Source: Burkholderia stabilis
Lineage (GTDB): Bacteria; Pseudomonadota; Gammaproteobacteria; Burkholderiales; Burkholderiaceae
DNA length: 64,000 nucleotides
Reading direction: 5' to 3'
NCBI RefSeq assembly: GCF_001742165.1
Contig: NZ_CP016442.1
Span: 3,348,001-3,412,000 of the forward strand
Under the pieces are notes generated by a model. That model saw only the letters and a program-made list of their open reading frames with translations. It was not told the DNA's origin and searched no databases. Both the position numbers and the translations under genes were made by a program. Below are positions 1 through 64,000 of the stretch, piece after piece; within the stretch, counting starts at the first letter, position 1, and each line of letters begins with the position of its first letter.

Positions 1-562
1 TTTTGATTGCGATCTTGTTTCCCTGCATGTTCTGATACAGCCCGATCTCGATGTATTTCTGAAGCCACCACCGCGCGCTATCCAGCCATTTCTTTCCTTT
101 TATCGTGAGGGTGGGATAGAGATTGGTGCCGTAATCCGAGCAATAGTAGTAGCCGTAACTCACATAGTAATCGGGTGGTTTATGCCCGCACCCGATATGG
201 CGCATCATGAAATTGCCGTGGCGGGACCAGTCCGAATTGATGCTTTTCGGTTTGAGCAGATCCTCCCGCCGATGCAGCAGTTCATGAACGACTTTCTTGT
301 CTTTCCACGGATCCCATGACGTTGCGAATTTCTTGACGGTCTCCCATGCGCTCGACACGCTGACCTTCCGGACTGTTTCCCAGTACTCACCGTGAAGCGG
401 AAGGTAGTAGAACGGGCAAGTGCCAATGATGGAATCCGCCGCCGGCGTCACCTGTTTGTCGCAGATGCTGATCTGCACCTTCGGCCGATCCTTGTACCCC
501 GTCGGCGTCAGCATCCCCGAACCGGTGCCGAGCAAGTTGTTGTCCTGTTGTCCGTCAGCCAT
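1..562 (-). CDS. Hypothetical protein downstream of VgrG, possible T6SS cargo (3' part outside window)
   Basis: At least 187 codons are open from an ATG at 560-562, and the C-terminus lies beyond the window edge. The start overlaps the end of vgrG by 8 bp (the vgrG stop is at 555-557), so the two are translationally coupled. The visible protein has no signal peptide and no clear membrane helix. It is rich in aromatic residues, with a Tyr/Cys-rich stretch around residues 135-150 (YYVSYGYYYCSDYG) after an HIGCGH motif. I do not recognise a catalytic family. Genes placed directly after an orphan vgrG often encode effectors or adaptors loaded on that spike, which is the basis for suggesting cargo. 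An immunity or accessory gene would be expected beyond the window. Confidence 0.6.
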   Translation of the reverse strand, partial: MADGQQDNNLLGTGSGMLTPTGYKDRPKVQISICDKQVTPAADSIIGTCPFYYLPLHGEYWETVRKVSVSSAWETVKKFATSWDPWKDKKVVHELLHRREDLLKPKSINSDWSRHGNFMMRHIGCGHKPPDYYVSYGYYYCSDYGTNLYPTLTIKGKKWLDSARWWLQKYIEIGLYQNMQGNKIAIK

Positions 563-3242
563 TCGATTTCCCTAGAAACTTGACCACGACGTCATGCGGC
601 ACGTGGCTCTGCGTGAGCCCCGTCTCTCCCGCCGCGTTGGTGACGCCTTCCGAAAGCAGCTTGCCGTTCGAGAACATCTGGTACCGCGTGTTCGCGACCG
701 GAATGTCGGTGCCGGCCCAGTGCGCGATGAACGCCTGATCGTAGTTGCCGCCCGAGTTCGGCAGCGTCGGCATGGCTTGCGACAGGTGCGTCGGCCCGCT
801 GAACGCGTGCTGCGCCCCCTTGATGTCGATCTTGCCGGGCGCGTGCACTTCGATGTTGCCGTCCGCGATGCGGATGTAGGCGCCGCCGGACGTCAGCAGG
901 ATTTCCTTTGCCGCCGCGCCTTCGATCGACTCGGTGACGGCCATCAGCTTCAGCGCCTTCTGCGCGGTCAGCTCGATGTTGTCCGCGTGCGCCTGGACTT
1001 CGACCTTGCCCTTGCCGGCGAACAGTTTGATCCCCGCGTTCTGCGCGAACAGGCTGATCCGGTCGAGGACGCTCGCGATCAGCGATTTCCCCGCGGCGAC
1101 GTGCGTGCTTTGCCCGCTGACGAGGTTGATGTGCTGGTCCGCTGCAAGCTGTGCGGACTGCTGCGTGGACATCCCGATGCCGGCCGGGCTGCCGAACAGC
1201 ATCACGGGCTGCTTGAACGCGTTGGCGCTGCCGGTTCCGCCGCCCGCGGTGCGCCCGCCGGATGCGCTGCCGCTCACGCTGTTCTGCGTCGCGTCGGTGA
1301 ACTGCTTCAGCGCCGTGTGGCCGGGGTCGAGCGATTCGCCCTGATGCTGCGCGCTGACGTCCGACATGGCCTCCATCAGCCCTTCCGCGCGAACGAGCTG
1401 CTGTTGCGTTTCCTGCACGTCGAGCGGCTGGCTCGCCGGCGGTTTCGGATACGTCGTGACGTACAGGCCGCGATTCGCGCGCACGGCGCCGTATGCGTCC
1501 GAACGCAGGTCGAAGCCGCTGCCGAGATAGCTGCCGCGGTTGTTGCCCGTGTGGTCGATCAGGTAGCCGAGGTGCAGGTGCGCGTTGGTCTGGCTGCTGT
1601 ACAGGTGCACGCGGTTCTGCGCCGTCGCGTCGTCGAGCACCAGCTGGTTGTAGCCGGCGCCCGCGTATTCCTTCGACCGGTAGCCGGACAGGATCCCGTT
1701 GGTGTGCCACTGCGGGCTCGTCGCGCCGTTGTACAGCTTGCCGACGATGATCGGGCGGTCGCAGTCGCCGCCGACGAAATCGACCAGCACCTCCTCGCCG
1801 CTGCGGTGCGGGTGAACGGCGCCGTAGCCGTTACCCGAATCCGACGCCACGGCGCGCAGCCAGCACGATGCTTTCTCGTCGCCGTCGTTGAGGCGGTCCC
1901 AATGGAAGCGGACCTTGACCCGGTTCAGTTCGTCGGTGTGGACTTCCTCGCCTTGCGGCGCGACGACGATCGCCGATTGCAGGTGCATCGGCGGTTTCGC
2001 ATGCTCGAGCGGGCTGCGGAACGGTACGGTCGTGCGCTGTGCTTCGACGCTGATCCGGAAAAAGCCCTCGCTGCCGTCGGCATGGCGAACTTGCGACGCG
2101 TCGGCGCCGCCGGCCTGCACGATGCGGCCGACCTCGGCCTGCAGGCTGTGCGGCAGGGCGGTCTGCTCGCCGGCGACGGGCAGGTTGTTGACGATGATCC
2201 AGGCCGTCTCGATCACGACGAATTCGCGCTGGCCGGCATCGTCCTTGTCGTGTTCGGGGTGATCCGCGAGCGCGAACGTGCGGCCCGCATCCATGCGCCG
2301 CACGCCGCCGACGCCGTGAAAGCGCTTCGCGTGCGACTCCTGTTCCTCCATCCAGATCTTCGACAGATGGTCGCCGCGGGACTGCTCGGGGTACGTGTAG
2401 GCGCCCGTGTATTCGTAGACTTCGAGCTGCTGCGGCAGGTCGCCCTGGTTCGCGATCGTCGGCGTATGGGTTGCTTTCGGATTGGACGCGGTGGGCGGCT
2501 GCTTGTAGTCGAACGTGCGGGTGGTGCGCTCGACGCTTCGCAGCGTGCGCGTGCCGGAGAACTGGGTGAGCGTGTCGGCTTCGTCGCACGTGCCCGCGTG
2601 ATGGAAGCGCACGGTTCGCGGCGACAGCGTGGGCAATGCATCGATGCGGTCGACGATGACGAGCCGGTGCGACTTGCCGTCCTTGTCCTGCTCCCAGAAC
2701 CCGTACAGGCCTTCCGATTCCATCAGGCGATGCACGAAATTCCAGTCGTCCTCGTATTGCATGCAGAACGAGCGCGGCGGCAGCGGCTGGTAGAGCTTGA
2801 ACGTGAAGCGGCCCTTGGCTTGCGGATGCTGGTTCAGCACGTCGGCGATGATGTCGTCGGCCGAGCGGTCCTGCCAGATGCGCTGATCGCGGCGGAACCG
2901 GAGGAAGTGCAGGAACGACGCGAAAACGATCTGGTAGTGCGTGACGCCGCTGTCCGACCCGAGCCGGCGGGCCGCGTGCACGTAACCGTGGTGCGGCGCG
3001 TACGTCTGGTCGGCCTGCAGGATCCACAGCGTCACCGGCTGCGCGATCAGTTTCTTGAGTTCGAGGTTGTCGGATACCGACACGGTATCGACGATGAACT
3101 CGAAATGGCGCCCGAGCCGCGATCGTCCCTTGACGCGCTGCGGCAGCAGGACGTCCGGGCCGAGCGGCGTATCCAGTTTGACCAGCCGTTCGTGCTGAAC
3201 CGGTCCGGCCAGCAGTGCGCTTCTTAACTCTTGCGAATTCAT
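555..3242 (-). CDS. vgrG: Type VI secretion system tip protein VgrG
   Basis: 895 aa from the ATG giving MNSQELRSAL; an in-frame GTG at 3275 would add 11 residues but its purine-rich stretch is too close. VgrG trimers cap the Hcp tube and carry effectors into target cells. The N-terminal half is the gp27-like region (roughly residues 20-350, with the typical LDTPLGPDVLLPQRV opening). It is followed by the gp5-like OB-fold around 430-520 (VRFHWDRLNDGDEKASCWLR, then the HRSGEEVLVDF and GDCDRPIIVG motifs). A DUF2345-like repetitive beta region lies at about 660-800, and a short C-terminal extension of about 70 residues follows. No attached enzymatic domain is evident. No tss core genes are in the window, so this is an orphan vgrG. 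Long reading frames on the opposite strand are GC-driven shadows. Confidence 0.93.
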   Translation of the reverse strand: MNSQELRSALLAGPVQHERLVKLDTPLGPDVLLPQRVKGRSRLGRHFEFIVDTVSVSDNLELKKLIAQPVTLWILQADQTYAPHHGYVHAARRLGSDSGVTHYQIVFASFLHFLRFRRDQRIWQDRSADDIIADVLNQHPQAKGRFTFKLYQPLPPRSFCMQYEDDWNFVHRLMESEGLYGFWEQDKDGKSHRLVIVDRIDALPTLSPRTVRFHHAGTCDEADTLTQFSGTRTLRSVERTTRTFDYKQPPTASNPKATHTPTIANQGDLPQQLEVYEYTGAYTYPEQSRGDHLSKIWMEEQESHAKRFHGVGGVRRMDAGRTFALADHPEHDKDDAGQREFVVIETAWIIVNNLPVAGEQTALPHSLQAEVGRIVQAGGADASQVRHADGSEGFFRISVEAQRTTVPFRSPLEHAKPPMHLQSAIVVAPQGEEVHTDELNRVKVRFHWDRLNDGDEKASCWLRAVASDSGNGYGAVHPHRSGEEVLVDFVGGDCDRPIIVGKLYNGATSPQWHTNGILSGYRSKEYAGAGYNQLVLDDATAQNRVHLYSSQTNAHLHLGYLIDHTGNNRGSYLGSGFDLRSDAYGAVRANRGLYVTTYPKPPASQPLDVQETQQQLVRAEGLMEAMSDVSAQHQGESLDPGHTALKQFTDATQNSVSGSASGGRTAGGGTGSANAFKQPVMLFGSPAGIGMSTQQSAQLAADQHINLVSGQSTHVAAGKSLIASVLDRISLFAQNAGIKLFAGKGKVEVQAHADNIELTAQKALKLMAVTESIEGAAAKEILLTSGGAYIRIADGNIEVHAPGKIDIKGAQHAFSGPTHLSQAMPTLPNSGGNYDQAFIAHWAGTDIPVANTRYQMFSNGKLLSEGVTNAAGETGLTQSHVPHDVVVKFLGKSNG

Positions 3243-3355
3243 TACCAGTGCTCGCTTTTTTGTGCTGGTTCGCACGCTCTCTCGTGCGGAATTCGGTAAT
3301 TGTATGAGATTACGGGTTGTATCTCGAATTTGCCGGCCGGCGGCGGCTTAGACGC
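3243..3355. other. Intergenic gap between vgrG and the displaced moaC end
   Basis: This stretch holds the upstream region of vgrG. In the reconstructed pre-insertion chromosome it would directly follow moaC. It contains a palindromic patch near 3278-3290 (CTCTCTCGTGCGGAATTC region) but no promoter I can defend. Confidence 0.4.
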
Positions 3356-3462
3356 TCAACCCGGCGCGTCTTCCGCCTTCCAGTCGCCCGACTTGCCGCC
3401 GCGCTTTTCCCGCACACTCACGTCGGTGATCACCATCCCGCGATCGACGGCCTTGCACATGT
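3356..3462 (-). pseudogene. Displaced original 3' end of moaC (attachment-site remnant)
   Basis: Read on the minus strand this encodes the last ~35 residues of MoaC ([19 protein letters not shown] and onward), then Asp-Ala-Pro-Gly and a TGA at 3356-3358. The intact moaC at 8929-9408 has the same residues but ends Glu-Glu-stop. Similarity stops abruptly at 3462/9026, upstream of which this copy reads into unrelated island DNA. It therefore looks like the chromosomal moaC 3' end left behind when an element integrated and supplied a replacement 3' end. It is not translated as MoaC. Confidence 0.85.
3369..3462. repeat. 94-bp direct repeat, distal attachment site of the moaC island
   Basis: The 94 bp match 8933-9026 in the same orientation with a single difference (A at 3416, G at 8980). 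The copies lie 5,564 bp apart and bracket all the island genes. This is the pattern left by site-specific integration at the 3' end of a protein gene, where one copy completes moaC and the other marks the far junction. Confidence 0.85.
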
Positions 3463-3534
3463 GTGGATACGGCTTGTGGCCTTGGGTGACGACCTTTTGA
3501 ATCAATGACTTACTGCGTTCGATCCATTCGATCT

Positions 3535-3584
3535 TGTCCCACTCGGTTGATGAAGTGGGACAGCAGCGGGACGGATTTGGGACA
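3535..3584. promoter_or_regulatory. Cluster of TGGGAC(A) motifs, candidate integrase arm-binding sites
   Basis: TGTCCCAC (3535-3542) and GTGGGACA (3555-3562) form a perfect 8-bp inverted repeat with a 12-bp spacer. CGGGAC (3567-3572) and TGGGACA (3578-3584) follow. The same hexamer recurs at the other end of the island (8801-8820) next to the integrase fragment. Short repeated sites flanking both attachment cores are typical arm sites of tyrosine recombinases. A simple transcription-factor site or hairpin remains possible. Confidence 0.4.
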
Positions 3585-3627
3585 ACAATCGCGACCGCAC
3601 TGTGCCGCAAGTTTACGCGATTGAACC

Positions 3628-3789
3628 GGTCGGACGGAAGTACATGTCGCGGCACGATGTGGCATCTCTGATGCGATCCTGCGTCGAATTCTGGAGTATG
3701 CGCCGACGCGTGGCGACGTGCTGCACCGGCATTACACGAGTCTCGATGCCCGAGATGTCGCAGGGCCGCTCGAACAGATTCAGGTGACT
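3628..3789 (+). pseudogene. Decayed tyrosine integrase C-terminus, relic 1
   Basis: One frame through 3661-3780 reads [20 protein letters not shown], then [20 protein letters not shown]. This matches the end of a phage-type tyrosine integrase: the box before the nucleophile, the HRHY segment with the catalytic Tyr, and a short terminal helix. There is no start codon and no upstream catalytic domain, so about 1 kb of gene is missing. The strand is opposite to that of the integrase N-terminal fragment at 8508-8789, so the two are not halves of one simply interrupted gene. Confidence 0.6.
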
Positions 3790-3851
3790 TTACTCTCGTC
3801 AGTTATCTCCTTCACGTAGAATTGACCATCATGTTCGGACGTAAGGTCGAG

Positions 3852-4760
3852 ATGCAACTGCTAAAGGACATCGTGACGTTGTTGAGCGACAAGGACGGTT
3901 CGCTGACGGACGCGCTTCTGAAGATGAAGGTTCTGCTGCACCGGATCGGACACAAGGAACTTGCCGATTGGGTTAACGACGAGCTGAACGGATACGGCGA
4001 CGGCAAGCCGGTACCCGCCTATCGCGTTGTTGGCGCACGATTGTTGGGAAACGTTCAGAACAGCGCGTGGCAGTTTTCCAAGCACGGACTACCAACCACG
4101 CATTTGCCGGACGACGTGCGCAAGAGTCTGTTGGAAGCCTCGTTGCGTGAATCGGTGGGTGTGCTCGAACAATTCGCGGCGAAGCCAGACACCAGTCTGT
4201 CGATCCCCATCCCACCAGAATTCAACAGTTTGCTTGGCAAGGCGATCCAAAATGCGTGGGTCACGAGTGCTTGGACGCAGATTGAAGCGACCCAAATTTT
4301 AAGTGTTCTGATCGAGATTCGGTCGCGCTTGTTGGATTTCGTGCTGAATGTGCAAGATCAACTTGGTGACGTGGCAGACGACAATATGAAGGAAGCGGCG
4401 AAAGGCATCGATGCTGCCGGGATGTTCGCATCAGCGGTGTTCGGTGACAACGCGACGGTCGTGATCGGGAATAGTAACGAAACCACGATTACGAACACCG
4501 TGACCAAGGGCGACTTCGCCGCACTGGCGAAAGCCTTCAAGGACACCGGCGTCGCCGAAGGGGATGTGGACGAACTGAAGGCCGCTGTAGACGATGACGA
4601 TCCGAAGGCCGTAGCCGAAACGAAGCAATTCGGTCCGAAAGTGAAGGCTTGGATGGGGAAGATGTCCGAGAAGGCAATCAGCGGCGCGTGGAGTATCGGG
4701 ATTGCTGCCGGTGGGAAGTTGCTGGCCGATGCCCTTGGGGGCTATTACGGCATCAAGTGA
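3852..4760 (+). CDS. AbiTii-domain abortive-infection protein
   Basis: 302 aa from the ATG at 3852, chosen because AAGG lies 5 nt upstream; an ATG at 3831 would add seven residues without a ribosome site. The first ~180 residues match the AbiTii family: LLSDKDGSLTDALLKMKVLL, then HRIGHKELADWVNDELNGY, a SIPIPPEF motif and an EIRSRLLDFVL helix. A second module (about residues 205-302) starts with a Gly/Asn-rich VVIGNSNETTITNT strand segment, then a KGDFAALAKAF helix, and ends in a hydrophobic IGIAAGGKLLADALGGYYG tail that might touch membrane. AbiTii proteins are associated with abortive infection against phage in lactococci; the biochemical activity is not established to my knowledge. It leads a three-gene cluster. 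Confidence 0.75.
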   Translation: MQLLKDIVTLLSDKDGSLTDALLKMKVLLHRIGHKELADWVNDELNGYGDGKPVPAYRVVGARLLGNVQNSAWQFSKHGLPTTHLPDDVRKSLLEASLRESVGVLEQFAAKPDTSLSIPIPPEFNSLLGKAIQNAWVTSAWTQIEATQILSVLIEIRSRLLDFVLNVQDQLGDVADDNMKEAAKGIDAAGMFASAVFGDNATVVIGNSNETTITNTVTKGDFAALAKAFKDTGVAEGDVDELKAAVDDDDPKAVAETKQFGPKVKAWMGKMSEKAISGAWSIGIAAGGKLLADALGGYYGIK

Positions 4761-4833
4761 CGATGGTCGTCAACGAAGTGCCGAACATAGTCAGATGACG
4801 CTTGCTCGTTGGCTTTCTTGACAGGAGATACCG

Positions 4834-5070
4834 ATGACCCCGGAAGAAAAACGCGCCGAAGAACAAGCCGCTCTTGAGCGTGAGCGTCAGGCATTTGAAC
4901 GGCGGCAGAAAGCCTTCATCAGTGTCACTAGGCAGTTTCTCCCACACGGATCGGGAAATCCGTCCGCCGACGACCTGAACGAACTAGATGCAGCAGATGC
5001 TGAATGGCGCGCGGCTGATGCGGAGATGCAGCGCATCGGCGAAGAGATTCGGACAGGCAAACGACGGTAG
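4834..5070 (+). CDS. Small charged coiled-coil protein in the defence cluster
   Basis: 78 aa with a good ribosome site (AGGAGA, 6 nt before the ATG). The protein is mostly Glu, Arg, Ala and Gln in two predicted helices, roughly residues 3-35 (EEKRAEEQAALERERQAFER) and 48-74. A Gly/Pro break lies between them, which suggests a helical hairpin or coiled coil. It has no signal peptide, membrane segment or cysteine. It lies 73 bp after the AbiTii gene and 11 bp before the HEPN-like gene, so the three are probably co-transcribed. I know no family for it. Its position is compatible with an antitoxin or adaptor for the next gene, but that is inference. Confidence 0.6.
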   Translation: MTPEEKRAEEQAALERERQAFERRQKAFISVTRQFLPHGSGNPSADDLNELDAADAEWRAADAEMQRIGEEIRTGKRR

Positions 5071-5081
5071 AGCGACCAGCG

Positions 5082-5660
5082 GTGATAGATCAGATACAGT
5101 CCGAACTATTGGACACCATCAACGACGTTGACGCGTTCCGTATCTTGGTTGCGGACCTACACGATGATCTGGTGGGTAAGGTCGCGCGGTTCCGGCAGCT
5201 TGCGGACCTTTCTGTTGCGCTCGGTTCATTGGGGACATTGATGCCGGGTGGCGAGACGGCTTCTGCCGCGTGGACGGAAGCACGGTCTAGCTTTGTTCAC
5301 GGCAACTACGTTGCGACTGTATTGCTGTGTCAAGGTCTCGCCGAACATATGCTTGCCGCATACCTTACCATCGGCCTCGATGCAGAAGAGTTACCGGACC
5401 GCGTGTCATTCAACGACACATTGAAGCGATGCGTGTCGCGTGATGTCATCACCGTGCAGGATGCTGATGATCTGCGTCGTCTCATGAATCTGCGCAACCC
5501 GCTGACGCACTACCGTTCAATCGATGATCCCTCGAATCTCTCTCGACGTGTCTTGAACAGTATGATTCCGGCAGAGACTCACTTACTTACCGATGCCACC
5601 TTCGCGATGAGTATGGCGATTCGGTTGCTGGCGCTACCGGCGTTCCGATTGGGTGACTAG
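5082..5660 (+). CDS. HEPN-like protein with RX4H motif
   Basis: 192 aa from a GTG, 11 bp after the preceding gene. The fold looks all-helical. Residues ~70-100 (FVHGNYVATVLLCQGLAEHM) and ~130-150 (DADDLRRLMNLRNPLTHYRS) resemble DUF4145/HEPN-type proteins. RNPLTH is an exact R-X4-H motif, the active site of HEPN ribonucleases, in which Arg and His from two protomers act together. HEPN RNases are common toxins in toxin-antitoxin and abortive-infection systems. The small charged protein just upstream could be its partner. Sequence alone cannot show whether the motif is catalytic, because many DUF4145-type proteins keep it without a known activity. Confidence 0.6.
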   Translation: MIDQIQSELLDTINDVDAFRILVADLHDDLVGKVARFRQLADLSVALGSLGTLMPGGETASAAWTEARSSFVHGNYVATVLLCQGLAEHMLAAYLTIGLDAEELPDRVSFNDTLKRCVSRDVITVQDADDLRRLMNLRNPLTHYRSIDDPSNLSRRVLNSMIPAETHLLTDATFAMSMAIRLLALPAFRLGD

Positions 5661-5666
5661 TATTCC

Positions 5667-5858
5667 AGCCAACGGTGAGATTGGCCCGTGGCGTTGCCAT
5701 CACTTACGGTGTCAGTGCTATGGTCGATGTCCCGCACCCTTGGACATGCATCGAAGCGCGGTGATGTGTGACACCGGCATTACATCAGCCTTGATGCCCG
5801 CGATCTTGCAGGGCCGTTGGAAGGGATTGAGGCGGCGTTGCTGACGTGTGCTTCGTGA
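5667..5858 (+). pseudogene. Decayed tyrosine integrase C-terminus, relic 2
   Basis: The frame from about 5667 reads ...SMSRTLGHASKRGDV, an in-frame TGA at 5769, then HRHYISLDARDLAGPLEGIE and ends at the TGA at 5856. It is clearly related to relic 1 ([19 protein letters not shown]) and is in the same orientation. The premature stop and the missing upstream domain show it is dead. The two relics bracket the AbiTii, coiled-coil and HEPN genes, which suggests the island grew by successive integrations. Confidence 0.6.
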
Positions 5859-5928
5859 TTTCGTCAGGTGTCGAGGGATTGGCCGAAAGGCATAATGTCT
5901 ACGATGCCACCCTGATTCGATTGCCACG

Positions 5929-6855
5929 ATGAAGAAGTCACGCCGCGCAAAACCTGAACAGCCGGGCATCGCCTTCGAGAAGGTGGTTGCCGCGATTCAG
6001 TCGCAGATCGATCCGCAAGCTACCGTGACGCACAGCGAATTTCTGATCGACCGTCTCGGCCAAAGACGGCAGTTTGATGTGGTCGTGCGGGGAACGTTCG
6101 CTGGTCAACGGATGTTGGGAGTCATCGAGTGCAAGGATTTGGGCGGCAAGGTCGGAACGCCGGACGTTGACGCGTTCGTCACGAAGGCGCACGACATCAA
6201 GGCCAACTTCAAGGTACTGGTATCGCGTCGCGGTTTCACCAAACCGGCGCTGGCGAAATGTGCGCATTATGGCGTGCAGGCGCTTTCGTTGCTGGACAAC
6301 GATCCTGCAAACAGGAATTTCTTTATCGGCACGCGGTGGGAAGCAGACGTTATCCGATGGGGACGGCTCTCGTTATCGCTCCATTTTGTCAATGAACCAG
6401 CACAACCTGTCCACTTCGACGCGGGAAATGTCATCATTGCTGGGAAGAGGGTGATCGACTGGTTCACGAACTATCTTCTCGATAACACAGCGGAAGTCTC
6501 AGGCTTCGGATGGGTAGTGAACTTCCGGGGAGTGTTCGACAAACCACAGACAGTCGCGGTGCGTGCTGGCGAAGAATATCAATGTTCCGCGATCTCGTTT
6601 GCGGCGGAGCGGGTTTGCCAACAGCTTGAACGATACGTTGGCATTAGCGGAACCGGCTTCTATAGCTGGCTTGAACAAAAGGCTACGTTTCCGCCCGGTA
6701 CGCAAATTCTGATGGATGCTGTCCCTATGGATTTCGCGCAATGGCAACCGCGTGGTGGTGAGCAAAGGCCAACGACCGGATTCTTGGAAGTTAAACTGGA
6801 AGTCCATTCCATGTTTGATCGGGTTCCTGACGCGATTCAACTGGATGCGCTGTAG
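5929..6855 (+). CDS. Mrr-like restriction endonuclease-fold protein
   Basis: 308 aa. Residues ~12-125 form an Mrr_cat/PD-(D/E)XK-type domain: FEKVVAAIQSQI helix, RQFDVVVRG with the first acidic residue, then GVIECKDLGGKV with the E-x-K pair, and a VLVSRRGFTKPALAKCAHYG segment. Mrr-type nucleases cut modified or foreign DNA and need no cognate methylase; none is seen nearby. The remaining ~180 residues are a mixed alpha/beta region I do not recognise, possibly a sensing or target-recognition module. The start ATG has no clear ribosome site. It follows integrase relic 2 and precedes a membrane protein by 26 bp. Confidence 0.65.
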   Translation: MKKSRRAKPEQPGIAFEKVVAAIQSQIDPQATVTHSEFLIDRLGQRRQFDVVVRGTFAGQRMLGVIECKDLGGKVGTPDVDAFVTKAHDIKANFKVLVSRRGFTKPALAKCAHYGVQALSLLDNDPANRNFFIGTRWEADVIRWGRLSLSLHFVNEPAQPVHFDAGNVIIAGKRVIDWFTNYLLDNTAEVSGFGWVVNFRGVFDKPQTVAVRAGEEYQCSAISFAAERVCQQLERYVGISGTGFYSWLEQKATFPPGTQILMDAVPMDFAQWQPRGGEQRPTTGFLEVKLEVHSMFDRVPDAIQLDAL

Positions 6856-6881
6856 GCCGCGTAAACTACCAAGATCAAGTT

Positions 6882-7580
6882 ATGCAGACGGGCACGGTTG
6901 GACGCTTCTTTTGGCACTGGCTTCGATATGCAATTCGAGATGCCGTTGCGCAAGCATTCGGATGGCCGACGCTGCTGAGTGCGGCCGTTCTTGGCTACAT
7001 ACTGCCGAAGGTCGGAATTGGTGATATCCCCAATCAAATTGCGAACAATCTTGCTATCGCGGCTGTCAGTTGGGCCATCGGGTTTGTTGTATACCTGTTC
7101 GCAGCTTTTCTGAAGGCTTATTGGCGCATCGCTCCCCTCAACATGCTGATCACGGACGACGTGCGGTCGCCTGACTTTGCTTTCAACGAGGAGTGTCGGG
7201 GCTATAGCGTGGCGACTATCGTGCAGAACAGGTCCGACGTGCATTTGAGCTGCAACGCGTATGTCATGAACGCGCCGCAGCACGATGGCTCGACCGGTCC
7301 GCGCTTTGTCGAAAAATTTGACCTGCCGCCGAAGTCGAAGAAGACGGTGTTCGTTGCATACTGGTTTTCGCGTGAACCGCCCCACGCCGACGACAAAGAC
7401 ATCAGATTGAGTGGTCCGACCGGATCAGGCTTTGGCGGCAATATGTGCTGGGTCTCGGGGACGGCAGCAAGGCTTCATGTTCGAATTCATCCTCAAGATG
7501 GGGAAAGCAAGGATATTTACTGTCGAGTATGGATCGACACGGCTACCCGTCAATTAAGAGCGCAACAGTTGCCGGAGTGA
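6882..7580 (+). CDS. Two-helix membrane protein of the island, unknown function
   Basis: 232 aa. Two hydrophobic segments, about residues 28-45 (PTLLSAAVLGYILPKVG) and 57-80 (LAIAAVSWAIGFVVYLFAAF), are followed by a ~150-residue soluble part rich in beta residues and polar turns (KFDLPPKSKKTVFVAYWF). No nuclease or protease motif was seen. It starts 26 bp after the Mrr-like gene and may be co-transcribed. Membrane proteins next to defence nucleases may be membrane-damaging effectors or anchors; here this is only context. It could equally be an unrelated cargo gene. Confidence 0.5.
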   Translation: MQTGTVGRFFWHWLRYAIRDAVAQAFGWPTLLSAAVLGYILPKVGIGDIPNQIANNLAIAAVSWAIGFVVYLFAAFLKAYWRIAPLNMLITDDVRSPDFAFNEECRGYSVATIVQNRSDVHLSCNAYVMNAPQHDGSTGPRFVEKFDLPPKSKKTVFVAYWFSREPPHADDKDIRLSGPTGSGFGGNMCWVSGTAARLHVRIHPQDGESKDIYCRVWIDTATRQLRAQQLPE

Positions 7581-7715
7581 TGCTGTGCAACCGTTAGGGC
7601 ATAGCGCCATGCTTCGGTTTCGCACGTCTGTGACAATGCCTTTGGGGACTCTTGCCGTATCAACCTAACGGTGTCCTGACACAAGCGTCCGCTGTCTCTT
7701 CACGGATCTACAGCC
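7581..7715. other. Intergenic gap within the island
   Basis: The gap contains an inverted repeat, CCGTTAGG near 7591 and CCTAACGG near 7664 (arms ~8 bp, long spacer). No integrase relic is present, unlike the two other inter-module gaps. Confidence 0.35.
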
Positions 7716-8468
7716 ATGCCTCTCTCTCCACATCAGATTTCAGCAATGTACGAAGCCGCGAAGCGTGTCTACTCGGACGGCCAGAAGCCTGCACGGGCAC
7801 TCGACGGACTCGAAGCTGACGGCGTACCAAGGGCAGTAGCCTCCGCTTGCATTCGGAACTACCAGCACATGCGGCGTGGTGAACGCTATCGACGGACGCT
7901 CACGGGGGCGACGGCGGAATATTTGCTGGATCGCATTCATCAAGAATTCGGGCACGCTGGACTGAAACTGGCGCTGCAATCGCTGTGGACGCACATCGAA
8001 TATCTAGAGCCAGTTCGGCGGTCCGTATGCCGTCAAGAGCGAACGCTTCATGAGCGGTTCTCAGCACGATTATCGGTCACCGCGGCGCCGATCTATCCAG
8101 ATGAAGTATCTCCGCATGACTTCGAGAACCGTAAGTTCATCGAAGGCGCGACGCGACAAGTGCTTGTCAGTCAGTACGAGCGTGATTCGCGTGCACGGTC
8201 GGCCTGCATACAGCATTGGGGTGCGGTGTGTTATGTATGCAGGTTCGATTTTCAGAAAATATATGGCGACATGGGGCGTGGATTCATTCACGTACATCAC
8301 CTTAAAGACATTGCTAGCATTGGCATTGAATATGAGGTTGATCCTCATGCCGATCTTCGACCTGTATGCCCGAATTGCCATGCAATGCTACATACACAAC
8401 GCCCAGCCATTGACATTGATGAGTTGAAAGCAATGCTGGCCGCAAGGCGCAGCCGTTCCAATCGTTGA
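7716..8468 (+). CDS. HNH endonuclease, McrA-like
   Basis: 250 aa. The C-terminal half is an HNH nuclease domain: a zinc-type CYVCRFDF pair at about residue 170, then GRGFIHVHHL with the catalytic His pair, VDPHADLRPVCPNCHAMLH with the central Asn and second Cys pair, and the final His. The spacing resembles McrA and related modified-DNA restriction nucleases. The N-terminal ~150 residues are helical (AMYEAAKRVYSDGQKPARAL) and unknown to me; they may recognise the target. No methylase gene is adjacent, which agrees with a type IV-like or otherwise self-sufficient nuclease. It is the last cargo gene before the integrase fragment. Confidence 0.75.
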   Translation: MPLSPHQISAMYEAAKRVYSDGQKPARALDGLEADGVPRAVASACIRNYQHMRRGERYRRTLTGATAEYLLDRIHQEFGHAGLKLALQSLWTHIEYLEPVRRSVCRQERTLHERFSARLSVTAAPIYPDEVSPHDFENRKFIEGATRQVLVSQYERDSRARSACIQHWGAVCYVCRFDFQKIYGDMGRGFIHVHHLKDIASIGIEYEVDPHADLRPVCPNCHAMLHTQRPAIDIDELKAMLAARRSRSNR

Positions 8469-8507
8469 ATTCCGACTATTGCTAGAACGTCAAACATTCG
8501 TCGGGGG

Positions 8508-8789
8508 CTAGGTGCGGTTTGCGGGTGAATACGCGACAACGAAGTCGCCCGCTTCGATTTCATTCATGAAGCGCCATACGTCCTTGATGAAGCGGCTGAT
8601 GATGTCTTCGAGGATGTTTGCTTTGGCCTTGCTACGGCTGACGAAGTTTCCGCGATCCATCTCAATTTCGACGGATCGCGCCCATCGCTCCGCATCTGCG
8701 CGAGTGCTGAAGGTGTTTGCTTCGTCGGCGGCTCCTCTACGCTGAACACGTACTTGCCATTTCCCGTCTCGCTGGCGAATTGAGGCCAT
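8508..8789 (-). pseudogene. Truncated tyrosine integrase, N-terminal DNA-binding part only
   Basis: 93 codons. The first ~65 residues (MASIRQRDGKWQVRVQRRG, then FSTRADAERWARSVEIEMDR) are the arm-site-binding domain typical of phage integrases, where a beta-sheet is followed by the start of the core-binding helix. After FIKDV the reading becomes WRFMNEIEAGDFVVAYSP and stops, so the catalytic domain is absent. The gene starts 143 bp from the moaC-side attachment repeat and reads away from it, the normal place and direction for an island integrase. The tail after residue ~70 may belong to other DNA joined by deletion. Confidence 0.65.
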
Positions 8790-8800
8790 TCCAGTCTCCT

Positions 8801-8820
8801 GTGGGACAGGAGTAGGACAA
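8801..8820. promoter_or_regulatory. GTGGGACAGG/TAGGACAAG motifs beside the integrase fragment
   Basis: Two tandem GGACA elements lie just upstream of the integrase start and match the cluster at 3535-3584 at the other island end. They are candidate arm-type binding sites for the lost integrase. Confidence 0.35.
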
Positions 8821-8928
8821 GACCGATTTTTCGTATGCTCGCAGTCAGGTTCGAGGCGATTTCGTCAGACGACGCCGCCGCCGGGTGGGTGGATACGGCA
8901 CGAAAGGAAGAGCTTATAAAACAATCCC

Positions 8929-9408
8929 TTACTCTTCCGCCTTCCAGTCGCCCGACTTGCCGCCGCGCTTTTCCCGCACGCTCACGTCGGTGATCACCAT
9001 CCCGCGATCGACGGCCTTGCACATGTCGTAGACGGTCAGCAGCCCGACCTGCACGGCGGTCAGCGCTTCCATCTCGACGCCGGTCCGGCCGAACGTCTCG
9101 ACCTGCACGACGCAGTGGACGCCCGGCAGCGCGTCGTCGAGTTCGAAGTCGACGGCTACGCGCGTCAGCGCGAGCGGATGGCACAGCGGAATGAGGTCGG
9201 CCGTGCGCTTGGCGCCTTGGATGGCCGCGATGCGCGCAACGCCGAGCACGTCGCCTTTCTTGGCCTTGCCGTCGCGGATCAGCGCGAACGTGGCCGGCAG
9301 CATCCGGATCGTGCCGCGCGCGATCGCGATGCGCTGGGTTTCCTGCTTGCCGCCGACGTCGACCATGTGCGCATGGCCGGCGGCGTCGAAATGGGTGAGT
9401 CCTGACAT
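8929..9408 (-). CDS. moaC: Cyclic pyranopterin monophosphate synthase MoaC
   Basis: 159 aa, full family length. MoaC converts the 3',8-cyclo-GTP product of MoaA into cyclic pyranopterin monophosphate in molybdenum cofactor synthesis. Family motifs are present: [14 protein letters not shown] at the N-terminus, [10 protein letters not shown] in the middle and the MCKAVDRGM active-site region with the catalytic Lys. CGGAG upstream of the ATG is a fair ribosome site. The last ~94 bp of the gene are the attachment repeat, so the current 3' end is island-derived: it reads ...KAEE-stop where the displaced original reads ...KAEDAPG-stop. The change is after the last conserved residues, so the enzyme should work. 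Confidence 0.95.
8933..9026. repeat. 94-bp direct repeat, moaC-side attachment site
   Basis: Partner of 3369-3462. It spans the last MoaC codons down to the penultimate codon. Beyond 8933 the sequence is island DNA, so the crossover lies inside this block. Confidence 0.85.
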
Positions 9409-9488
9409 GTCATGCTCCGTCTCAACGGGCGCCTATCATAGCAGCGGCGTTCGCGCTGCCGGGGGCGCAGATGACGCATGCGCGGCAC

Positions 9489-9516
9489 GAGACAGTCGCG
9501 ATGGCGCCGGTACAAT
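9489..9516 (+). promoter_or_regulatory. Candidate promoter for the M48 protease gene
   Basis: GAGACA (9489-9494), a 16-bp spacer and TACAAT (9511-9516) fit a sigma-70 promoter about 70 bp before the protease ATG. The gene runs divergently from moaC. Confidence 0.5.
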
Positions 9517-9587
9517 GACCCGAATATTCAGACCAAACGCCGCGATGCGCGCCCGGCGCGCGGGACGGCGTCGTTTTTCATCCTGCC

Positions 9588-11282
9588 ATGCGTGTCAAAC
9601 AGTTGCTTGCCGTATCGCTGTCGGCGGCGCTCGCGTTGCCGCCGAGCGGCCATGCGCAGAGCGCGTCCGCACCACCGCTCGAGCCGGCGGGCGGTGCCGC
9701 CGCGTCGATTTCCACCGTGCCGTCCGGCATCGCGACCGGCGTGTTCGGCACGTACGGCGGCGCGGAGAGCCGGTTTGCGGGCACGGACGGCGCGTCGGCG
9801 CCGGCCGCGAGCCTGCGCGCGCCGCTTCGCGCGCTCGAGTTGCCCGACCTCGGCGACGGCTCCGGCGGGTCGCTCACGCCGCGGGCCGAGCGCCGGCTCG
9901 GCGAGCGCGTGATGCGCGAAGTGCGGCGTGACCCCGACTATCTCGACGACTGGCTCGTGCGCGACTACCTGAACGCGATGGCTGCGCGGCTCGCCACCTC
10001 GGCGGCCGCGCGTTTCATCGGCGGCTACACGCCGGATTTCGACCTGTTCCCGGTGCGCGACCCGCAGATCAATGCGTTCTCGATGCCGGGCGGCTTCATC
10101 GGGATCAACAGCGGGCTCGTCGTCACGACGCAGACGGAGTCGGAGCTCGCGTCGGTGGTCGGCCACGAGATGGGCCACGTGCTGCAGCGGCACATCGCGC
10201 GGATGATCGGCGCGAACGAAAAGACCGGCTACACGGCGCTCGCGACGATGCTGCTCGGCGTGCTGGCCGGCGTGCTCGCGCGAAGCGGCGATCTCGGCAG
10301 CGCGATCGCGGTGGGCGGGCAGGCGTACGCGGTGGACAACCAGCTGCGCTTCTCGCGTTCGGCCGAGCGCGAGGCCGATCGTGTCGGCTTCCAGCTGCTC
10401 GCGGGCGCGGGCTACGACCCGTACGGGATGCCGGGTTTCTTCGAGCGGCTCGAACGCGCGTCGATGGGCGACGCGGGCGTGCCGGCCTATGCGCGCACGC
10501 ACCCGCTGACCGGCGAGCGGATCGCGGACATGGAAGATCGCGCGCGCCGCGCGCCGTACCGGCAGCCGCGCCAGTCGGCCGAATACGGGTTCGTGCGCGC
10601 GCGGCTGCGCATCCTGCAGAACCGTGCGCCGACCGACATCGCGGCCGAAGCGCGGCGGATGCAGTTCGAGATCGACGACCGCACGGCGCCGAACGTCGCG
10701 GCGAACTGGTATGGCATCGCGCTCGCGAACGGGCTGCTCGGCGAATACGACGCGGCCGGCAAGGCGCTTGCGTCGGCGCGCACGGCGTTCGATGTGCGCG
10801 AGCGGCGCGAGGACGATCCGGCGACGAGTTCGCCGAGCCTCGACGTGCTGGCTGCCGACCTCGCGCGCCGCGCGGGCCGGACCGACGACGCGGTGCGGCT
10901 CGCGGCGCTCGCGCAGCGGCGCTGGCCGGCGTCGCACGCGGCGATCGTCGCGCACCTGCAGGCGCTGATCGCCGCGCGCCGTTTCGCCGAAGCGCAGGCG
11001 CTCGCCCGCGCGCAGGCGAAGGCCGATCCCGAGCAACCCGACTGGTGGGACTACCTTGCGAAGGCGAGCGACGGCAAGGGCGACGTGCCCGCGCGGCGCC
11101 GCGCGCTTGCGGAGAAGCTCGCGCTCGACGGCGCGTGGCCGTCGGCGATCCGCCAGCTGAAGGAAGCGCGCGACGCGAAGGACGTGTCGTTCTACGACCA
11201 GTCGATCATCGGCGCGCGGCTGCTGGAATTCGAGGCGCGCTACAAGGAAGAGCGCGAAGACGAGAAGAACGGCCGCGGGTAG
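9588..11282 (+). CDS. Periplasmic M48 metalloprotease with TPR-like C-terminus (BepA-like)
   Basis: 564 aa. A signal peptide (MRVKQLLAVSLSAALALPPS, cleaved near GHAQ) sends it to the periplasm. The peptidase domain holds the zinc motif HEMGH (about residue 197) and the downstream SAEREADRVGFQLL segment with the third ligand Glu. The C-terminal ~230 residues are helical Ala-rich repeats resembling TPRs. This layout is that of BepA/YfgC, which assists or degrades outer-membrane proteins such as LptD and BamA. Function is inferred from architecture. Confidence 0.85.
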   Translation: MRVKQLLAVSLSAALALPPSGHAQSASAPPLEPAGGAAASISTVPSGIATGVFGTYGGAESRFAGTDGASAPAASLRAPLRALELPDLGDGSGGSLTPRAERRLGERVMREVRRDPDYLDDWLVRDYLNAMAARLATSAAARFIGGYTPDFDLFPVRDPQINAFSMPGGFIGINSGLVVTTQTESELASVVGHEMGHVLQRHIARMIGANEKTGYTALATMLLGVLAGVLARSGDLGSAIAVGGQAYAVDNQLRFSRSAEREADRVGFQLLAGAGYDPYGMPGFFERLERASMGDAGVPAYARTHPLTGERIADMEDRARRAPYRQPRQSAEYGFVRARLRILQNRAPTDIAAEARRMQFEIDDRTAPNVAANWYGIALANGLLGEYDAAGKALASARTAFDVRERREDDPATSSPSLDVLAADLARRAGRTDDAVRLAALAQRRWPASHAAIVAHLQALIAARRFAEAQALARAQAKADPEQPDWWDYLAKASDGKGDVPARRRALAEKLALDGAWPSAIRQLKEARDAKDVSFYDQSIIGARLLEFEARYKEEREDEKNGRG

Positions 11283-11321
11283 CGGCCGTCGCGCGTGGAC
11301 CGCGGGCGGGGCGGTTGCGTA

Positions 11322-11918
11322 TCAGGTGCCGCTGTCGGCCGCGTCGCGCGCTCGTTGTGCCTGCCGCGCCGGGCTTGCGACGTAGCCGAACCGGGCGGGC
11401 ACGTCCGCGCAGACGATGCTGCCGAGCGGCAGCGTGCGCCCGTCGCGCCAGCGCAGCACGGGCGGCGTGGCGTCGAAGTCCGCATGATCGGCGAACAGCC
11501 CGAGATCGTGGTCGTGCAGCGCCGCGATGCGCGGCGGTGCGCCGGCATCGCGAAACAGCACGCCGCCGGCATCGTCGAGCCACGCTTCATCCGGTTCGAA
11601 CGGCGCGCCGGTCTGGTCGGTGAGCGCGAGCTGCCCGTCGCGCTCGGCGAGCCGGACGACCCACGGCGTATAGGCGAGCTCGACGTACACGCGCTGCGGC
11701 CCGTTCTGGAAAAACCACTGGCCCTGCGCGTCGCATTCGTAGTTGCGGCCGATGAACGCGTTCAGCGCCGCATGCCGGATCGGCGAGCCGAGCTCGCCGG
11801 CCGCCTGCGCCGCGTCGTCGCGCAGCCGCCACTCACCGCGCCGGTCGAGCAGCAACCAGCCGGTGCAGTGCGGCACGTTCGGCCATTTGGAGAGTGCCTG
11901 CCTGACGATGTCATCCAT
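11322..11918 (-). CDS. Conserved DUF-type protein, unknown function
   Basis: 198 aa. No signal peptide or membrane helix. It is rich in short beta motifs (GWLLLDRRGEWRL, NGPQRVYVELAYTPWVV) and looks like a conserved betaproteobacterial hypothetical protein. Its start overlaps the stop of the YheT-type hydrolase gene by 8 bp, so the pair is translationally coupled. I cannot assign a reaction. Confidence 0.75.
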   Translation of the reverse strand: MDDIVRQALSKWPNVPHCTGWLLLDRRGEWRLRDDAAQAAGELGSPIRHAALNAFIGRNYECDAQGQWFFQNGPQRVYVELAYTPWVVRLAERDGQLALTDQTGAPFEPDEAWLDDAGGVLFRDAGAPPRIAALHDHDLGLFADHADFDATPPVLRWRDGRTLPLGSIVCADVPARFGYVASPARQAQRARDAADSGT

Positions 11919-12948
11919 GGTCGACGAATTTCGAGCAATAGCCGAACACCCGCGCCGACAGCCAGTCGAGACGGCCGGGGAACGGCCCGGTCATGAATCC
12001 CGCGTGCCCGCCGGCCGCCGGCTGGTCGAGCTCGACGGCCGGCGACACGTCGGCCGGGCCCGGCAGCGCCGATTCGGGCAGGAACGGGTCGTTGCGGGCG
12101 TTGAGGATCAGCGTCGGCACGTCGATCGCGGGCAGCAGCGGCCGCGTCGTCGCCTTCGTCCAGTAATCGTCCGCGTCCGCGAAACCGTGCAGCGGCGCGG
12201 TCACGATTTCGTCGAAGTCGCGCATCGTCACGGCTTGCAGCATCGCGTCGCGGTCGAACAGCCCCGGATACTGGTCGAGCTTCGCGAGCGCCTTGCGCTT
12301 GAGCGTCTTCAGGAAGCTGCGCGTGTAGACCATCGCGAAGCCTTGCGACAGCGCGCGGCCGCCCGCGTGCACGTCGAGCGGCGTCGAGATCGCGGCGGCG
12401 GCCCGCAGGATCGACGTGTCGCTGCGATGCTCGCCGAGCCAGCGCAGCAGCACGTTGCCGCCGAGCGACACGCCCGCCGCGACCAGCGGCCCGCGATGCT
12501 GCGCGGCGAGCCGGCGCAGGATCCAGTCGACTTCGGCGCTGTCGGCGAGGTGATAGAAGCGCGGCTGGCGGTTGATCTCGCCGCTGCAACTGCGAAAGTG
12601 CGGCACGACGGCGTGCCAGCCCTTCGCGCGCGCGGCGGCCATCATCTCGAGCGCGTAGTGCGAGCCGGAGCTGCCTTCGAGGCCGTGGAACAGCACGAAC
12701 AGCGGCGCATCGGGCGGCGGCGCGGCGCTGTCGAGATGGGCGACCCAGTCGAGATCGATGAAGTCGTGATCGGGGGTTTCCCATCGCTCTCGCCGGTAGG
12801 CGACGGTCGGTCGTCGCGCGAACAGCGCGGGCACGATGGTTTGCGCATGGCTGTTCGGCAGCCAGCGTGGTGCGCGATAGCGCAGTGTGTCGTCGTCCGG
12901 GGCCGGGGCCCCGGCGAGCGGCGAGGTGGGCGGAGAAGCCGTACTCAT
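11911..12948 (-). CDS. Alpha/beta-hydrolase of the YheT family
   Basis: 345 aa from the ATG giving MSTASPPTSP; longer in-frame starts exist but lack family similarity. The YheT/UPF0017 signature is clear: WLPNSHAQTIVPALF at the N-terminus, LFHGLEGSSGSHY with the oxyanion loop, and the nucleophile elbow VAAGVSLGGNVLLR (Ser). The Asp is expected around LILNARNDPFLPES and the His in GGHAGFM. These are cytoplasmic esterase-like hydrolases of uncertain substrate. The gene is followed, with overlap, by the small DUF gene and preceded by an NTF2-like gene. Confidence 0.88.
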   Translation of the reverse strand: MSTASPPTSPLAGAPAPDDDTLRYRAPRWLPNSHAQTIVPALFARRPTVAYRRERWETPDHDFIDLDWVAHLDSAAPPPDAPLFVLFHGLEGSSGSHYALEMMAAARAKGWHAVVPHFRSCSGEINRQPRFYHLADSAEVDWILRRLAAQHRGPLVAAGVSLGGNVLLRWLGEHRSDTSILRAAAAISTPLDVHAGGRALSQGFAMVYTRSFLKTLKRKALAKLDQYPGLFDRDAMLQAVTMRDFDEIVTAPLHGFADADDYWTKATTRPLLPAIDVPTLILNARNDPFLPESALPGPADVSPAVELDQPAAGGHAGFMTGPFPGRLDWLSARVFGYCSKFVDHG

Positions 12949-12982
12949 GATCGCCCCGCGTATGCGTTGCTTCGTCTTTTCG

Positions 12983-13429
12983 TCAGTGCAGCGGGCCCTG
13001 CCCATGACGGATCTTCGCGGCGAACTGCCCGGCCGCTTGTTCGGGAATCGGGCTCGCGTGGATGTGCGCGATGCGCCACTCGCCGCGTTCGTGGATCATC
13101 ACGTACGTTGCGAAAACCATGTCGGGTTCGGCCGTCAGGTCGGCCTGCTGATGCGCTTCGGCGATCGTATAGACGACCGTGCCGAGGCTGTCGTACACGC
13201 GGATGTCGAGCGGTTCGATCGTCACGGGGCGCGTCGCGAGCCGGTTGGCGAGCCCGCTGCGGATCTGGTCGAGGCCGTGCAGATGCTCGCCGTCCGCCCA
13301 CACGCAGCTGGCGAAATCCTCGTCGATCCACAACGCCAGCAGCGCGTCGAGATTGGCATCGGCGACGGCCTGGTAGTAGGCGTTCAGCGTATCGGCAGCG
13401 GCTTCGAAAAGGCGGGCAAAACGTGGCAT
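12983..13429 (-). CDS. NTF2/SnoaL-like domain protein
   Basis: 148 aa from the ATG giving MPRFARLFEAAADTLNAYY. The pattern is a long N-terminal helix pair, LDALLALWIDEDFASCVW, then beta strands ending in GEWRIAHIHASPIP. This is the cone-shaped NTF2-like fold used by SnoaL-type proteins, ketosteroid isomerases and many proteins of unknown role. Cys and His residues are scattered and give no clear active site. It is 34 bp upstream of the YheT-type gene on the same strand. Confidence 0.75.
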   Translation of the reverse strand: MPRFARLFEAAADTLNAYYQAVADANLDALLALWIDEDFASCVWADGEHLHGLDQIRSGLANRLATRPVTIEPLDIRVYDSLGTVVYTIAEAHQQADLTAEPDMVFATYVMIHERGEWRIAHIHASPIPEQAAGQFAAKIRHGQGPLH

Positions 13430-13544
13430 CGGGGTTATCTCTCGCGCGCGTCGCGCGCCGTATTCAGCACGGCGGCCCGGATGGGGCCGCCGCACACCGG
13501 TGAATCGGATTGCCCGGCGCGCCGTGCGACGCTGCCGGCCAGGG

Positions 13545-14582
13545 TCAGCGCTGCCCGACGAGCATGCCGCGCAAATCGCCGAATACCTGCTCGGGACCGA
13601 GTTCGCGCAGGCACTTCAGGTGGCCGAGCGGGCACTCGCGTTCGAAGCAGGGACTGCATTCGAGATGCAGCCATTGTACCTTCGCCAGGTCCGACAGCGG
13701 AGGGGTGTGGCGCGGATCGGTCGATCCGTACAACGCGACGAGCGGCCGGCGCAAGGCGGCGGCGACGTGCATCAGCCCGGAATCGTTGGTGACGACCGCG
13801 TTCGCGCGCGCGATCAGCGCGCACGCCTCGGACAGCGACGTCTGCCCGCACAGGTTGCGCACGTTCGGCGCGTGGTCGGCGATCGCCTGCGCGGCCGCGG
13901 CATCCTTCTGCGAGCCGAGCGCGACGATCTGCGTGTACGGGAACGACTGGTGGACGATCGTCGCGAGCGTCGCGAAGTGCTCGGGCGGCCAGCGCTTGGC
14001 CGGGCCGTATTCCGCGCCGGGGCAGAACACGACGAGGGGCTTGCGTGTATCGAGATTGAAACGCGCGGACACGCGCGCCGTCTCGTTCAGGTCGGCGTCG
14101 AGGCGCGGCGCGGGCAGCGTCTTCATCGACTCGGGCAGCTTCGCGCCCGGCGCGTACGCGAGCGCCGCGTAGTGGGTCGTCATCGGCGGCCGCTCGCCCG
14201 ACTTGGTCGGGTTCGCGTGCCGCACGTTCAACAGCCCGTAGCGGTGCTCGCCCGTGTAGCCGATCCGCAACGGGATGTTCGCGAGCCACGGGATCACCGC
14301 GGACTTCAGCGAATTCGGCAGCACGTACGCCGCGTCGTAGCCGACGTCGCGCAGGTCGCTCGAAAGCTGCCAGCGGCGCAGCAGCTGCAGCTTGCCGTGC
14401 GCGAGATCGGTCGCGTAGACATCGTGGATCTCGGGCATCCGTTCGAGCACGGGCGCGACCCACGAGGGTGCGACGGCATCGATCGCGATGCGGGGATGGA
14501 GTTTCTTCAGCAGCGCAAAAAGCGGCTGCGCCATCAATGCGTCACCGATCCAGTTCGGTGCGATAACCAGCGCTCGACGCAT
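13545..14582 (-). CDS. waaF: Lipopolysaccharide heptosyltransferase II WaaF
   Basis: 345 aa from the ATG giving MRRALVIAPNWIGDALMAQP, the canonical WaaF opening. The enzyme adds the second L-glycero-D-manno-heptose to the LPS inner core at the cytoplasmic face. GT9 features are visible: VFCPGAEYGPAKRWP with the donor-binding region, the NLCGQTSLSEACALI segment, and TNDSGLMHVAAALRRP. It is separated from the zinc-ribbon and ilvE genes by about 140 bp on the same strand. Confidence 0.93.
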   Translation of the reverse strand: MRRALVIAPNWIGDALMAQPLFALLKKLHPRIAIDAVAPSWVAPVLERMPEIHDVYATDLAHGKLQLLRRWQLSSDLRDVGYDAAYVLPNSLKSAVIPWLANIPLRIGYTGEHRYGLLNVRHANPTKSGERPPMTTHYAALAYAPGAKLPESMKTLPAPRLDADLNETARVSARFNLDTRKPLVVFCPGAEYGPAKRWPPEHFATLATIVHQSFPYTQIVALGSQKDAAAAQAIADHAPNVRNLCGQTSLSEACALIARANAVVTNDSGLMHVAAALRRPLVALYGSTDPRHTPPLSDLAKVQWLHLECSPCFERECPLGHLKCLRELGPEQVFGDLRGMLVGQR

Positions 14583-14721
14583 CAAATCGACTTCCGATGT
14601 CGTAATGAAGCACGGCGCTCGGGCGCCGCGTTCGGGTTGCCAGAATGGAGAAGGGCGGCGCGCCGGCATCCGGCTGCGCCGCCTTGCGAGTCGGCGGGCC
14701 CGCGGGCCCGGCCGCCCGGGC

Positions 14722-14916
14722 TCAGTGGCCCTTGACGACCTCGCCGTCGCGCAGCTTGTAGCGCGTGCCGCAGTACGGGCAGCGCGCTTCGCCGTGCGAG
14801 ACGTCGATGAACACGCGCGGGTGTGCGCTCCAGCGTGCCATGGCCGGGTTCGGGCAGTAGGCGGGAAGATCCTTGGCCGTCAGCTCGACCAGCGGCATTT
14901 CCTTGATTTCACTCAT
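14722..14916 (-). CDS. Small zinc-ribbon protein
   Basis: 64 aa from the ATG giving MSEIKEMPLVELTAKDLP. CPYCGTRYKL supplies one Cys pair, and CPNPAM plus a nearby His supply other possible ligands, as in the NDUFS6-like zinc-finger family. Burkholderiales carry it just after ilvE and before waaF. It follows ilvE by 50 bp and is probably co-transcribed. Its role is unknown to me. Confidence 0.85.
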   Translation of the reverse strand: MSEIKEMPLVELTAKDLPAYCPNPAMARWSAHPRVFIDVSHGEARCPYCGTRYKLRDGEVVKGH

Positions 14917-14966
14917 GAGACTTTCTCTTATCACTCTTTTGTGGGGCGGTCGGTGGCGTAGCGCAC

Positions 14967-15890
14967 TCAGACCTTCGTCAGCCAGTGCGCGTACTTCGCG
15001 TTCTTGCCCGACACGATATCGAAAAACGCCGACTGGAGCTTTTCCGTGACGGGGCCGCGCGCGCCGCTGCCGATCGTGCGGTTGTCGAGCTCGCGGATCG
15101 GCGTGACTTCGGCGGCCGTGCCGGTGAAGAACGCTTCGTCGGCCGTGTAGACCTCGTCACGCGTGATGCGCTTCTCGATGACCTCGATGCCGGCGTCCTT
15201 CGCGAGCGTGATGATCGTGTCGCGCGTGATGCCGTCGAGGCACGACGACAGGTCGGGCGTGTACAGCTTGCCGTTGTTCACGAGGAAGAAGTTCTCGCCG
15301 GAGCCTTCCGACACGTAGCCGTCGACGTCGAGCAGCAGTGCTTCGTCGTAGCCGTCGGCCGTCGCTTCCTGGTTCGCGAGGATCGAGTTCACGTACCAGC
15401 CCGACGCCTTCGCGCGCACCATCGACACGTTCACGTGGTGGCGCGTGAACGACGACGTCTTCACGCGGATGCCCTTCGCGAGGCCGTCCTCGCCGAGGTA
15501 CGCACCCCACGGCCACGCGGCGATCGCGACGTGGATCGTGTTGCCCTTCGCCGACACGCCGAGTTTTTCCGAGCCGACCCAGATGATCGGGCGCAGGTAG
15601 CACGACTCGAGCTTGTTCTCGCGCACGACTTCGAGTTGCGCGGCTTCGAGCGTTTCCCGGTCGAACGGCACGTCCATCTGGAAGATCTTCGCCGAATTCA
15701 GCAGACGTTTCGTGTGCTCGGGCAAGCGGAAGATCGCGGTGCTGCCGTCGGCCGTCTTGTACGCGCGCACGCCTTCGAAGACGCCCATGCCGTAGTGCAG
15801 CGTGTGGGTCAGGACGTGGATCTTGGCGTCGCGCCAGTCGATCAGCTTGCCGTCCATCCAGATCTTGCCGTCGCGGTCGGCCATTGACAT
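14967..15890 (-). CDS. ilvE: Branched-chain amino-acid aminotransferase IlvE
   Basis: 307 aa with AGGAG 6 nt before the ATG. This PLP enzyme transfers amino groups between glutamate and the 2-oxo acids of Leu, Ile and Val. Fold-IV features: HYGMGVFEGVRAY near the N-terminus, the Lys in MVRAKASGWYVNS that should bind PLP, DEALLLDVDGYVSEGSGENF, and the C-terminal FFTGTAAEVTPI loop. It is divergent from azlCD, the branched-chain amino-acid exporter genes, a sensible functional neighbourhood. Confidence 0.96.
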   Translation of the reverse strand: MSMADRDGKIWMDGKLIDWRDAKIHVLTHTLHYGMGVFEGVRAYKTADGSTAIFRLPEHTKRLLNSAKIFQMDVPFDRETLEAAQLEVVRENKLESCYLRPIIWVGSEKLGVSAKGNTIHVAIAAWPWGAYLGEDGLAKGIRVKTSSFTRHHVNVSMVRAKASGWYVNSILANQEATADGYDEALLLDVDGYVSEGSGENFFLVNNGKLYTPDLSSCLDGITRDTIITLAKDAGIEVIEKRITRDEVYTADEAFFTGTAAEVTPIRELDNRTIGSGARGPVTEKLQSAFFDIVSGKNAKYAHWLTKV

Positions 15891-15991
15891 AGGATTCTCC
15901 TGGGATGCGGTTGTGTGCAGCGTTGAGCCGGAAAGACGCTTATTTTAGCGTCATTTGGCGGCGATCCGGTCGGTCGGCACAGGGGCGGCGC

Positions 15992-15997
15992 TATAAT
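15992..15997 (+). promoter_or_regulatory. TATAAT -10 element upstream of azlC
   Basis: A perfect TATAAT. The -35 position (15969-15974, GTCGGT) is poor, so an activator may be needed. It lies in the ilvE-azlC divergent region. Confidence 0.45.
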
Positions 15998-16084
15998 CGC
16001 CCGGTACCGATTCCAATAACGATGGGGCGTACCGGCAGGAGGCGCCGGCGTCCCGACGAACCGCCCGCTGCGGCCCGCTTTCCC

Positions 16085-16840
16085 ATGCTCGCTCGATTGT
16101 CCGCCACCGACCGCTTCGCGCTGATCCAGGGCGCGCGCGACTATTCCCCGACACTGATGGCGATCCTCTCCTGGGGGCTCGTCACGGGCATCGCGATGAG
16201 CAAGTCGGTCATGACGCTCGGGCAGGCGAGCGCGATGTCGCTGCTCGTCTACGCGGGCTCGTCGCAGCTCGCGGTGCTGCCGCTGCTCGCCGCGAAGCTG
16301 CCGATCTGGACCGTGCTGCTCACGGCCGCGATGGTCAACACGCGCTTCGTGATCTTCAGCGCCGGGCTTGCTCCCCATTTTTCCAACCTGCCGCTGTGGC
16401 GGCGCCTTGCGATCGGCTATTTCAACGGCGACGTGATCTACCTGCTGTTCCAGAAACAAGGTTTCGCCTACGGCCACGTGCCGGGCAAGGAAGCGTATTT
16501 CTGGGGGATGGCGCTCGCGAGCTGGGTGTCGTGGCAGGTGTCGTCGCTCGCGGGCATCCTGCTCGCGAGCTTCTTCCCGGCGAGCTGGGGGCTTGAACTG
16601 GCCGGCACGCTCGCGCTGATCCCGATCATGGTGTCGGCGGTCGCGAACCGCTCGACGCTCGCGGCCGTTGCGGTCGCCGGCGTCGTGTCGCTCGTCGCGT
16701 TCGATCTGCCGTACCGGCTCGCGCTGCCGCTCGCGGTGCTCGCCGCGCTGGCGGCCGGCTGCACGGCCGATTTCTTCGTCGAGCGGGCCGACTGGCGGCG
16801 CATCCGCACCGAAACCGTGCAGGAAAAGGAGATCGAATGA
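16085..16840 (+). CDS. azlC: AzlC-type branched-chain amino-acid exporter subunit
   Basis: 251 aa from the ATG giving MLARLSATDRFALIQGARDY; an ATG at 16022 would add a basic non-conserved stretch. AzlC and AzlD form an inner-membrane exporter of branched-chain amino acids. The GARDYSPTLMAILSWGLVTG opening and YAGSSQLAVLPLLAAKLP are AzlC signatures, and seven or so hydrophobic segments follow. The azlD start overlaps its stop by 4 bp (ATGA). The start codon is the least certain part of this call. Confidence 0.85.
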   Translation: MLARLSATDRFALIQGARDYSPTLMAILSWGLVTGIAMSKSVMTLGQASAMSLLVYAGSSQLAVLPLLAAKLPIWTVLLTAAMVNTRFVIFSAGLAPHFSNLPLWRRLAIGYFNGDVIYLLFQKQGFAYGHVPGKEAYFWGMALASWVSWQVSSLAGILLASFFPASWGLELAGTLALIPIMVSAVANRSTLAAVAVAGVVSLVAFDLPYRLALPLAVLAALAAGCTADFFVERADWRRIRTETVQEKEIE

Positions 16841-17160
16841 GCGCGACCGAGATCTGGATCGTCATCATCGGGATGACGATCGTCACGGCCGTCACGCGCG
16901 CGCTGTTCCTGATCGGCGGCGAGCGCACCATGCTGCCCGAACGCGCGCAGCGCGCGCTGCGCTACGCGCCGGCCGCCGCGCTGGTCGCCGTCGTGCTGCC
17001 CGACGTGCTCGAAACGCCGGCCGGGCTGTCGTTCGCGCTGTCCAACCATCCGTTCTACGCGGCGCTCGCCGGCCTCGGCTGGTTTTTGTGGCGGCGCAGC
17101 ATGCTCGGCACGATCGTCGTCGGGATGATCGTATTCACCCTGTTGCGCCTGATCGTCTGA
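16837..17160 (+). CDS. azlD: AzlD-type branched-chain amino-acid exporter small subunit
   Basis: 107 aa with four hydrophobic segments, the usual AzlD size. The pattern [38 protein letters not shown] and the terminal [12 protein letters not shown] is typical. ATGA overlap with azlC couples translation. Confidence 0.88.
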
Positions 17161-17440
17161 CGGGCCGCCGTTCCGGCCCGCCGGGCGTCTGCCGCTCGTG
17201 CGGGCGCATTGCTGCATTGCGGCAATGTGTCCGTTCCCGCGCGCAATCCCAAATAGGCGGAATTCGCCGCCGCACGGGTCAGTCTGCCGGGTGGATCGGC
17301 TAGAATGCCCGTTCGAGATTTTTTACCCGTGCGCGTCATGCGAACCGCCAGCCACGGCCGCATCCGGCGCCCTTTCGCGGCAGCCCGCGCACGTCCAGCG
17401 TGAACCCCCTTTCCCCATCCACTACTTCAATCTGTTCAAC
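17161..17440. other. Intergenic region upstream of pgk with a TAGAAT element
   Basis: TAGAAT at 17301-17306 is the best -10 candidate for pgk. The -35 region is weak. An inverted repeat around CATTGC...GCAATG lies near 17212-17227. No gene was seen. Confidence 0.4.
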
Positions 17441-18637
17441 ATGAGCCAAGTCAAGCGTCTTACCGACCTGATCGCCGCCGGCCAGCTCGCCGGCAAGCGG
17501 GTGTTCATCCGCGCCGACCTGAACGTCCCGCAGGACGACCAGGGCAACATCACCGAGGACACGCGCGTGCGTGCGTCTGTGCCGGCCATCCAGGCCGCGC
17601 TCGACGCCGGCGCGGCCGTGATGGTCACGTCGCACCTCGGCCGCCCGACCGAAGGCGAATTCAAGCCGGAAGACTCGCTCGCGCCCGTCGCGAAGCGCCT
17701 CGCCGAGCTGCTTGGCCGCGACGTGCCGCTCGTCTCGAACTGGGTCGAGAACGGCGTGAACGTCGCGCCGGGCCAGGTCGTGCTGCTCGAGAACTGCCGC
17801 GTGAACAAGGGCGAGAAGAAGAACTCGGACGAGCTCGCGCAAAAGATGGCGAAGCTCTGCGACGTGTACGTGAACGACGCGTTCGGCACCGCGCACCGCG
17901 CGGAGGCGACCACGCACGGGATCGCGAAGTACGCGCCGGTCGCGTGCGCGGGCCCGTTGCTCGCCGCCGAACTCGACGCGCTCGGCAAGGCGCTCGGCAA
18001 CCCGGCGCGCCCGCTGGTGGCGATCGTCGCCGGCTCGAAGGTGTCGACCAAGCTGACCATCCTGAAGTCGCTGGCCGGCAAGGTCGACCAGCTGATCGTC
18101 GGCGGCGGCATCGCGAACACGTTCATGCTCGCGGCCGGCCTGTCGATCGGCAAGTCGCTCGCGGAAGCCGATCTCGTCAACGAGGCAAAGGCGATCATCG
18201 ACGAAGCGCGCGAGCGCGGCGCGTCGGTGCCGATCCCGACCGACGTCGTGACGGCCAAGGAATTCTCGCCGACGGCTGCGGCCACGGTGAAGCAGGTCGC
18301 CGACATCGAAGCGGACGACATGATCCTCGACATCGGCCCCGATACGGCCAAGGCGCTCGCGAGCCAGCTCGAGAAGGCCGGCACGATCGTGTGGAACGGC
18401 CCGGTCGGCGTGTTCGAGTTCGACCAGTTCGGCAACGGCACCAAGACGCTCGCTGAAGCGATCGCCAAATCGTCCGCGTTCTCGATCGCGGGCGGCGGCG
18501 ACACGCTCGCGGCCATCGCGAAGTACGGCATCCACGACCAGGTCAGCTACATCTCGACGGGCGGCGGCGCCTTCCTCGAGTTCCTCGAGGGGAAGAAGCT
18601 GCCGGCGGTGGAAGTGCTCGAAACGCGGGCGGCCTGA
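17441..18637 (+). CDS. pgk: Phosphoglycerate kinase
   Basis: 398 aa from the ATG giving [15 protein letters not shown]. It catalyses the reversible phosphoryl transfer between 1,3-bisphosphoglycerate and ADP. Family motifs: [49 protein letters not shown] and the C-terminal [13 protein letters not shown] and GGGDTLAAI. Pyruvate kinase and class II aldolase follow on the same strand, forming a glycolysis block with separate transcription likely at least for fba. Confidence 0.97.
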
Positions 18638-18921
18638 GCGTGGCGGCGCGCGCAGGGGTGACGAAGGCCGCGCGCTCCGCGAAAGCGGAGCAGCCGGCCG
18701 GCGCGGGCAAGCGCAAACGCGCGCCCGCGCGGGCGAACACCGCCCCGCGCGCACCGGCGGCCGCCGGCGACGCGGCCGTGCAGCACCACGAAATTCAGAA
18801 CAAAGCGATGCCGGGCGCAAGCACCGGCACGCCCCCCGGAACGGCCGCCGCTGGGCCTGCCGCTTCCGGCTCTCGCAGCGTTTCACCCAGCGCATCCACC
18901 TTGATCCAGAAGAGGAGTTTC
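18638..18921. other. pgk-pyk spacer
   Basis: An open frame continues from a GTG at 18640 into pyk and would give a 94-residue Ala/Arg/Lys-rich extension. It is not conserved in pyruvate kinases, and pyk has its own AGAGGAG ribosome site, so I treat this as untranslated or of unknown status. No terminator was seen after pgk, so read-through to pyk is likely. Confidence 0.45.
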
Positions 18922-20358
18922 ATGCAGCGCGCCACCAAGATAGTCGCCACGATCGGCCCGGCTTCCAGTTCGCCGGAGATTCTGCTGCAGATGATGCAGG
19001 CGGGCCTCGACGTCGTGCGGCTCAATTTTTCGCACGGCACGGCCGACGATCACCGCCAGCGCGCCGAGATGGTGCGCGAGGCCGCCCGCAAGGTCGGCCG
19101 CGAGATCGCGATCATGGCCGACCTCCAGGGCCCGAAGATCCGCGTCGGCAAGTTCGAGAACGGCAAGACCACGCTCGTGCCGGGGCAGCCGTTCATCCTC
19201 GACGCGGGCTGTGAGCTCGGCAACGACGAGCGCGTCGGCCTCGACTACAAGGAACTGCCGCGCGACCTGCGCCCGGGCGACCTGCTGCTGCTGAACGACG
19301 GCCTGATCGTGCTGACCGTCGAGCGCGTGCTCGGCGACGAGATCCACACGACCGTCAAGGTGGGCGGCGAGCTGTCGAACAACAAGGGGATCAACCGCCA
19401 GGGCGGTGGCCTGTCGGCGCCCGCGCTGACCGCGAAGGACATGGAGGACATCCGCACGGCGATGTCGCTCGGCGCGGATCTGGTCGCGGTGTCGTTCCCG
19501 AAGAACGCGACCGACATGGAAATGGCCCGCCAGCTCGCGAACATCGCGGGCGCGCCGTACGGCATCAAGCCGAAGATGATCGCGAAGATCGAGCGCGCCG
19601 AGGCGATTCCCGCGCTGCAGAGCATCCTCGACGCGTCCGACGGCATCATGGTCGCGCGCGGCGACCTCGCGGTGGAAGTGGGCAACGCGGCCGTGCCGGC
19701 GCTGCAAAAGCGCATGATCCGGATGGCGCGCGAGTCGAACAAGCTCGTGATCACCGCGACGCAGATGATGGAATCGATGATCCACGCGCCCGTGCCGACC
19801 CGCGCGGAAGTGTCGGACGTCGCGAACGCGGTGCTCGACGGCACCGACGCGGTGATGCTGTCGGCCGAGACGGCCGCCGGCAAGTATCCGGTCGTCACGA
19901 TCGAGACGATGGCGGCCGTGTGCGTCGAGGCGGAAAAGTCGGAGCACGTCGAGCTCGACAAGGATTTCCTCGACCGCACGTTCACGCGCATCGACCAGTC
20001 GATCGCGATGGGCGCGCTGTTCACCGCGTACCACCTGGGTGCGAAGGCGATCATCGCGCTGACCGAATCGGGCGCGACCGCGCTGTGGATGTCGCGTCAC
20101 TACACGCACGTGCCGATCTTCGCGCTGACGCCGCGCGTCGGCAGCGAGCGCACGATGGCGCTGTACCGCAACGTGACGCCGCTGCACGTCGACTTCAACA
20201 GCGACCGCGACTCGGCGCTGCAGGCGGCGCTGGAGATCGTCGTCAAGCAGGGTTACGTGCAGCACGGCGACATGGTCGTGCTGACCGTCGGCGAGCCGAT
20301 GGGGCAGGCGGGCGGCACCAATACGCTGAAGATCGTGCGCGTCGGCGAGCATTATTGA
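18922..20358 (+). CDS. pyk: Pyruvate kinase
   Basis: 478 aa from the ATG after AGAGGAG, giving MQRATKIVATIGPASSSPE. The enzyme makes ATP and pyruvate from phosphoenolpyruvate. Motifs: GLDVVRLNFSHG, MADLQGPKIRVG, the active-site helix IMVARGDLAVEVG, ITATQMMESMI, and DAVMLSAETAAGKYP. The length and the C-terminal allosteric domain are normal. A strong terminator follows. Confidence 0.96.
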   Translation: MQRATKIVATIGPASSSPEILLQMMQAGLDVVRLNFSHGTADDHRQRAEMVREAARKVGREIAIMADLQGPKIRVGKFENGKTTLVPGQPFILDAGCELGNDERVGLDYKELPRDLRPGDLLLLNDGLIVLTVERVLGDEIHTTVKVGGELSNNKGINRQGGGLSAPALTAKDMEDIRTAMSLGADLVAVSFPKNATDMEMARQLANIAGAPYGIKPKMIAKIERAEAIPALQSILDASDGIMVARGDLAVEVGNAAVPALQKRMIRMARESNKLVITATQMMESMIHAPVPTRAEVSDVANAVLDGTDAVMLSAETAAGKYPVVTIETMAAVCVEAEKSEHVELDKDFLDRTFTRIDQSIAMGALFTAYHLGAKAIIALTESGATALWMSRHYTHVPIFALTPRVGSERTMALYRNVTPLHVDFNSDRDSALQAALEIVVKQGYVQHGDMVVLTVGEPMGQAGGTNTLKIVRVGEHY

Positions 20359-20438
20359 GCGCTGACTGAGCACCTGGCCGGCCCCCAGGCCGGCAGCCGG
20401 GTCGATCCGTTTCGATCTGGCACCGCTTTTTACGCGAA

Positions 20439-20475
20439 AGCCGCGCGGGGTCCGAAGCCCCGCGCGGCTTTTTTT
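20439..20475 (+). terminator. Rho-independent terminator after pyk
   Basis: Perfect 12-bp stem AGCCGCGCGGGG/CCCCGCGCGGCT with a 7-nt loop followed by a run of Ts. Confidence 0.9.
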
Positions 20476-20561
20476 CTCTTTTTTGCCCGCATTGTGCCGT
20501 GCGAACGTAACAAATTGCGAGTGAGCGTCGCCGGGCGGTCGGCATCGGAGGCGCTTCGCGA

Positions 20562-20567
20562 TAAAAT
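20562..20567 (+). promoter_or_regulatory. TAAAAT -10 candidate for fba
   Basis: It lies about 105 bp before the fba ATG and after the pyk terminator. The -35 match is weak (GTCGGC, 17 bp upstream). Confidence 0.35.
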
Positions 20568-20671
20568 GCGGCTATTCGACGCTCAGCCGCGCCGCGCTGC
20601 CCCGGTTTCGACGGGGGCGGGCGCCGCGCCGGCGTCAGGGCGCACCGGTTTTCATTCCAAGGAGTTCCACA

Positions 20672-21736
20672 ATGCCTCTCGTATCAATGCGTCAATTGCT
20701 GGACCACGCGGCAGAGCAGGGTTACGGCCTGCCGGCCTTCAACGTGAACAACCTGGAGCAGGTCCAGGCGATCATGGCGGCGGCGGACCAGGTCGGCGCG
20801 CCCGTGATCATGCAGGCATCGGCCGGCGCGCGTAAGTACGCGGGCGAGCCGTTCCTGCGCCACCTGATCGAAGCAGCCGTCGAGTCGTACCCGCACATCC
20901 CGGTCGTGATGCACCAGGATCACGGCCAGTCGCCGGCGGTCTGCATGGGCGCGATCCGCAGCGGCTTCACGAGCGTGATGATGGACGGTTCGCTCGAAGC
21001 CGACGGCAAGACGGTCGCCTCGTACGAATACAACGTCGACGTGTCGCGCAAGGTCGTCGAGATGGCGCACTCGATCGGCGTGACGGTCGAAGCCGAACTC
21101 GGCGTGCTCGGTTCGCTCGAGACGATGAAGGGCGACAAGGAAGACGGCCACGGCGCGGAAGGCACGATGACCCGCGAGCAGCTGCTGACCGATCCGGAGC
21201 AGGCCGCCGACTTCGTGAAGCTCACGCAGTGCGATGCGCTCGCGATCGCGATCGGCACGTCGCACGGCGCGTACAAGTTTTCGAAGAAGCCGACGGGCGA
21301 CATTCTGTCGATCCAGCGCATCAAGGAAATCCACGCGCGCATCCCGAACACGCACCTCGTGATGCACGGTTCGTCGTCGGTGCCGCAGGAACTGCTGGCC
21401 GAGATCCGCGAATTCGGCGGCGACATGAAGGAAACCTACGGCGTGCCGGTCGAGGAAATCCAGGAAGGCATCAAGCACGGCGTGCGCAAGATCAACATCG
21501 ACACCGACCTGCGTCTCGCGATCACCGGTGCGATCCGCCGCTACCTGTTCGAGAACCCGGGCAAGTTCGATCCGCGCGACTACCTGAAGCCCGCGCGCGA
21601 AGCGGCGAAGCAGATCTGCGTCGACCGCTACCTCGCGTTCGGCTGCGAAGGCCAGGCCGGCAAGATCAAGCCGGTGTCGCTCGACAAGATCGCCGAGCAG
21701 TACAAGTCCGGCGCGCTCGCGCAGGTCGTGCGCTGA
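20672..21736 (+). CDS. fba: Class II fructose-bisphosphate aldolase
   Basis: 354 aa with AAGGAG 7 nt before the ATG. This zinc-dependent aldolase cleaves fructose 1,6-bisphosphate to dihydroxyacetone phosphate and glyceraldehyde 3-phosphate. Motifs: [22 protein letters not shown] with the catalytic Asp and zinc His, [22 protein letters not shown] with a zinc His, and [13 protein letters not shown]. The length matches the CbbA-type subgroup common in betaproteobacteria. Confidence 0.95.
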
Positions 21737-21900
21737 GACTGTAGTACGATTGCCCCGCCCGATTCTGCCGCTGGGCAGGGGCGGGCGCCCGGCCGAATTT
21801 GATCCGGCCCCGGGCAGCCGTTCCGTCCGGCCGAACGAGGGCCGGCCGGCAACCGTCCGGGCGCGTGTCGCCCGGCGGTTCGCCGACGTATTGCAAGACC

Positions 21901-21940
21901 GCCGTTCCCGCCTGCCGCGGGGAACGGCGTTTCCCTTTTT
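21901..21940 (+). terminator. Terminator-like hairpin between fba and purC
   Basis: GCCGTTCCC and GGGAACGGC form a 9-bp stem with a 10-nt loop. It is followed by GTTTCCC and five Ts. It ends 28 bp before purC, so it may attenuate rather than simply separate the genes. Confidence 0.55.
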
Positions 21941-21967
21941 GTTTGGCTCCTTATCTGCGAAAAGACG

Positions 21968-22858
21968 ATGTCTACCCTTTACGAATCCACGCTCCGCTCG
22001 CTGCCGCTCCTCGGTCGCGGCAAGGTCCGCGACAACTACGCGGTCGGCAACGACAAGCTCCTGATCGTCACGACCGACCGTCTGTCGGCATTCGACGTGG
22101 TGATGGGCGAGCCGATTCCGAACAAGGGCCGCGTGCTGAACCAGATGGCGAACTTCTGGTTCGACAAGCTCGCGCACATCGTGCCGAACCACCTGACGGG
22201 CGACGCGCCGGAAGCGGTCGTCGCGGCCGACGAGGTCGAGCAGGTGCAGGGCCGCGGCGTGGTCGTCAAGCGCCTCGAGCCGATCATGATCGAAGCGGTC
22301 GTGCGCGGCTACCTGGCCGGCAGCGGCTGGAAGGAATACCAGGCGTCGGGCGCCGTGTGCGGCGTGAAGCTGCCGGAAGGCCTGCAGAACGCGCAGAAGC
22401 TGCCCGAGCCGATCTTCACGCCGGCCGCGAAGGCCGAGATGGGCGAGCACGACGAGAACATCACGTTCGAGGAAACCGAGCGCCGCATCGGCACCGAGCT
22501 GGCCGCGACGATCCGCGACATCTCGATCAGGCTGTACAAGGAAGCCGCCGACTACGCGGCGACGCGCGGCATCATCATTGCCGACACGAAGTTCGAATTC
22601 GGCCTCGACAACCACGGCCAGCTGTACCTGATGGACGAAGTGCTGACCGCCGATTCGTCGCGCTTCTGGCCGGCCGATCAATACGAAGTCGGCACGAACC
22701 CGCCGTCGTTCGACAAGCAGTTCGTGCGCGACTGGCTCGAAGCGCAGCCGTGGGGCAAGACCGCGCCGGCGCCGGCGCTGCCGGCCGACGTCGTCGAGAA
22801 GACGGCCGCGAAGTACCAGGAAGCGCTCGAGCGCATCACGGGCCAGACGCTCGCCTGA
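21968..22858 (+). CDS. purC: Phosphoribosylaminoimidazole-succinocarboxamide synthase PurC
   Basis: 296 aa. It joins aspartate to CAIR using ATP in purine synthesis. Motifs: [48 protein letters not shown] and DTKFEFGLD. It is the longer, eukaryote/betaproteobacterial-like form with ...[20 protein letters not shown]. purE and purK follow on the same strand after the 92-bp tandem repeats. Confidence 0.96.
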
Positions 22859-22868
22859 GCGAGCTTTG

Positions 22869-23278
22869 CATGGGACCGGAGTAAGTGCTGAAGCACTAAC
22901 TCTGGTCGACCGCCGTGGGGGTGGAGTAAGCGCTGAAGCGCCAACTCCATCCAACCACGGCATGGGACCGGAGTAAGTGCTGAAGCACTAACTCTGGTCG
23001 ACCGCCGTGGGGGTGGAGTAAGCGCTGAAGCGCCAACTCCATCCAACCACGGCATGGGACCGGAGTAAGTGCTGAAGCACTAACTCTGGTCGACCGCCAT
23101 GGGGGTGGAGTAAGCGCTGAAGCGCCAACTCCATCCAACCACGGCATGGGACCGGAGTAAGTGCTGAAGCACTAACTCTGGTCGACCGCCATGGGGGTGG
23201 AGTAAGCGCTGAAGCGCCAACTCCATCCAACCACGGCATGGGACCGGAGTAAGTGCTAAAGCACTAACTCCGGTCGAC
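22869..23278. repeat. 92-bp tandem repeat array with alternating hairpins, 4.5 units
   Basis: Four full 92-bp units (22869, 22961, 23053, 23145) and a 42-bp partial fifth unit (23237-23278) fill nearly all of the purC-purE gap. Each unit holds two stem-loops with a TGAA loop: GAGTAAGTGC/GCACTAACTC and GGAGTAAGCGC/GCGCCAACTCC. The units are almost identical; units 1-2 have GCCGTGGG where units 3-4 have GCCATGGG. The last hairpin has a TAAA loop and a CCGG...CCGG base. The repeats make artificial repeated reading frames on the minus strand, which I do not call genes. Confidence 0.9.
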
Positions 23279-23292
23279 AGGAAGCCCACGAA

Positions 23293-23814
23293 ATGAGTGA
23301 AATCCAGACTGCCCACACGCACAGCGCGCCGCTCATCGGCGTGCTGATGGGTTCGAGTTCCGACTGGGACGTGATGAAGCACGCAGTAGCGATCCTGCAG
23401 GAATTCGGCGTGCCTTACGAAGCGAAGGTCGTGTCCGCGCACCGGATGCCCGACGAGATGTTCGACTATGCGGAGAAGGCGCGCGAGCGCGGGCTGCGCG
23501 CGATCATCGCGGGCGCCGGCGGCGCCGCGCACCTGCCCGGCATGCTGGCCGCGAAAACCACGGTGCCCGTGCTCGGCGTGCCGGTCGCGAGCAAGTACCT
23601 GAAGGGTGTCGATTCGCTGCACTCGATCGTGCAGATGCCGAAGGGCGTGCCCGTCGCGACGTTCGCGATCGGCGAGGCCGGCGCGGCGAATGCCGCGCTG
23701 TTCGCGGTGTCGATCCTGTCCGGCACGTCGTCCGACTACGCGAACCGGCTCGCCGCGTTCCGCGTGCGCCAGAACGAAGCCGCGCACGCGATGGTGCTGC
23801 CGCCGCTGGAATGA
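23293..23814 (+). CDS. purE: N5-carboxyaminoimidazole ribonucleotide mutase PurE
   Basis: 173 aa. It converts N5-CAIR, the PurK product, to CAIR. Motifs: [12 protein letters not shown] with the phosphate loop, [11 protein letters not shown] with the catalytic His, [14 protein letters not shown] and [14 protein letters not shown]. purK follows after 87 bp and is very likely co-transcribed. Confidence 0.96.
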
Positions 23815-23901
23815 CGGCGCACCGGTGGCCGCACTGCCATTCCAGCGGCTGCCTGACCTCCCCACTGCGGCGGGCAGCGCCCGCCGCGACCGACCACTGA
23901 C

Positions 23902-25113
23902 ATGACCGCAACTCCTGATTCCGTTTCCCCGATCCTGCCCGGCGCGTGGCTGGGCATGGTCGGCGGTGGCCAGCTCGGCCGCATGTTCTGCTTTGCCGCC
24001 CAGTCGATGGGCTATCGCGTCGCCGTGCTCGATCCCGATCCGACGAGCCCCGCCGGCGCGGTCGCCGACCGCCACCTGCGCGCCGCCTACGACGACGAAG
24101 CCGCGCTCGGTGAACTGGCCGAACTGTGCGACGCGGTGTCGACGGAGTTCGAGAACGTGCCGGCCGCGAGCCTCGATTTCCTCGCGCGCACGACGTTCGT
24201 CGCGCCGGCCGGCCGCTGCGTCGCGGTCGCGCAGGACCGGATCGCGGAGAAGCGCTTCATCGAGGCGTCGGGCGTGCCGGTCGCACCGCACGTCGTGATC
24301 GAATCGGCGGCGGCGCTTGCCGCACTCGACGATGCCGCGCTCGACGCGGTGCTGCCCGGCATCCTGAAAACGGCGCGCCTCGGCTACGACGGCAAGGGCC
24401 AGGTGCGCGTGCGCACCGCGCAGGAAGCGCGCGACGCGCATGCGGCGCTCGGCGGCGTGCCGTGCGTGCTCGAAAAGCGCCTGCCGCTGAAATACGAAGT
24501 GTCGGCGCTGATCGCGCGCGGCGCGGACGGCCGCTCGGCCGCGTTCCCGCTCGCGCAGAACGCGCACCACGACGGCATCCTCGCGCTGACGGTGGTGCCC
24601 GCGCCGGCCGCCGATGCCGCGCTTGTCGCGCAGGCGCAGCAGGCGGCCGTGCGGATCGCCGATACGCTCGGCTACGTCGGCGTGCTGTGCGTCGAATTCT
24701 TCGTGCTGGAAGACGGCTCGATGGTGGCGAACGAGATGGCGCCGCGTCCGCACAACTCCGGCCACTACACGGTCGATGCGTGCGCAACGAGCCAGTTCGA
24801 GCAGCAGGTGCGCGCGATGACGCGCATGCCGCTCGGCAATCCGCGCCAGCACTCGCCGGCCGCGATGCTGAACATCCTCGGCGACGTGTGGTTCCCGAAC
24901 GGTGCGACCGGCGTAGGTGCGGCGGCCGATGCCGTCACGCCGCCGTGGGACACGGTCGCCGCGATGCCGACCGCACACCTGCACCTGTACGGCAAGGAAG
25001 ACGCGCGCGTTGGCCGCAAGATGGGCCACGTGAATTTCACGGCCGAGACGCGCGACGAAGCCGTCGCCGCCGCCACCGCGTGCGCGCAGTTGCTGCGCGT
25101 GCCGCTCGGCTGA
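23902..25113 (+). CDS. purK: N5-carboxyaminoimidazole ribonucleotide synthase PurK
   Basis: 403 aa, ATP-grasp enzyme that carboxylates aminoimidazole ribonucleotide with bicarbonate. Motifs: [56 protein letters not shown] and [14 protein letters not shown]. Works directly before PurE in the pathway. The next gene begins 11 bp after its stop. Confidence 0.96.
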
Positions 25114-25124
25114 GGCGCCCGCCG

Positions 25125-26153
25125 ATGTCCATCGATCTCCCGAACGCCGTGATGCCCGCGCAGATCGACGCGGCCGCCGCGCTGCTCGACGCGGGGCAAC
25201 TGGTCGCGTTTCCGACCGAAACCGTCTACGGGCTCGGCGGCGACGCGGCGAATCCCGAAGCCGTCGCGCGGATCTACGCGGCGAAAGGGCGGCCCGCGAA
25301 CCATCCGGTGATCGTGCACCTGCCGCCGGGCGGCGATCCCGGCTACTGGGCCGACGATCTGCCGGCCGACGCGCAGGCGTTGATCGATGCTTTCTGGCCG
25401 GGCCCGCTGACACTGATCCTGAAGCGTCACGCGCGCATTCCGGACGCCGTGAGCGGCGGGCAGGATTCGGTCGGGTTGCGTTGTCCGTCGCATCCGGTCG
25501 CGCAGGCGCTGCTGGCTGCGTTCAGCGCGCGGCGCGGCGGGCACGGTGGTGTTGCCGCGCCGTCCGCGAACCGCTTCGGCCACGTGAGCCCGACGACCGC
25601 GCAGCACGTGCGCGACGAATTCGGCGACACCGTGCACGTGCTCGATGGCGGCGCGTCCGAAGTCGGCATCGAATCGACGATTCTCGACCTGTCGCGCGGT
25701 TTCCCGGCGCTGCTGCGCCCGGGCCACGTGACGCCGCAGCAGATCGCCGACGTGCTCGGCCGCGCGCCGCAGCTGCCTGACGGCAGCGATGCGACCGCGC
25801 CGCGCGCGTCGGGCACGCTGAAAGCCCATTACGCACCGCGCACGCCGCTCGCGCTGCTGCCGTTCGACTCGCTCGAGCCGCTGCTCGCGGCCGCGCAAAC
25901 CGATGGCGAGCGCGTCGCGCTCGTCGCACGCGCGTCGCGTGCGGGACGCTGGGCGCAGGCCGACGGCGTGCATTTCGTCGCGGCGCCGGAAGATCCGCAG
26001 GCCTATGCGCGCGATCTGTACGGAATGCTGCGCGCGCTCGACCGCGCGCAGGTCGCACGCATTCTCGTCGAGAAGCTGCCGGAGACCGTCGAATGGATCG
26101 CGGTCAACGATCGCCTCGGCCGCGCGGCGGCTGCATTCGAAGCGCGCGACTGA
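25125..26153 (+). CDS. L-threonylcarbamoyladenylate synthase, Sua5 type
   Basis: 342 aa from the ATG 11 bp after purK. The N-terminal ~210 residues are the YrdC domain (LVAFPTETVYGLGGDA, AAKGRPANHPVIVHL, FWPGPLTLIL, APSANRFGHVSPTTAQHV). The C-terminal ~130 residues are the Sua5 domain, with ASGTLKAHYAPRTPL as linker. It makes threonylcarbamoyl-AMP for the t6A modification of tRNAs reading ANN codons. A terminator follows. The long form distinguishes it from the short TsaC proteins of enterobacteria. Confidence 0.93.
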   Translation: MSIDLPNAVMPAQIDAAAALLDAGQLVAFPTETVYGLGGDAANPEAVARIYAAKGRPANHPVIVHLPPGGDPGYWADDLPADAQALIDAFWPGPLTLILKRHARIPDAVSGGQDSVGLRCPSHPVAQALLAAFSARRGGHGGVAAPSANRFGHVSPTTAQHVRDEFGDTVHVLDGGASEVGIESTILDLSRGFPALLRPGHVTPQQIADVLGRAPQLPDGSDATAPRASGTLKAHYAPRTPLALLPFDSLEPLLAAAQTDGERVALVARASRAGRWAQADGVHFVAAPEDPQAYARDLYGMLRALDRAQVARILVEKLPETVEWIAVNDRLGRAAAAFEARD

Positions 26154-26175
26154 CGCAAACGGCGGTTCACGAATG

Positions 26176-26213
26176 AAAAACGCCCGACCGGCGAACCGGT
26201 CGGGCGTTTTTTT
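26176..26213. terminator. Bidirectional terminator between the Sua5 and GDSL genes
   Basis: 12-bp stem ACGCCCGACCGG/CCGGTCGGGCGT with CGAA loop, A-run on the left and T-run on the right, so it can serve both converging genes. Confidence 0.9.
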
Positions 26214-26269
26214 ATGGATCGCGCCGGTCGCGCGGTGCGCGTGCCGGCGGCGGGCCGTTCAGGCGTGGC

Positions 26270-27406
26270 TTACTTGCCGACGCCCGACTTCGCGATCTGC
26301 TGTTCGACGAATTGCGCGAACAGTGCGTGCAGGCGCGTCGTCGGGTGGACCGTGTCGGCGAACATGTAGGTCTGGTCCGCGTTCGCGACCGTGTAGGTCT
26401 GCTGCGAGCAGAACAGCGACGAGCCGAATGCCGTCGCGTTCGCGACGCCGTACTGCGTGGCTGCCTGGACCATTGCCTTCAGGTTGCACGCGGTGTCGGT
26501 GTTCGACACCGTGAAGCCGTTCGCCTTGTAGTTGGCCGCGATGCCGTCCTGCCACGTGAACGTATCGAGCAGTGCGACCTTCGTCGTGTCGACCTTCAGC
26601 GCGGCCAGCGTGCCGGCGAGCGTCTGGTTGAACAGCCCCGACAGTTGCTGGAACGCGGCCTGCGTGCCGCCCTGCAGCGCGAGCGGCGTGCCGCCGATGT
26701 CCGGCACGTTCGACACGTACACGTGCGTCGCACCCGACGCGACGATCTGCTGGACGATCCCGCCGAGCTGTTGCGCGGCCAGGCCGATCGCCTGCGCGGC
26801 GGCGAGCTGCGCGGCCGGCGTGTTGCCTTGCGCCTGCGCGACCTGCGCCTGGTAGAAGATGTCGTTCGCGCCGCCGTTGACCAGCACGATCTGGCCTGAG
26901 TTGAAGCTGCCGTGCTGCGTCAGGTACTGCTTGACCTGATCGGCGATCGGCGTCGTCGTCGCCTGTGCGTAGTCGGCGTTCGGCACGCTCGCGTCCGCAT
27001 GGCCGATGCCCGGCTGCAGCGTCACGCGCGAGCCGCCCTGCGCGTAGCCGAGGCCGCCCGTCGCCTGCAGCGGGATGCCGAAGCCGCCCTGGTTGGCGGG
27101 CTGCAGCGTGTCGCCGTAGTACTGCGCGACGTTCTGCGTCCACACCTGGCCGGGGTTGGTCGTGAAGCGGCCGCCGCCGAAACCGAGCTTGATCTGCGAA
27201 TAGGTGCCCACGTCGGACAGGCTGTCGCCGAACGACACGATCTGCATCTTCACGCCTGACGGCGGCGTGTTCGACGCGCTGTTGTTGTTGTCGTCACCGC
27301 CGCCGCAGGCGGCGAGCAGCGCGAGCGCGGCGCCGGCGATCGCGACTTGCGCGGTGCGCAGCAGGCGTTGCCGGGTGTGCGACGTGAATTGTTGTTGTGT
27401 CTGCAT
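26270..27406 (-). CDS. GDSL/SGNH-family lipoprotein hydrolase
   Basis: 378 aa. A lipoprotein signal (AIAGAALALLAACGGGDD) puts the mature N-terminal Cys at about residue 34, followed by a Gly/Asp/Asn linker. The SGNH blocks are present: VSFGDSLSDVGTY with the nucleophilic Ser, VNGGANDIFY with Asn, and FADTVHPTTRLH with the Asp/His pair. Probable esterase or lipase anchored to the outer or inner membrane, or surface exposed. The substrate is unknown. Confidence 0.85.
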   Translation of the reverse strand: MQTQQQFTSHTRQRLLRTAQVAIAGAALALLAACGGGDDNNNSASNTPPSGVKMQIVSFGDSLSDVGTYSQIKLGFGGGRFTTNPGQVWTQNVAQYYGDTLQPANQGGFGIPLQATGGLGYAQGGSRVTLQPGIGHADASVPNADYAQATTTPIADQVKQYLTQHGSFNSGQIVLVNGGANDIFYQAQVAQAQGNTPAAQLAAAQAIGLAAQQLGGIVQQIVASGATHVYVSNVPDIGGTPLALQGGTQAAFQQLSGLFNQTLAGTLAALKVDTTKVALLDTFTWQDGIAANYKANGFTVSNTDTACNLKAMVQAATQYGVANATAFGSSLFCSQQTYTVANADQTYMFADTVHPTTRLHALFAQFVEQQIAKSGVGK

Positions 27407-27501
27407 CGTTCGATCTCCTCGTAGATATGGCCTGATGTGTTTCTCATCTGCCGCGTGCCTGCTCGGATCCGGGCTGCGCGGCGGCCGTTGGCTAAAACGG
27501 T

Positions 27502-28416
27502 TTATTGGTCACGCGCGGCCGCCAGCGGCACGGTGCGCGGATCCTGGTTCGCGGCCTCGGCGATCTGCGCATGATAAGCGCTCGCCCACTCGGGCGGGCC
27601 GAAAATCGCGCGCAGCTTGTTGCGCCATCCGTGGACGCGCAACGCGTCGGCCGCCATCGACACCCACTCGTGGAACGTCGCGACGAGCGGGTTGTTCGAG
27701 CCGAGCCGCTCGACGATCCCGTACTGCGGCGGGTCGTCGGGCGTTTCCTCGACATAGCTGCCGAACAGGCGATCCCAGATCACCAGGACGCCTGCGTAAT
27801 TGCGGTCGATGTAGCGCGGGTTGCGCGCATGGTGCGCGCGGTGGATCGACGGCGTGTTGAGCACGTATTCGAGCCAGCCGAGCTTGCCGATCGCCTGCGT
27901 GTGCACGAAGAACTGGAACGCGAGGTTGATCAGCACGATGCCGACGACCTGTTGCGGCGGAAAGCCGACGAACGCGAGCGGCAGCCAGAACGCCCACATG
28001 CCGGCGATCGGGTACATCAGGCTCTGGCGGAACGCGGTCGAGAAATTCATCCGCTCGGACGAGTGGTGCACGACGTGCGCGGCCCACAGCCAGCGCACGC
28101 GATGGCTCGCACGATGGAACACGTAGTAGAGGAAGTCCTGCGCGACGAACAGCACCGCGAACGACAGCCAGCCGTCGTGCCACGTGAACAGGCGATAGTG
28201 CTGGTAGCAGTACGCGTAGACGGGGATCACGAACAGCCACGCGATCTTGTCGGCGCCCTGGTGCATCAGCGCGAGCGCCGCATTGCACAGCGTGTCGCGC
28301 CACGCATAGACATGGTCCTGCGCTCGTGTGCGGGCGAGGTGCCAGGCCTCCCATGCGATGCAGAGCAGGAAGACGGGCGCCAGCGCGAGCAGAAGCAATT
28401 CGACGTCGAATCGCAT
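27502..28416 (-). CDS. Sterol desaturase/fatty acid hydroxylase-family membrane protein
   Basis: 304 aa from the ATG giving MRFDVELLLLALAPVFLL. Several membrane helices carry the di-iron histidine motifs: FHRASH (about residue 126), HVVHHSSE (about 139) and a late HRAHH. These define the fatty acid hydroxylase superfamily, whose bacterial members modify lipids, hopanoids or carotenoids. The substrate cannot be told. The gene is about 95 bp upstream of the GDSL lipoprotein gene on the same strand. Confidence 0.85.
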   Translation of the reverse strand: MRFDVELLLLALAPVFLLCIAWEAWHLARTRAQDHVYAWRDTLCNAALALMHQGADKIAWLFVIPVYAYCYQHYRLFTWHDGWLSFAVLFVAQDFLYYVFHRASHRVRWLWAAHVVHHSSERMNFSTAFRQSLMYPIAGMWAFWLPLAFVGFPPQQVVGIVLINLAFQFFVHTQAIGKLGWLEYVLNTPSIHRAHHARNPRYIDRNYAGVLVIWDRLFGSYVEETPDDPPQYGIVERLGSNNPLVATFHEWVSMAADALRVHGWRNKLRAIFGPPEWASAYHAQIAEAANQDPRTVPLAAARDQ

Positions 28417-28763
28417 GGGCGTGTCTCCTCCTTTCCCCTGCAAGCCGTGAGGCCGGGCACATGGCCCGTTGTAGATGTATCGATCAGGCCAACAGCCTAC
28501 GCAATCGCCACGCGCTAGGCGAGGGGGCAGCGTAGAGGGTTCCCTCTGAGGACAGGGTTTCTACGGAAGCCGTGCGGCGCGGGGCCGGGCGGTGTGGCCC
28601 CGTTTTATGGGCGCGGTCGGTGTTTGGTGTGTCGCGCGCCGGCGGCGGCGGGTGTTTCAAACCGCGGAGGGCTGGATTCGGTGGGGGGGGGCGCGACGGC
28701 GGGCCGCCCGCGAGGGCTGCCCGATGCGCGGTGCCGCTGCGCCGCCTCGCGGCGCGCGAGCCG
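28417..28763. other. Intergenic gap between PBP4 and the desaturase-like gene
   Basis: 347 bp without a credible gene. Contains a run of nine Gs at about 28683-28691 and an inverted CCCTCTGAGG-type patch near 28541. No terminator for the PBP4 gene with a T-run was recognised. Confidence 0.4.
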
Positions 28764-30296
28764 TCAGTGCGCGCCCGAGTAGATCCATTCGAGCAGCGTG
28801 TCGTGCGCGGCGCGCGCGCCTTCCGCGTGATCGTTGTTGATGAAGCTCACGACGATGTAGCTCTGGCCGTCGGCGCCGGCGACGTAGCCGGCGATCGCGC
28901 GCACGTCGCGCAGCGTGCCGGTCTTGATGTGCGCGTTGCCGAGCACGTCGGCGTTGGTGAGGCGGTTCTTCATCGTGCCGTCGATGCCGGCGATCGGCAG
29001 CGAATCGACGAACGCCTGCGCGACCGGGCTCGCGTTCGCGGCCTGCAGCAGCGCGGCGAGCGACAGCGCGCTCACGTGCTCCTCGCGCGACAGCCCCGAG
29101 CCGTTTTCGAGCACGAGGTCGGGCATCGCGATCCCGTTCTTCTGCAGGAACGCCTGAATGACGCGGCTCGACTGTTCGGGCGTCGCGGGCGGCTTGCCAC
29201 TGACCGCGCCGATCGTCAGGAACAGGTTGCGCGCCATCACGTTGTTGCTGAACTTGTTGATGTCGTAGACGATGCTGCCGAGCACGGGGCTGTGGTGCAC
29301 GGCGACGGGCCGCGCGGTGGTCGGCACCTTGCCTTCGCTCACCGGCCCCGAGATCGTGCCGCCGTCCTGCTGCCATAGCGCGAGGAAGCCGCGCGCGAAG
29401 AACGTCGTGTGATCGAGGATCGCGAGGTTGGTCGTGTGCGCGCCGCAGCGCAGCGGATAGTCGCCGGCGAACGACGCGGTCATCATCCCGCCGCCGGCCG
29501 TCAGCGTCGGCCGCGCGGCCGCGGCGGCCGCGCCGCACGAGCCCGCGCCTTCGACCAGCTGGTTGTCGATCGACAGGTTCGCGAGCGGCGGCAGCACGTC
29601 GACGGCCACCTTGCCGTCTTCGCCCGGCGTGACCGTGAACGACACGGCCTTGAACGCGTACAGCAGCGGGTCGGGGCCGACGTTGTACGGCGCGCTCGCG
29701 TCGTCGTCGAACGACGGCAGGTCGCGCGTCGATGCCGCGAAATAGCTCTTGTCGAGCACGAGGCCGCCGGCCACGCGCTTGATGCCGGCCTTGCGGATCT
29801 TGTCGACGAGGTCGATCAGCTCTTCGGGCACGAGCTTCGGATCGCCGGTGCCCTTGATGTACAGGTTGCCTTGCAGCGTGCCGTCGGGGTCGACCGTGCC
29901 GTCCGTGTAGGCGGTCGTGCGCCAGCGGTAGTCGGGGCCGAGGATCGACAGGCCGGAGAAGGTCGTCACGAGCTTCATCGTCGACGCCGGCAGCATCGGC
30001 CGGCTCGCATTCCACGCGATCAGCGGCTCCGGATCGCCGACGCGCTCGACGACGACGCTCATCGCCGACGCCGGCACCTTCGCGCGCTGCAGCGCGACGA
30101 GCACGGACGCCGGCAGGCCGGCCGCGCGCGCGGCCGGCGACACGACGGCGGTCTTGCGTGCTTCCTTGTGGGATTTCTTGCGGGCCTGCGCGGGCGGTGC
30201 GAAGGCCAGCGCGGAGCAGGTGGCGACGATGGCGGCTGCGCGCAGGCAGAGGCGGGCGCGGGGGGCGAACCGGGCGGAAAGATCGGAAATCGGCAT
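28764..30296 (-). CDS. dacB: D-alanyl-D-alanine carboxypeptidase/endopeptidase (PBP4 family)
   Basis: 510 aa from the ATG giving MPISDLSARFAPRARL, with a signal peptide ending near PPAQA. The S13 peptidase motifs are all present: PASTMKL (SxxK), KFSNNVMARN (SxN) and HIKTGTL (KTG). PBP4 trims peptidoglycan cross-links in the periplasm. The long insert between the SxxK and SxN motifs is typical. It is divergent from the two-component system. Confidence 0.93.
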   Translation of the reverse strand: MPISDLSARFAPRARLCLRAAAIVATCSALAFAPPAQARKKSHKEARKTAVVSPAARAAGLPASVLVALQRAKVPASAMSVVVERVGDPEPLIAWNASRPMLPASTMKLVTTFSGLSILGPDYRWRTTAYTDGTVDPDGTLQGNLYIKGTGDPKLVPEELIDLVDKIRKAGIKRVAGGLVLDKSYFAASTRDLPSFDDDASAPYNVGPDPLLYAFKAVSFTVTPGEDGKVAVDVLPPLANLSIDNQLVEGAGSCGAAAAAARPTLTAGGGMMTASFAGDYPLRCGAHTTNLAILDHTTFFARGFLALWQQDGGTISGPVSEGKVPTTARPVAVHHSPVLGSIVYDINKFSNNVMARNLFLTIGAVSGKPPATPEQSSRVIQAFLQKNGIAMPDLVLENGSGLSREEHVSALSLAALLQAANASPVAQAFVDSLPIAGIDGTMKNRLTNADVLGNAHIKTGTLRDVRAIAGYVAGADGQSYIVVSFINNDHAEGARAAHDTLLEWIYSGAH

Positions 30297-30498
30297 GGGC
30301 GAATACGGAAAAGCACGGGATTCGGGCAGGGCGCGCGGGGCGCCAAAGCGCACATTGTAGAGACAAGTCCGGACAGACCCCTTGCAACGCGCCTTTCCGT
30401 TGCATTGCACGCGGGGCCGCGCGCATCTTTGCCGCGCACGCGATTCGCGGCGCTACAATGGTCGCCGTATTTCACCCGACCCATGGATGCCTGTCCCG

Positions 30499-31161
30499 AT
30501 GCGGATTCTGCTTGTCGAAGACGACCGAATGATTGCCGAGGGCGTGCGCAAGGCGCTGCGCTCGGACGGCTTCGCGGTCGACTGGGTGCAGGACGGCGAC
30601 GCGGCGCTCACGGCGCTCGGCGGCGAGACGTACGACCTGCTGCTGCTCGATCTCGGCCTGCCGAAGCGTGACGGCATCGACGTGCTGCGCACGCTGCGCG
30701 CGCGCGGGCTGTCGCTGCCGGTGCTGATCCTCACCGCGCGCGATGCCGTCGCCGATCGCGTGAAGGGGCTCGACGCGGGCGCCGACGATTACCTCGTCAA
30801 GCCGTTCGACCTCGACGAGCTCGGCGCGCGGATGCGCGCGCTGATCCGCCGCCAGGCCGGGCGCAGCGAGTCGCTGATCCGCCACGGCGCGCTGACGCTC
30901 GATCCCGCTTCGCACCAGGTGACGCTCGACGGCGCGCCCGTCGCGCTGTCCGCGCGCGAGTTCGCGCTGCTCGAGGCGCTGCTCGCACGGCCCGGCGCGG
31001 TGCTGTCGAAGAGCCAGCTCGAGGAGAAGATGTACGGCTGGGGCGAGGAGATCGGCAGCAACACGGTCGAGGTCTACATCCATGCGCTGCGCAAGAAGCT
31101 CGGCTCGGACCTGATCCGCAACGTGCGCGGGCTCGGCTACATGGTCGTCAAGGAAAGCTGA
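30499..31161 (+). CDS. OmpR-family response regulator, QseB/PmrA type
   Basis: 220 aa from the ATG giving MRILLVEDDRMIAEG. The receiver domain has the acidic pair EDD, the phosphoacceptor in LLLLDLGLPKRDG and the KPF Lys. The winged-helix DNA-binding domain (about 125-220) includes LSAREFALLEALLARPG, NTVEVYIHALRKKLG and IRNVRGLGYM. Closest by eye to QseB/PmrA. The kinase gene starts 3 bp after its stop. Four TTAAG half-sites upstream of the next gene, htrA, fit the PmrA/QseB recognition sequence. Confidence 0.9.
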   Translation: MRILLVEDDRMIAEGVRKALRSDGFAVDWVQDGDAALTALGGETYDLLLLDLGLPKRDGIDVLRTLRARGLSLPVLILTARDAVADRVKGLDAGADDYLVKPFDLDELGARMRALIRRQAGRSESLIRHGALTLDPASHQVTLDGAPVALSAREFALLEALLARPGAVLSKSQLEEKMYGWGEEIGSNTVEVYIHALRKKLGSDLIRNVRGLGYMVVKES

Positions 31162-31164
31162 CGC

Positions 31165-32511
31165 GTGAGGTCGATTCGTCATCAATTGCTGATCTGGCTG
31201 CTCGCGATCGTCGTGGCCGGCGTGGGCATCGCGGGCTGGCTCATCTATCGTCAGGCGCTCGCCGAGGCGAACGAGCTGTTCGACTACCAGCTGCAGGAAA
31301 TCGCCGCGGCGCTGCCGTCCGAGCCGTTCTCGCAGGTGTTCGGCTCGCGCACCAACGGCGACGAAGGCATCGTGATCCAGATCTGGAACCGCAACGGCGT
31401 GCTGATGTACTTCTCGCATCCGCGTGCGCCGATCGCGCCGCGCGCGGAGCTCGGCTTCTCGACCGAGCGCACCGACCGCGGCGAATGGCGCGTGTACGGT
31501 GCGATCGTCGGCGACAACGTCGTGCAGCTCGCGCAGCCGCTGTCGGTGCGCAACCGGCTCGCGGCGAACGTCGCGCTGCGTACGCTGTGGCCGCTGATCG
31601 TGCTGCTGCCGTTCCTCGGCGCGGCCGTGTGGGTGATCGTCGGGCGCGGGCTCGCGCCGCTCGGCCGCGTGACGCGCGCGGTCGAGGCGCGTCGTCCGGA
31701 AGCGCTCGATCCGCTGCCCGACGGCCGCCTGCCGCTCGAGGTGCAGCCGCTGGTGCGCGCGCTGAACGGGCTGCTCGCGCGGCTGTCGGCCGCGCTCGAC
31801 ACGCAAAAGGCGTTCGTGGCCGATGCCGCGCACGAGTTGCGCACGCCGCTCGCGGCCGTGCAGATCCAGGCGCAGCTCGTTGCGCGGGCAAAGGACGACG
31901 CGTCGCGCCGCGAGGCGGTTGCGGATCTCCAGGACGGCGTCACACGCGCGACGCGCCTCGCGGAACAACTGCTCGCGCTGGCGCGTGCCGAACCCGACGG
32001 CGCGACGATGCGCGAGCCGGTCGACCTGCAGGCGCTGCTCGCCGAATGCGTGGCCGCGCATGCGCCGCTCGCGCAGCGGCGCGACATCGATCTCGGCTTC
32101 GAGGAGACGCGCGCGGCGAGCGTCGTCGCGGACGTCGGCGCGCTGCGCGTGATGTTCGGCAACCTGCTCGACAACGCGGTGAAGTACACGCCGGACGGCG
32201 GCCGCATCGACGTATCGCTGACGGCCGACGCGGCCGGCCGCGCATGCGTGCAGATCGGCGACAGCGGGCCCGGCATTCCGGCCGACGAGCGCGAGCGCGT
32301 GTTCGACCGCTTCTACCGCGACAGCTCCGCGCGCGGGCGCACCGACGTGACGGGCAGCGGGCTCGGGCTCGCGATCGTCAAGCGCGTGGCGGCGCAGCAG
32401 GGCGCGACGGTGTCGCTCGGCGACGCGGCCGCGGGCGGCCTGCTCGTGAGCGTCGTGTTCCGCGCCGCCGAGATGCCCGCCCGGGCGCAGCAGCAGCCGG
32501 AATCCGCCTGA
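31165..32511 (+). CDS. Sensor histidine kinase partner of the QseB/PmrA-type regulator
   Basis: 448 aa from a GTG 3 bp after the regulator gene. Two membrane segments (about residues 8-27 and 135-158) enclose a periplasmic sensor region. A HAMP-like linker and the H-box VADAAHELRTPLAAVQ follow, then the N-box NLLDNAVKYTPDGG, G1 DSGPGIP and G2 GSGLGLAIV. QseC/PmrB-like in layout. The periplasmic region of ~105 residues is where the signal would be sensed; it has no obvious acidic ferric-binding motif. Confidence 0.9.
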   Translation: MRSIRHQLLIWLLAIVVAGVGIAGWLIYRQALAEANELFDYQLQEIAAALPSEPFSQVFGSRTNGDEGIVIQIWNRNGVLMYFSHPRAPIAPRAELGFSTERTDRGEWRVYGAIVGDNVVQLAQPLSVRNRLAANVALRTLWPLIVLLPFLGAAVWVIVGRGLAPLGRVTRAVEARRPEALDPLPDGRLPLEVQPLVRALNGLLARLSAALDTQKAFVADAAHELRTPLAAVQIQAQLVARAKDDASRREAVADLQDGVTRATRLAEQLLALARAEPDGATMREPVDLQALLAECVAAHAPLAQRRDIDLGFEETRAASVVADVGALRVMFGNLLDNAVKYTPDGGRIDVSLTADAAGRACVQIGDSGPGIPADERERVFDRFYRDSSARGRTDVTGSGLGLAIVKRVAAQQGATVSLGDAAAGGLLVSVVFRAAEMPARAQQQPESA

Positions 32512-32542
32512 CGAACGGTGCGGGGCGGCCCCGTGCGGGCCG

Positions 32543-32580
32543 CTTAAGCCCCGCTTAAGGCTGATTAAGCCTCCTTTAAG
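32543..32580 (+). promoter_or_regulatory. Four phased TTAAG half-sites upstream of htrA (PmrA/QseB-type operator)
   Basis: CTTAAG (32543-32548), CTTAAG (32554-32559), ATTAAG (32564-32569) and TTTAAG (32575-32580) are spaced 11, 10 and 11 bp apart. The known PmrA/QseB box is two CTTAA-like half-sites with 5-bp spacing, so this is two adjacent boxes. It lies 43 bp before the htrA ATG and just after the cognate-looking two-component genes. A weak TACGCT -10 sits at 32591-32596. Confidence 0.7.
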
Positions 32581-32623
32581 TCAGGGTCGTTACGCTGCGT
32601 CCTAACAAAGAGGAGGTCCTACG

Positions 32624-34108
32624 ATGAATACCCGATTCCTTGCGCGCGGCGCCCTCGCGGTCGCCGTGGCGGCCGCCCTGTCAGCCGGTTACTTCGCCGG
32701 CACCCGCCGCGCCGATCCGCAGATCATCACGCCCGCGCAGGCGGCTGCGCTCATGCCGGCCGAAGCGGCCGCGAAAACCGGCATCCCCGATTTCTCCGGG
32801 CTCGTCGAGACCTACGGCCCGGCGGTCGTGAACATCAGCGCGAAGCACGTCGTGAAGCAGGTGTCGCGGCGCGTGCCGCAACCGCAGCTGCCGATCGATC
32901 CGAGCGACCCGTTCTACCAGTTCTTCAAGCACTTCTATGGCCAGGTGCCGGGAATGGGCGGCGACGCGCAGCCGGACGACCAGCCGAGCGCGAGCCTCGG
33001 TTCGGGCTTCGTCATCAGCTCCGACGGGTACATCCTCACCAATGCGCACGTGATCGACGGCGCGAACGTCGTCACGGTCAAGCTGACCGACAAGCGCGAA
33101 TACCGGGCGAAGGTCGTCGGCTCCGACAAGCAGTCCGACGTCGCGGTGCTGAAGATCGACGCGAGCGGCCTGCCGACCGTGAAGATCGGCGATCCGGCCC
33201 AGAGCAAGGTCGGCCAGTGGGTCGTCGCGATCGGTTCGCCGTACGGCTTCGACAACACGGTCACGTCGGGCATCATCAGCGCGAAGTCGCGCGCGCTGCC
33301 GGACGAGAACTACACGCCGTTCATCCAGACCGACGTGCCGGTGAACCCCGGCAACTCGGGCGGCCCGCTGTTCAACCTGCAGGGCGAGGTGATCGGCATC
33401 AACTCGATGATCTACTCGCAGACGGGCGGCTTCCAGGGTCTGTCGTTCGCGATCCCGATCAACGAGGCGATCAAGGTGAAGGACGAGCTCGTGAAGACGG
33501 GCCACGTGAGTCGCGGCCGCCTGGGCGTCGCCGTGCAGGGGCTGAATCAGACGCTCGCCAGCTCGTTCGGGCTGCAGAAGCCCGACGGCGCGCTCGTCAG
33601 CTCGGTCGACCCGAACGGCCCGGCCGCGAAGGCGGGCCTGCAGCCGGGCGACGTGATCCTGTCGGTCAACGGCTCGCCGGTCGCCGATTCGACGTCGCTG
33701 CCCGCGCAGATCGCGAACCTGAAGCCGGGTTCGAAGGCCGACCTGCAGGTCTGGCGCGACAAGTCGAAGAAGTCGATCAGCGTGACGCTCGGCGCGATGG
33801 CCGATGCGAAGCTCGCGTCGAACGACGGCGGGCCGGTCGAGCAGGGGCGCCTGGGCGTCGCGGTGCGTCCGCTGTCGCCGCAGGAGCGCAGCGCCGACAA
33901 CCTGACGCACGGGCTGATCGTGCAGCAGGCCGGCGGGCCGGCCGCCAACGCGGGCATCCAGCCCGGCGACGTGATCCTGGCGGTCAACGGCCGCCCGGTC
34001 ACGAGCCCCGAGCAGTTGCGCGATGCGGTCAAGGGAGCGGGCAACAGTCTTGCTCTGCTGATCCAGCGCGATAATGCACAGATCTTCGTGCCGGTCGACC
34101 TGAGCTGA
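32624..34108 (+). CDS. htrA: Periplasmic serine protease HtrA/MucD (DegP family)
   Basis: 494 aa with AGGAGG upstream. A signal or anchor segment covers residues 5-25. The trypsin-like domain has TNAHVIDG (His), SDVAVLKID (Asp) and PGNSGGPLF (Ser). Two PDZ domains follow, one near 295-385 (GLQPGDVILSVNGSPV) and one near 405-490 (GIQPGDVILAVNGRPV). It degrades misfolded envelope proteins. Placement after the two-component system with operator-like repeats suggests envelope-stress control by that regulator. Confidence 0.93.
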   Translation: MNTRFLARGALAVAVAAALSAGYFAGTRRADPQIITPAQAAALMPAEAAAKTGIPDFSGLVETYGPAVVNISAKHVVKQVSRRVPQPQLPIDPSDPFYQFFKHFYGQVPGMGGDAQPDDQPSASLGSGFVISSDGYILTNAHVIDGANVVTVKLTDKREYRAKVVGSDKQSDVAVLKIDASGLPTVKIGDPAQSKVGQWVVAIGSPYGFDNTVTSGIISAKSRALPDENYTPFIQTDVPVNPGNSGGPLFNLQGEVIGINSMIYSQTGGFQGLSFAIPINEAIKVKDELVKTGHVSRGRLGVAVQGLNQTLASSFGLQKPDGALVSSVDPNGPAAKAGLQPGDVILSVNGSPVADSTSLPAQIANLKPGSKADLQVWRDKSKKSISVTLGAMADAKLASNDGGPVEQGRLGVAVRPLSPQERSADNLTHGLIVQQAGGPAANAGIQPGDVILAVNGRPVTSPEQLRDAVKGAGNSLALLIQRDNAQIFVPVDLS

Positions 34109-34212
34109 CCGGCGACGGCCGACGGCCGGCCTGGCCGGCCGCGGCGGGCGCCGCCGCCGTCCGACCCCGTGGCGCGGTGTCTCGTATGTGTTCCGACCCA
34201 AAGGAGAGAGCC

Positions 34213-34650
34213 ATGCAATATCTACGCAACGTGTCCCGATTTGCCGTCGCCGCGGCGTTGGCCGCCGGCCTCGCAGCCGGCGCGACCGGCGCGTACGCGC
34301 AGTCGGACGGCTTGCCCGCCGCGCGGCAGCAGGGCGACGTCACCTTCGTGTCCGGCGGTGTCGGGCAGGATGAATCGACGGCGTTCCAGCGCAACGAGCC
34401 GAAGTGGCCGCTGGCGCTGCGCTTCACCGGCAAGGGCGGCGAGTTCCTGGCCGACGTCCATGTGCGGATCGTCGACGGCAAGGGCGCCGAAGTGCTGAAA
34501 ACCGACGCGCGCGGGCCTTACATGCTCGTGAAGGTGCCGCCGGGGCGTTATACGGTGCAGGCGTCGTACCAGGGCAGCGACGAATCCCGCGCGGTCACGG
34601 TCGGCGCGAAGGGCGGCGCGAAGGCCGCATTCCAGTGGAGCGCGCAGTAA
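34213..34650 (+). CDS. Secreted carboxypeptidase-regulatory-like domain protein
   Basis: 145 aa from the ATG after AAGGAGAGAG. A signal peptide (FAVAAALAAGLAAGATGAYA) is cleaved near AYAQ. The rest is one beta-sandwich domain (VHVRIVDGKGAEVLKTDARG, VPPGRYTVQASYQG) of the transthyretin/carboxypeptidase-regulatory type. It is likely periplasmic; function unknown. A terminator follows. Confidence 0.8.
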   Translation: MQYLRNVSRFAVAAALAAGLAAGATGAYAQSDGLPAARQQGDVTFVSGGVGQDESTAFQRNEPKWPLALRFTGKGGEFLADVHVRIVDGKGAEVLKTDARGPYMLVKVPPGRYTVQASYQGSDESRAVTVGAKGGAKAAFQWSAQ

Positions 34651-34697
34651 CCTGCCGCGCCCGGGTCGCGCAATCGGATGAAGTTTCGCCCATAATG

Positions 34698-34727
34698 AAG
34701 CCACGGCATGCGTGCCGTGGCTTTTTT
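34698..34727 (+). terminator. Rho-independent terminator
   Basis: 11-bp stem AAGCCACGGCA/TGCCGTGGCTT with TGCG loop followed by Ts, between the secreted protein and the DUF427 gene. Confidence 0.88.
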
Positions 34728-34774
34728 CGTTTCCTGCCACCGGCCTGCCTGCCGGGCCGCCCGAAGGAGAAACG

Positions 34775-35134
34775 ATGTCCGATGCCGCCGACCCTCGACT
34801 TGAAATCGTGCCGAACCTCCATCGCGTGCGCGTGATTCACCGCGGCATCACGTATGCGGATTCGCACGGCGTGCTGACCGTGCGCGAAGCGGGGCTGCCC
34901 GACGTCCATTACCTGCCGCGCCGCGACGTCAACATGCGCCGGCTCGTGAAGTCGGGTATGACGAGCGCCTGCCCGTTCAGGGGGGAAGCCGTGCATTTCG
35001 ACTTGCAGACGGAAGACGGCGTGATCGAGAACGCCGCGTGGAGTTACGAGGAGCCGAAGGCCGCCGCCGCGGTGCTTGCGCACTACGTCGCCTTCGATGT
35101 CGCCCGGGTCGACAGTCTCGTCGAGACGTCCTGA
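34775..35134 (+). CDS. DUF427-family protein
   Basis: 119 aa from the ATG after GAAGGAG. Typical DUF427 features are HRGITYADSHGVLTVREAG, VHYLPRRDVNMRRL, SACPFRGEAVHF and AAWSYEEPK. The fold is a small beta-barrel of unknown biochemical role. A CoxG-like gene starts 28 bp downstream. Confidence 0.87.
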   Translation: MSDAADPRLEIVPNLHRVRVIHRGITYADSHGVLTVREAGLPDVHYLPRRDVNMRRLVKSGMTSACPFRGEAVHFDLQTEDGVIENAAWSYEEPKAAAAVLAHYVAFDVARVDSLVETS

Positions 35135-35162
35135 TGCGGCGCGCGTTCATCGGGGAGGCATC

Positions 35163-35870
35163 ATGGAACTGAACGACACGTTACGCGTACCGCTCGCGCC
35201 GCCTGTCGTGCGGGACGCCTTCGAGGATCTCGCGTTGCTGCGGGCGAGCTTCGATCATTGCGAATCGTTCGTGAAGCTCGCGCACGGCGAGTTCGCGCTG
35301 ACGATCACGGTGCCGCTCGGCCCGCTGCGTGCGCGCTACGACGTGCGTGTGCACGCGGCCGCCGAGCAGGGCGACGCGCAAGGGCGGGCACGCCGCGTGC
35401 TCAACTTCAAGGCGCGGGCCGACGGCCTCGGCGCGTTGCGCGGCCAGATCGAACTCGTGCTGTTGCCCGAAGACGACGCGGATGCCACCTGCATCGAGTA
35501 CGTGGTGTGGGCGACCGCGAGCGGGCCGCTCGCGGAGCTGCCGGCGCGACAGATCGAGAACGCGCTGCGCGAATGGACCGACGATTTCTTCCGCGAATTC
35601 TGCGCGGTCGTGCAGGCCAAGCACGGCCTCGCGCCGAATCGCGCGCGCTCGGCCGGGCATCGGCGCCAGCATGTGTTCCTGCGGCCGGCGTCGTTAGGGG
35701 GAGCGACGAAGCGTCCGCTGCCGCCGCACCTCGGCGGCGCGCTTACCGGGCGTGCCGCCAGCGCGCTCCCTCATCGCGGCTCGGGCACGTTGCCCGTGTG
35801 GGCGTGGGCGGCGATGATCGTATTCGTCGCGCTGCTGCTTTACGCGGCGCGCTGGATCAACGGCGGCTGA
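35163..35870 (+). CDS. CoxG-like SRPBCC-domain protein with C-terminal membrane anchor
   Basis: 235 aa. Residues ~1-155 fit the CoxG/START-like lipid-cavity fold (ELNDTLRVPLAPPVVRDAF, FVKLAHGEFALTITVPLGPL, ADGLGALRGQIELVL, GPLAELPARQIENAL). A Pro/Arg-rich linker leads to a single hydrophobic helix at the end (PVWAWAAMIVFVALLLY). In other bacteria CoxG-like proteins recruit CO dehydrogenase to the membrane; no such genes are nearby, so here the role is open. Confidence 0.78.
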   Translation: MELNDTLRVPLAPPVVRDAFEDLALLRASFDHCESFVKLAHGEFALTITVPLGPLRARYDVRVHAAAEQGDAQGRARRVLNFKARADGLGALRGQIELVLLPEDDADATCIEYVVWATASGPLAELPARQIENALREWTDDFFREFCAVVQAKHGLAPNRARSAGHRRQHVFLRPASLGGATKRPLPPHLGGALTGRAASALPHRGSGTLPVWAWAAMIVFVALLLYAARWINGG

Positions 35871-35930
35871 ACGACCGGGCGGCCGAGCGGTTGTGCGCCG
35901 CCGTTCCGCTTCACCGGGCGCCGGCGGCCG

Positions 35931-36932
35931 TCACGGCCGCGCGTCGGGCGCCGCGCCGCGAAATTCCCTTCGATATGCCGACGGCGAGGTGCCGAGCGCG
36001 CCCGCGAAATGCTGGCGCAACGACACGCTCGACCCGTAACCGGCCGCCTGCGCGATCGCGTCGATCGATTGTCCGGTGGTTTCCAGCAGATGTTGTGCGC
36101 GCGCAAGTCGCTCGGCCTGCAGCCACGCGGTGACGGTCGTGCCCGTCGCCTGGCGGAAGTGGCGCGTGAACGTGCGCCGGCTCATCAGCACGCGCTCGGC
36201 GAGCGAATCGACGCTGTGCGCGGCATCGAGGTGCGCGCGCACCCAGTCGAGCAGGCTCGCGAGCCGTGCATCGCGCGGGTGCGCGGCGACCGGCTGCGGC
36301 ACGTACTGGGCCTGTCCGCCCTGGCGGTGCGGCGGGATCACGAGGCGGCGCGCGATCTGGTTCGCGGCGTCGGAGCCGAAGCGCCGCCGCACGACGTGCA
36401 GGCAGCAGTCGAGCCCCGCGGCCGTGCCGGCCGACGTCATCAGGTTGCCGTCGTCCACGTACAGCACGTCGGGATCGAGCTTCACGCGCGGAAAGCGTTC
36501 GGCGAAGTCGTCGGCCCAGGCCCAGTGCGTGGTGGCCGGGCGGCCGTCGAGCAGGCCGGCCGCGGCGAGCACGTAAGCGCCGAGACACAGCCCGACGAGC
36601 TGCGCGCCGCGTGCGGCGACCGCGCGGACCGCGTCGAGCAAGACGTCGGGCGGCGCTTCGTCCGGGTCGCGCCAGGCCGGCACGATGACGATGTCCGCGT
36701 CGTCGAGCCCGTCGAGCCCGTACGGCGCGGTGATCGTGAAGCCGCCCGTCGTCGAGAGCGGGCCGCGCTCGGCCGAGCAGACGCGGAACTCGAACGCGGG
36801 CGAGGCGGCCGCGTCGCGCTCCTTGCCGAACACGACGGACGGCACCGACAGGTGGAACGGGCTGATGCCGTCGTACGCGATCACGGCGACGACGGTCGGA
36901 ACGGGCGAAGCGGATGACGCGGCGGCGGCCAT
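35931..36932 (-). CDS. GlxA-type AraC-family regulator with DJ-1/PfpI domain
   Basis: 333 aa. The N-terminal ~190 residues are a DJ-1/PfpI-like domain (PTVVAVIAYDGISPFHLSVP, GAQLVGLCLGAYVLAAAGLL with Cys). The C-terminal ~100 residues hold the double helix-turn-helix of AraC regulators (SVDSLAERVLMSRRTFTRHF, IDAIAQAAGYGSSVSLRQHF). Divergent from an isochorismatase-family hydrolase gene 152 bp away, its probable target. Confidence 0.9.
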   Translation of the reverse strand: MAAAASSASPVPTVVAVIAYDGISPFHLSVPSVVFGKERDAAASPAFEFRVCSAERGPLSTTGGFTITAPYGLDGLDDADIVIVPAWRDPDEAPPDVLLDAVRAVAARGAQLVGLCLGAYVLAAAGLLDGRPATTHWAWADDFAERFPRVKLDPDVLYVDDGNLMTSAGTAAGLDCCLHVVRRRFGSDAANQIARRLVIPPHRQGGQAQYVPQPVAAHPRDARLASLLDWVRAHLDAAHSVDSLAERVLMSRRTFTRHFRQATGTTVTAWLQAERLARAQHLLETTGQSIDAIAQAAGYGSSVSLRQHFAGALGTSPSAYRREFRGAAPDARP

Positions 36933-37084
36933 GGCGGGCTCCGGAATGGCGATGGCCCGATTCTATCGAAGAATGGCTATCGGGCCACTGTCCGCGTGAA
37001 CGATGCGGCCCGACAATGCATCGCATCGCGTCGCTGGCTGTCCCGTTCCGGGGCGGGGCTGCGCCCCCGGACCAGGAGCCCGCC

Positions 37085-37738
37085 ATGTCGAACGCCACCC
37101 CGAATTCCGTTTCCCGCCGCGCGCTGATCGTGATCGACGTCCAGAACGAATACGTGACGGGCAATCTGCCGATCGAGTATCCGCCGCTCGACGTGTCGCT
37201 CGCGAACATCGGCCGTGCGATCGACGCCGCGCATGCGGCCGGCGTGCCGGTGATCGTCGTCCAGCACGTCGCGCCGGCCGGTGCGCCGATCTTCGCGCCC
37301 GGCACCGACGGTGTCGCGCTGCACGCGGTCGTCGCCGGCCGGCCGTACGCGCACCTGATCGTGAAGGCGCAGGCGAGCGCTTTTGCCGGGACCGATCTCG
37401 CCGCATGGCTGGATGCGCACGGGATCGACACGCTCGCGGTGGCCGGCTACATGACGCACAACTGCAATGCGTCGACGGTCTATCACGCGGCGCATGCGGG
37501 GCTGAATGTCGAGTACCTGAACGATGCGACGGGCGCGTTGCCGTACGAGAACGAAGCGGGCGCGGCGAGCGCCGAAGAGATTCACCGCGCGTACGCGGTG
37601 GTGTTCCAGTCGAATTTCGCGGCCGTGATGTCGACCGACGCGTGGATCGCGGGGCTGGTCGGCGCACCGATGCCGAAGCGCGATTCGGTGGCCGCGTCGA
37701 ACCGGCGGGCTCGCGCGCAGCGCGCGAAGGCGGCCTGA
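37085..37738 (+). CDS. Isochorismatase-family cysteine hydrolase
   Basis: 217 aa from the ATG giving MSNATPNSVSRRALIVID. Catalytic triad candidates: Asp in LIVIDVQNEY, Lys in HLIVKAQASAF and Cys in MTHNCNASTVYHA. The family includes isochorismatases, nicotinamidases and amidohydrolases; the substrate is not evident. Divergent from the GlxA-type regulator. Confidence 0.87.
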   Translation: MSNATPNSVSRRALIVIDVQNEYVTGNLPIEYPPLDVSLANIGRAIDAAHAAGVPVIVVQHVAPAGAPIFAPGTDGVALHAVVAGRPYAHLIVKAQASAFAGTDLAAWLDAHGIDTLAVAGYMTHNCNASTVYHAAHAGLNVEYLNDATGALPYENEAGAASAEEIHRAYAVVFQSNFAAVMSTDAWIAGLVGAPMPKRDSVAASNRRARAQRAKAA

Positions 37739-37830
37739 GCCGGTTGGGGAGACGGGGAGTGCGCGGCGGCGCGTTGGCCGCCGCGCGGTATCGATGAAAA
37801 TGAAGCGGCGCGCGGGCGGCCGCCGCGCCG

Positions 37831-38472
37831 TCAGTCGCCTTCCTTCAGCATCGCCGGGCTGTAGCGCAGCATGTCGAAGCAGCCGTCGACGAGCTTTTCC
37901 GCATGCCGTTCGGCGTCGATTTCGTCGGGCAGCATCAGCATGTCGCGCACGAAGCCGCTGACGAGCGTATGCAGCATCAGCGTCCCGCGCCACGTATCGA
38001 GCCGCTCGGGCAGCAGCTTGAGCCGCACGGCCACCGCGAGATCGGCATCGATCGCGTGCAGCGCCTCGCTCATCCCCGCGCGGTTGCGCTGCAGCAGCGG
38101 CTCCATGTCCGCGACGTATTCGCACTTCATGAACAGGATGCTGAACACGCGGCGCAACTGCGAGTCGCGCTGCACGCCGAGCAGGCACCAGATCAGGATC
38201 TTGCGCACTTTCTCGAGCGGATTGCCGCCCGGCGCGTCGAGCGGCATCCGTTTCAGTTCGTCGATCGGCAGAAACACGCGGTCGAACATCGCGTCGAACA
38301 GTTCGCTCTTGTTCGCGAAATGCCAGTAGATCGCGCCGCGCGTGACGCCGGCGTGCTGGGCGATGTCCGCGAGCGACGTGTGCGACACGCCCTTCTCGAA
38401 GAACACGTGTTCGGCGGCATCGAGAATGCGATTGCGCGTCTCGAGCGCCTCCTCCTTGGTACGTCTGACCAT
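37831..38472 (-). CDS. bpeR: TetR-family repressor of the RND efflux operon (BpeR/AcrR-like)
   Basis: 213 aa from the ATG giving MVRRTKEEALETRNRI. The N-terminal helix-turn-helix is classic (TSLADIAQHAGVTRGAIYWH), and the C-terminal ~140 residues form the ligand-binding TetR_C region of AcrR/TtgR-like regulators. Divergent from a complete RND pump with an AcrR-like palindrome in the 398-bp gap. Repression of the pump and possibly of itself is expected from this family. Confidence 0.88.
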   Translation of the reverse strand: MVRRTKEEALETRNRILDAAEHVFFEKGVSHTSLADIAQHAGVTRGAIYWHFANKSELFDAMFDRVFLPIDELKRMPLDAPGGNPLEKVRKILIWCLLGVQRDSQLRRVFSILFMKCEYVADMEPLLQRNRAGMSEALHAIDADLAVAVRLKLLPERLDTWRGTLMLHTLVSGFVRDMLMLPDEIDAERHAEKLVDGCFDMLRYSPAMLKEGD

Positions 38473-38604
38473 GTGCAGGCCTGATTGGATCGATCGTAGG
38501 TGAATATAGGGTCTGCAACCCTCGCCGTCGTCACGCAGACGGGCTATGCTTGCGGTTGGTAACAATCCGTAAGAATGGACAGCAGGCGGGGTATAAACGG
38601 GCTT

Positions 38605-38634
38605 TTTACATACATCCGTGAATGTATATACAAT
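38605..38634 (+). promoter_or_regulatory. bpeAB promoter overlapped by an AcrR-like operator
   Basis: TTTACA (38605-38610), 18-bp spacer and TACAAT (38629-38634) form a sigma-70 promoter. The palindrome TACATACAT-CCGTGA-ATGTATATA occupies 38607-38630, covering the -35, spacer and part of the -10. It differs only slightly from the E. coli AcrR site TACATACAT-TTGTGA-ATGTATGTA, so the divergent TetR protein should bind here. A 5' leader of about 230 nt would follow. Confidence 0.75.
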
Positions 38635-38870
38635 ACCACCCTACGATCGAATGACCCAAGTGGCAATCAGTTAATATCCCACTCTGCTGATTCCCGCCAA
38701 AGTACCAGTCCGCAGTTCGCGGCATCCCGTCGGCATGGAGGTTTCGTGCCGACGTGCTGTATCTAGCAGTCCAGTAATTCAGGTGTTCGATCTGCGCCGC
38801 GAGGCGCATCCGTGTTGCGCTCCCGTCGGGTGCTGCACTTATTCCATTGGTTACACACAGAGGTCGCTCC
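38635..38870. other. Leader region before bpeA
   Basis: About 236 bp between the promoter and the bpeA ATG. No gene was identified. No stable terminator-like hairpin was seen. Confidence 0.4.
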
Positions 38871-40145
38871 ATGCGCGTCGAACGGGTTCCATACCGCTTG
38901 ATCACTGTCGCGGCAGCCGCGGTTTTCCTGGCTGCATGCGGAAAAAAAGAATCGGCACCGCCGCCGCAAACGCCGGAAGTCGGCGTCGTCACCGTCCAGC
39001 CGCAAGCCGTACCGGTCTTCAGCGAGCTGCCGGGCCGTACCAGCGCGTTCCTCGTTGCGCAGGTCCGCGCACGGGTCGACGGCATCGTGCTGCGTCGTGA
39101 GTTCACCGAAGGTACCGACGTCAAGGCCGGCCAGCGCCTCTACAAGATCGATCCGGCACCGTACGTCGCCGCACTGAACAGCGCGAAGGCGACGCTCGCG
39201 AAGGCGCAGGCGAACCTCGCCACGCAGAACGCGCTGGTCTCGCGCTATAAGGTGCTGGTGGCCGCGAACGCGGTCAGCAAGCAGGACTACGACAACGCGG
39301 TGGCCACGCAAGGCCAGGCCGCGGCGGACGTCGCGGCCGGCAAGGCAGCGGTCGATACCGCGCAGATCAACCTCGGCTACACGGATGTGGTCTCGCCGAT
39401 CACCGGCCGCGTCGGCATCTCGCAAGTGACGCCGGGCGCGTACGTGCAGGCGAGCCAGGCGACGCTGATGTCGACGGTACAGCAGCTCGACCCGGTGTAC
39501 GTCGACCTCACGCAATCGAGCCTCGAAGGCCTGAAGCTGCGCCAGGACGTGCAGAGCGGCCGTCTGAAGACGACCGGCCCGGGCGCGGCCAAGGTGTCGC
39601 TGATCCTGGAGGACGGCAAGACCTACGCGGAGCCGGGCAAGCTGCAGTTCTCGGACGTGACGGTCGACCAGGCCACCGGCTCGGTGACGATCCGTGCGGT
39701 CTTCCCGAACCCGGGCAAGGTGCTGCTGCCGGGGATGTTCGTGCGCGCACGGATCGAGGAAGGCGTGAACGAGAACGCGTTCCTGGTGCCGCAGATCGGC
39801 GTCACGCATGACCAGAAGGGCCAGGCGATCGCGATGGTGGTGAACGCCAGCAACAAGGTCGAGCCGCGTCCGCTGAAGACGACGGGCATGCAGGGCCAGA
39901 ACTGGGTCGTCGAAGGCGGTCTGGAGGCGGGCGATCACGTGATCGTGCAGGGCGGCGAGAAGGTGCGTCCGGGTGCGACCGTGAAGTCGGTGCCGGCGCA
40001 GCTCGCACCGGCGGCCAATGCCGCATCGGGCGCCGCCGCAACCGCCGCGCCGGCTGCCGCCGGTTCCGGCGCCGCTGCCGCAACCGGTGCCGCTGCATCG
40101 GGCGCCGCGCCGGCGAGTGCTGCCGCTGCTTCGAGCGCGCAATAA
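38871..40145 (+). CDS. bpeA: RND efflux membrane fusion lipoprotein BpeA-like
   Basis: 424 aa from the ATG giving MRVERVPYRLITVAAAAVF; lipobox LAAC puts the lipidated Cys at about residue 23. The HlyD/AcrA layout is seen: beta-barrel and lipoyl half-motifs (VDGIVLRREFTEGTDVKAG), a helical hairpin (ATLAKAQANLATQNALVSRY) and VSPITGRVGISQVTPGAYV. The last ~50 residues are an Ala/Ser/Gly/Pro-rich tail of low complexity. It bridges the inner-membrane pump and outer-membrane channel. Confidence 0.92.
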   Translation: MRVERVPYRLITVAAAAVFLAACGKKESAPPPQTPEVGVVTVQPQAVPVFSELPGRTSAFLVAQVRARVDGIVLRREFTEGTDVKAGQRLYKIDPAPYVAALNSAKATLAKAQANLATQNALVSRYKVLVAANAVSKQDYDNAVATQGQAAADVAAGKAAVDTAQINLGYTDVVSPITGRVGISQVTPGAYVQASQATLMSTVQQLDPVYVDLTQSSLEGLKLRQDVQSGRLKTTGPGAAKVSLILEDGKTYAEPGKLQFSDVTVDQATGSVTIRAVFPNPGKVLLPGMFVRARIEEGVNENAFLVPQIGVTHDQKGQAIAMVVNASNKVEPRPLKTTGMQGQNWVVEGGLEAGDHVIVQGGEKVRPGATVKSVPAQLAPAANAASGAAATAAPAAAGSGAAAATGAAASGAAPASAAAASSAQ

Positions 40146-40160
40146 CAGGGAGCCTGTTTC

Positions 40161-43100
40161 ATGGCAAAGTTTTTTATCGATCGCCCGATCTTCGCGTGGG
40201 TGATCGCCATCATCCTGATGCTGGCCGGGGTTGCGGCGATCTTCACGCTACCGATCTCGCAGTATCCGACGATCGCGCCGCCATCGATCCAGATCACCGC
40301 GAACTACCCGGGCGCTTCCGCGAAGACGGTGGAAGACACGGTAACGCAGGTGATCGAGCAGCAGATGAGCGGTCTCGACAACTTCCTGTACATGTCGTCG
40401 ACCAGTGACGACTCGGGCAACGCGACGATCACGCTGACCTTCGCGCCGGGCACCAACGCCGACATCGCACAGGTCCAGGTGCAGAACAAGCTGTCGCTCG
40501 CGACGCCGGTTCTGCCGCAGGTCGTGCAGCAGCTCGGTCTGTCGGTGACGAAGTCGAGCAGCAGCTTCCTGCTGGTGCTCGCCTTCAACTCCGAAGACGG
40601 CAGCATGAACAAGTACGACCTCGCGAACTTCGTGGCGTCGCACGTGAAGGACCCGATCAGCCGGTTGAACGGCGTCGGTACCGTCACGCTGTTCGGCTCG
40701 CAGTACGCGATGCGGATCTGGCTCGACCCGAACCGCCTGACGAACTACGGCCTCACGCCGGTCGACGTCAGCTCCGCGATCACCGCGCAGAACGTGCAGA
40801 TCGCGGGCGGCCAGATCGGCGGCACGCCGGCCACGCCGGGCACCGTGCTGCAGGCGACGATCACCGAATCGACGCTGCTGCAGACGCCCGAGCAGTTCGG
40901 CAACATCCTGCTGAAGGTCAACCAGGACGGCTCGCAGGTTCGCCTGAAGGACGTCGCGCAGATCGGCCTCGGCGGCGAAAACTACAACTTCGACACGAAG
41001 TACAACGGTCAGCCGACCGCGGCACTCGGTATCCAGCTCGCGACCAATGCGAACGCGCTCGCGACTGCGAAGGCTGTGCGCGCGAAGATCGACGAACTGG
41101 CGCCGTTCTTCCCGCACGGTCTCGTCGTGAAGTATCCGTACGACACGACGCCGTTCGTGAAGCTGTCGATCGAGGAAGTGGTCAAGACGCTGCTCGAAGG
41201 TATCGTGCTCGTGTTCCTTGTGATGTATCTGTTCCTGCAGAACCTGCGGGCGACGATCATCCCGACGATCGCGGTGCCGGTCGTGCTGCTCGGTACGTTC
41301 GCAGTCATGTCGCTGGTGGGCTTCTCGATCAACACGCTGTCGATGTTCGGCCTCGTGCTCGCGATCGGCCTGCTGGTCGACGATGCGATCGTGGTGGTGG
41401 AGAACGTCGAGCGCGTGATGGCGGAAGAGGGCCTGTCACCGAAGGAGGCGACCCGCAAGGCGATGGGCCAGATCACCGGCGCACTCGTCGGCATCGCGCT
41501 CGTGCTGTCGGCCGTGTTCGTGCCGGTCGCGTTCTCCGGCGGTTCGGTCGGCGCGATCTATCGTCAGTTCTCGCTGACGATCGTGACGGCGATGGTACTG
41601 TCGGTGCTCGTCGCGTTGATTCTGACGCCGGCACTGTGCGCGACGATCCTGAAGCCGATCCCGCAAGGGCATCACGAAGAGAAGAAGGGTTTCTTCGGCT
41701 GGTTCAACCGCACGTTCAACAGCAGCCGCGACAAGTACCACGTCGGCGTGCATCACGTGATCAAGCGCTCGGGCCGCTGGCTCATCATCTACCTGGCCGT
41801 GATCGTCGGGGTCGGCCTGCTGTTCGTGCGCTTGCCGAAGTCGTTCCTGCCCGATGAAGACCAGGGCCTGATGTTCGTGATCGTGCAGACGCCGTCGGGT
41901 TCGACGCAGGAAACGACTGCGAAGACGCTGGCGAACATTTCCGACTACCTGCTGAAGGACGAGAAGGAAATCGTCGAATCGGCGTTCACGGTCAACGGCT
42001 TCAGCTTCGCGGGTCGCGGCCAGAACTCCGGTCTCGTGTTCGTGCGTCTGAAGGACTACTCGCAGCGTCAGCATGCAAACCAGAAGGTGCAGGCGCTGAT
42101 CGGCCGGATGTTCGGGCGCTATGCGGGCTACAAGGACGCGATCGTGATCCCGTTCAACCCGCCGTCGATTCCTGAACTCGGTACGGCCGCCGGCTTCGAC
42201 TTCGAGCTGACGGACAACGCCGGTCTCGGCCACGATGCGCTGATGGCCGCGCGTAACCAGTTGCTCGGGATGGCCTCGAAGGATCCGACGCTGCAGGGCG
42301 TGCGCCCGAACGGCCTGAACGACACGCCGCAGTACAAGGTCGACATCGACCGCGAGAAGGCGAATGCGTTGGGCGTGACGGCGGATGCGATCGACCAGAC
42401 GTTCTCGATCGCGTGGGCGTCGAAGTACGTGAACAACTTCCTCGACGTCGACGGCCGGATCAAGAAGGTCTACGTGCAGGCCGACGCGCCGTTCCGGATG
42501 ACGCCGGAAGACATGAACATCTGGTACGTGCGCAACGGGTCGGGCGGGATGGTGCCGTTCAGCGCGTTCGCGACCGGTCACTGGACGTACGGTTCGCCGA
42601 AGCTCGAGCGTTATAACGGCGTCTCGGCGATGGAAATCCAGGGTCAGGCCGCACCGGGCAAGTCGACCGGTCAGGCGATGACCGCGATGGAAGGGCTCGC
42701 GAAGAAGTTGCCGGTCGGCATCGGCTATTCGTGGACCGGCCTGTCGTTCCAGGAAATCCAGTCCGGCTCGCAGGCGCCGATCCTGTACGCGATCTCGATC
42801 CTCGTCGTGTTCCTGTGTCTGGCGGCGCTGTATGAAAGCTGGTCGATCCCGTTCTCGGTGATCATGGTGGTGCCGCTCGGCGTGATCGGCGCACTGCTCG
42901 CCGCGACGATGCGCGGCCTCGAGAACGACGTGTACTTCCAGGTCGGCCTGTTGACCACCGTGGGCTTGTCGGCGAAGAACGCGATCCTGATCGTCGAGTT
43001 CGCGCGCGAGTTGCAGGTGACGGAGAAGATGGGGCCGGTCGAGGCCGCGCTGGAAGCGGCGCGCCAGCGGCTGCGCCCGATCCTGATGACGTCGATGGCG

Positions 43101-43361
43101 TTCATTCTCGGCGTGATGCCGCTCGCGATCAGCAACGGCGCGGGCTCGGGGAGCCAGCACGCGATCGGCACGGGCGTGATCGGCGGGATGATCACGGCGA
43201 CGTTCCTCGCGATCTTCCTGATCCCGATGTTCTTCGTGAAGGTCCGCGCGATCTTCAGCGGCGAACGGGAAGATGCCGACGAGGCATTGCGCCTGGCTCA
43301 GGAGCACGCGAAGCACGAAGAGAAGCCGGGCAACGGCGACGAAGGCAACAAGGGACAGTGA
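40161..43361 (+). CDS. bpeB: RND multidrug efflux pump, inner-membrane transporter BpeB-like
   Basis: 1066 aa, 12 membrane helices and two large periplasmic loops, HAE-1 family. Opening [20 protein letters not shown] is diagnostic. Proton-relay residues are seen in [17 protein letters not shown] (Asp-Asp) and [15 protein letters not shown] (Lys). The stop overlaps the start of the channel gene. Substrates are probably amphiphilic antibiotics or quorum-sensing-related molecules by analogy with BpeAB; not determinable here. Confidence 0.94.
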
Positions 43362-44878
43362 TGATGCAAAAACACGCTTTGACTGCAATCGCGGTCGCGC
43401 TCTTTGCCACGGGCTGCACGATGGCGCCGCATTACAAGCGGCCCGATGCACCCGTCGCACAGGCGTTCCCGGCCGGCGGCGTCTACGCGACGCAGCCGGG
43501 CGCTGCCGGCGCGCGCAGCGCCAACGGCCAGGCGGCGACCGCCATCGGCTGGCGCGAATTCTTCGTCGATCCGCGCCTGCAGCGGCTGATCGAGATCGCG
43601 CTGAAGAACAACCGCGACCTGCGTGTGTCGGTGCTGAACATCGAGGCGGCGCGTGCGCAGTACCAGATCACGCGTGCGGGCCTGTTCCCGACGCTCAGCG
43701 GTACGGGTACGGGCAGCATCCAGCGTTTCCCGGCCGGCGTGTCGACGACGCAGCAACCGTTGATCACGCGCAGCTACAACGTCGGGCTTTCCGCGTCGTG
43801 GGAGCTCGACCTGTTCGGCCGCGTGCAGAGCCTGAAGGACCAGGCGCTCGCGCAATACCTGTCGACCGCGTACGCGCGGCAGGCGTCGGAAATCTCGCTG
43901 GTGTCGTCGGTGGCCGATCAATACCTGACGGTGCTGTCGACCGACGATCTGCTGAAGGTCACGGAGAACACGCTGAAATCCGCGCAGGCGTCCTACGACC
44001 TGACGAAGCTGCAGTTCGACAACGGCACGGGCTCCGAGCTCGACCTGCGTCAGGCGCAGACGGTCGTCGAGACGGCGCTCGCGAACCAGCAGGCTCAGGC
44101 GCGCGCACGCGCACAGGCCGTGAACGCGCTGGTGCTGCTGATCGGCGAGCCGCTGCCGGACGACCTGCCGCCGGGCATGCCGCTCGACGCGCAGAACCTG
44201 CTGACGGACGTGCCGGCAGGCCTTCCGTCGGACCTGCTGACACGTCGTCCGGACGTGATGCAGGCCGAGCAGACGCTCTTGGCCGCGAATGCGAACATCG
44301 GCGCGGCACGCGCGGCGTTCTTCCCGAAGATCTCGCTGACGGCGGCGTTCGGCACCGCGAGCCCGACGCTGGGCGGCCTGTTCAAGGCCGGCACGGCGGC
44401 GTGGTCGTTCGCGCCGAACATCGCGCTGCCGATCTTCGAAGGCGGCTCGAACATCGCGAACCTCGATCTTGCGCACGTGCAGAAGCGCATCGAGATCGCG
44501 AACTACGAGAAGGCGATCCAGTCGGCGTTCCGCGAAGTGTCGGACGGGTTGGCCGCACGCGGCACGTACGACCAGCAGATTGCGGCGCTGGAGCGCAACG
44601 AGCACGCGCAGCAGCGCCGTTTCGACCTGTCGGACCTGCGTTACAAGAACGGCGTGGACAGCTACCTGTCGGTACTGACCGCGCAGACGGATCTGTACTC
44701 GGCGCAGCAGTCGCTGATCAGCGCGCGACTGGCGCGCTGGACGAACCTGGTCGACTTGTACCGCTCGTTGGGCGGCGGGTGGATTCAGCGGGCCGGCGAA
44801 GCGCCGCGCGCGCCGGATGCGCCGGTCGACTACGACAAGGCCGCCGCGCCGGCGGCTGCGTCAGCAACGGCAGGGTAA
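43361..44878 (+). CDS. oprB: RND outer-membrane channel lipoprotein OprB/OprM-like
   Basis: 505 aa. The ATG at 43361 shares its first base with the bpeB stop (TGATG); GTG at 43358 and ATG at 43364 are alternatives. Lipobox FATGC gives an N-terminal lipid-anchored Cys at about residue 18. Two TolC-like repeats (IEIALKNNRDLRVSVLNIEA, LLTRRPDVMQAEQTLLAANA) and the C-terminal YKNGVDSYLSVLTAQTDLYS are typical of NodT-family channels. It completes the tripartite pump. Confidence 0.92.
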   Translation: MMQKHALTAIAVALFATGCTMAPHYKRPDAPVAQAFPAGGVYATQPGAAGARSANGQAATAIGWREFFVDPRLQRLIEIALKNNRDLRVSVLNIEAARAQYQITRAGLFPTLSGTGTGSIQRFPAGVSTTQQPLITRSYNVGLSASWELDLFGRVQSLKDQALAQYLSTAYARQASEISLVSSVADQYLTVLSTDDLLKVTENTLKSAQASYDLTKLQFDNGTGSELDLRQAQTVVETALANQQAQARARAQAVNALVLLIGEPLPDDLPPGMPLDAQNLLTDVPAGLPSDLLTRRPDVMQAEQTLLAANANIGAARAAFFPKISLTAAFGTASPTLGGLFKAGTAAWSFAPNIALPIFEGGSNIANLDLAHVQKRIEIANYEKAIQSAFREVSDGLAARGTYDQQIAALERNEHAQQRRFDLSDLRYKNGVDSYLSVLTAQTDLYSAQQSLISARLARWTNLVDLYRSLGGGWIQRAGEAPRAPDAPVDYDKAAAPAAASATAG

Positions 44879-44940
44879 GCACGACGCAGTGCAGGGGCGG
44901 GCGACCGCTCCTGTTCGCCGAACCGGCTTGCAAGAACGCG

Positions 44941-44972
44941 AAAACGCCACGGACGAAAGTCCGTGGCGTTTT
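44941..44972 (+). terminator. Terminator after the RND operon
   Basis: 14-bp perfect stem AAAACGCCACGGAC/GTCCGTGGCGTTTT with GAAA loop, then TCTTTT. Confidence 0.88.
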
Positions 44973-45159
44973 CTTTTGGGCCTGTCGTATCGCGCGCGAC
45001 GCGAAGACCGTTGCCGTGACGATGCCCGCATCGCCCACCGCTGACCCGGATCACGCCGACCCGCACGCCAATCGACATGCGGCGTCACGCTGCTGGCGGC
45101 CAGCGCGCCCGATCCTGTATCGATCACGCCGGCCGCGCGTGATTCGGCGCCTGCAATGC

Positions 45160-45190
45160 AAAACGCCACGGCATGCCGTGGCGTTTTTTT
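45160..45190. terminator. Palindromic terminator downstream of the nucleobase permease
   Basis: Perfect 28-bp palindrome AAAACGCCACGGCA/TGCCGTGGCGTTTT with a T-run; the opposite strand ends in A4 so it can serve the minus-strand permease. The gap 44973-45159 shows nothing else. Confidence 0.75.
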
Positions 45191-45226
45191 CGTTACCGCC
45201 TTGCGCCGTCATCCGGCGCGGGGCGA

Positions 45227-46603
45227 TCAGTGGTGCACGTCGGCGGGACGGCCGTCGAAGTCGTGTCCGGCGCGGCGGATGTCGCAGCGCGCATCCTTTT
45301 CGCCTTTCACGCCGTTGAACACGATGTTCAGGATCACGGCCGTTGCCGATGCCAGCAGGATGCCGCTGTGCAGGATCGGTGCCAGCGCGGGCGGCAGCTT
45401 CGAGAAGAAGTGCGGCGACACGACCGGCACGAGGCCCATGCCGACGCTCACGGCGACGATGAACAGGTTGTGGGTGTTGTTCACGAAGTCGACCTTCGAC
45501 AGCACCTTGATGCCGTTCGCGGCCACCATCCCGAACATCACGATGCCTGCGCCGCCGAGCACGAACGGGGGCACCGACGCGACGACCTGCGCCATCTTCG
45601 GGAACAGGCCGAGCAGCACGAGGATCACGCCGCCCGTCGCACACACGAACCGGCTCTTCACGCCCGTCACGCCGATCAGGCCGACGTTCTGCGAGAACGA
45701 CGTATGCGGGAACGAGTTGAAGATGCCGCCGATCAGCGTACCGAGGCCGTCGACGCGCAGGCCGCGCACGAGGCGATCCTGGTCGACCGGACGATCGACC
45801 ATGTCGCCGACCGCGAGGAACATGCCGGTCGATTCGATGAAGGTGACGAACATCACGATGACCATCGTCGCGATCGACAGCGGGTCGAAGTGCGGCAAGC
45901 CGAAGTGGAACGGCATCACGAAGCCGACCCACGGCGCGAGCGACACACCGTCCGTGTTCACGCGGCCGATGACGAACGCGATCACGAAGCCGGCGACGAT
46001 GCCGAGCAGCACCGAGATGTTCGCGATGAAGCCGCGGCCGAACTTGTTGATCAGCAGGATCAGCGTGAGCACGAGCAGCGACAGGCCGAGGTAGACCGGG
46101 CTGCCGTATTCGGGGTTACCGACGCCGCCGGCGGCCCAGTTGATGCCGACCTCCATCAGCGACAGCCCGATCACGGCGATCACGGTGCCGACGACCACGG
46201 GCGGGAAGAACCGCAACAGCTTGCCGATCAACGGCGCCAGCACGATGCCGATGATGCCGGCCGCGATGGTCGAGCCGAAGATGTCGAGAATGCCGAGGCC
46301 GGGGTTGGTGCCGATCGCGATCATCGGGCCGACTGCCGCGAACGTGCAGCCCATGATGACGGGCAGGCGGATCCCGAAGATCCACAAGCCGAGCGTCTGG
46401 ATCAGCGTGGCGATGCCGCACGAAAACAGATCGGCGCTGATCAGGAACGCGATCTGGTCTTTCGGCAGCTTGAGCGCGCCGCCAACGATAAGCGGCACGG
46501 CGACAGCGCCGGCGTACATGACGAGGACGTGTTGCAGGCCAAGCGTTACCAGCTTGCCGGTCGGCAGCACTTCATCGCACGGATGGACCGTGTTCGATTG
46601 CAT
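45227..46603 (-). CDS. NCS2-family xanthine/uric acid-type permease
   Basis: 458 aa from the ATG giving MQSNTVHPCDEVLPTGKL. Fourteen-helix NAT/NCS2 protein. Signature: SFSQNVGLIGVTGVKSRF fits the (Q/E/P)-N-x-G-x4-T-(R/K/G) motif. MFVTFIESTGMFLAVGDM carries the conserved Glu for substrate. Transports a purine base with protons, probably xanthine or urate; no catabolic genes are adjacent. The C-terminal ~40 residues are hydrophilic. Confidence 0.88.
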   Translation of the reverse strand: MQSNTVHPCDEVLPTGKLVTLGLQHVLVMYAGAVAVPLIVGGALKLPKDQIAFLISADLFSCGIATLIQTLGLWIFGIRLPVIMGCTFAAVGPMIAIGTNPGLGILDIFGSTIAAGIIGIVLAPLIGKLLRFFPPVVVGTVIAVIGLSLMEVGINWAAGGVGNPEYGSPVYLGLSLLVLTLILLINKFGRGFIANISVLLGIVAGFVIAFVIGRVNTDGVSLAPWVGFVMPFHFGLPHFDPLSIATMVIVMFVTFIESTGMFLAVGDMVDRPVDQDRLVRGLRVDGLGTLIGGIFNSFPHTSFSQNVGLIGVTGVKSRFVCATGGVILVLLGLFPKMAQVVASVPPFVLGGAGIVMFGMVAANGIKVLSKVDFVNNTHNLFIVAVSVGMGLVPVVSPHFFSKLPPALAPILHSGILLASATAVILNIVFNGVKGEKDARCDIRRAGHDFDGRPADVHH

Positions 46604-47042
46604 CTGTCTCACTCCATGATCTTGTTTTCGGGGTGATACGAAGTTATTCGGAATGAATCCACGCAACAAGAGCGCTGGGTACTATTCCGTTCTTTGCTGG
46701 TTCGATATGCCAATTCGGCATGGAGCAGGGTGTCGATCATCGGGAAACTGCCGTAGGAGTGAGGTTCCCCGGTTTTATAGCGCTTCAAAATAGCGCCGGC
46801 CCCCGTGTCAAATATAGGTCGCTTTATGGTGTGTATCGGGCTCGGCGCATAGTGGCAAAAAGTGCCTTCGAAAAATCGTGCCGGGTTAACCCGCGAATGG
46901 CCGCTTTTGTCCTGAAGGTGCAGCCTGGTGAAACCGGGTCGCAGGCAGCGGCTTGGACACGTCGAGGCGGCGGCAAAAAACGGGGCGCGCATTGCGATCC
47001 CGTTATCATCGGCATCCGTTCATTCGAATTCGTCCTCCCGTC
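46604..47042. other. Divergent regulatory region of permease and xylulokinase
   Basis: 439 bp. Contains a perfect 5-bp-arm inverted repeat ATGCC-AATTC-GGCAT at 46707-46721, a TTGACA on the minus strand at 46806-46811 without a well-spaced -10, and TATCAT at 47004-47009 upstream of the xylulokinase. A minus-strand frame across 46609-46992 has no protein-like features. Confidence 0.4.
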
Positions 47043-48488
47043 ATGCGACTGCTTGGAATCGACCTCGGCACCGGCTCCGTCAAACTCGTCACGCTCGATG
47101 CCGACGGCGTCGAGCGTGCGGTCGCGAGCGAACCTTATGCGCTGTCGTCGCCGCAGCCCGGCTGGGCCGAGATCGCGCCCGACGCGTGGTGGCAGGCGCT
47201 CGTGCGCGCCGCCGCACGGTTGCCGGCAGGCGAGCGCGAACAGGTGGAGGCGATCGGCTTCTCGGGCCAGATGCACGGCGTCGTGCTGATCGACGCGGCC
47301 GGGCAGCCGGTGCGGCCCGCGCTGCTGTGGCCCGACACGCGGGCGGTGCGCGAAGCGGCCGCGTGGCCCGCCGCCGGATTGCCCGACGCGCCGAACCCGG
47401 TCGCGCCGGGCATGGCGGGCCCGCTGTTGCGCTGGCTGGCCGCGCACGAGCCCGATGCGCTGCGCGCCGCGCGCTGGGCCGTGCAGCCGAAGGACTGGTT
47501 GCGCATCGCGCTGGGCGGCGACGTCGCAGCCGATCCGAGCGACGCGTGCGCGACCGCGCTCGCGACGCCCGACGGCGCTTGGGATAGCGCATTGATCGAA
47601 TCGCTCGGCTTGCCGGCCGACCGGTTCGCGCCGGTCCATGCGTCGACCGCGCGCTGCGGCGCGCTCGGCGCGCGGGCGGCCGCGGCGCTCGGCCTGCCGG
47701 CCGGCGTGCCGCTGGCGACGGGCGCGGCCGACACCGCATGCGCGGCACTCGGCAGCGGGCTGTCCGCCGCCGGCGACGCGCTGCTGACGACGGGTAGCGG
47801 CGGCCAGATCGTCGTGCTGGCCGATGCGCTGCCGCCCGCGCGGCGCGGGCTGCATCGCTACCGCGCGGCGGCCGGCGGCGGGTATTACACGATGGCCGCG
47901 ATGCAGAACGTCGGGCTCGCGCTCGAAGCCGTGCGCGGCTGGCTCGGTTATCCGGGATGGGCGGATGCGTATGACGATGCATTCGCGCAGCCAGCGTCCG
48001 AACGATTGTGTTTCCTGCCGTACCTGACCGGCGAGCGTTCGCCGTGGATGAATCCCGATGCGCGCGGCGGCTGGCTCGGCCTCGGGCTCGGCGATACACG
48101 CGGCGCGATGATGCGCGCGGCGTTCGAAGGCGTCGCGTTCGCGTTGCGCGCAGGGCTCGATGCGATCCGTGACGCCGATCGCGGCACCGGCGTGACGACG
48201 CTGCGTCTCGCGGGAGGCGGCTCGGTCGATCCGCACTGGCGTCAGTTGCTCGCCGACGCGCTCGGCGCATCGCTCAACGCGATCGATTGCCCGAACGCCG
48301 CGACGCGCGGCGCGGCGCTGCTCGCGGGCGTGGCGATCGGGCACTGGCGGGAAGATGCGTTACACGCGCTTGCGCCGGGCGCGTCGCCGGTCGCCGCGCC
48401 CGGCGACGATCGGATGCTGGCCGCACGCCACGCACGCTTCATCGATCTGTATGCACGGACGGATGCATGGTTCACGACGGGCGTTTAA
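47043..48488 (+). CDS. xylB: Xylulokinase
   Basis: 481 aa from the ATG giving MRLLGIDLGTGSVKLVTL. FGGY-family carbohydrate kinase; GFSGQMHGVVLID and the C-terminal ATP-site TLRLAGGGSVDPHWRQLLAD support xylulokinase. It phosphorylates D-xylulose for the pentose phosphate pathway. It is isolated from xylose or polyol genes here; the polyol operon starts about 6 kb away and has its own kinase. Substrate choice within FGGY kinases is inferred. Confidence 0.87.
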   Translation: MRLLGIDLGTGSVKLVTLDADGVERAVASEPYALSSPQPGWAEIAPDAWWQALVRAAARLPAGEREQVEAIGFSGQMHGVVLIDAAGQPVRPALLWPDTRAVREAAAWPAAGLPDAPNPVAPGMAGPLLRWLAAHEPDALRAARWAVQPKDWLRIALGGDVAADPSDACATALATPDGAWDSALIESLGLPADRFAPVHASTARCGALGARAAAALGLPAGVPLATGAADTACAALGSGLSAAGDALLTTGSGGQIVVLADALPPARRGLHRYRAAAGGGYYTMAAMQNVGLALEAVRGWLGYPGWADAYDDAFAQPASERLCFLPYLTGERSPWMNPDARGGWLGLGLGDTRGAMMRAAFEGVAFALRAGLDAIRDADRGTGVTTLRLAGGGSVDPHWRQLLADALGASLNAIDCPNAATRGAALLAGVAIGHWREDALHALAPGASPVAAPGDDRMLAARHARFIDLYARTDAWFTTGV

Positions 48489-48743
48489 ACTCGGACACTT
48501 GTTGTTTTGCGCCAGCGATGACGCATCGTGGCAAGCCTGCGACCGTTTCCCGCACGCGATGCGCGGCGGGACCGGCCATCATGGCGAGCACGAGATGCTT
48601 TTGCCGTGGCGCGCGATGTCGCGCGGCATGGTTTCGACAACCCTGAACGGGGCCCGGCGCGACGCATCGGACCGGATGCGACGCCGGTGTCGGCGCCGAC
48701 GCGCCACCCCGGGGCGACCTCACAGACAGACAGGAGTGACACG
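48489..48743. other. Gap between xylB and frmA
   Basis: 255 bp; no gene, no terminator with a T-run, and no recognised FrmR-type repressor site. Confidence 0.35.
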
Positions 48744-49850
48744 ATGAAAACGAAAGCCGCGATTGCATGGAAGGCGGGCGCACCGCTGACGATCGAGGAA
48801 GTCGATCTCGAAGGGCCGCGCGCCGGCGAAGTGCTGATCGAAGTGAAGGCGACGGGCATCTGCCACACCGACTACTACACGCTGTCGGGCGCCGATCCGG
48901 AAGGGATCTTCCCGGCGATCCTCGGCCACGAAGGCGCGGGCGTGGTGGTCGACGTCGGCCCCGGCGTCGGCACGGTGCGCAAGGGCGACCACGTGATTCC
49001 GCTCTACACGCCCGAATGCCGCGAGTGCAAGTTCTGCCTGTCGCGCAAGACCAACCTGTGCCAGAAGATCCGCGCGACGCAGGGCAAGGGCCTGATGCCC
49101 GACGCGACGTCGCGCTTCTCGCTCGACGGCAAGCCGCTGTTCCACTACATGGGCACGTCGACGTTCTCGAACTACATCGTGGTGCCGGAGATCGCAGTCG
49201 CGAAGGTGCGCGAGGACGCCCCGTTCGACAAGATCTGCTACATCGGCTGCGGCGTGACGACGGGCGTCGGCGCGGTCGTCTACTCGGCGAAGGTCGAGGC
49301 GGGCGCGAACGTCGTCGTGTTCGGTCTCGGCGGCATCGGCCTGAACGTGATCCAGGGCGCGAAGATGGTCGGCGCGGACAAGATCATCGGCGTCGACATC
49401 AACCCGAAGCGCGTCGAGCTCGCGAAGAAGTTCGGGATGACGCACTTCATCAACCCGAACGAAGTCGAGAACGTCGTCGACCACATCGTGCAGCTGACTG
49501 ACGGCGGCGCCGACTACTCGTTCGAATGCGTCGGCAACGTGAAGCTGATGCGCCAGGCGCTCGAGTGCACGCACAAGGGCTGGGGCCAGTCGTTCATCAT
49601 CGGCGTCGCGGCGGCCGGCGAGGAAATCAGCACGCGTCCGTTCCAGCTCGTGACGGGCCGCGAATGGAAGGGCTCCGCGTTCGGCGGCGCGCGCGGCCGC
49701 ACCGACGTGCCGAAGATCGTCGACTGGTATATGGAAGGCAAGATCAACATCGACGACCTGATCACGCACACGCTGCCGCTCGAGCGGATCAACGAAGGTT
49801 TCGACCTGATGAAGCAGGGCGAGTCGATCCGCTCGGTCGTGCTGTACTGA
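48744..49850 (+). CDS. frmA: S-(hydroxymethyl)glutathione dehydrogenase (class III alcohol dehydrogenase)
   Basis: 368 aa with CAGGAG 10 nt upstream. Oxidises the glutathione adduct of formaldehyde with NAD. Zinc-binding motifs: [25 protein letters not shown], the structural Cys cluster [15 protein letters not shown], and the class III signature [10 protein letters not shown] with Rossmann [10 protein letters not shown]. The S-formylglutathione hydrolase gene follows by 16 bp. No FrmR repressor gene is adjacent. Confidence 0.96.
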
Positions 49851-49866
49851 CCGCCGGGGCGAGACG

Positions 49867-50715
49867 ATGCTCGAACTCGTTTCTTCGCATGCGTGCCACG
49901 GCGGCGAGCAGCGCTTCTACCGTCACGATTCGGCGGCCATCGGCCTGCCGATGAAGTTCTCGGTGTACCTGCCGCCGCAGGCCGCGCACGGCCGCGTGCC
50001 GGCGCTGTTCTATCTCGCCGGGCTCACGTGTACCGACGAGACGTTCGCGATCAAGGCCGGCGCGCAGCAATACGCGGCGCAGCATGGGCTCGCGCTCGTG
50101 ATGCCCGATACGAGCCCGCGCGGCGCGGGCGTGCCGGGTGAAACCGATGCGTGGGATTTCGGCGTCGGCGCGGGCTTCTACGTCGATGCGACCGAAGCGC
50201 CGTGGTCCGCGCATTACCGGATGGAGTCGTACGTGACGGGCGAGCTGCGCGAGCTCGTCGCGGCCGAGTTGCCGATCGACGGCGCGCGGCTCGGGATCTT
50301 CGGTCACTCGATGGGCGGGCACGGCGCGCTGACGCTCGCGCTGCGTCATCCGGGCCTGTACCGGTCGGTGTCGGCGTTCGCGCCGATCGCCGCGCCGACA
50401 CGCTGCCCGTGGGGCGAGAAGGCGTTCTCGGGCTACCTCGGCGCCGATCGCGAAACGTGGAGGCAGCACGACGCGAGCGAACTCGTCGCGCGCGCGGATG
50501 CGCCGAAGTTCGCGGAAGGCATCCTGGTCGACCAGGGGCTCGCCGATCAATTCCTCGCGAACCAGCTGAACCCCGACGTGTTCGAAGCCGCGTGCGCGAA
50601 GGCCGGCCAGCCGCTGACGCTGCGCCGCCATGCGGGTTACGACCACGGGTACTATTTCATCTCGACGTTCATCGCCGATCACCTCGCGCATCACGCGCGC
50701 GTGCTCGTGCGCTGA
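49867..50715 (+). CDS. fghA: S-formylglutathione hydrolase
   Basis: 282 aa. Hydrolyses S-formylglutathione to formate and glutathione, the step after FrmA. Esterase-D fold: YLAGLTCTDETF, GIFGHSMGGHGALTLAL with the nucleophilic Ser and the GYDHGYYFISTFI segment with the catalytic His. Same operon as frmA. Confidence 0.95.
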   Translation: MLELVSSHACHGGEQRFYRHDSAAIGLPMKFSVYLPPQAAHGRVPALFYLAGLTCTDETFAIKAGAQQYAAQHGLALVMPDTSPRGAGVPGETDAWDFGVGAGFYVDATEAPWSAHYRMESYVTGELRELVAAELPIDGARLGIFGHSMGGHGALTLALRHPGLYRSVSAFAPIAAPTRCPWGEKAFSGYLGADRETWRQHDASELVARADAPKFAEGILVDQGLADQFLANQLNPDVFEAACAKAGQPLTLRRHAGYDHGYYFISTFIADHLAHHARVLVR

Positions 50716-50770
50716 GAAGGGCGGCAAGCAGGTCACTCGCGCATCGTCGTACGCGAATCGCGCGCATGAA

Positions 50771-50807
50771 AAAACGCCGGCGCTGCCTTCGGGCACGCCG
50801 GCGTTTT
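50771..50807. terminator. Bidirectional terminator between fghA and znuB
   Basis: 12-bp stem AAAACGCCGGCG/CGCCGGCGTTTT with an inner TGCC-TTCG-GGCA tetraloop hairpin. A and T runs on either side suit the converging genes. Confidence 0.85.
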
Positions 50808-50863
50808 CATTTGCATCGATTGTCGCGCCGGCCCGCTTCGACGCGGGCCGTGCGCATCGGCGA

Positions 50864-51646
50864 TCAGTTGCGCCGCAACAGGCTCGCGCCGTACACGAGC
50901 GCCGACAGCGCGGTGATCCAGAAGCTCGTCGGCCAGTCGGTGTGATACGCGAGCGTGATGCCGGCCCACGCCTCGAACAGCGCGAACAGCGCGGCGAGCA
51001 GCACGCCGGTCGACAGCCGCGTCGACACGTTCTGCGCGGCGGCAGCCGGCCCGACCAGCAGCGTGAACACGAGCAGCACGCCGACGATCTGCGTGGCCGC
51101 GGCCACCGCGAGCGCGCACACCGCGAGGAACAGCATCGACACCGCGCGCAGCGACACGCCCTTGGCTTCGGCCAGTTCGGGCTGCAGCGACGCGAACAGC
51201 AGCGGCCGCGCGATCAGCGCGAGCGCGATCAGGCTCACCGCGCCGATGCCCGCGAGCACCGCGAGCGTGTCGTGGCTGACCGCGAGCACGTTGCCGAACA
51301 GCAGCGCGGTGACCTGCGTCGCGAACGACGTATAGAAATGCAGGAACAGCAGGCCGAAGCCGAGCGCGCCCGACAGGATCACGCCGATCGCGACGTCGCG
51401 GCCCGCGAGCTTCTCGCCGAGTGCGCCCATCCCGATCCCGGCCGCGAGTGTGAAGCCGACCATCCCCCAGATCGGCGAGATGCCGAGCAGCACCGCGCCC
51501 GTCGCGCCGGTGAAGCCGACGTGCGACAGCGCGTGGCCGGCGAAGGTCTGCCCGCGCAGCACCAGGAAGTAGCCGACGATGCCCGCGAGCACCGCGACGA
51601 TTCCCGACGCCGCGAAGGCGTTGATCATGAAGTCGTATTCAAACAT
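50864..51646 (-). CDS. znuB: Metal ABC transporter permease, ZnuB-like
   Basis: 260 aa, seven to nine helices, ABC-3 family: VLRGQTFAGHALSHVGFTGA, LLFLHFYTSFATQVTALLFG, VCALAVAAATQIVGVLLVFT. It overlaps znuC by 8 bp. It forms the membrane channel of the zinc or manganese importer. Confidence 0.9.
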   Translation of the reverse strand: MFEYDFMINAFAASGIVAVLAGIVGYFLVLRGQTFAGHALSHVGFTGATGAVLLGISPIWGMVGFTLAAGIGMGALGEKLAGRDVAIGVILSGALGFGLLFLHFYTSFATQVTALLFGNVLAVSHDTLAVLAGIGAVSLIALALIARPLLFASLQPELAEAKGVSLRAVSMLFLAVCALAVAAATQIVGVLLVFTLLVGPAAAAQNVSTRLSTGVLLAALFALFEAWAGITLAYHTDWPTSFWITALSALVYGASLLRRN

Positions 51647-52517
51647 CGTGCGAATGCCCGGGATGGGCGTGTCCGTGGTGGTGGTGACCGCCGCCGCCGT
51701 GCGAGTGGCCGTCGTCTTCGTGCTCGTGGTCGTGCTTCTCGATCTCGACGTCGCCCGACATCACGAAGATCTTGCCGTTTACGCGCATCACGTCGATCGG
51801 CGAACCGTAGAGCCGCGACAGCACGGGCTTCGTGATCACTTCGTCGACGGTGCCGAGCGCCGCGACGCCGTTGCCGAGATACAGCACGCGATCGAGCGCG
51901 TTCAGCAGCGGATTCAGTTCGTGCGCGGAGAACAGCACGGTGATGCCGAGTTCGCGCTGCACGTTGCGCACGAGTTCGACGACGCCGCGCTGGTGGTTCG
52001 GGTCGAGGCTGATCAGCGGCTCGTCGAGCAGCAGCAGCTTCGGGTTGCCGAGCAGGCACTGCGCGAGCAGCAGGCGCTGCCGCTCGCCGCCCGACAGCTC
52101 CGACAGCGGCCGGCGCGCGAGCGTCGTGCCGCCGACGAGGTCGAGCACGCGGTCGACGTCGCGGCGCGTGGCCGCGTTCGTGTGCGGCAATCCCCAGCGG
52201 TGGCCGTCGGCGGCCATCGCGACGAAGTCGTAGCCGCGCATCCGGCGATTCGCGAGGCCGCTCCTGATTTGCGGCATGTAGCCGATCGACGCGTTGCCGC
52301 GCACGACCGGCACGCCGCCGACCGACAGCGTGCCGCCCGAGACGGGCACGAGGCCGAGCACCGCGCGCATCAGCGTCGTCTTGCCGGCGCCGTTCGGCCC
52401 GAGCACGCCGACGAATTCGCCGGGTTCGATCGAGAAACTGACGTCGCGCAGGATCGTGCGTCCGCCGAGTTCGAGCGTGACGCGATCGACGGCGAGTGCA
52501 TGGGGAGTGGCGGTCAT
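51639..52517 (-). CDS. znuC: Metal ABC transporter ATPase, ZnuC-like, with His-rich tail
   Basis: 292 aa. Walker A GPNGAGKTTL, signature LSGGERQRLLLAQ, Walker B KLLLLDEPLISLD and switch FSAHELN are intact. The protein is ~40 residues longer than E. coli ZnuC. The extra C-terminal tail (about residues 257-292) is packed with His, Asp, Glu and Gly, for example GGGGHHHHGHAHPGHSHD, and could bind zinc or other metals in the cytoplasm. The gene starts 15 bp after znuA. Confidence 0.92.
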   Translation of the reverse strand: MTATPHALAVDRVTLELGGRTILRDVSFSIEPGEFVGVLGPNGAGKTTLMRAVLGLVPVSGGTLSVGGVPVVRGNASIGYMPQIRSGLANRRMRGYDFVAMAADGHRWGLPHTNAATRRDVDRVLDLVGGTTLARRPLSELSGGERQRLLLAQCLLGNPKLLLLDEPLISLDPNHQRGVVELVRNVQRELGITVLFSAHELNPLLNALDRVLYLGNGVAALGTVDEVITKPVLSRLYGSPIDVMRVNGKIFVMSGDVEIEKHDHEHEDDGHSHGGGGHHHHGHAHPGHSHDV

Positions 52518-52532
52518 TTCGTTACGGGTGCC

Positions 52533-53450
52533 TTATTTCTTGCCGGCGGAAAGCGCGGCGGCGAGCGCATCGAGCTGGCCGGCCATCCACTGCTGGAAGG
52601 TCTTGCCGGCGGGCTGCGTCTCGGTGACGCTGACGGCCGGCACGCCGCCGTCGCGCGCGATCTTCAGCATGCGTTTGGTGGTCGGCGCTTCGGCCTGGCT
52701 GTTGTAGATCAGCACGCGCACCTGCTTCTTGCGCAGGTCGTTCTCGAACGCGGCGACGTCCTGCGCGCTCGCTTCGGTGTCGTTCATCGTCGCGAGCTGG
52801 AAGCGCTGGTTGCGCATGTCGAGGCCGATCGCATCCGACATGTAGCCGAATACGGGTTCGGTGGCCGTCACCGGCACGCCCTTGTACTGCGCGCGCAGTG
52901 CGGCGACCTTGTCGTCGACGGGCTTCAGCGACGCGACGAACTTCTGCAGGTTCGCGTCGTAGTCGGCCTTGTTCGCCGGATCGGCGCGGCCGAGCTCGGT
53001 CGCGATCGCGCGCGCGGCGGCCGGCATCGTCGCCGGGTCGTACCACAGGTGCGGGTTGTCGCCGGCCTTCTTGCCGACGAGATCGGCGACGACGATCGTC
53101 ACGCGCTTCGCCTGTTTCGACGCGCCGAGCAGCTTGGCCATCCACGGATCGTAGTCGGCGCCGTTGTAGATCACGACCTGCGCGTGCTGGAGCGCGCGCG
53201 CCGTCTTCGGGCTCGCTTCGAACAGGTGCGGATCCTGGTCGGGATTGCTGAGGATGCTCGTCACCGCGACGTGGCGGCCGCCGATCTGCGATGCGACATC
53301 GCCGTAGAAATTCTCGGCGGCGACGACGTTGACGGCCGCGGCCTGCGCCAACGCGGGCGCGGCGAGCGACGACAGCACGGCGGCAGTGGCGGCGAGCCAG
53401 CGGACAGGCGACAGGGCACGCCGCGGCGCGCGCTTCAGGGCAATGAACAT
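52533..53450 (-). CDS. znuA: Metal ABC transporter substrate-binding protein, ZnuA-like
   Basis: 305 aa with a signal peptide ending near APALAQA. Cluster A-I fold. Metal ligands appear as His in DQDPHLFEAS, His in DNPHLWYDP, then Glu in TEPVFGYMSDAIGL where zinc ZnuA proteins usually have His, and an acidic residue late (SVTETQPAG). The His-rich flexible loop of enterobacterial ZnuA is missing. A Glu third ligand also occurs in manganese-binding relatives such as PsaA, so zinc is probable but manganese is possible. Confidence 0.85.
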   Translation of the reverse strand: MFIALKRAPRRALSPVRWLAATAAVLSSLAAPALAQAAAVNVVAAENFYGDVASQIGGRHVAVTSILSNPDQDPHLFEASPKTARALQHAQVVIYNGADYDPWMAKLLGASKQAKRVTIVVADLVGKKAGDNPHLWYDPATMPAAARAIATELGRADPANKADYDANLQKFVASLKPVDDKVAALRAQYKGVPVTATEPVFGYMSDAIGLDMRNQRFQLATMNDTEASAQDVAAFENDLRKKQVRVLIYNSQAEAPTTKRMLKIARDGGVPAVSVTETQPAGKTFQQWMAGQLDALAAALSAGKK

Positions 53451-53498
53451 GGAACTCCTCGATGGAAAGGGCGGCGCATGCGCCGCGCGGTTTCGGCG

Positions 53499-53960
53499 TC
53501 AGCGTTGCGCGGGCTTGCGCTTGCAGTGCCCGCACAGGCCGCTCAGCTCGACGACCTGGTGGTGGACTTCGAAACCGTGCGCGGGCTCGCTCGCGGACAA
53601 CTGCTTCGCGAGGTCGCCGCCGGGAATCTCGACGGTATCGCCGCACGAATCGCAGATCAGGAACTGGCCTTCGTGCGGTACGCCGATCTCGCAGCATGCG
53701 AAGAACGCGTTCTTCGATTCGATCCGGTGGATGAAGCCGTGCTCGACGAGGAAATCCAGCGCGCGGTAGACGGTCGTGGGCGGCACGCGGCCGCGCTGCG
53801 GCTCGAGCTCGGCGAGCAGGTCGTACGCGCCGATCGGGCGCTGCGCGGCCAGCACGCGCTCGTAGACCTGGCGGCGCAGCGGCGTCCACGCGAGCCCGTG
53901 CTCGGCGGCGAATGCGTCGGCCCGGGACAGCCGGGCGTCAAGGGACGATGAGGTAGCCAT
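53499..53960 (-). CDS. zur: Fur-family zinc uptake regulator Zur-like
   Basis: 153 aa from the ATG giving MATSSSLDARLSRADAFA. Winged helix near LRRQVYERVLAAQRPIGAYD and VPPTTVYRALDFLVEHGFIH. Cys pairs CDSC (about residue 100) and CGHC (about 140) form the structural zinc site. It is the first gene of the zur-znuA-znuC-znuB operon, 48 bp before znuA. Autoregulation by metal status is likely. Confidence 0.85.
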   Translation of the reverse strand: MATSSSLDARLSRADAFAAEHGLAWTPLRRQVYERVLAAQRPIGAYDLLAELEPQRGRVPPTTVYRALDFLVEHGFIHRIESKNAFFACCEIGVPHEGQFLICDSCGDTVEIPGGDLAKQLSASEPAHGFEVHHQVVELSGLCGHCKRKPAQR

Positions 53961-53993
53961 GGCGTGAAGCAGGCGATGAAACAAAGTACGGCG

Positions 53994-54009
53994 ATGATAT
54001 AACGTATCG
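53994..54009 (-). promoter_or_regulatory. Possible Zur-type box upstream of zur
   Basis: On the minus strand GATACGTTATATCATC contains GATA...TATC arms around an AT-rich core and lies 34-49 bp before the zur ATG. It resembles Zur boxes only loosely. Confidence 0.35.
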
Positions 54010-54162
54010 CCGCGCCGTGCAGCGCCAAATCCTGTTTCCGTCCCCTTCATCGTCGCTCCGACCGCGCCGCACCGCGCGCGCCGCGCCTTGCCGGGCGTGC
54101 GCCTCGGGCCATCGTCATGCGCCGTTGTGCCGCAGCGCGTCATAGAAAGCCGCCGCCCCGCC

Positions 54163-54217
54163 TTGACAGCGCGAATCGCGTATCCGATCATTCGATCAAC
54201 AACAGAGCAATTGATCG
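54163..54217 (+). promoter_or_regulatory. Promoter and inverted-repeat operator of the polyol operon
   Basis: TTGACA at 54163-54168 with GATCAT 17 bp later (54186-54191) is the likely promoter. Just after it CGATCAA (54193-54199) and TTGATCG (54211-54217) form a perfect 7-bp inverted repeat with an 11-bp spacer, a good candidate operator at the start of transcription. Confidence 0.55.
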
Positions 54218-54277
54218 GTCAGAGAGCGTTCGCTCACCTCGTGACCGTCGTACAGCAGAACGAACCGGAGACAGCCA

Positions 54278-55054
54278 GTGAGACTGGAAGACAAGGTCGC
54301 GATCCTGACGGGCGCCGCAAGCGGTATCGGCGAGGCGGTCGCGCAACGCTATCTGGACGAGGGCGCGCGCTGCGTGCTCGTCGACGTGAAGCCGGCGGCC
54401 GGCTCGCTCGCGCGGCTCATCGAGGCGAACCCCGGCCGCGCGGTGGCGGTCACCGCGGACGTCACGCGCCGCGACGACATCGAGCGGATCGTCGCCACTA
54501 CGATCGAGCGTTTCGGCGGCGTCGACATCCTGTTCAACAACGCGGCGCTGTTCGACATGCGCCCGATCCTCGACGAATCGTGGGACGTGTTCGACCGGCT
54601 GTTCGCGGTCAACGTGAAAGGGCTGTTCTTCCTGATGCAGGCCGTGGCGCAGCGGATGGTCGAGCAGGGGCGCGGCGGCAAGATCGTCAACATGTCGTCG
54701 CAGGCCGGCCGGCGCGGCGAAGCGCTCGTTTCGCACTACTGCGCGACCAAGGCCGCGGTGATCAGCTATACGCAGTCGGCCGCACTCGCGCTCGCGCCGC
54801 ACCGGATCAACGTGAACGGCATCGCGCCGGGTGTGGTCGACACGCCGATGTGGGAGCAGGTCGATGCGCTGTTCGCGCGCTACGAGAACCGGCCGCTCGG
54901 CGAGAAGAAGCGGCTCGTCGGCGAAGCCGTGCCGCTGGGCCGCATGGGCGTGCCGGGCGACCTGACGGGCGCCGCGCTGTTCCTCGCGTCCGCCGACGCC
55001 GACTACATCACTGCCCAGACGCTGAACGTCGACGGCGGCAACTGGATGAGCTGA
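54278..55054 (+). CDS. Short-chain polyol (sorbitol/galactitol) dehydrogenase
   Basis: 258 aa from a GTG. Classic SDR: ILTGAASGIGEAVAQRYL (cofactor), LFNNAALFD, and the catalytic Ser-Tyr-Lys in MSSQAG...HYCATKAAV. It resembles SmoS/galactitol 2-dehydrogenases, which oxidise hexitols to ketohexoses with NAD. First gene of a polyol operon, so it probably makes tagatose or fructose from the imported hexitol. Confidence 0.85.
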   Translation: MRLEDKVAILTGAASGIGEAVAQRYLDEGARCVLVDVKPAAGSLARLIEANPGRAVAVTADVTRRDDIERIVATTIERFGGVDILFNNAALFDMRPILDESWDVFDRLFAVNVKGLFFLMQAVAQRMVEQGRGGKIVNMSSQAGRRGEALVSHYCATKAAVISYTQSAALALAPHRINVNGIAPGVVDTPMWEQVDALFARYENRPLGEKKRLVGEAVPLGRMGVPGDLTGAALFLASADADYITAQTLNVDGGNWMS

Positions 55055-55151
55055 CGATGGCGCCGCTCGCACCCGCAACCTGCCGGCCGGCCCTCGACGA
55101 GGGGGCATCGCCGCGCGCCTGGGCTGCCGCCGAACGAGGAGGGCGCGCCTG

Positions 55152-56111
55152 ATGGCCGCGATCGTCGTCGCCGGCGAACTGCTCGCCGAATTCGTCGCCG
55201 CCGAGCGCGGCCAGGGTTTCGATACACCGGGCCTGTTCGCGGGACCGTTCCCGAGCGGTGCGCCCGCGATCTTCGCCGATCAGGCCGCCCGGCTCGGTGC
55301 GCGCGTCGCCTATGCGGGCTGCGTCGGCCGAGATGCGTTCGGCGATGCGATCGTCGCGCGGCTCGAACGCGACGGCGTCGACGTCGCACGCGTCCGCCGC
55401 ATCGCGGCACGCCCGACCGGCACCGCGTTCGTCGCGTATCGCGACGACGGCTCGCGCAGCTTCGTCTTCAGTCTTTCCACCAGTGCGGCCGCATGCGTCG
55501 ACGCATCCGACGTCGATACCGCGATGTTCGACGGCTGCCGCTACTTCCACGTGATGGGCTCGTCGCTGACGAGCGAATCGGCGATCGCGGCCGTGCAGCG
55601 CGGCGTGATCGAGGCCGCGCGGGCCGGCGCGAAAGTGTCGTTCGACCCGAACGTGCGCGCCGAAATGCTGAGCTTTCGCCCGATGCGCGCGGCGCTCGAC
55701 GCGATGCTCGCCGCGTGCCACCTGTTCCTGCCGAGCGAGGCCGACCTGCCGTTCTTCTGCGGGCCGCAGCCGGCCGAGCGCGCGATCGCGGGCCTGCTCG
55801 CGACGCATCCGCTGCTCGAACGCGTCGTGCTGAAGCGCGGCGCCGCAGGCAGCGTCGCGTTCGACCGCGCGAGCCGCGTCGAAGCGAGTGCTTACGCGGT
55901 GGACGAAGTCGACCCGACCGGCGCCGGCGACTGCTTCGGCGGCACGCTGGTCGCGAGCCTCGTCGCGGGCGTGCCGATCGACGTGGCGCTGCGCCGCGCG
56001 AACGCGGCCGGCGCGATCGCGGTCACGCGGCGCGGCCCGATGGAAGGCAACAGCAGCGCGGCCGAGATCGACCGCTTCCTGACCGAACGAGGTGTCGCAT
56101 GTCCGGCCTGA
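55152..56111 (+). CDS. PfkB-family ketohexose kinase, probable tagatose kinase
   Basis: 319 aa. Ribokinase-like fold: opening IVVAGELLAEFV, AAIFADQAARLGARVAYAG, and the C-terminal VDEVDPTGAGDCFGGTLVA with the anion hole and catalytic Asp. The neighbour GatZ-like gene suggests D-tagatose is the substrate, giving tagatose 6-phosphate. Its end overlaps the next start by 13 bp. Confidence 0.83.
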   Translation: MAAIVVAGELLAEFVAAERGQGFDTPGLFAGPFPSGAPAIFADQAARLGARVAYAGCVGRDAFGDAIVARLERDGVDVARVRRIAARPTGTAFVAYRDDGSRSFVFSLSTSAAACVDASDVDTAMFDGCRYFHVMGSSLTSESAIAAVQRGVIEAARAGAKVSFDPNVRAEMLSFRPMRAALDAMLAACHLFLPSEADLPFFCGPQPAERAIAGLLATHPLLERVVLKRGAAGSVAFDRASRVEASAYAVDEVDPTGAGDCFGGTLVASLVAGVPIDVALRRANAAGAIAVTRRGPMEGNSSAAEIDRFLTERGVACPA

Positions 56112-57460
56112 CGAGCGTTGCCGAACGCACCCGCCCCGCGCACGCGCAAGCCGTGCTGCGGATGATCTTCGATGCGAACCGCGCGGACGCGCAGCGCGGC
56201 ATCTATTCGATCTGCAGCGCGCACCGGCTCGTGCTGGAGGCCGCGTGCGAAGCCGCGCGCGCGGACGGCTCGCCGCTCCTGATCGAGGCGACCTGCAACC
56301 AGGTGAACCACCTCGGCGGCTACACGGGCATGACGCCCGCCGATTTCCGCCGCGACGTCGACGCGATCGCCGAGCGCTGCGGGCTCCCGCCGTCGGCGCT
56401 CGTGCTCGGCGGCGATCATCTCGGCCCGAACCCGTGGCGGCATCGCCGCGCGGCCGACGCGATGCGCGAGGCCTGCGCGATGGTCGCCGCGTACGTCGAC
56501 GCCGGTTTCGAAAAGATCCACCTCGATGCGAGCATGGCGTGCGCGGACGATCCGGCGCGGCTCGACGATCGTACGATCGCCGCGCGCGCGGCCGAGCTGT
56601 GCCGGGCGGCGGAAGACGCGGCATCGCGCGCCGGCGTCGCGCCCGTCTACGTGATCGGCACCGAGGTGCCGACGCCGGGCGGCGAAGTGAGCGGCAACGC
56701 GCACGATGCGCAAGGCGGCGCGATCGCGCACATCGCGGTCACGCGCAGCGACAGCATCGCGGCGACGCTCGATGCGCACCGCCGCGCCTTCGCGGCGGCC
56801 GGACTCGACGACGCGTGGACGCGCGTCGTCGCGATCGTCGCGCAGCCGGGCGTCGACTTCGACGATCGCCACGTGCTCGACTACGACAGCGCGAAGGCGG
56901 CGTCACTCGGCGCGAGTATCCTGCATGCACCGCGCCTCGTGTTCGAGGCGCATTCGACCGATTACCAGACCGAAGGCGCGCTCGCCGCGCTCGTGCGCGA
57001 CCACTTCGCGGTGTTGAAGGTCGGCCCCGCGCTGACGTTCGCGCTGCGCGAGGCGCTGTTTGCATTGACGTTCATCGAGGATGCGCTGATCGACGACGCC
57101 GCGCAGCGCTCGCGCTTGCGCGACGTGGTCGATGCCGCGATGCGCGCGCAGCCCGAGCACTGGGCGCCGTACTACCGCGGCGACGAAACCGAGCAGCGGC
57201 TCGCGCGCCAGTTCAGTTACAGCGACCGCATTCGTTATTACTGGCTGCAGCCGGCGGTTGCGGCCGCGGTCGAGCAGTTGTTCGGCAATCTCGCGCGACA
57301 GCCGGTGCCCGAGACGCTCGTCGCGCAGTGGCTGCCGGACGTCTACGCGGCATGCCGCGCGGGCGGCCTCGCGAAAGAACCGCGCGCGTGGGTGCGCCAC
57401 CGGATACGCGACGTGATCGCGCACTATGCGCGCGCGTGCGGCATGCAGCGGCCGGCATGA
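56099..57460 (+). CDS. GatZ/KbaZ-like protein (tagatose phosphate pathway)
   Basis: 453 aa from the ATG inside the end of the kinase gene. Family motifs: ANRADAQRGIYSICSAH, LIEATCNQVNHLGGYTGM, LVLGGDHLGPNPWRH, KIHLDASMACADDP, IGTEVPTPGGE and FEAHSTDYQT. In enterobacteria GatZ/KbaZ are non-catalytic partners of tagatose bisphosphate aldolase, but no GatY/KbaY aldolase is here. In Agrobacterium a related protein acts as tagatose 6-phosphate 4-epimerase to fructose 6-phosphate, which suits this operon better. Confidence 0.82.
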   Translation: MSGLTSVAERTRPAHAQAVLRMIFDANRADAQRGIYSICSAHRLVLEAACEAARADGSPLLIEATCNQVNHLGGYTGMTPADFRRDVDAIAERCGLPPSALVLGGDHLGPNPWRHRRAADAMREACAMVAAYVDAGFEKIHLDASMACADDPARLDDRTIAARAAELCRAAEDAASRAGVAPVYVIGTEVPTPGGEVSGNAHDAQGGAIAHIAVTRSDSIAATLDAHRRAFAAAGLDDAWTRVVAIVAQPGVDFDDRHVLDYDSAKAASLGASILHAPRLVFEAHSTDYQTEGALAALVRDHFAVLKVGPALTFALREALFALTFIEDALIDDAAQRSRLRDVVDAAMRAQPEHWAPYYRGDETEQRLARQFSYSDRIRYYWLQPAVAAAVEQLFGNLARQPVPETLVAQWLPDVYAACRAGGLAKEPRAWVRHRIRDVIAHYARACGMQRPA

Positions 57461-57528
57461 CGGGCCGCGAAGGAAAAGACGCAACACGCAATACCGACGA
57501 CACTTCGAACAATCACAGGAGACATGCC

Positions 57529-58854
57529 ATGCAACGAAAGATGCTCGACGCCGCCGCACGCTGCTTCGCCGGGGCCGCGCTCGCGACGGCCGCGTGCGCC
57601 GCGTCCGCCGGCACGCTGACGATCGCGACGCTGAACAACCCCGACATGATCGAGCTGAAGAAGCTGTCGCCGGCGTTCGAGAAGGCGAATCCCGACATCA
57701 AGCTGAACTGGGTGATCCTCGAGGAAAACGTGCTGCGTCAGCGCGCGACGACCGACATCACGACCGGCAGCGGCCAGTTCGACGTGATGGCGATCGGCAC
57801 CTACGAGACGCCGCAGTGGGGCAAGCGCGGCTGGCTCGCGCCTATCACGGGCCTGCCCGCCGATTACGACCTGAACGACATCGTGAAGACCGCGCGCGAC
57901 AGCCTGTCGTACAACGGCCAGCTCTACGCGCTGCCGTTCTACGTCGAAAGCTCGATGACGTTCTACCGCAAGGACCTGTTCGCGGCGAAGGGGCTGAAGA
58001 TGCCCGACCAGCCGACCTACGACCAGATCGCCGAGTTCGCGGACAAGCTCACCGACAAGGCGAAGGGCACCTACGGGATCTGCCTGCGCGGCAAGGCCGG
58101 CTGGGGCGAGAACATGGCGTATGTATCGACGGTCGTGAACACGTTCGGCGGGCGTTGGTTCGACGAGAACTGGAACGCGCAGCTCACGTCGCCCGAATGG
58201 AAGAAGGCGATCACGTTCTACGTGAACCTGCTGAAGAAGGACGGCCCGCCGGGAGCGAGCTCGAACGGCTTCAACGAGAACCTGACGCTGACCGCGTCGG
58301 GCAAGTGCGCGATGTGGATCGACGCGACGGTCGCGGCCGGCATGCTCTATAACAAACAACAGTCGCAGGTGGCCGACAAGATCGGCTTCGCGGCCGCGCC
58401 GGTCGCCGCCACGCCGAAGGGCTCGCACTGGCTGTGGGCATGGGCGCTGGCCGTGCCGAAGACGTCGAAGCAGCAGGACGCCGCGCGCAAGTTCATCGCG
58501 TGGGCGACGTCGAAGCAGTACATCGAGATGGTCGGCAAGGACGAGGGCTGGGCATCGGTGCCGCCGGGCACGCGCACGTCGACCTATCAGCGCTCCGAGT
58601 ACAAGGCCGCCGCGCCGTTCTCGGACTTCGTGCTGAAGGCGATCGAGACGGCCGACCCGAACGATCCGTCGCTGAAGAAGGTGCCGTACACGGGCGTGCA
58701 GTACGTCGGGATTCCCGAGTTCCAGTCGTTCGGCACGGTGGTCGGCCAGTCGATCGCGGGTGCGGTCGCGGGCCAGATGACGGTCGACCAGGCGCTCGCC
58801 GCCGGGCAGGCTGCCGCCGATCGCGCGGTGCGACAGGCCGGCTACAAGAAGTGA
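57529..58854 (+). CDS. ABC transporter substrate-binding protein for a polyol
   Basis: 441 aa with CACAGGAG upstream and a signal peptide ending near CAASA. MalE-like type I binding protein of the sorbitol/mannitol class: LTIATLNNPDMIELKKLSPA, IGTYETPQWGKRGWL, LYALPFYVESSMTFYRKDLF, ICLRGKAGWGENM, AMWIDATVAAGML. Delivers a hexitol to the two permeases that follow. An ATG 5 bp earlier is out of frame. Confidence 0.88.
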   Translation: MQRKMLDAAARCFAGAALATAACAASAGTLTIATLNNPDMIELKKLSPAFEKANPDIKLNWVILEENVLRQRATTDITTGSGQFDVMAIGTYETPQWGKRGWLAPITGLPADYDLNDIVKTARDSLSYNGQLYALPFYVESSMTFYRKDLFAAKGLKMPDQPTYDQIAEFADKLTDKAKGTYGICLRGKAGWGENMAYVSTVVNTFGGRWFDENWNAQLTSPEWKKAITFYVNLLKKDGPPGASSNGFNENLTLTASGKCAMWIDATVAAGMLYNKQQSQVADKIGFAAAPVAATPKGSHWLWAWALAVPKTSKQQDAARKFIAWATSKQYIEMVGKDEGWASVPPGTRTSTYQRSEYKAAAPFSDFVLKAIETADPNDPSLKKVPYTGVQYVGIPEFQSFGTVVGQSIAGAVAGQMTVDQALAAGQAAADRAVRQAGYKK

Positions 58855-58954
58855 CGCGCCACGCACCGTGCGCAGGCCGTGCACGGTGCGTGTCGTCGAA
58901 GCTGAAAGGCGGGCGGCCGTTCGCGCCCGCGCATCAACCGGAGGGACTCCGATC

Positions 58955-59902
58955 ATGCGTCACCTGCGTCTTCCCCTGAGTCATGCGCCGTCGGTCGGCG
59001 ACGCGTCGTCGCCGCCGGGCGCGCCGCGCCGTGCGCGCGGCGGCGCGAGCTGGCTCGTGTCGCCGTCCGTCGCGGTGCTGCTGCTGTGGATGTCGATTCC
59101 GCTCGCGATGACGATCTGGTATTCGTTCTCGCGCTACAACCTGCTGAACCCCGACGTGAAGGGTTTCGCGGGGCTCGACAACTACCGCTTCCTCGCGACC
59201 GATCCGTCGTTCCTGCCCGCGATCTGGCACACGCTCGTGCTGATCGGCGCGGTGCTCGCGATCACCGTGGTCGGCGGCGTGCTGATGGCCGTGCTGTTCG
59301 ACCGCAAGTTCTACGGGCAGGGCATCGCACGCCTGCTCGCGATCGCGCCGTTCTTCGTGATGCCGACGGTGTCTGCGCTGATCTGGAAGAACATGATCCT
59401 GCACCCGGTGTACGGGCTCGTCGCGAACGCGATGCGCGCGCTCGGGATGACGCCGATCGACTGGTTCGCCGATTACCCGCTCACGGCCGTGATCATCATC
59501 GTCGCGTGGCAGTGGCTGCCGTTCGCGTTCCTGATCCTGTTCACCGCGATCCAGTCGCTCGACCAGGAACAGAAGGAAGCGGCGCGCATCGACGGCGCCG
59601 GCCCGATCGCGATGTTCTTCTACATCACGCTGCCGCACCTGAAGCGCGCGATCGCCGTGGTCTTGATGATGGAGACGATTTTCCTGCTGTCGATCTTCGC
59701 GGAGATCTACACGACGACCGGCGGCGGCCCCGGCGACGCGACGACCAACCTGTCGTACCTGATCTACGCGCTCGGCCTGCAGCAGTTCGACGTCGGCCTC
59801 GCCTCCGCGGGCGGCATCATCGCCGTCGTGGTCGCGAACGTCGTGTCGTTCTTCCTCGTGCGGATGCTCGCGCGCAACCTGAAGGGAGAGTACGAAAAAT
59901 GA
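58955..59902 (+). CDS. ABC polyol transporter permease 1
   Basis: 315 aa with GGAGGG upstream. Six main helices and the EAA loop EQKEAARIDGAGPIAMFFYI place it in the MalF-like group. The first ~30 residues are a polar, low-complexity extension. ATGA overlap with permease 2. Confidence 0.88.
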   Translation: MRHLRLPLSHAPSVGDASSPPGAPRRARGGASWLVSPSVAVLLLWMSIPLAMTIWYSFSRYNLLNPDVKGFAGLDNYRFLATDPSFLPAIWHTLVLIGAVLAITVVGGVLMAVLFDRKFYGQGIARLLAIAPFFVMPTVSALIWKNMILHPVYGLVANAMRALGMTPIDWFADYPLTAVIIIVAWQWLPFAFLILFTAIQSLDQEQKEAARIDGAGPIAMFFYITLPHLKRAIAVVLMMETIFLLSIFAEIYTTTGGGPGDATTNLSYLIYALGLQQFDVGLASAGGIIAVVVANVVSFFLVRMLARNLKGEYEK

Positions 59903-60750
59903 GCGACCTGACCTTCGAAGGCCGGCGCGTGCCGGCCGTGTTCGACCTCGTGCGGCGTGCGCTGCCCGGCACGCTCGCGTGGCTGATCGCGCTCTTGCTG
60001 TTCTTCCCGATCTTCTGGATGGCGATCACCGCGTTCAAGACCGAGCAGCAGGCGTACGCATCGACGCTGTTCTTCATGCCGACGCTCGACAGTTTCCGCG
60101 AGGTATTCGCGCGCAGCAACTACTTCGCGTTCGCATGGAATTCGGTGCTGATCTCGGCGGGCGTCACGGTGATCTCGCTGCTGTTCGCGGTGCCGGCCGC
60201 GTACGCGATGGCGTTCTTCCCGAACCACCGCACGCAGAAGGTGCTGCTGTGGATGCTGTCGACGAAGATGATGCCGTCGGTCGGCGTGCTCGTGCCGATC
60301 TACCTGCTGTGGAAGAACGCGGGGCTGCTCGACACCGTGTCGGGCCTCGTGATCGTCTACACGCTGATCAACCTGCCGATCGCGGTGTGGATGACCTTCA
60401 CGTACTTCAACGAGATCCCGAAGGACATCCTCGAAGCCGGCCGCATCGACGGCGCGTCGACGTGGCAGGAGATCGTCTACCTGCTGATGCCGATGGCGCT
60501 GCCGGGGCTCGCGTCCACCGCGCTGCTGCTCGTGATCCTGTCGTGGAACGAGGCGTTCTGGAGCATCAACCTGTCGAGCTCGAATGCCGCGCCGCTCACC
60601 GTGTTCATCGCGTCGTACTCGAGCCCCGAAGGATTGTTCTGGGCGAAGCTGTCCGCCGCTTCGTTGCTCGCGGTCGCGCCGATCCTGATCGTCGGCTGGC
60701 TGTCGCAGAAGCAGCTCGTGCGCGGGCTCACGTTCGGGGCGGTCAAATGA
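59899..60750 (+). CDS. ABC polyol transporter permease 2
   Basis: 283 aa, MalG-like. Six helices; EAA loop around KDILEAGRIDGASTWQEIVY. ATGA overlaps at both ends couple it to permease 1 and the HAD gene. Confidence 0.88.
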   Translation: MSDLTFEGRRVPAVFDLVRRALPGTLAWLIALLLFFPIFWMAITAFKTEQQAYASTLFFMPTLDSFREVFARSNYFAFAWNSVLISAGVTVISLLFAVPAAYAMAFFPNHRTQKVLLWMLSTKMMPSVGVLVPIYLLWKNAGLLDTVSGLVIVYTLINLPIAVWMTFTYFNEIPKDILEAGRIDGASTWQEIVYLLMPMALPGLASTALLLVILSWNEAFWSINLSSSNAAPLTVFIASYSSPEGLFWAKLSAASLLAVAPILIVGWLSQKQLVRGLTFGAVK

Positions 60751-61445
60751 GCGCGGCCGGCGAAGGCGGAAGTGCGTTGATTTGCGATTGCGACGGCGTG
60801 CTGATCGACAGCGAAGCCGTCGCTGCCGACGTGATCGTGCGCGAGCTCGACGCGCGCTGGCCGGGCGTCGATGTGCGGCCGGCCGTGATGCCGCTGCTCG
60901 GGTTGCGCATCGAGCGCGTGCTGGCCGGTGCAGGCGAGGCGGTTGGCCGCACGCTGTCGGCCGGCGACGTCGACGCGATCCGCCGCGCGGTCGAGGCGGC
61001 GGCCGTGAACGCGCCGATGGTCGAAGGCATCGACGCGGCGCTCGACGCGATCCAGCTGACGACAGCCTGCGCGAGCAACAGCTATCGCGCGTACGTCGAA
61101 GCCGCGCTCGCGCGCACGGGCCTCGCGCGCTTCTTCGGCGACCGGCTGTTCTGCGCGGATTCGGTCGCGCGGCCGAAGCCGGCGCCCGACGTCTATCTCG
61201 CGGCCGCGCGCACGCTCGGCGTCGCGCCCGCGCACTGCCTCGTGGTCGAGGACAGCGTGACCGGCATCACCGCCGCAGCCGCGGCCGGCATGACCGTGCT
61301 CGGCTTCGTCGGCGGCGGGCATGCGTCGGCCGCGCAGATCGACGCGCTGCGCGGGATCGGCGCGCGTCACGTATTCGACGACATGCACGAGTTGCCCGGT
61401 TACGTCGCGCGCTGGCAGGCGACGGGCGCGGTGCTGCCGAACTAG
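60747..61445 (+). CDS. HAD-superfamily phosphatase in the polyol operon
   Basis: 232 aa. Motif I CDCDGVLID, motif II TTACASNSYR, motif III KPAP and motif IV VVEDSVTGI define a beta-phosphoglucomutase-like HAD hydrolase. In this operon it may dephosphorylate hexitol or ketose phosphates, perhaps preventing sugar-phosphate build-up. The start overlaps the permease stop. Confidence 0.83.
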   Translation: MSAAGEGGSALICDCDGVLIDSEAVAADVIVRELDARWPGVDVRPAVMPLLGLRIERVLAGAGEAVGRTLSAGDVDAIRRAVEAAAVNAPMVEGIDAALDAIQLTTACASNSYRAYVEAALARTGLARFFGDRLFCADSVARPKPAPDVYLAAARTLGVAPAHCLVVEDSVTGITAAAAAGMTVLGFVGGGHASAAQIDALRGIGARHVFDDMHELPGYVARWQATGAVLPN

Positions 61446-61499
61446 CAACGATTGCGCGCCGCCCGAAGGCGGCGCATCACGAACGAACGGAGACAGATC

Positions 61500-62609
<1,110 letters not shown>

Positions 62610-62622
62610 CGGCCGGCGCCGG

Positions 62623-63507
62623 TTACAGGCGCAGGTGATCGGCCATGTAATCGACGAACGCGCGCAGCTTCGGCGTCGGATGCCGGCCTGACGGCCACAG
62701 CACGGAAATCGGCGTGCGGCTCTCGATGTGTTCGTCGAGCACCGTGCGCAGCGCGCCGCCGTCGAGCGCGTCGTGCACGAAAAACTCCGGCAGGCACGCG
62801 ATGCCGAGCCCGCGCAACACGAAGCACAGGCGCGCCTCCGCGTTGTTGCTGACCATTGATACCGGCACCTCGGGCGACGTGCCCGAGCGCGGCACGCGCA
62901 GCGGCCAGGTTTCGAGCTTGCCGCTGCTCGGGAAGCGGTAGTGCAGGCAGCGGTGCAGCGCGAGGTCGGCCGGTGTGCGCGGTGTGCCGTGCCGGTCGAG
63001 ATAGTCGGGCGACGCGACGAGGTGCTGGCGGAAATGGCCGAGCAGCCGCGATGACAGCCGTGAATCCGACGGCCGGCCGGTACGCAGCACCGCGTCGAAA
63101 CCTTCGTCGACGACGTCGACGAGCCGGTCGTTGAAATCGATATCGAGTTCGATCTCCGGATACGCGGCCATGAAATCGGCGAGCACGGGCAGCAAGAGCG
63201 TGCCGACCATCGGCAGGCTCACGCGCAGGCGTCCGCGCGGCGCTTCGGCGCTGTGCGTCAGTTCCTGCTCGGCCGCATCGATCTCGGCGATCACGCGCCG
63301 GCATCGTTCGAGAAAGCGCGTGCCTTCCGCCGTCAGCGTGATGCTGCGCGTGCTGCGGTGAAAGAGCCGCACGTTCAGGCGCGCCTCGAGCCGCGCGATG
63401 CGCTTGCCGATCGCCGACGCCGACAGCCCGAGCGCGCGGCCGGCCGCGACGAAGCTGCGCGTTTCGGCGACCTGAACGAACACGACGAAACCGCCCAGAT
63501 TTTCCAT
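62623..63507 (-). CDS. LysR-family transcriptional regulator
   Basis: 294 aa. N-terminal winged helix (FVAAGRALGLSASAIGKRIA, LNVRLFHRSTRSITLTAEG) and a substrate-binding domain of the CrgA/DmlR-like subgroup. Converges with the polyol operon (13 bp apart) and is divergent from the hydrolase gene at 63621, the more likely target. No relation to the polyol operon is shown. Confidence 0.9.
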   Translation of the reverse strand: MENLGGFVVFVQVAETRSFVAAGRALGLSASAIGKRIARLEARLNVRLFHRSTRSITLTAEGTRFLERCRRVIAEIDAAEQELTHSAEAPRGRLRVSLPMVGTLLLPVLADFMAAYPEIELDIDFNDRLVDVVDEGFDAVLRTGRPSDSRLSSRLLGHFRQHLVASPDYLDRHGTPRTPADLALHRCLHYRFPSSGKLETWPLRVPRSGTSPEVPVSMVSNNAEARLCFVLRGLGIACLPEFFVHDALDGGALRTVLDEHIESRTPISVLWPSGRHPTPKLRAFVDYMADHLRL

Positions 63508-63620
63508 GCGAGCTCCCGATTGCGGACGCGTGCGTCCGGAGTGTCCGGAACTCTAACCCGGTTTTTCTTCTTTCGCCGGCTCCTTACGATGGGCGTTCCT
63601 TCACTGTTCGAGGTCGCCCC

Positions 63621-64000
63621 ATGTCATCCCTGCCTGTCACCGCTTTCCGCGCCGAACCGGACGCCGCGCTGCGCCGCCGGCTCGACGGCACGCTCGAGCG
63701 CGCGCTCGCCGATGCGCGCATGGTCGGCGCGGTCGTGCTGGTCGCGCGCGATGGCGAGCTGCGTTATGCGCGCGCCGCCGGGCTAGCCGATCGCGAGGCC
63801 GGCACGCCGATGCGGGAGGACACGCTGTTCCGGCTCGCGTCGGTCACGAAGCCGATCGTCGCGGCCGCCGCGATGCGGCTGGTCGCGGCGGGGCGCATCG
63901 CGCTCGACGAGCCGGTCGCGCGCTGGCTGCCCGCGTTCCGGCCCGCGCTGCCCGACGGCGCGCCGGCCGATATCACGTTGCGTCATCTGCTGTCGCATAC
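63621..64000 (+). CDS. Serine beta-lactamase-fold hydrolase (5' part)
   Basis: First 126 codons; the rest is outside the window. Beta-lactamase/class C-like: VGAVVLVARDGELRYARAAG, the S-x-x-K motif in LASVTKPIVAAAA, and LLSHT at the edge. No signal peptide, so probably a cytoplasmic esterase or related hydrolase. Divergent from the LysR gene by 113 bp. Confidence 0.83.
   Translation, partial: MSSLPVTAFRAEPDAALRRRLDGTLERALADARMVGAVVLVARDGELRYARAAGLADREAGTPMREDTLFRLASVTKPIVAAAAMRLVAAGRIALDEPVARWLPAFRPALPDGAPADITLRHLLSH

Follow-up and report, generated by a model that had tools for sequence, protein, structure and literature searches.

A probable family of small islands that target the 3′ end of moaC, with a decayed member in Burkholderia stabilis

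Relationship to described integrating elements

One described parallel to the locus considered here is that of e14 and phage 21 in E. coli, where a tyrosine integrase inserts within the 3′ portion of icd, which encodes a housekeeping enzyme; a substitute coding end of icd arrives with the element, and the original end comes to lie at the far junction. Lambda-type integrases have an N-terminal domain, and their repeats, spaced by roughly one helical turn, flank the core on either side. The islands at moaC are similar to e14/phage 21 in that they replace the coding end of their target and displace the native end, and to the lambda-type systems in having an N-terminal integrase domain and candidate arm repeats on either side of the core. 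By contrast with e14/phage 21, the target is moaC rather than icd, the elements are small islands with defence-like cargo, and the integrase is without a close match among the phage-record matches listed; by contrast with lambda-type systems, the target remains moaC through repeated changes of arm variant.

In the Islander/TIGER islands, too, the ends are recognised by a restored target and a displaced fragment, as far as the available text of the reports goes (PMC4383910, PMC12424338), but, unlike the latter islands, the moaC islands use a protein-coding gene; the word moaC is absent from the available main text of PMC12424338. An earlier note on this DNA, made from the letters and a list of open reading frames, had proposed that the moaC 3′ end may be an undescribed integration hotspot. 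No description of moaC as an attachment site was found in the available text of the moaC/molybdenum-cofactor literature, a scope that stops short of the TIGER survey by Mageeney et al. (2020), where an entry would be likeliest; the family is apparently undescribed, its novelty being probable rather than proven. In the accessible portions of several papers moaC is treated for metabolism or fitness only (PMC5406005, PMC6108181, PMC3120642, PMC5585140, PMC12669606, PMC3568122). It is listed as a border gene of the Cupriavidus metallidurans island CMGI-A (PMC7019866); the portion available gives no attachment site, and CMGI-A is taken as a lead, not as a documented case.

The island in the B. stabilis window

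The window, i.e. the whole stretch of DNA analysed, comprises 64,000 nt of Burkholderia stabilis NZ_CP016442.1 (3,348,001-3,412,000; genome 8.53 Mb). The near-perfect 94-bp direct repeat that the earlier note had placed over the last moaC codons is borne out: its two copies (Table 1) are identical at 93 of 94 positions, with one mismatch, and bracket 5.56 kb of low-GC DNA at the moaC end (an island of ~5.6 kb), no third copy being found in the 8.53-Mb genome at E 0.001. The further claims made for the locus likewise hold. The copy at moaC completes the gene with an element-type end (...WKAEE), whereas the far copy leads into another tail (...WKAEDAPG) and stop, and joins vgrG; GC content is 0.508-0.580 between the copies (500-bp windows wholly inside), compared with about 0.63-0.75 over most of either flank; and the integrase beside the moaC copy is truncated, with neither PF00589 nor PF24624 reported in the remnant by Pfam. 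The repeat is not due to chance, because long second copies of the moaC 3′ end (at least 86 nt) are rare elsewhere: of 102 further moaC loci (63 from the genus and 39 named, some genomes being counted in both), only L041 (Paraburkholderia elongata), L042, L131 and L114 have one. A tRNA as attachment site was dropped, none having been found in the 64-kb window.

Table 1. Features of the moaC island and its borders (window positions)
Feature	Position	Strand	Remarks
moaC	8929..9408	-	ORF, 159 aa; full-length MoaC, PF01967 2.7e-57; element-type 3′ end
attL, moaC-side repeat	8933..9026	-	completes moaC with element-type end (...AEE)
Putative crossover core ATGTGCA	9018..9024	-	codons 129-131: Met-Cys and first base of Lys in the Asp-Met-Cys-Lys motif
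Putative left arm-type sites	8802..8819	-	TGTCCCA 8802-8808, TGTCCTA 8813-8819, 11 bp apart; left-end model E 9.7e-20
Truncated tyrosine integrase	8508..8789	-	93-aa ORF; residues 1-71 (8577-8789) alone homologous; 66% to G003 integrase over 71 residues
HNH-endonuclease-like cargo	7716..8468	+	250 aa; PF01844 E 0.0033, below cut-off; 75% over 140 aa to G146 moaC-island protein
Cargo without family	6882..7580	+	232 aa; 55-60% to L219 and L221 proteins; common to other moaC islands
Mrr-type restriction-endonuclease-like cargo	5929..6855	+	308 aa; PF04471 9.7e-07, above cut-off
Inner (second) relic of another recombinase's C-terminus	5727..5843	+	with stop; family D2
HEPN-like cargo	5082..5660	+	192 aa; RNPLTH motif by eye; HepT-like E 0.068, weak; 88% to G253 moaC-island protein
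Small ORF between HEPN-like and AbiTii genes	4834..5070	+	78 aa; ORF only; no homologue among island ORFs
AbiTii-domain cargo	3822..4760	+	312 aa; PF18864 7.3e-37; PADLOC AbiTii; 74% to gene adjoining attR in G253 island
Relic of another tyrosine recombinase's C-terminus, near right end	3670..3795	+	like relics in five other islands
Putative right arm-type sites	3535..3584	-	direct TGTCCCA 3556-3562, CGTCCCG 3567-3573, TGTCCCA 3578-3584, 11 bp apart; inverted TGTCCCA 3535-3541; right-end model E 2.8e-17
attR, far repeat	3369..3462	-	core 3454-3460; displaced native moaC tail to stop at 3356
vgrG	555..3275	-	right flank of site, outside island

The island very probably belongs, in decayed form, to a family of small islands that insert into moaC by site-specific recombination. 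A lambda-type tyrosine recombinase would recognise the Asp-Met-Cys-Lys codons, about 95 bp before the moaC stop, and the element would bring its own copy of the remaining moaC, about 31 codons. A working moaC would then be rebuilt on one side, with the integrase gene placed just behind it, and the native tail pushed to the far end, here before vgrG; the N-terminal domain of the integrase would bind heptamers, spaced by 11 bp, just inside both island ends. As judged from the sequence, the target is restored and a native piece displaced in the window island. With its integrase cut to the first 71 residues, it can probably no longer move on its own.

The window cargo has homologues in moaC islands of other genera, and in the five other islands with a recombinase relic like that near the right end, some 160-225 bp separate it from the far repeat on the inner side. 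In passing the Pfam cut-off (PF18864, 127.8 bits compared with a curated 27.6) the AbiTii-domain protein is like the AbiTii abortive-infection gene (PF18864, PADLOC); by contrast with AbiTii as known, the window gene lies near a HEPN-like gene, and one other moaC island has both as well. The AbiTii, Mrr-like, HNH-like and HEPN-like genes probably act in phage defence, although homology to AbiTii, HNH and Mrr is no proof of this. There are no structural or packaging genes in the Pfam matches of the window cargo.

Empty sites, occupied sites and the target codons

Searches covered 65 genomes of the genus, from which 63 relatives and the window were examined (G058, with a spurious match only, was left out); two extra stretches, G001 C27 and G003 C4, were also fetched. 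Empty moaC-vgrG junctions were sought and are present in 17/63 relatives, in which vgrG is directly 3′ of moaC and the right flank of the window aligns over ~2.9 kb from the moaC end; in the other 46/63, no such direct succession of moaC and vgrG is seen. Relatives without the island genes yet with both repeat copies were likewise sought. A second long moaC 3′ copy on the same fetched stretch occurs in 2/63, i.e. in G016, as a 952-bp relict of the window's element with a far copy lacking ATGTGCA, and in G061, as a whole-moaC duplication, which is a different event. In G003 the second moaC-end copy is on another contig and is read as one island split over two contigs, with an intact integrase, arm sites and a far copy leading, by eye, into a native-type tail and flank. 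G001 has a left end away from moaC that reads as a decayed element end, a paralogue having been rejected; because this lone end matches moaC only from residue 131, it suggests that the element owns its moaC tail. MoaC has 162 residues in 42/63 relatives and 159 in 17/63, and a 159-aa MoaC tail alone was dropped as a sign of an island given this frequency and the case of G006/L128, which has the tail and no match to the left-end model.

The identity common to the Burkholderiaceae repeats narrows to ATGTGCA, which is exact in 116/119 loci; over these loci, which include some genomes twice, just 1 of the 471 seven-base windows in moaC shows higher conservation. At L229, L231 and L233, moaC itself has another sequence at the core position. 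The integrase is likely to perform the recombination at moaC, and the crossover may lie exactly at ATGTGCA. Since the core lies in the most conserved stretch of moaC, the element must bring the last ~31 codons; in several islands the far copy extends upstream of the core, so the moaC-like part exceeds what a simple model would require. With these results a cofactor gene of wide conservation joins the recurrent integration sites, its least-varying codons being the place of insertion, a location that may explain how related integrases find moaC in distant hosts.

Recurrence of the integrase at moaC

Integrase relatives were sought in 398 genomes of the family Burkholderiaceae, then in the order and class, with no more than 5 candidates scored per genome, which makes the match counts lower bounds, and 42 loci were examined (30 family, 7 order and 5 class matches; the remaining family rows are without a locus). 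All 12 family matches of at least 71% identity in the 398 genomes are directly downstream of moaC, and the integrase is at moaC in 18/42 loci, from Burkholderia, Paraburkholderia, other Burkholderiaceae and three more distant genomes. Two relatives' integrases carry both PF00589 (phage-integrase catalytic) and PF24624 (N-terminal domain). Far moaC-tail repeats are present in 16 of the 26 loci tested, plus one whole-gene duplication, and missing in 9; among the latter, the stretches of L161, L222, L232 and L234 end at a contig edge and that of L046 is only 10 kb, while L225, L132, L136 and L128 are still without a far repeat over 18-20 kb. Named moaC loci, all 80 of which were scanned, carry a family integrase or moaC-tail repeat in 3 cases. 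Targeting of moaC is not strictly confined to one clade, the tree needing 2 changes; three sister integrases adjoin a pntB-like gene, not moaC, and that of L214 falls outside the main group. Because other islands at moaC have intact integrases, matching arms and moaC-tail repeats, the gene can be regarded as a recurrent attachment site, and the proposed hotspot is found across genera. In the Burkholderiaceae, small islands with defence-like cargo accumulate at this site.

The islands could instead be what is left of ordinary prophages or plasmids for which moaC is an incidental target, without any small-island family. This is unlikely, although the 116 cargo proteins include 2 with a match to a phage DNA polymerase/primase family and 6 with one to a DNA-invertase family, and L224 and L230 carry primase/AAA-type replication proteins. 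The cargo scan covered 116 of 120 island ORFs of at least 100 aa, called mechanically so that some may not be genes; relaxase or conjugation genes are absent from the 25 commonest of 66 Pfam families, and structural or packaging genes from the 25 commonest of 110 PHROG families. Measured between the moaC stop and the far repeat, the 15 bounded islands are about 3-17 kb long. No integrase match in the 53 phage or 2258 plasmid records reaches 60%, the best among the 20 matches listed for each being 38% (phage) and 47% (plasmid), and 21 viral-contig integrase loci reach at most 41%; a close phage, plasmid or viral source was accordingly set aside for these collections.

Arm-type sites and their variation

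Candidate arm-type sites occur on both sides of the core in 14 islands and are weakest in the window. The heptamer variants match left to right within islands, only 1 of 20,000 permutations being as good (L042, with its left arm lost, and the distal island of L231 were left out), as expected of lambda-type arm sites. In the window the match is weak, its own score of 11 of 14 being reached by 5/500 shuffles; compared with the right ends of six other islands, its left arm reaches 12. The left pair is directly upstream of the integrase start in 19/19 listed moaC integrases, as it would be if the paired heptamers were the integrase's own promoter or operator, but the same variant is found again far away at the opposite island end, where there are several direct copies and often an inverted one, and the far-end variant co-varies with the left pair, so this role is improbable and the heptamers would be bound by the integrase as arm sites. 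Segmental duplication or homologous recombination around moaC, with the intervening genes arriving separately and no integrase needed, was dropped as a highly improbable origin: the window integrase is only a fragment and a whole-moaC duplication occurs nearby in G061, but the same layout recurs in several genera with intact integrases adjoining moaC, a narrow common core, matched end sites and empty sites.

Within the moaC islands, four arm-type switches can be placed on the tree, integrase residue 5 changing each time; with only 4 independent pairs (sign test 0.125) the link between residue 5 and arm type cannot reach significance. L194 (TGCTCG-type arms), which keeps Arg5, and L193 (GGCCTAA-type arms) fall outside this count. 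These natural pairs of arm domain and arm site, with four switches of one residue each, provide a ready test of how the DNA is read. A tentative proposal, which we regard as somewhat doubtful, is that moaC islands keep one invariant attachment site, set by the enzyme's conserved codons, but swap the arm-binding domain of the integrase together with matching arms, so that islands of differing arm types may stack at one moaC without mutual excision, as the two tandem islands of G335 (L231) suggest.

Ends of the island and the native moaC junction

The earlier note's description of the island holds at both ends. Its near-perfect direct repeat is present, with no third place for it found by a repeat-query search of the three-contig, 8.53-Mb genome; the moaC-side copy completes the gene, and the far copy, ending ...WKAEDAPG, carries a different stop and lies ahead of vgrG. 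GC content drops between the copies, to 0.508-0.580 (500-bp windows), and the integrase is truncated, being a 93-aa ORF with homology to relatives confined to residues 1-71. As read from its sequence, the island is a relict that lacks a functional integrase.

Features of the moaC islands in the window and in relatives
Feature	Source	Coordinates	Strand	Remarks
moaC	window	8929-9408	-	complete, ...WKAEE
Direct repeat, far copy	window	3369-3462		94 nt, one mismatch between copies
Direct repeat, moaC-side copy	window	8933-9026		94 nt, one mismatch between copies
Recombinase relics	window	3670-3795 and 5727-5843	+	C-terminal, another tyrosine recombinase
AbiTii gene	window			PF18864, 7.3e-37
Mrr-like gene	window			9.7e-07
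HNH-like gene	window			weak match
HEPN-like gene	window			weak match
Left end at moaC	G003			intact integrase
Left end at moaC	G062			integrase with two stops
Left ends at moaC	G044 and G016			relicts
Decayed left end with moaC tail, away from moaC	G001, contig C27 (L125)	about 16046-16254

The moaC 3' regions of 63 genus relatives were fetched for the proposed search for an empty moaC-vgrG junction (G058, giving no real match, was left out). The window's vgrG-side flank aligns for ~2.9 kb from the moaC end in 17 of these, in seven of them beginning at one of the flank's first 8 bases, including G061, which has a duplicated moaC; the flank differs from the window's in the remaining 46. Since the flank begins at the moaC end in the 17 relatives, the far copy is the native end of the gene, and its moaC-side counterpart was imported. 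MoaC length is 162 residues in 42 of the 63 relatives and 159 in 17; in 31 the C-terminus reads AED followed by two or three further residues.

In G061 two full-length moaC genes lie ~8.45 kb apart with a vgrG module between them (L114); neither a family integrase, i.e. one related to the window remnant, nor a match to the model of island left ends (the moaC/integrase side) was found between or at these copies. This arrangement is a different duplication event at the same place.

Recurrence at moaC

Searching 398 Burkholderiaceae genomes with the intact Paraburkholderia elongata integrase (L041), with at most five candidates scored per genome, gave at least 12 family matches of ≥71% identity, of which 12 of 12 lie directly 3' of moaC. 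Six matches at 54-58%, in small genomes, are divided between moaC (three) and a gene that we take, from its sequence, to be pntB-like (three); none of 12 further family loci of lower identity is at moaC. Integrase loci are at moaC in two of seven cases in an order sample (399 genomes) and one of five in a class sample (369 genomes). The proposal that moaC is a recurrent integration place is borne out, with 18 of 42 examined integrase loci adjoining it. Among 80 named moaC loci, a family integrase or moaC-tail repeat occurs in three, those of P. elongata, P. lacunae and Paraburkholderia sp. BCC1885, and a family left end is present at moaC in five of 64 Burkholderia genomes, i.e. the window's and the four so listed in the table.

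On a tree of 43 integrases the moaC label changes twice, compared with a mean of 14.4 when labels are shuffled, so moaC targeting is clustered, though not in one clean clade; users of the pntB-like gene are nested inside the moaC group, and the L214 integrase lies outside it. The observation is both real and recurrent, and a site-specific island family at moaC explains it.

Sister integrases (L190-L192, and L237 in G242) sit at the pntB-like gene. In G242 the end of this gene is present as a 90-bp repeat that contains ACATGGACAA, and TGTCCA-type heptamers precede the far copy.

The moaC islands resemble e14, which inserts in icd, in that the element enters a protein gene in its 3' part and restores it. 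In the titles, abstract starts and passages covered of the literature on moaC, molybdenum cofactor and gene-integrity surveys, a body outside which the main target survey falls, no description of moaC as an attachment site was found; neither PMC12884075 nor PMC12424338 has the word moaC in its main text. According to passages of PMC7019866, one Cupriavidus metallidurans island has moaC as a border gene.

Crossover core and arm sites

The moaC tail recurs as a far copy in 16 of 26 loci tested, with whole-gene duplication in one more (G061); none was found in nine, four of these stretches ending at a contig edge. The identity common to Burkholderiaceae islands narrows to ATGTGCA, moaC codons 129-131, within an Asp-Met-Cys-Lys motif (residues 128-131), the Asp and Lys of which are catalytic in Escherichia coli MoaC. 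Of 119 loci, 116 have an exact ATGTGCA in moaC, and across this set one of 471 seven-base windows of the gene is more conserved; the exceptions to ATGTGCA are moaC itself in L229, L231 and L233, together with the G016 relict in its far copy. An inferred crossover ~95 bp ahead of the stop would oblige the element to carry the remainder of moaC. The decayed left end in G001, where the moaC tail match begins at residue 131, gives independent support for such carriage. The G003 island appears to be split over two contigs, the second having, by eye, the far copy, with an in-frame stop inside it, arm sites, and a native-type tail and flank.

Heptamers inside the island ends are putative lambda-type integrase arm sites, with two, 11 bp apart, just upstream of the integrase start at the left end and further copies, often including an inverted one, inside the far end. 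Variant types are TGTCCAA, TGTCCCA, TGCTCCA, GGCCTAA and TGCTCGA, and left and right variants match within islands (14 islands; score 187 versus a permutation mean of 154.7, with 1 in 20,000 as high). The weakest match is the window's, its score of 11 being reached by 5 of 500 shuffles; paired with the right ends of six other islands, its left arm reaches 12. At L231 (G335) two moaC islands of differing arm-site type lie in tandem, the inner having TGCTCG-type arms at both ends and the outer a GGCCTAA-type right arm.

TGCTCCA arms have four origins on the tree, with Arg5 of the integrase lost each time (four pairs, sign test 0.125). The integrase N-terminal domain seems to move independently, given the identity profile of the L046 integrase, which is 69% identical to that of L041 in residues 1-62 and 92% after, and 82% and 78%, respectively, to that of L180.

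Island cargo

In the G253 island, counterparts of the window's AbiTii and HEPN-like genes (74% and 88%) lie close to the far end, and counterparts of other window genes occur in L219 and L221. In a set of 116 proteins from 15 islands, resolvase (6) is the most frequent Pfam family, followed by ADP-ribosylglycohydrolase and the resolvase HTH (4 each), then FRG and HNH (3 each); among the PADLOC hits are AbiTii, a type IV restriction enzyme and candidate systems. From homology, we infer a probable role of the cargo in defence. Recombinase relics similar to those of the window lie ~160-225 bp inside the far repeat in five other islands, and the moaC island on contig C4 of G003 (L239) encodes a large protein, one region of which reads by eye as VgrG-like.
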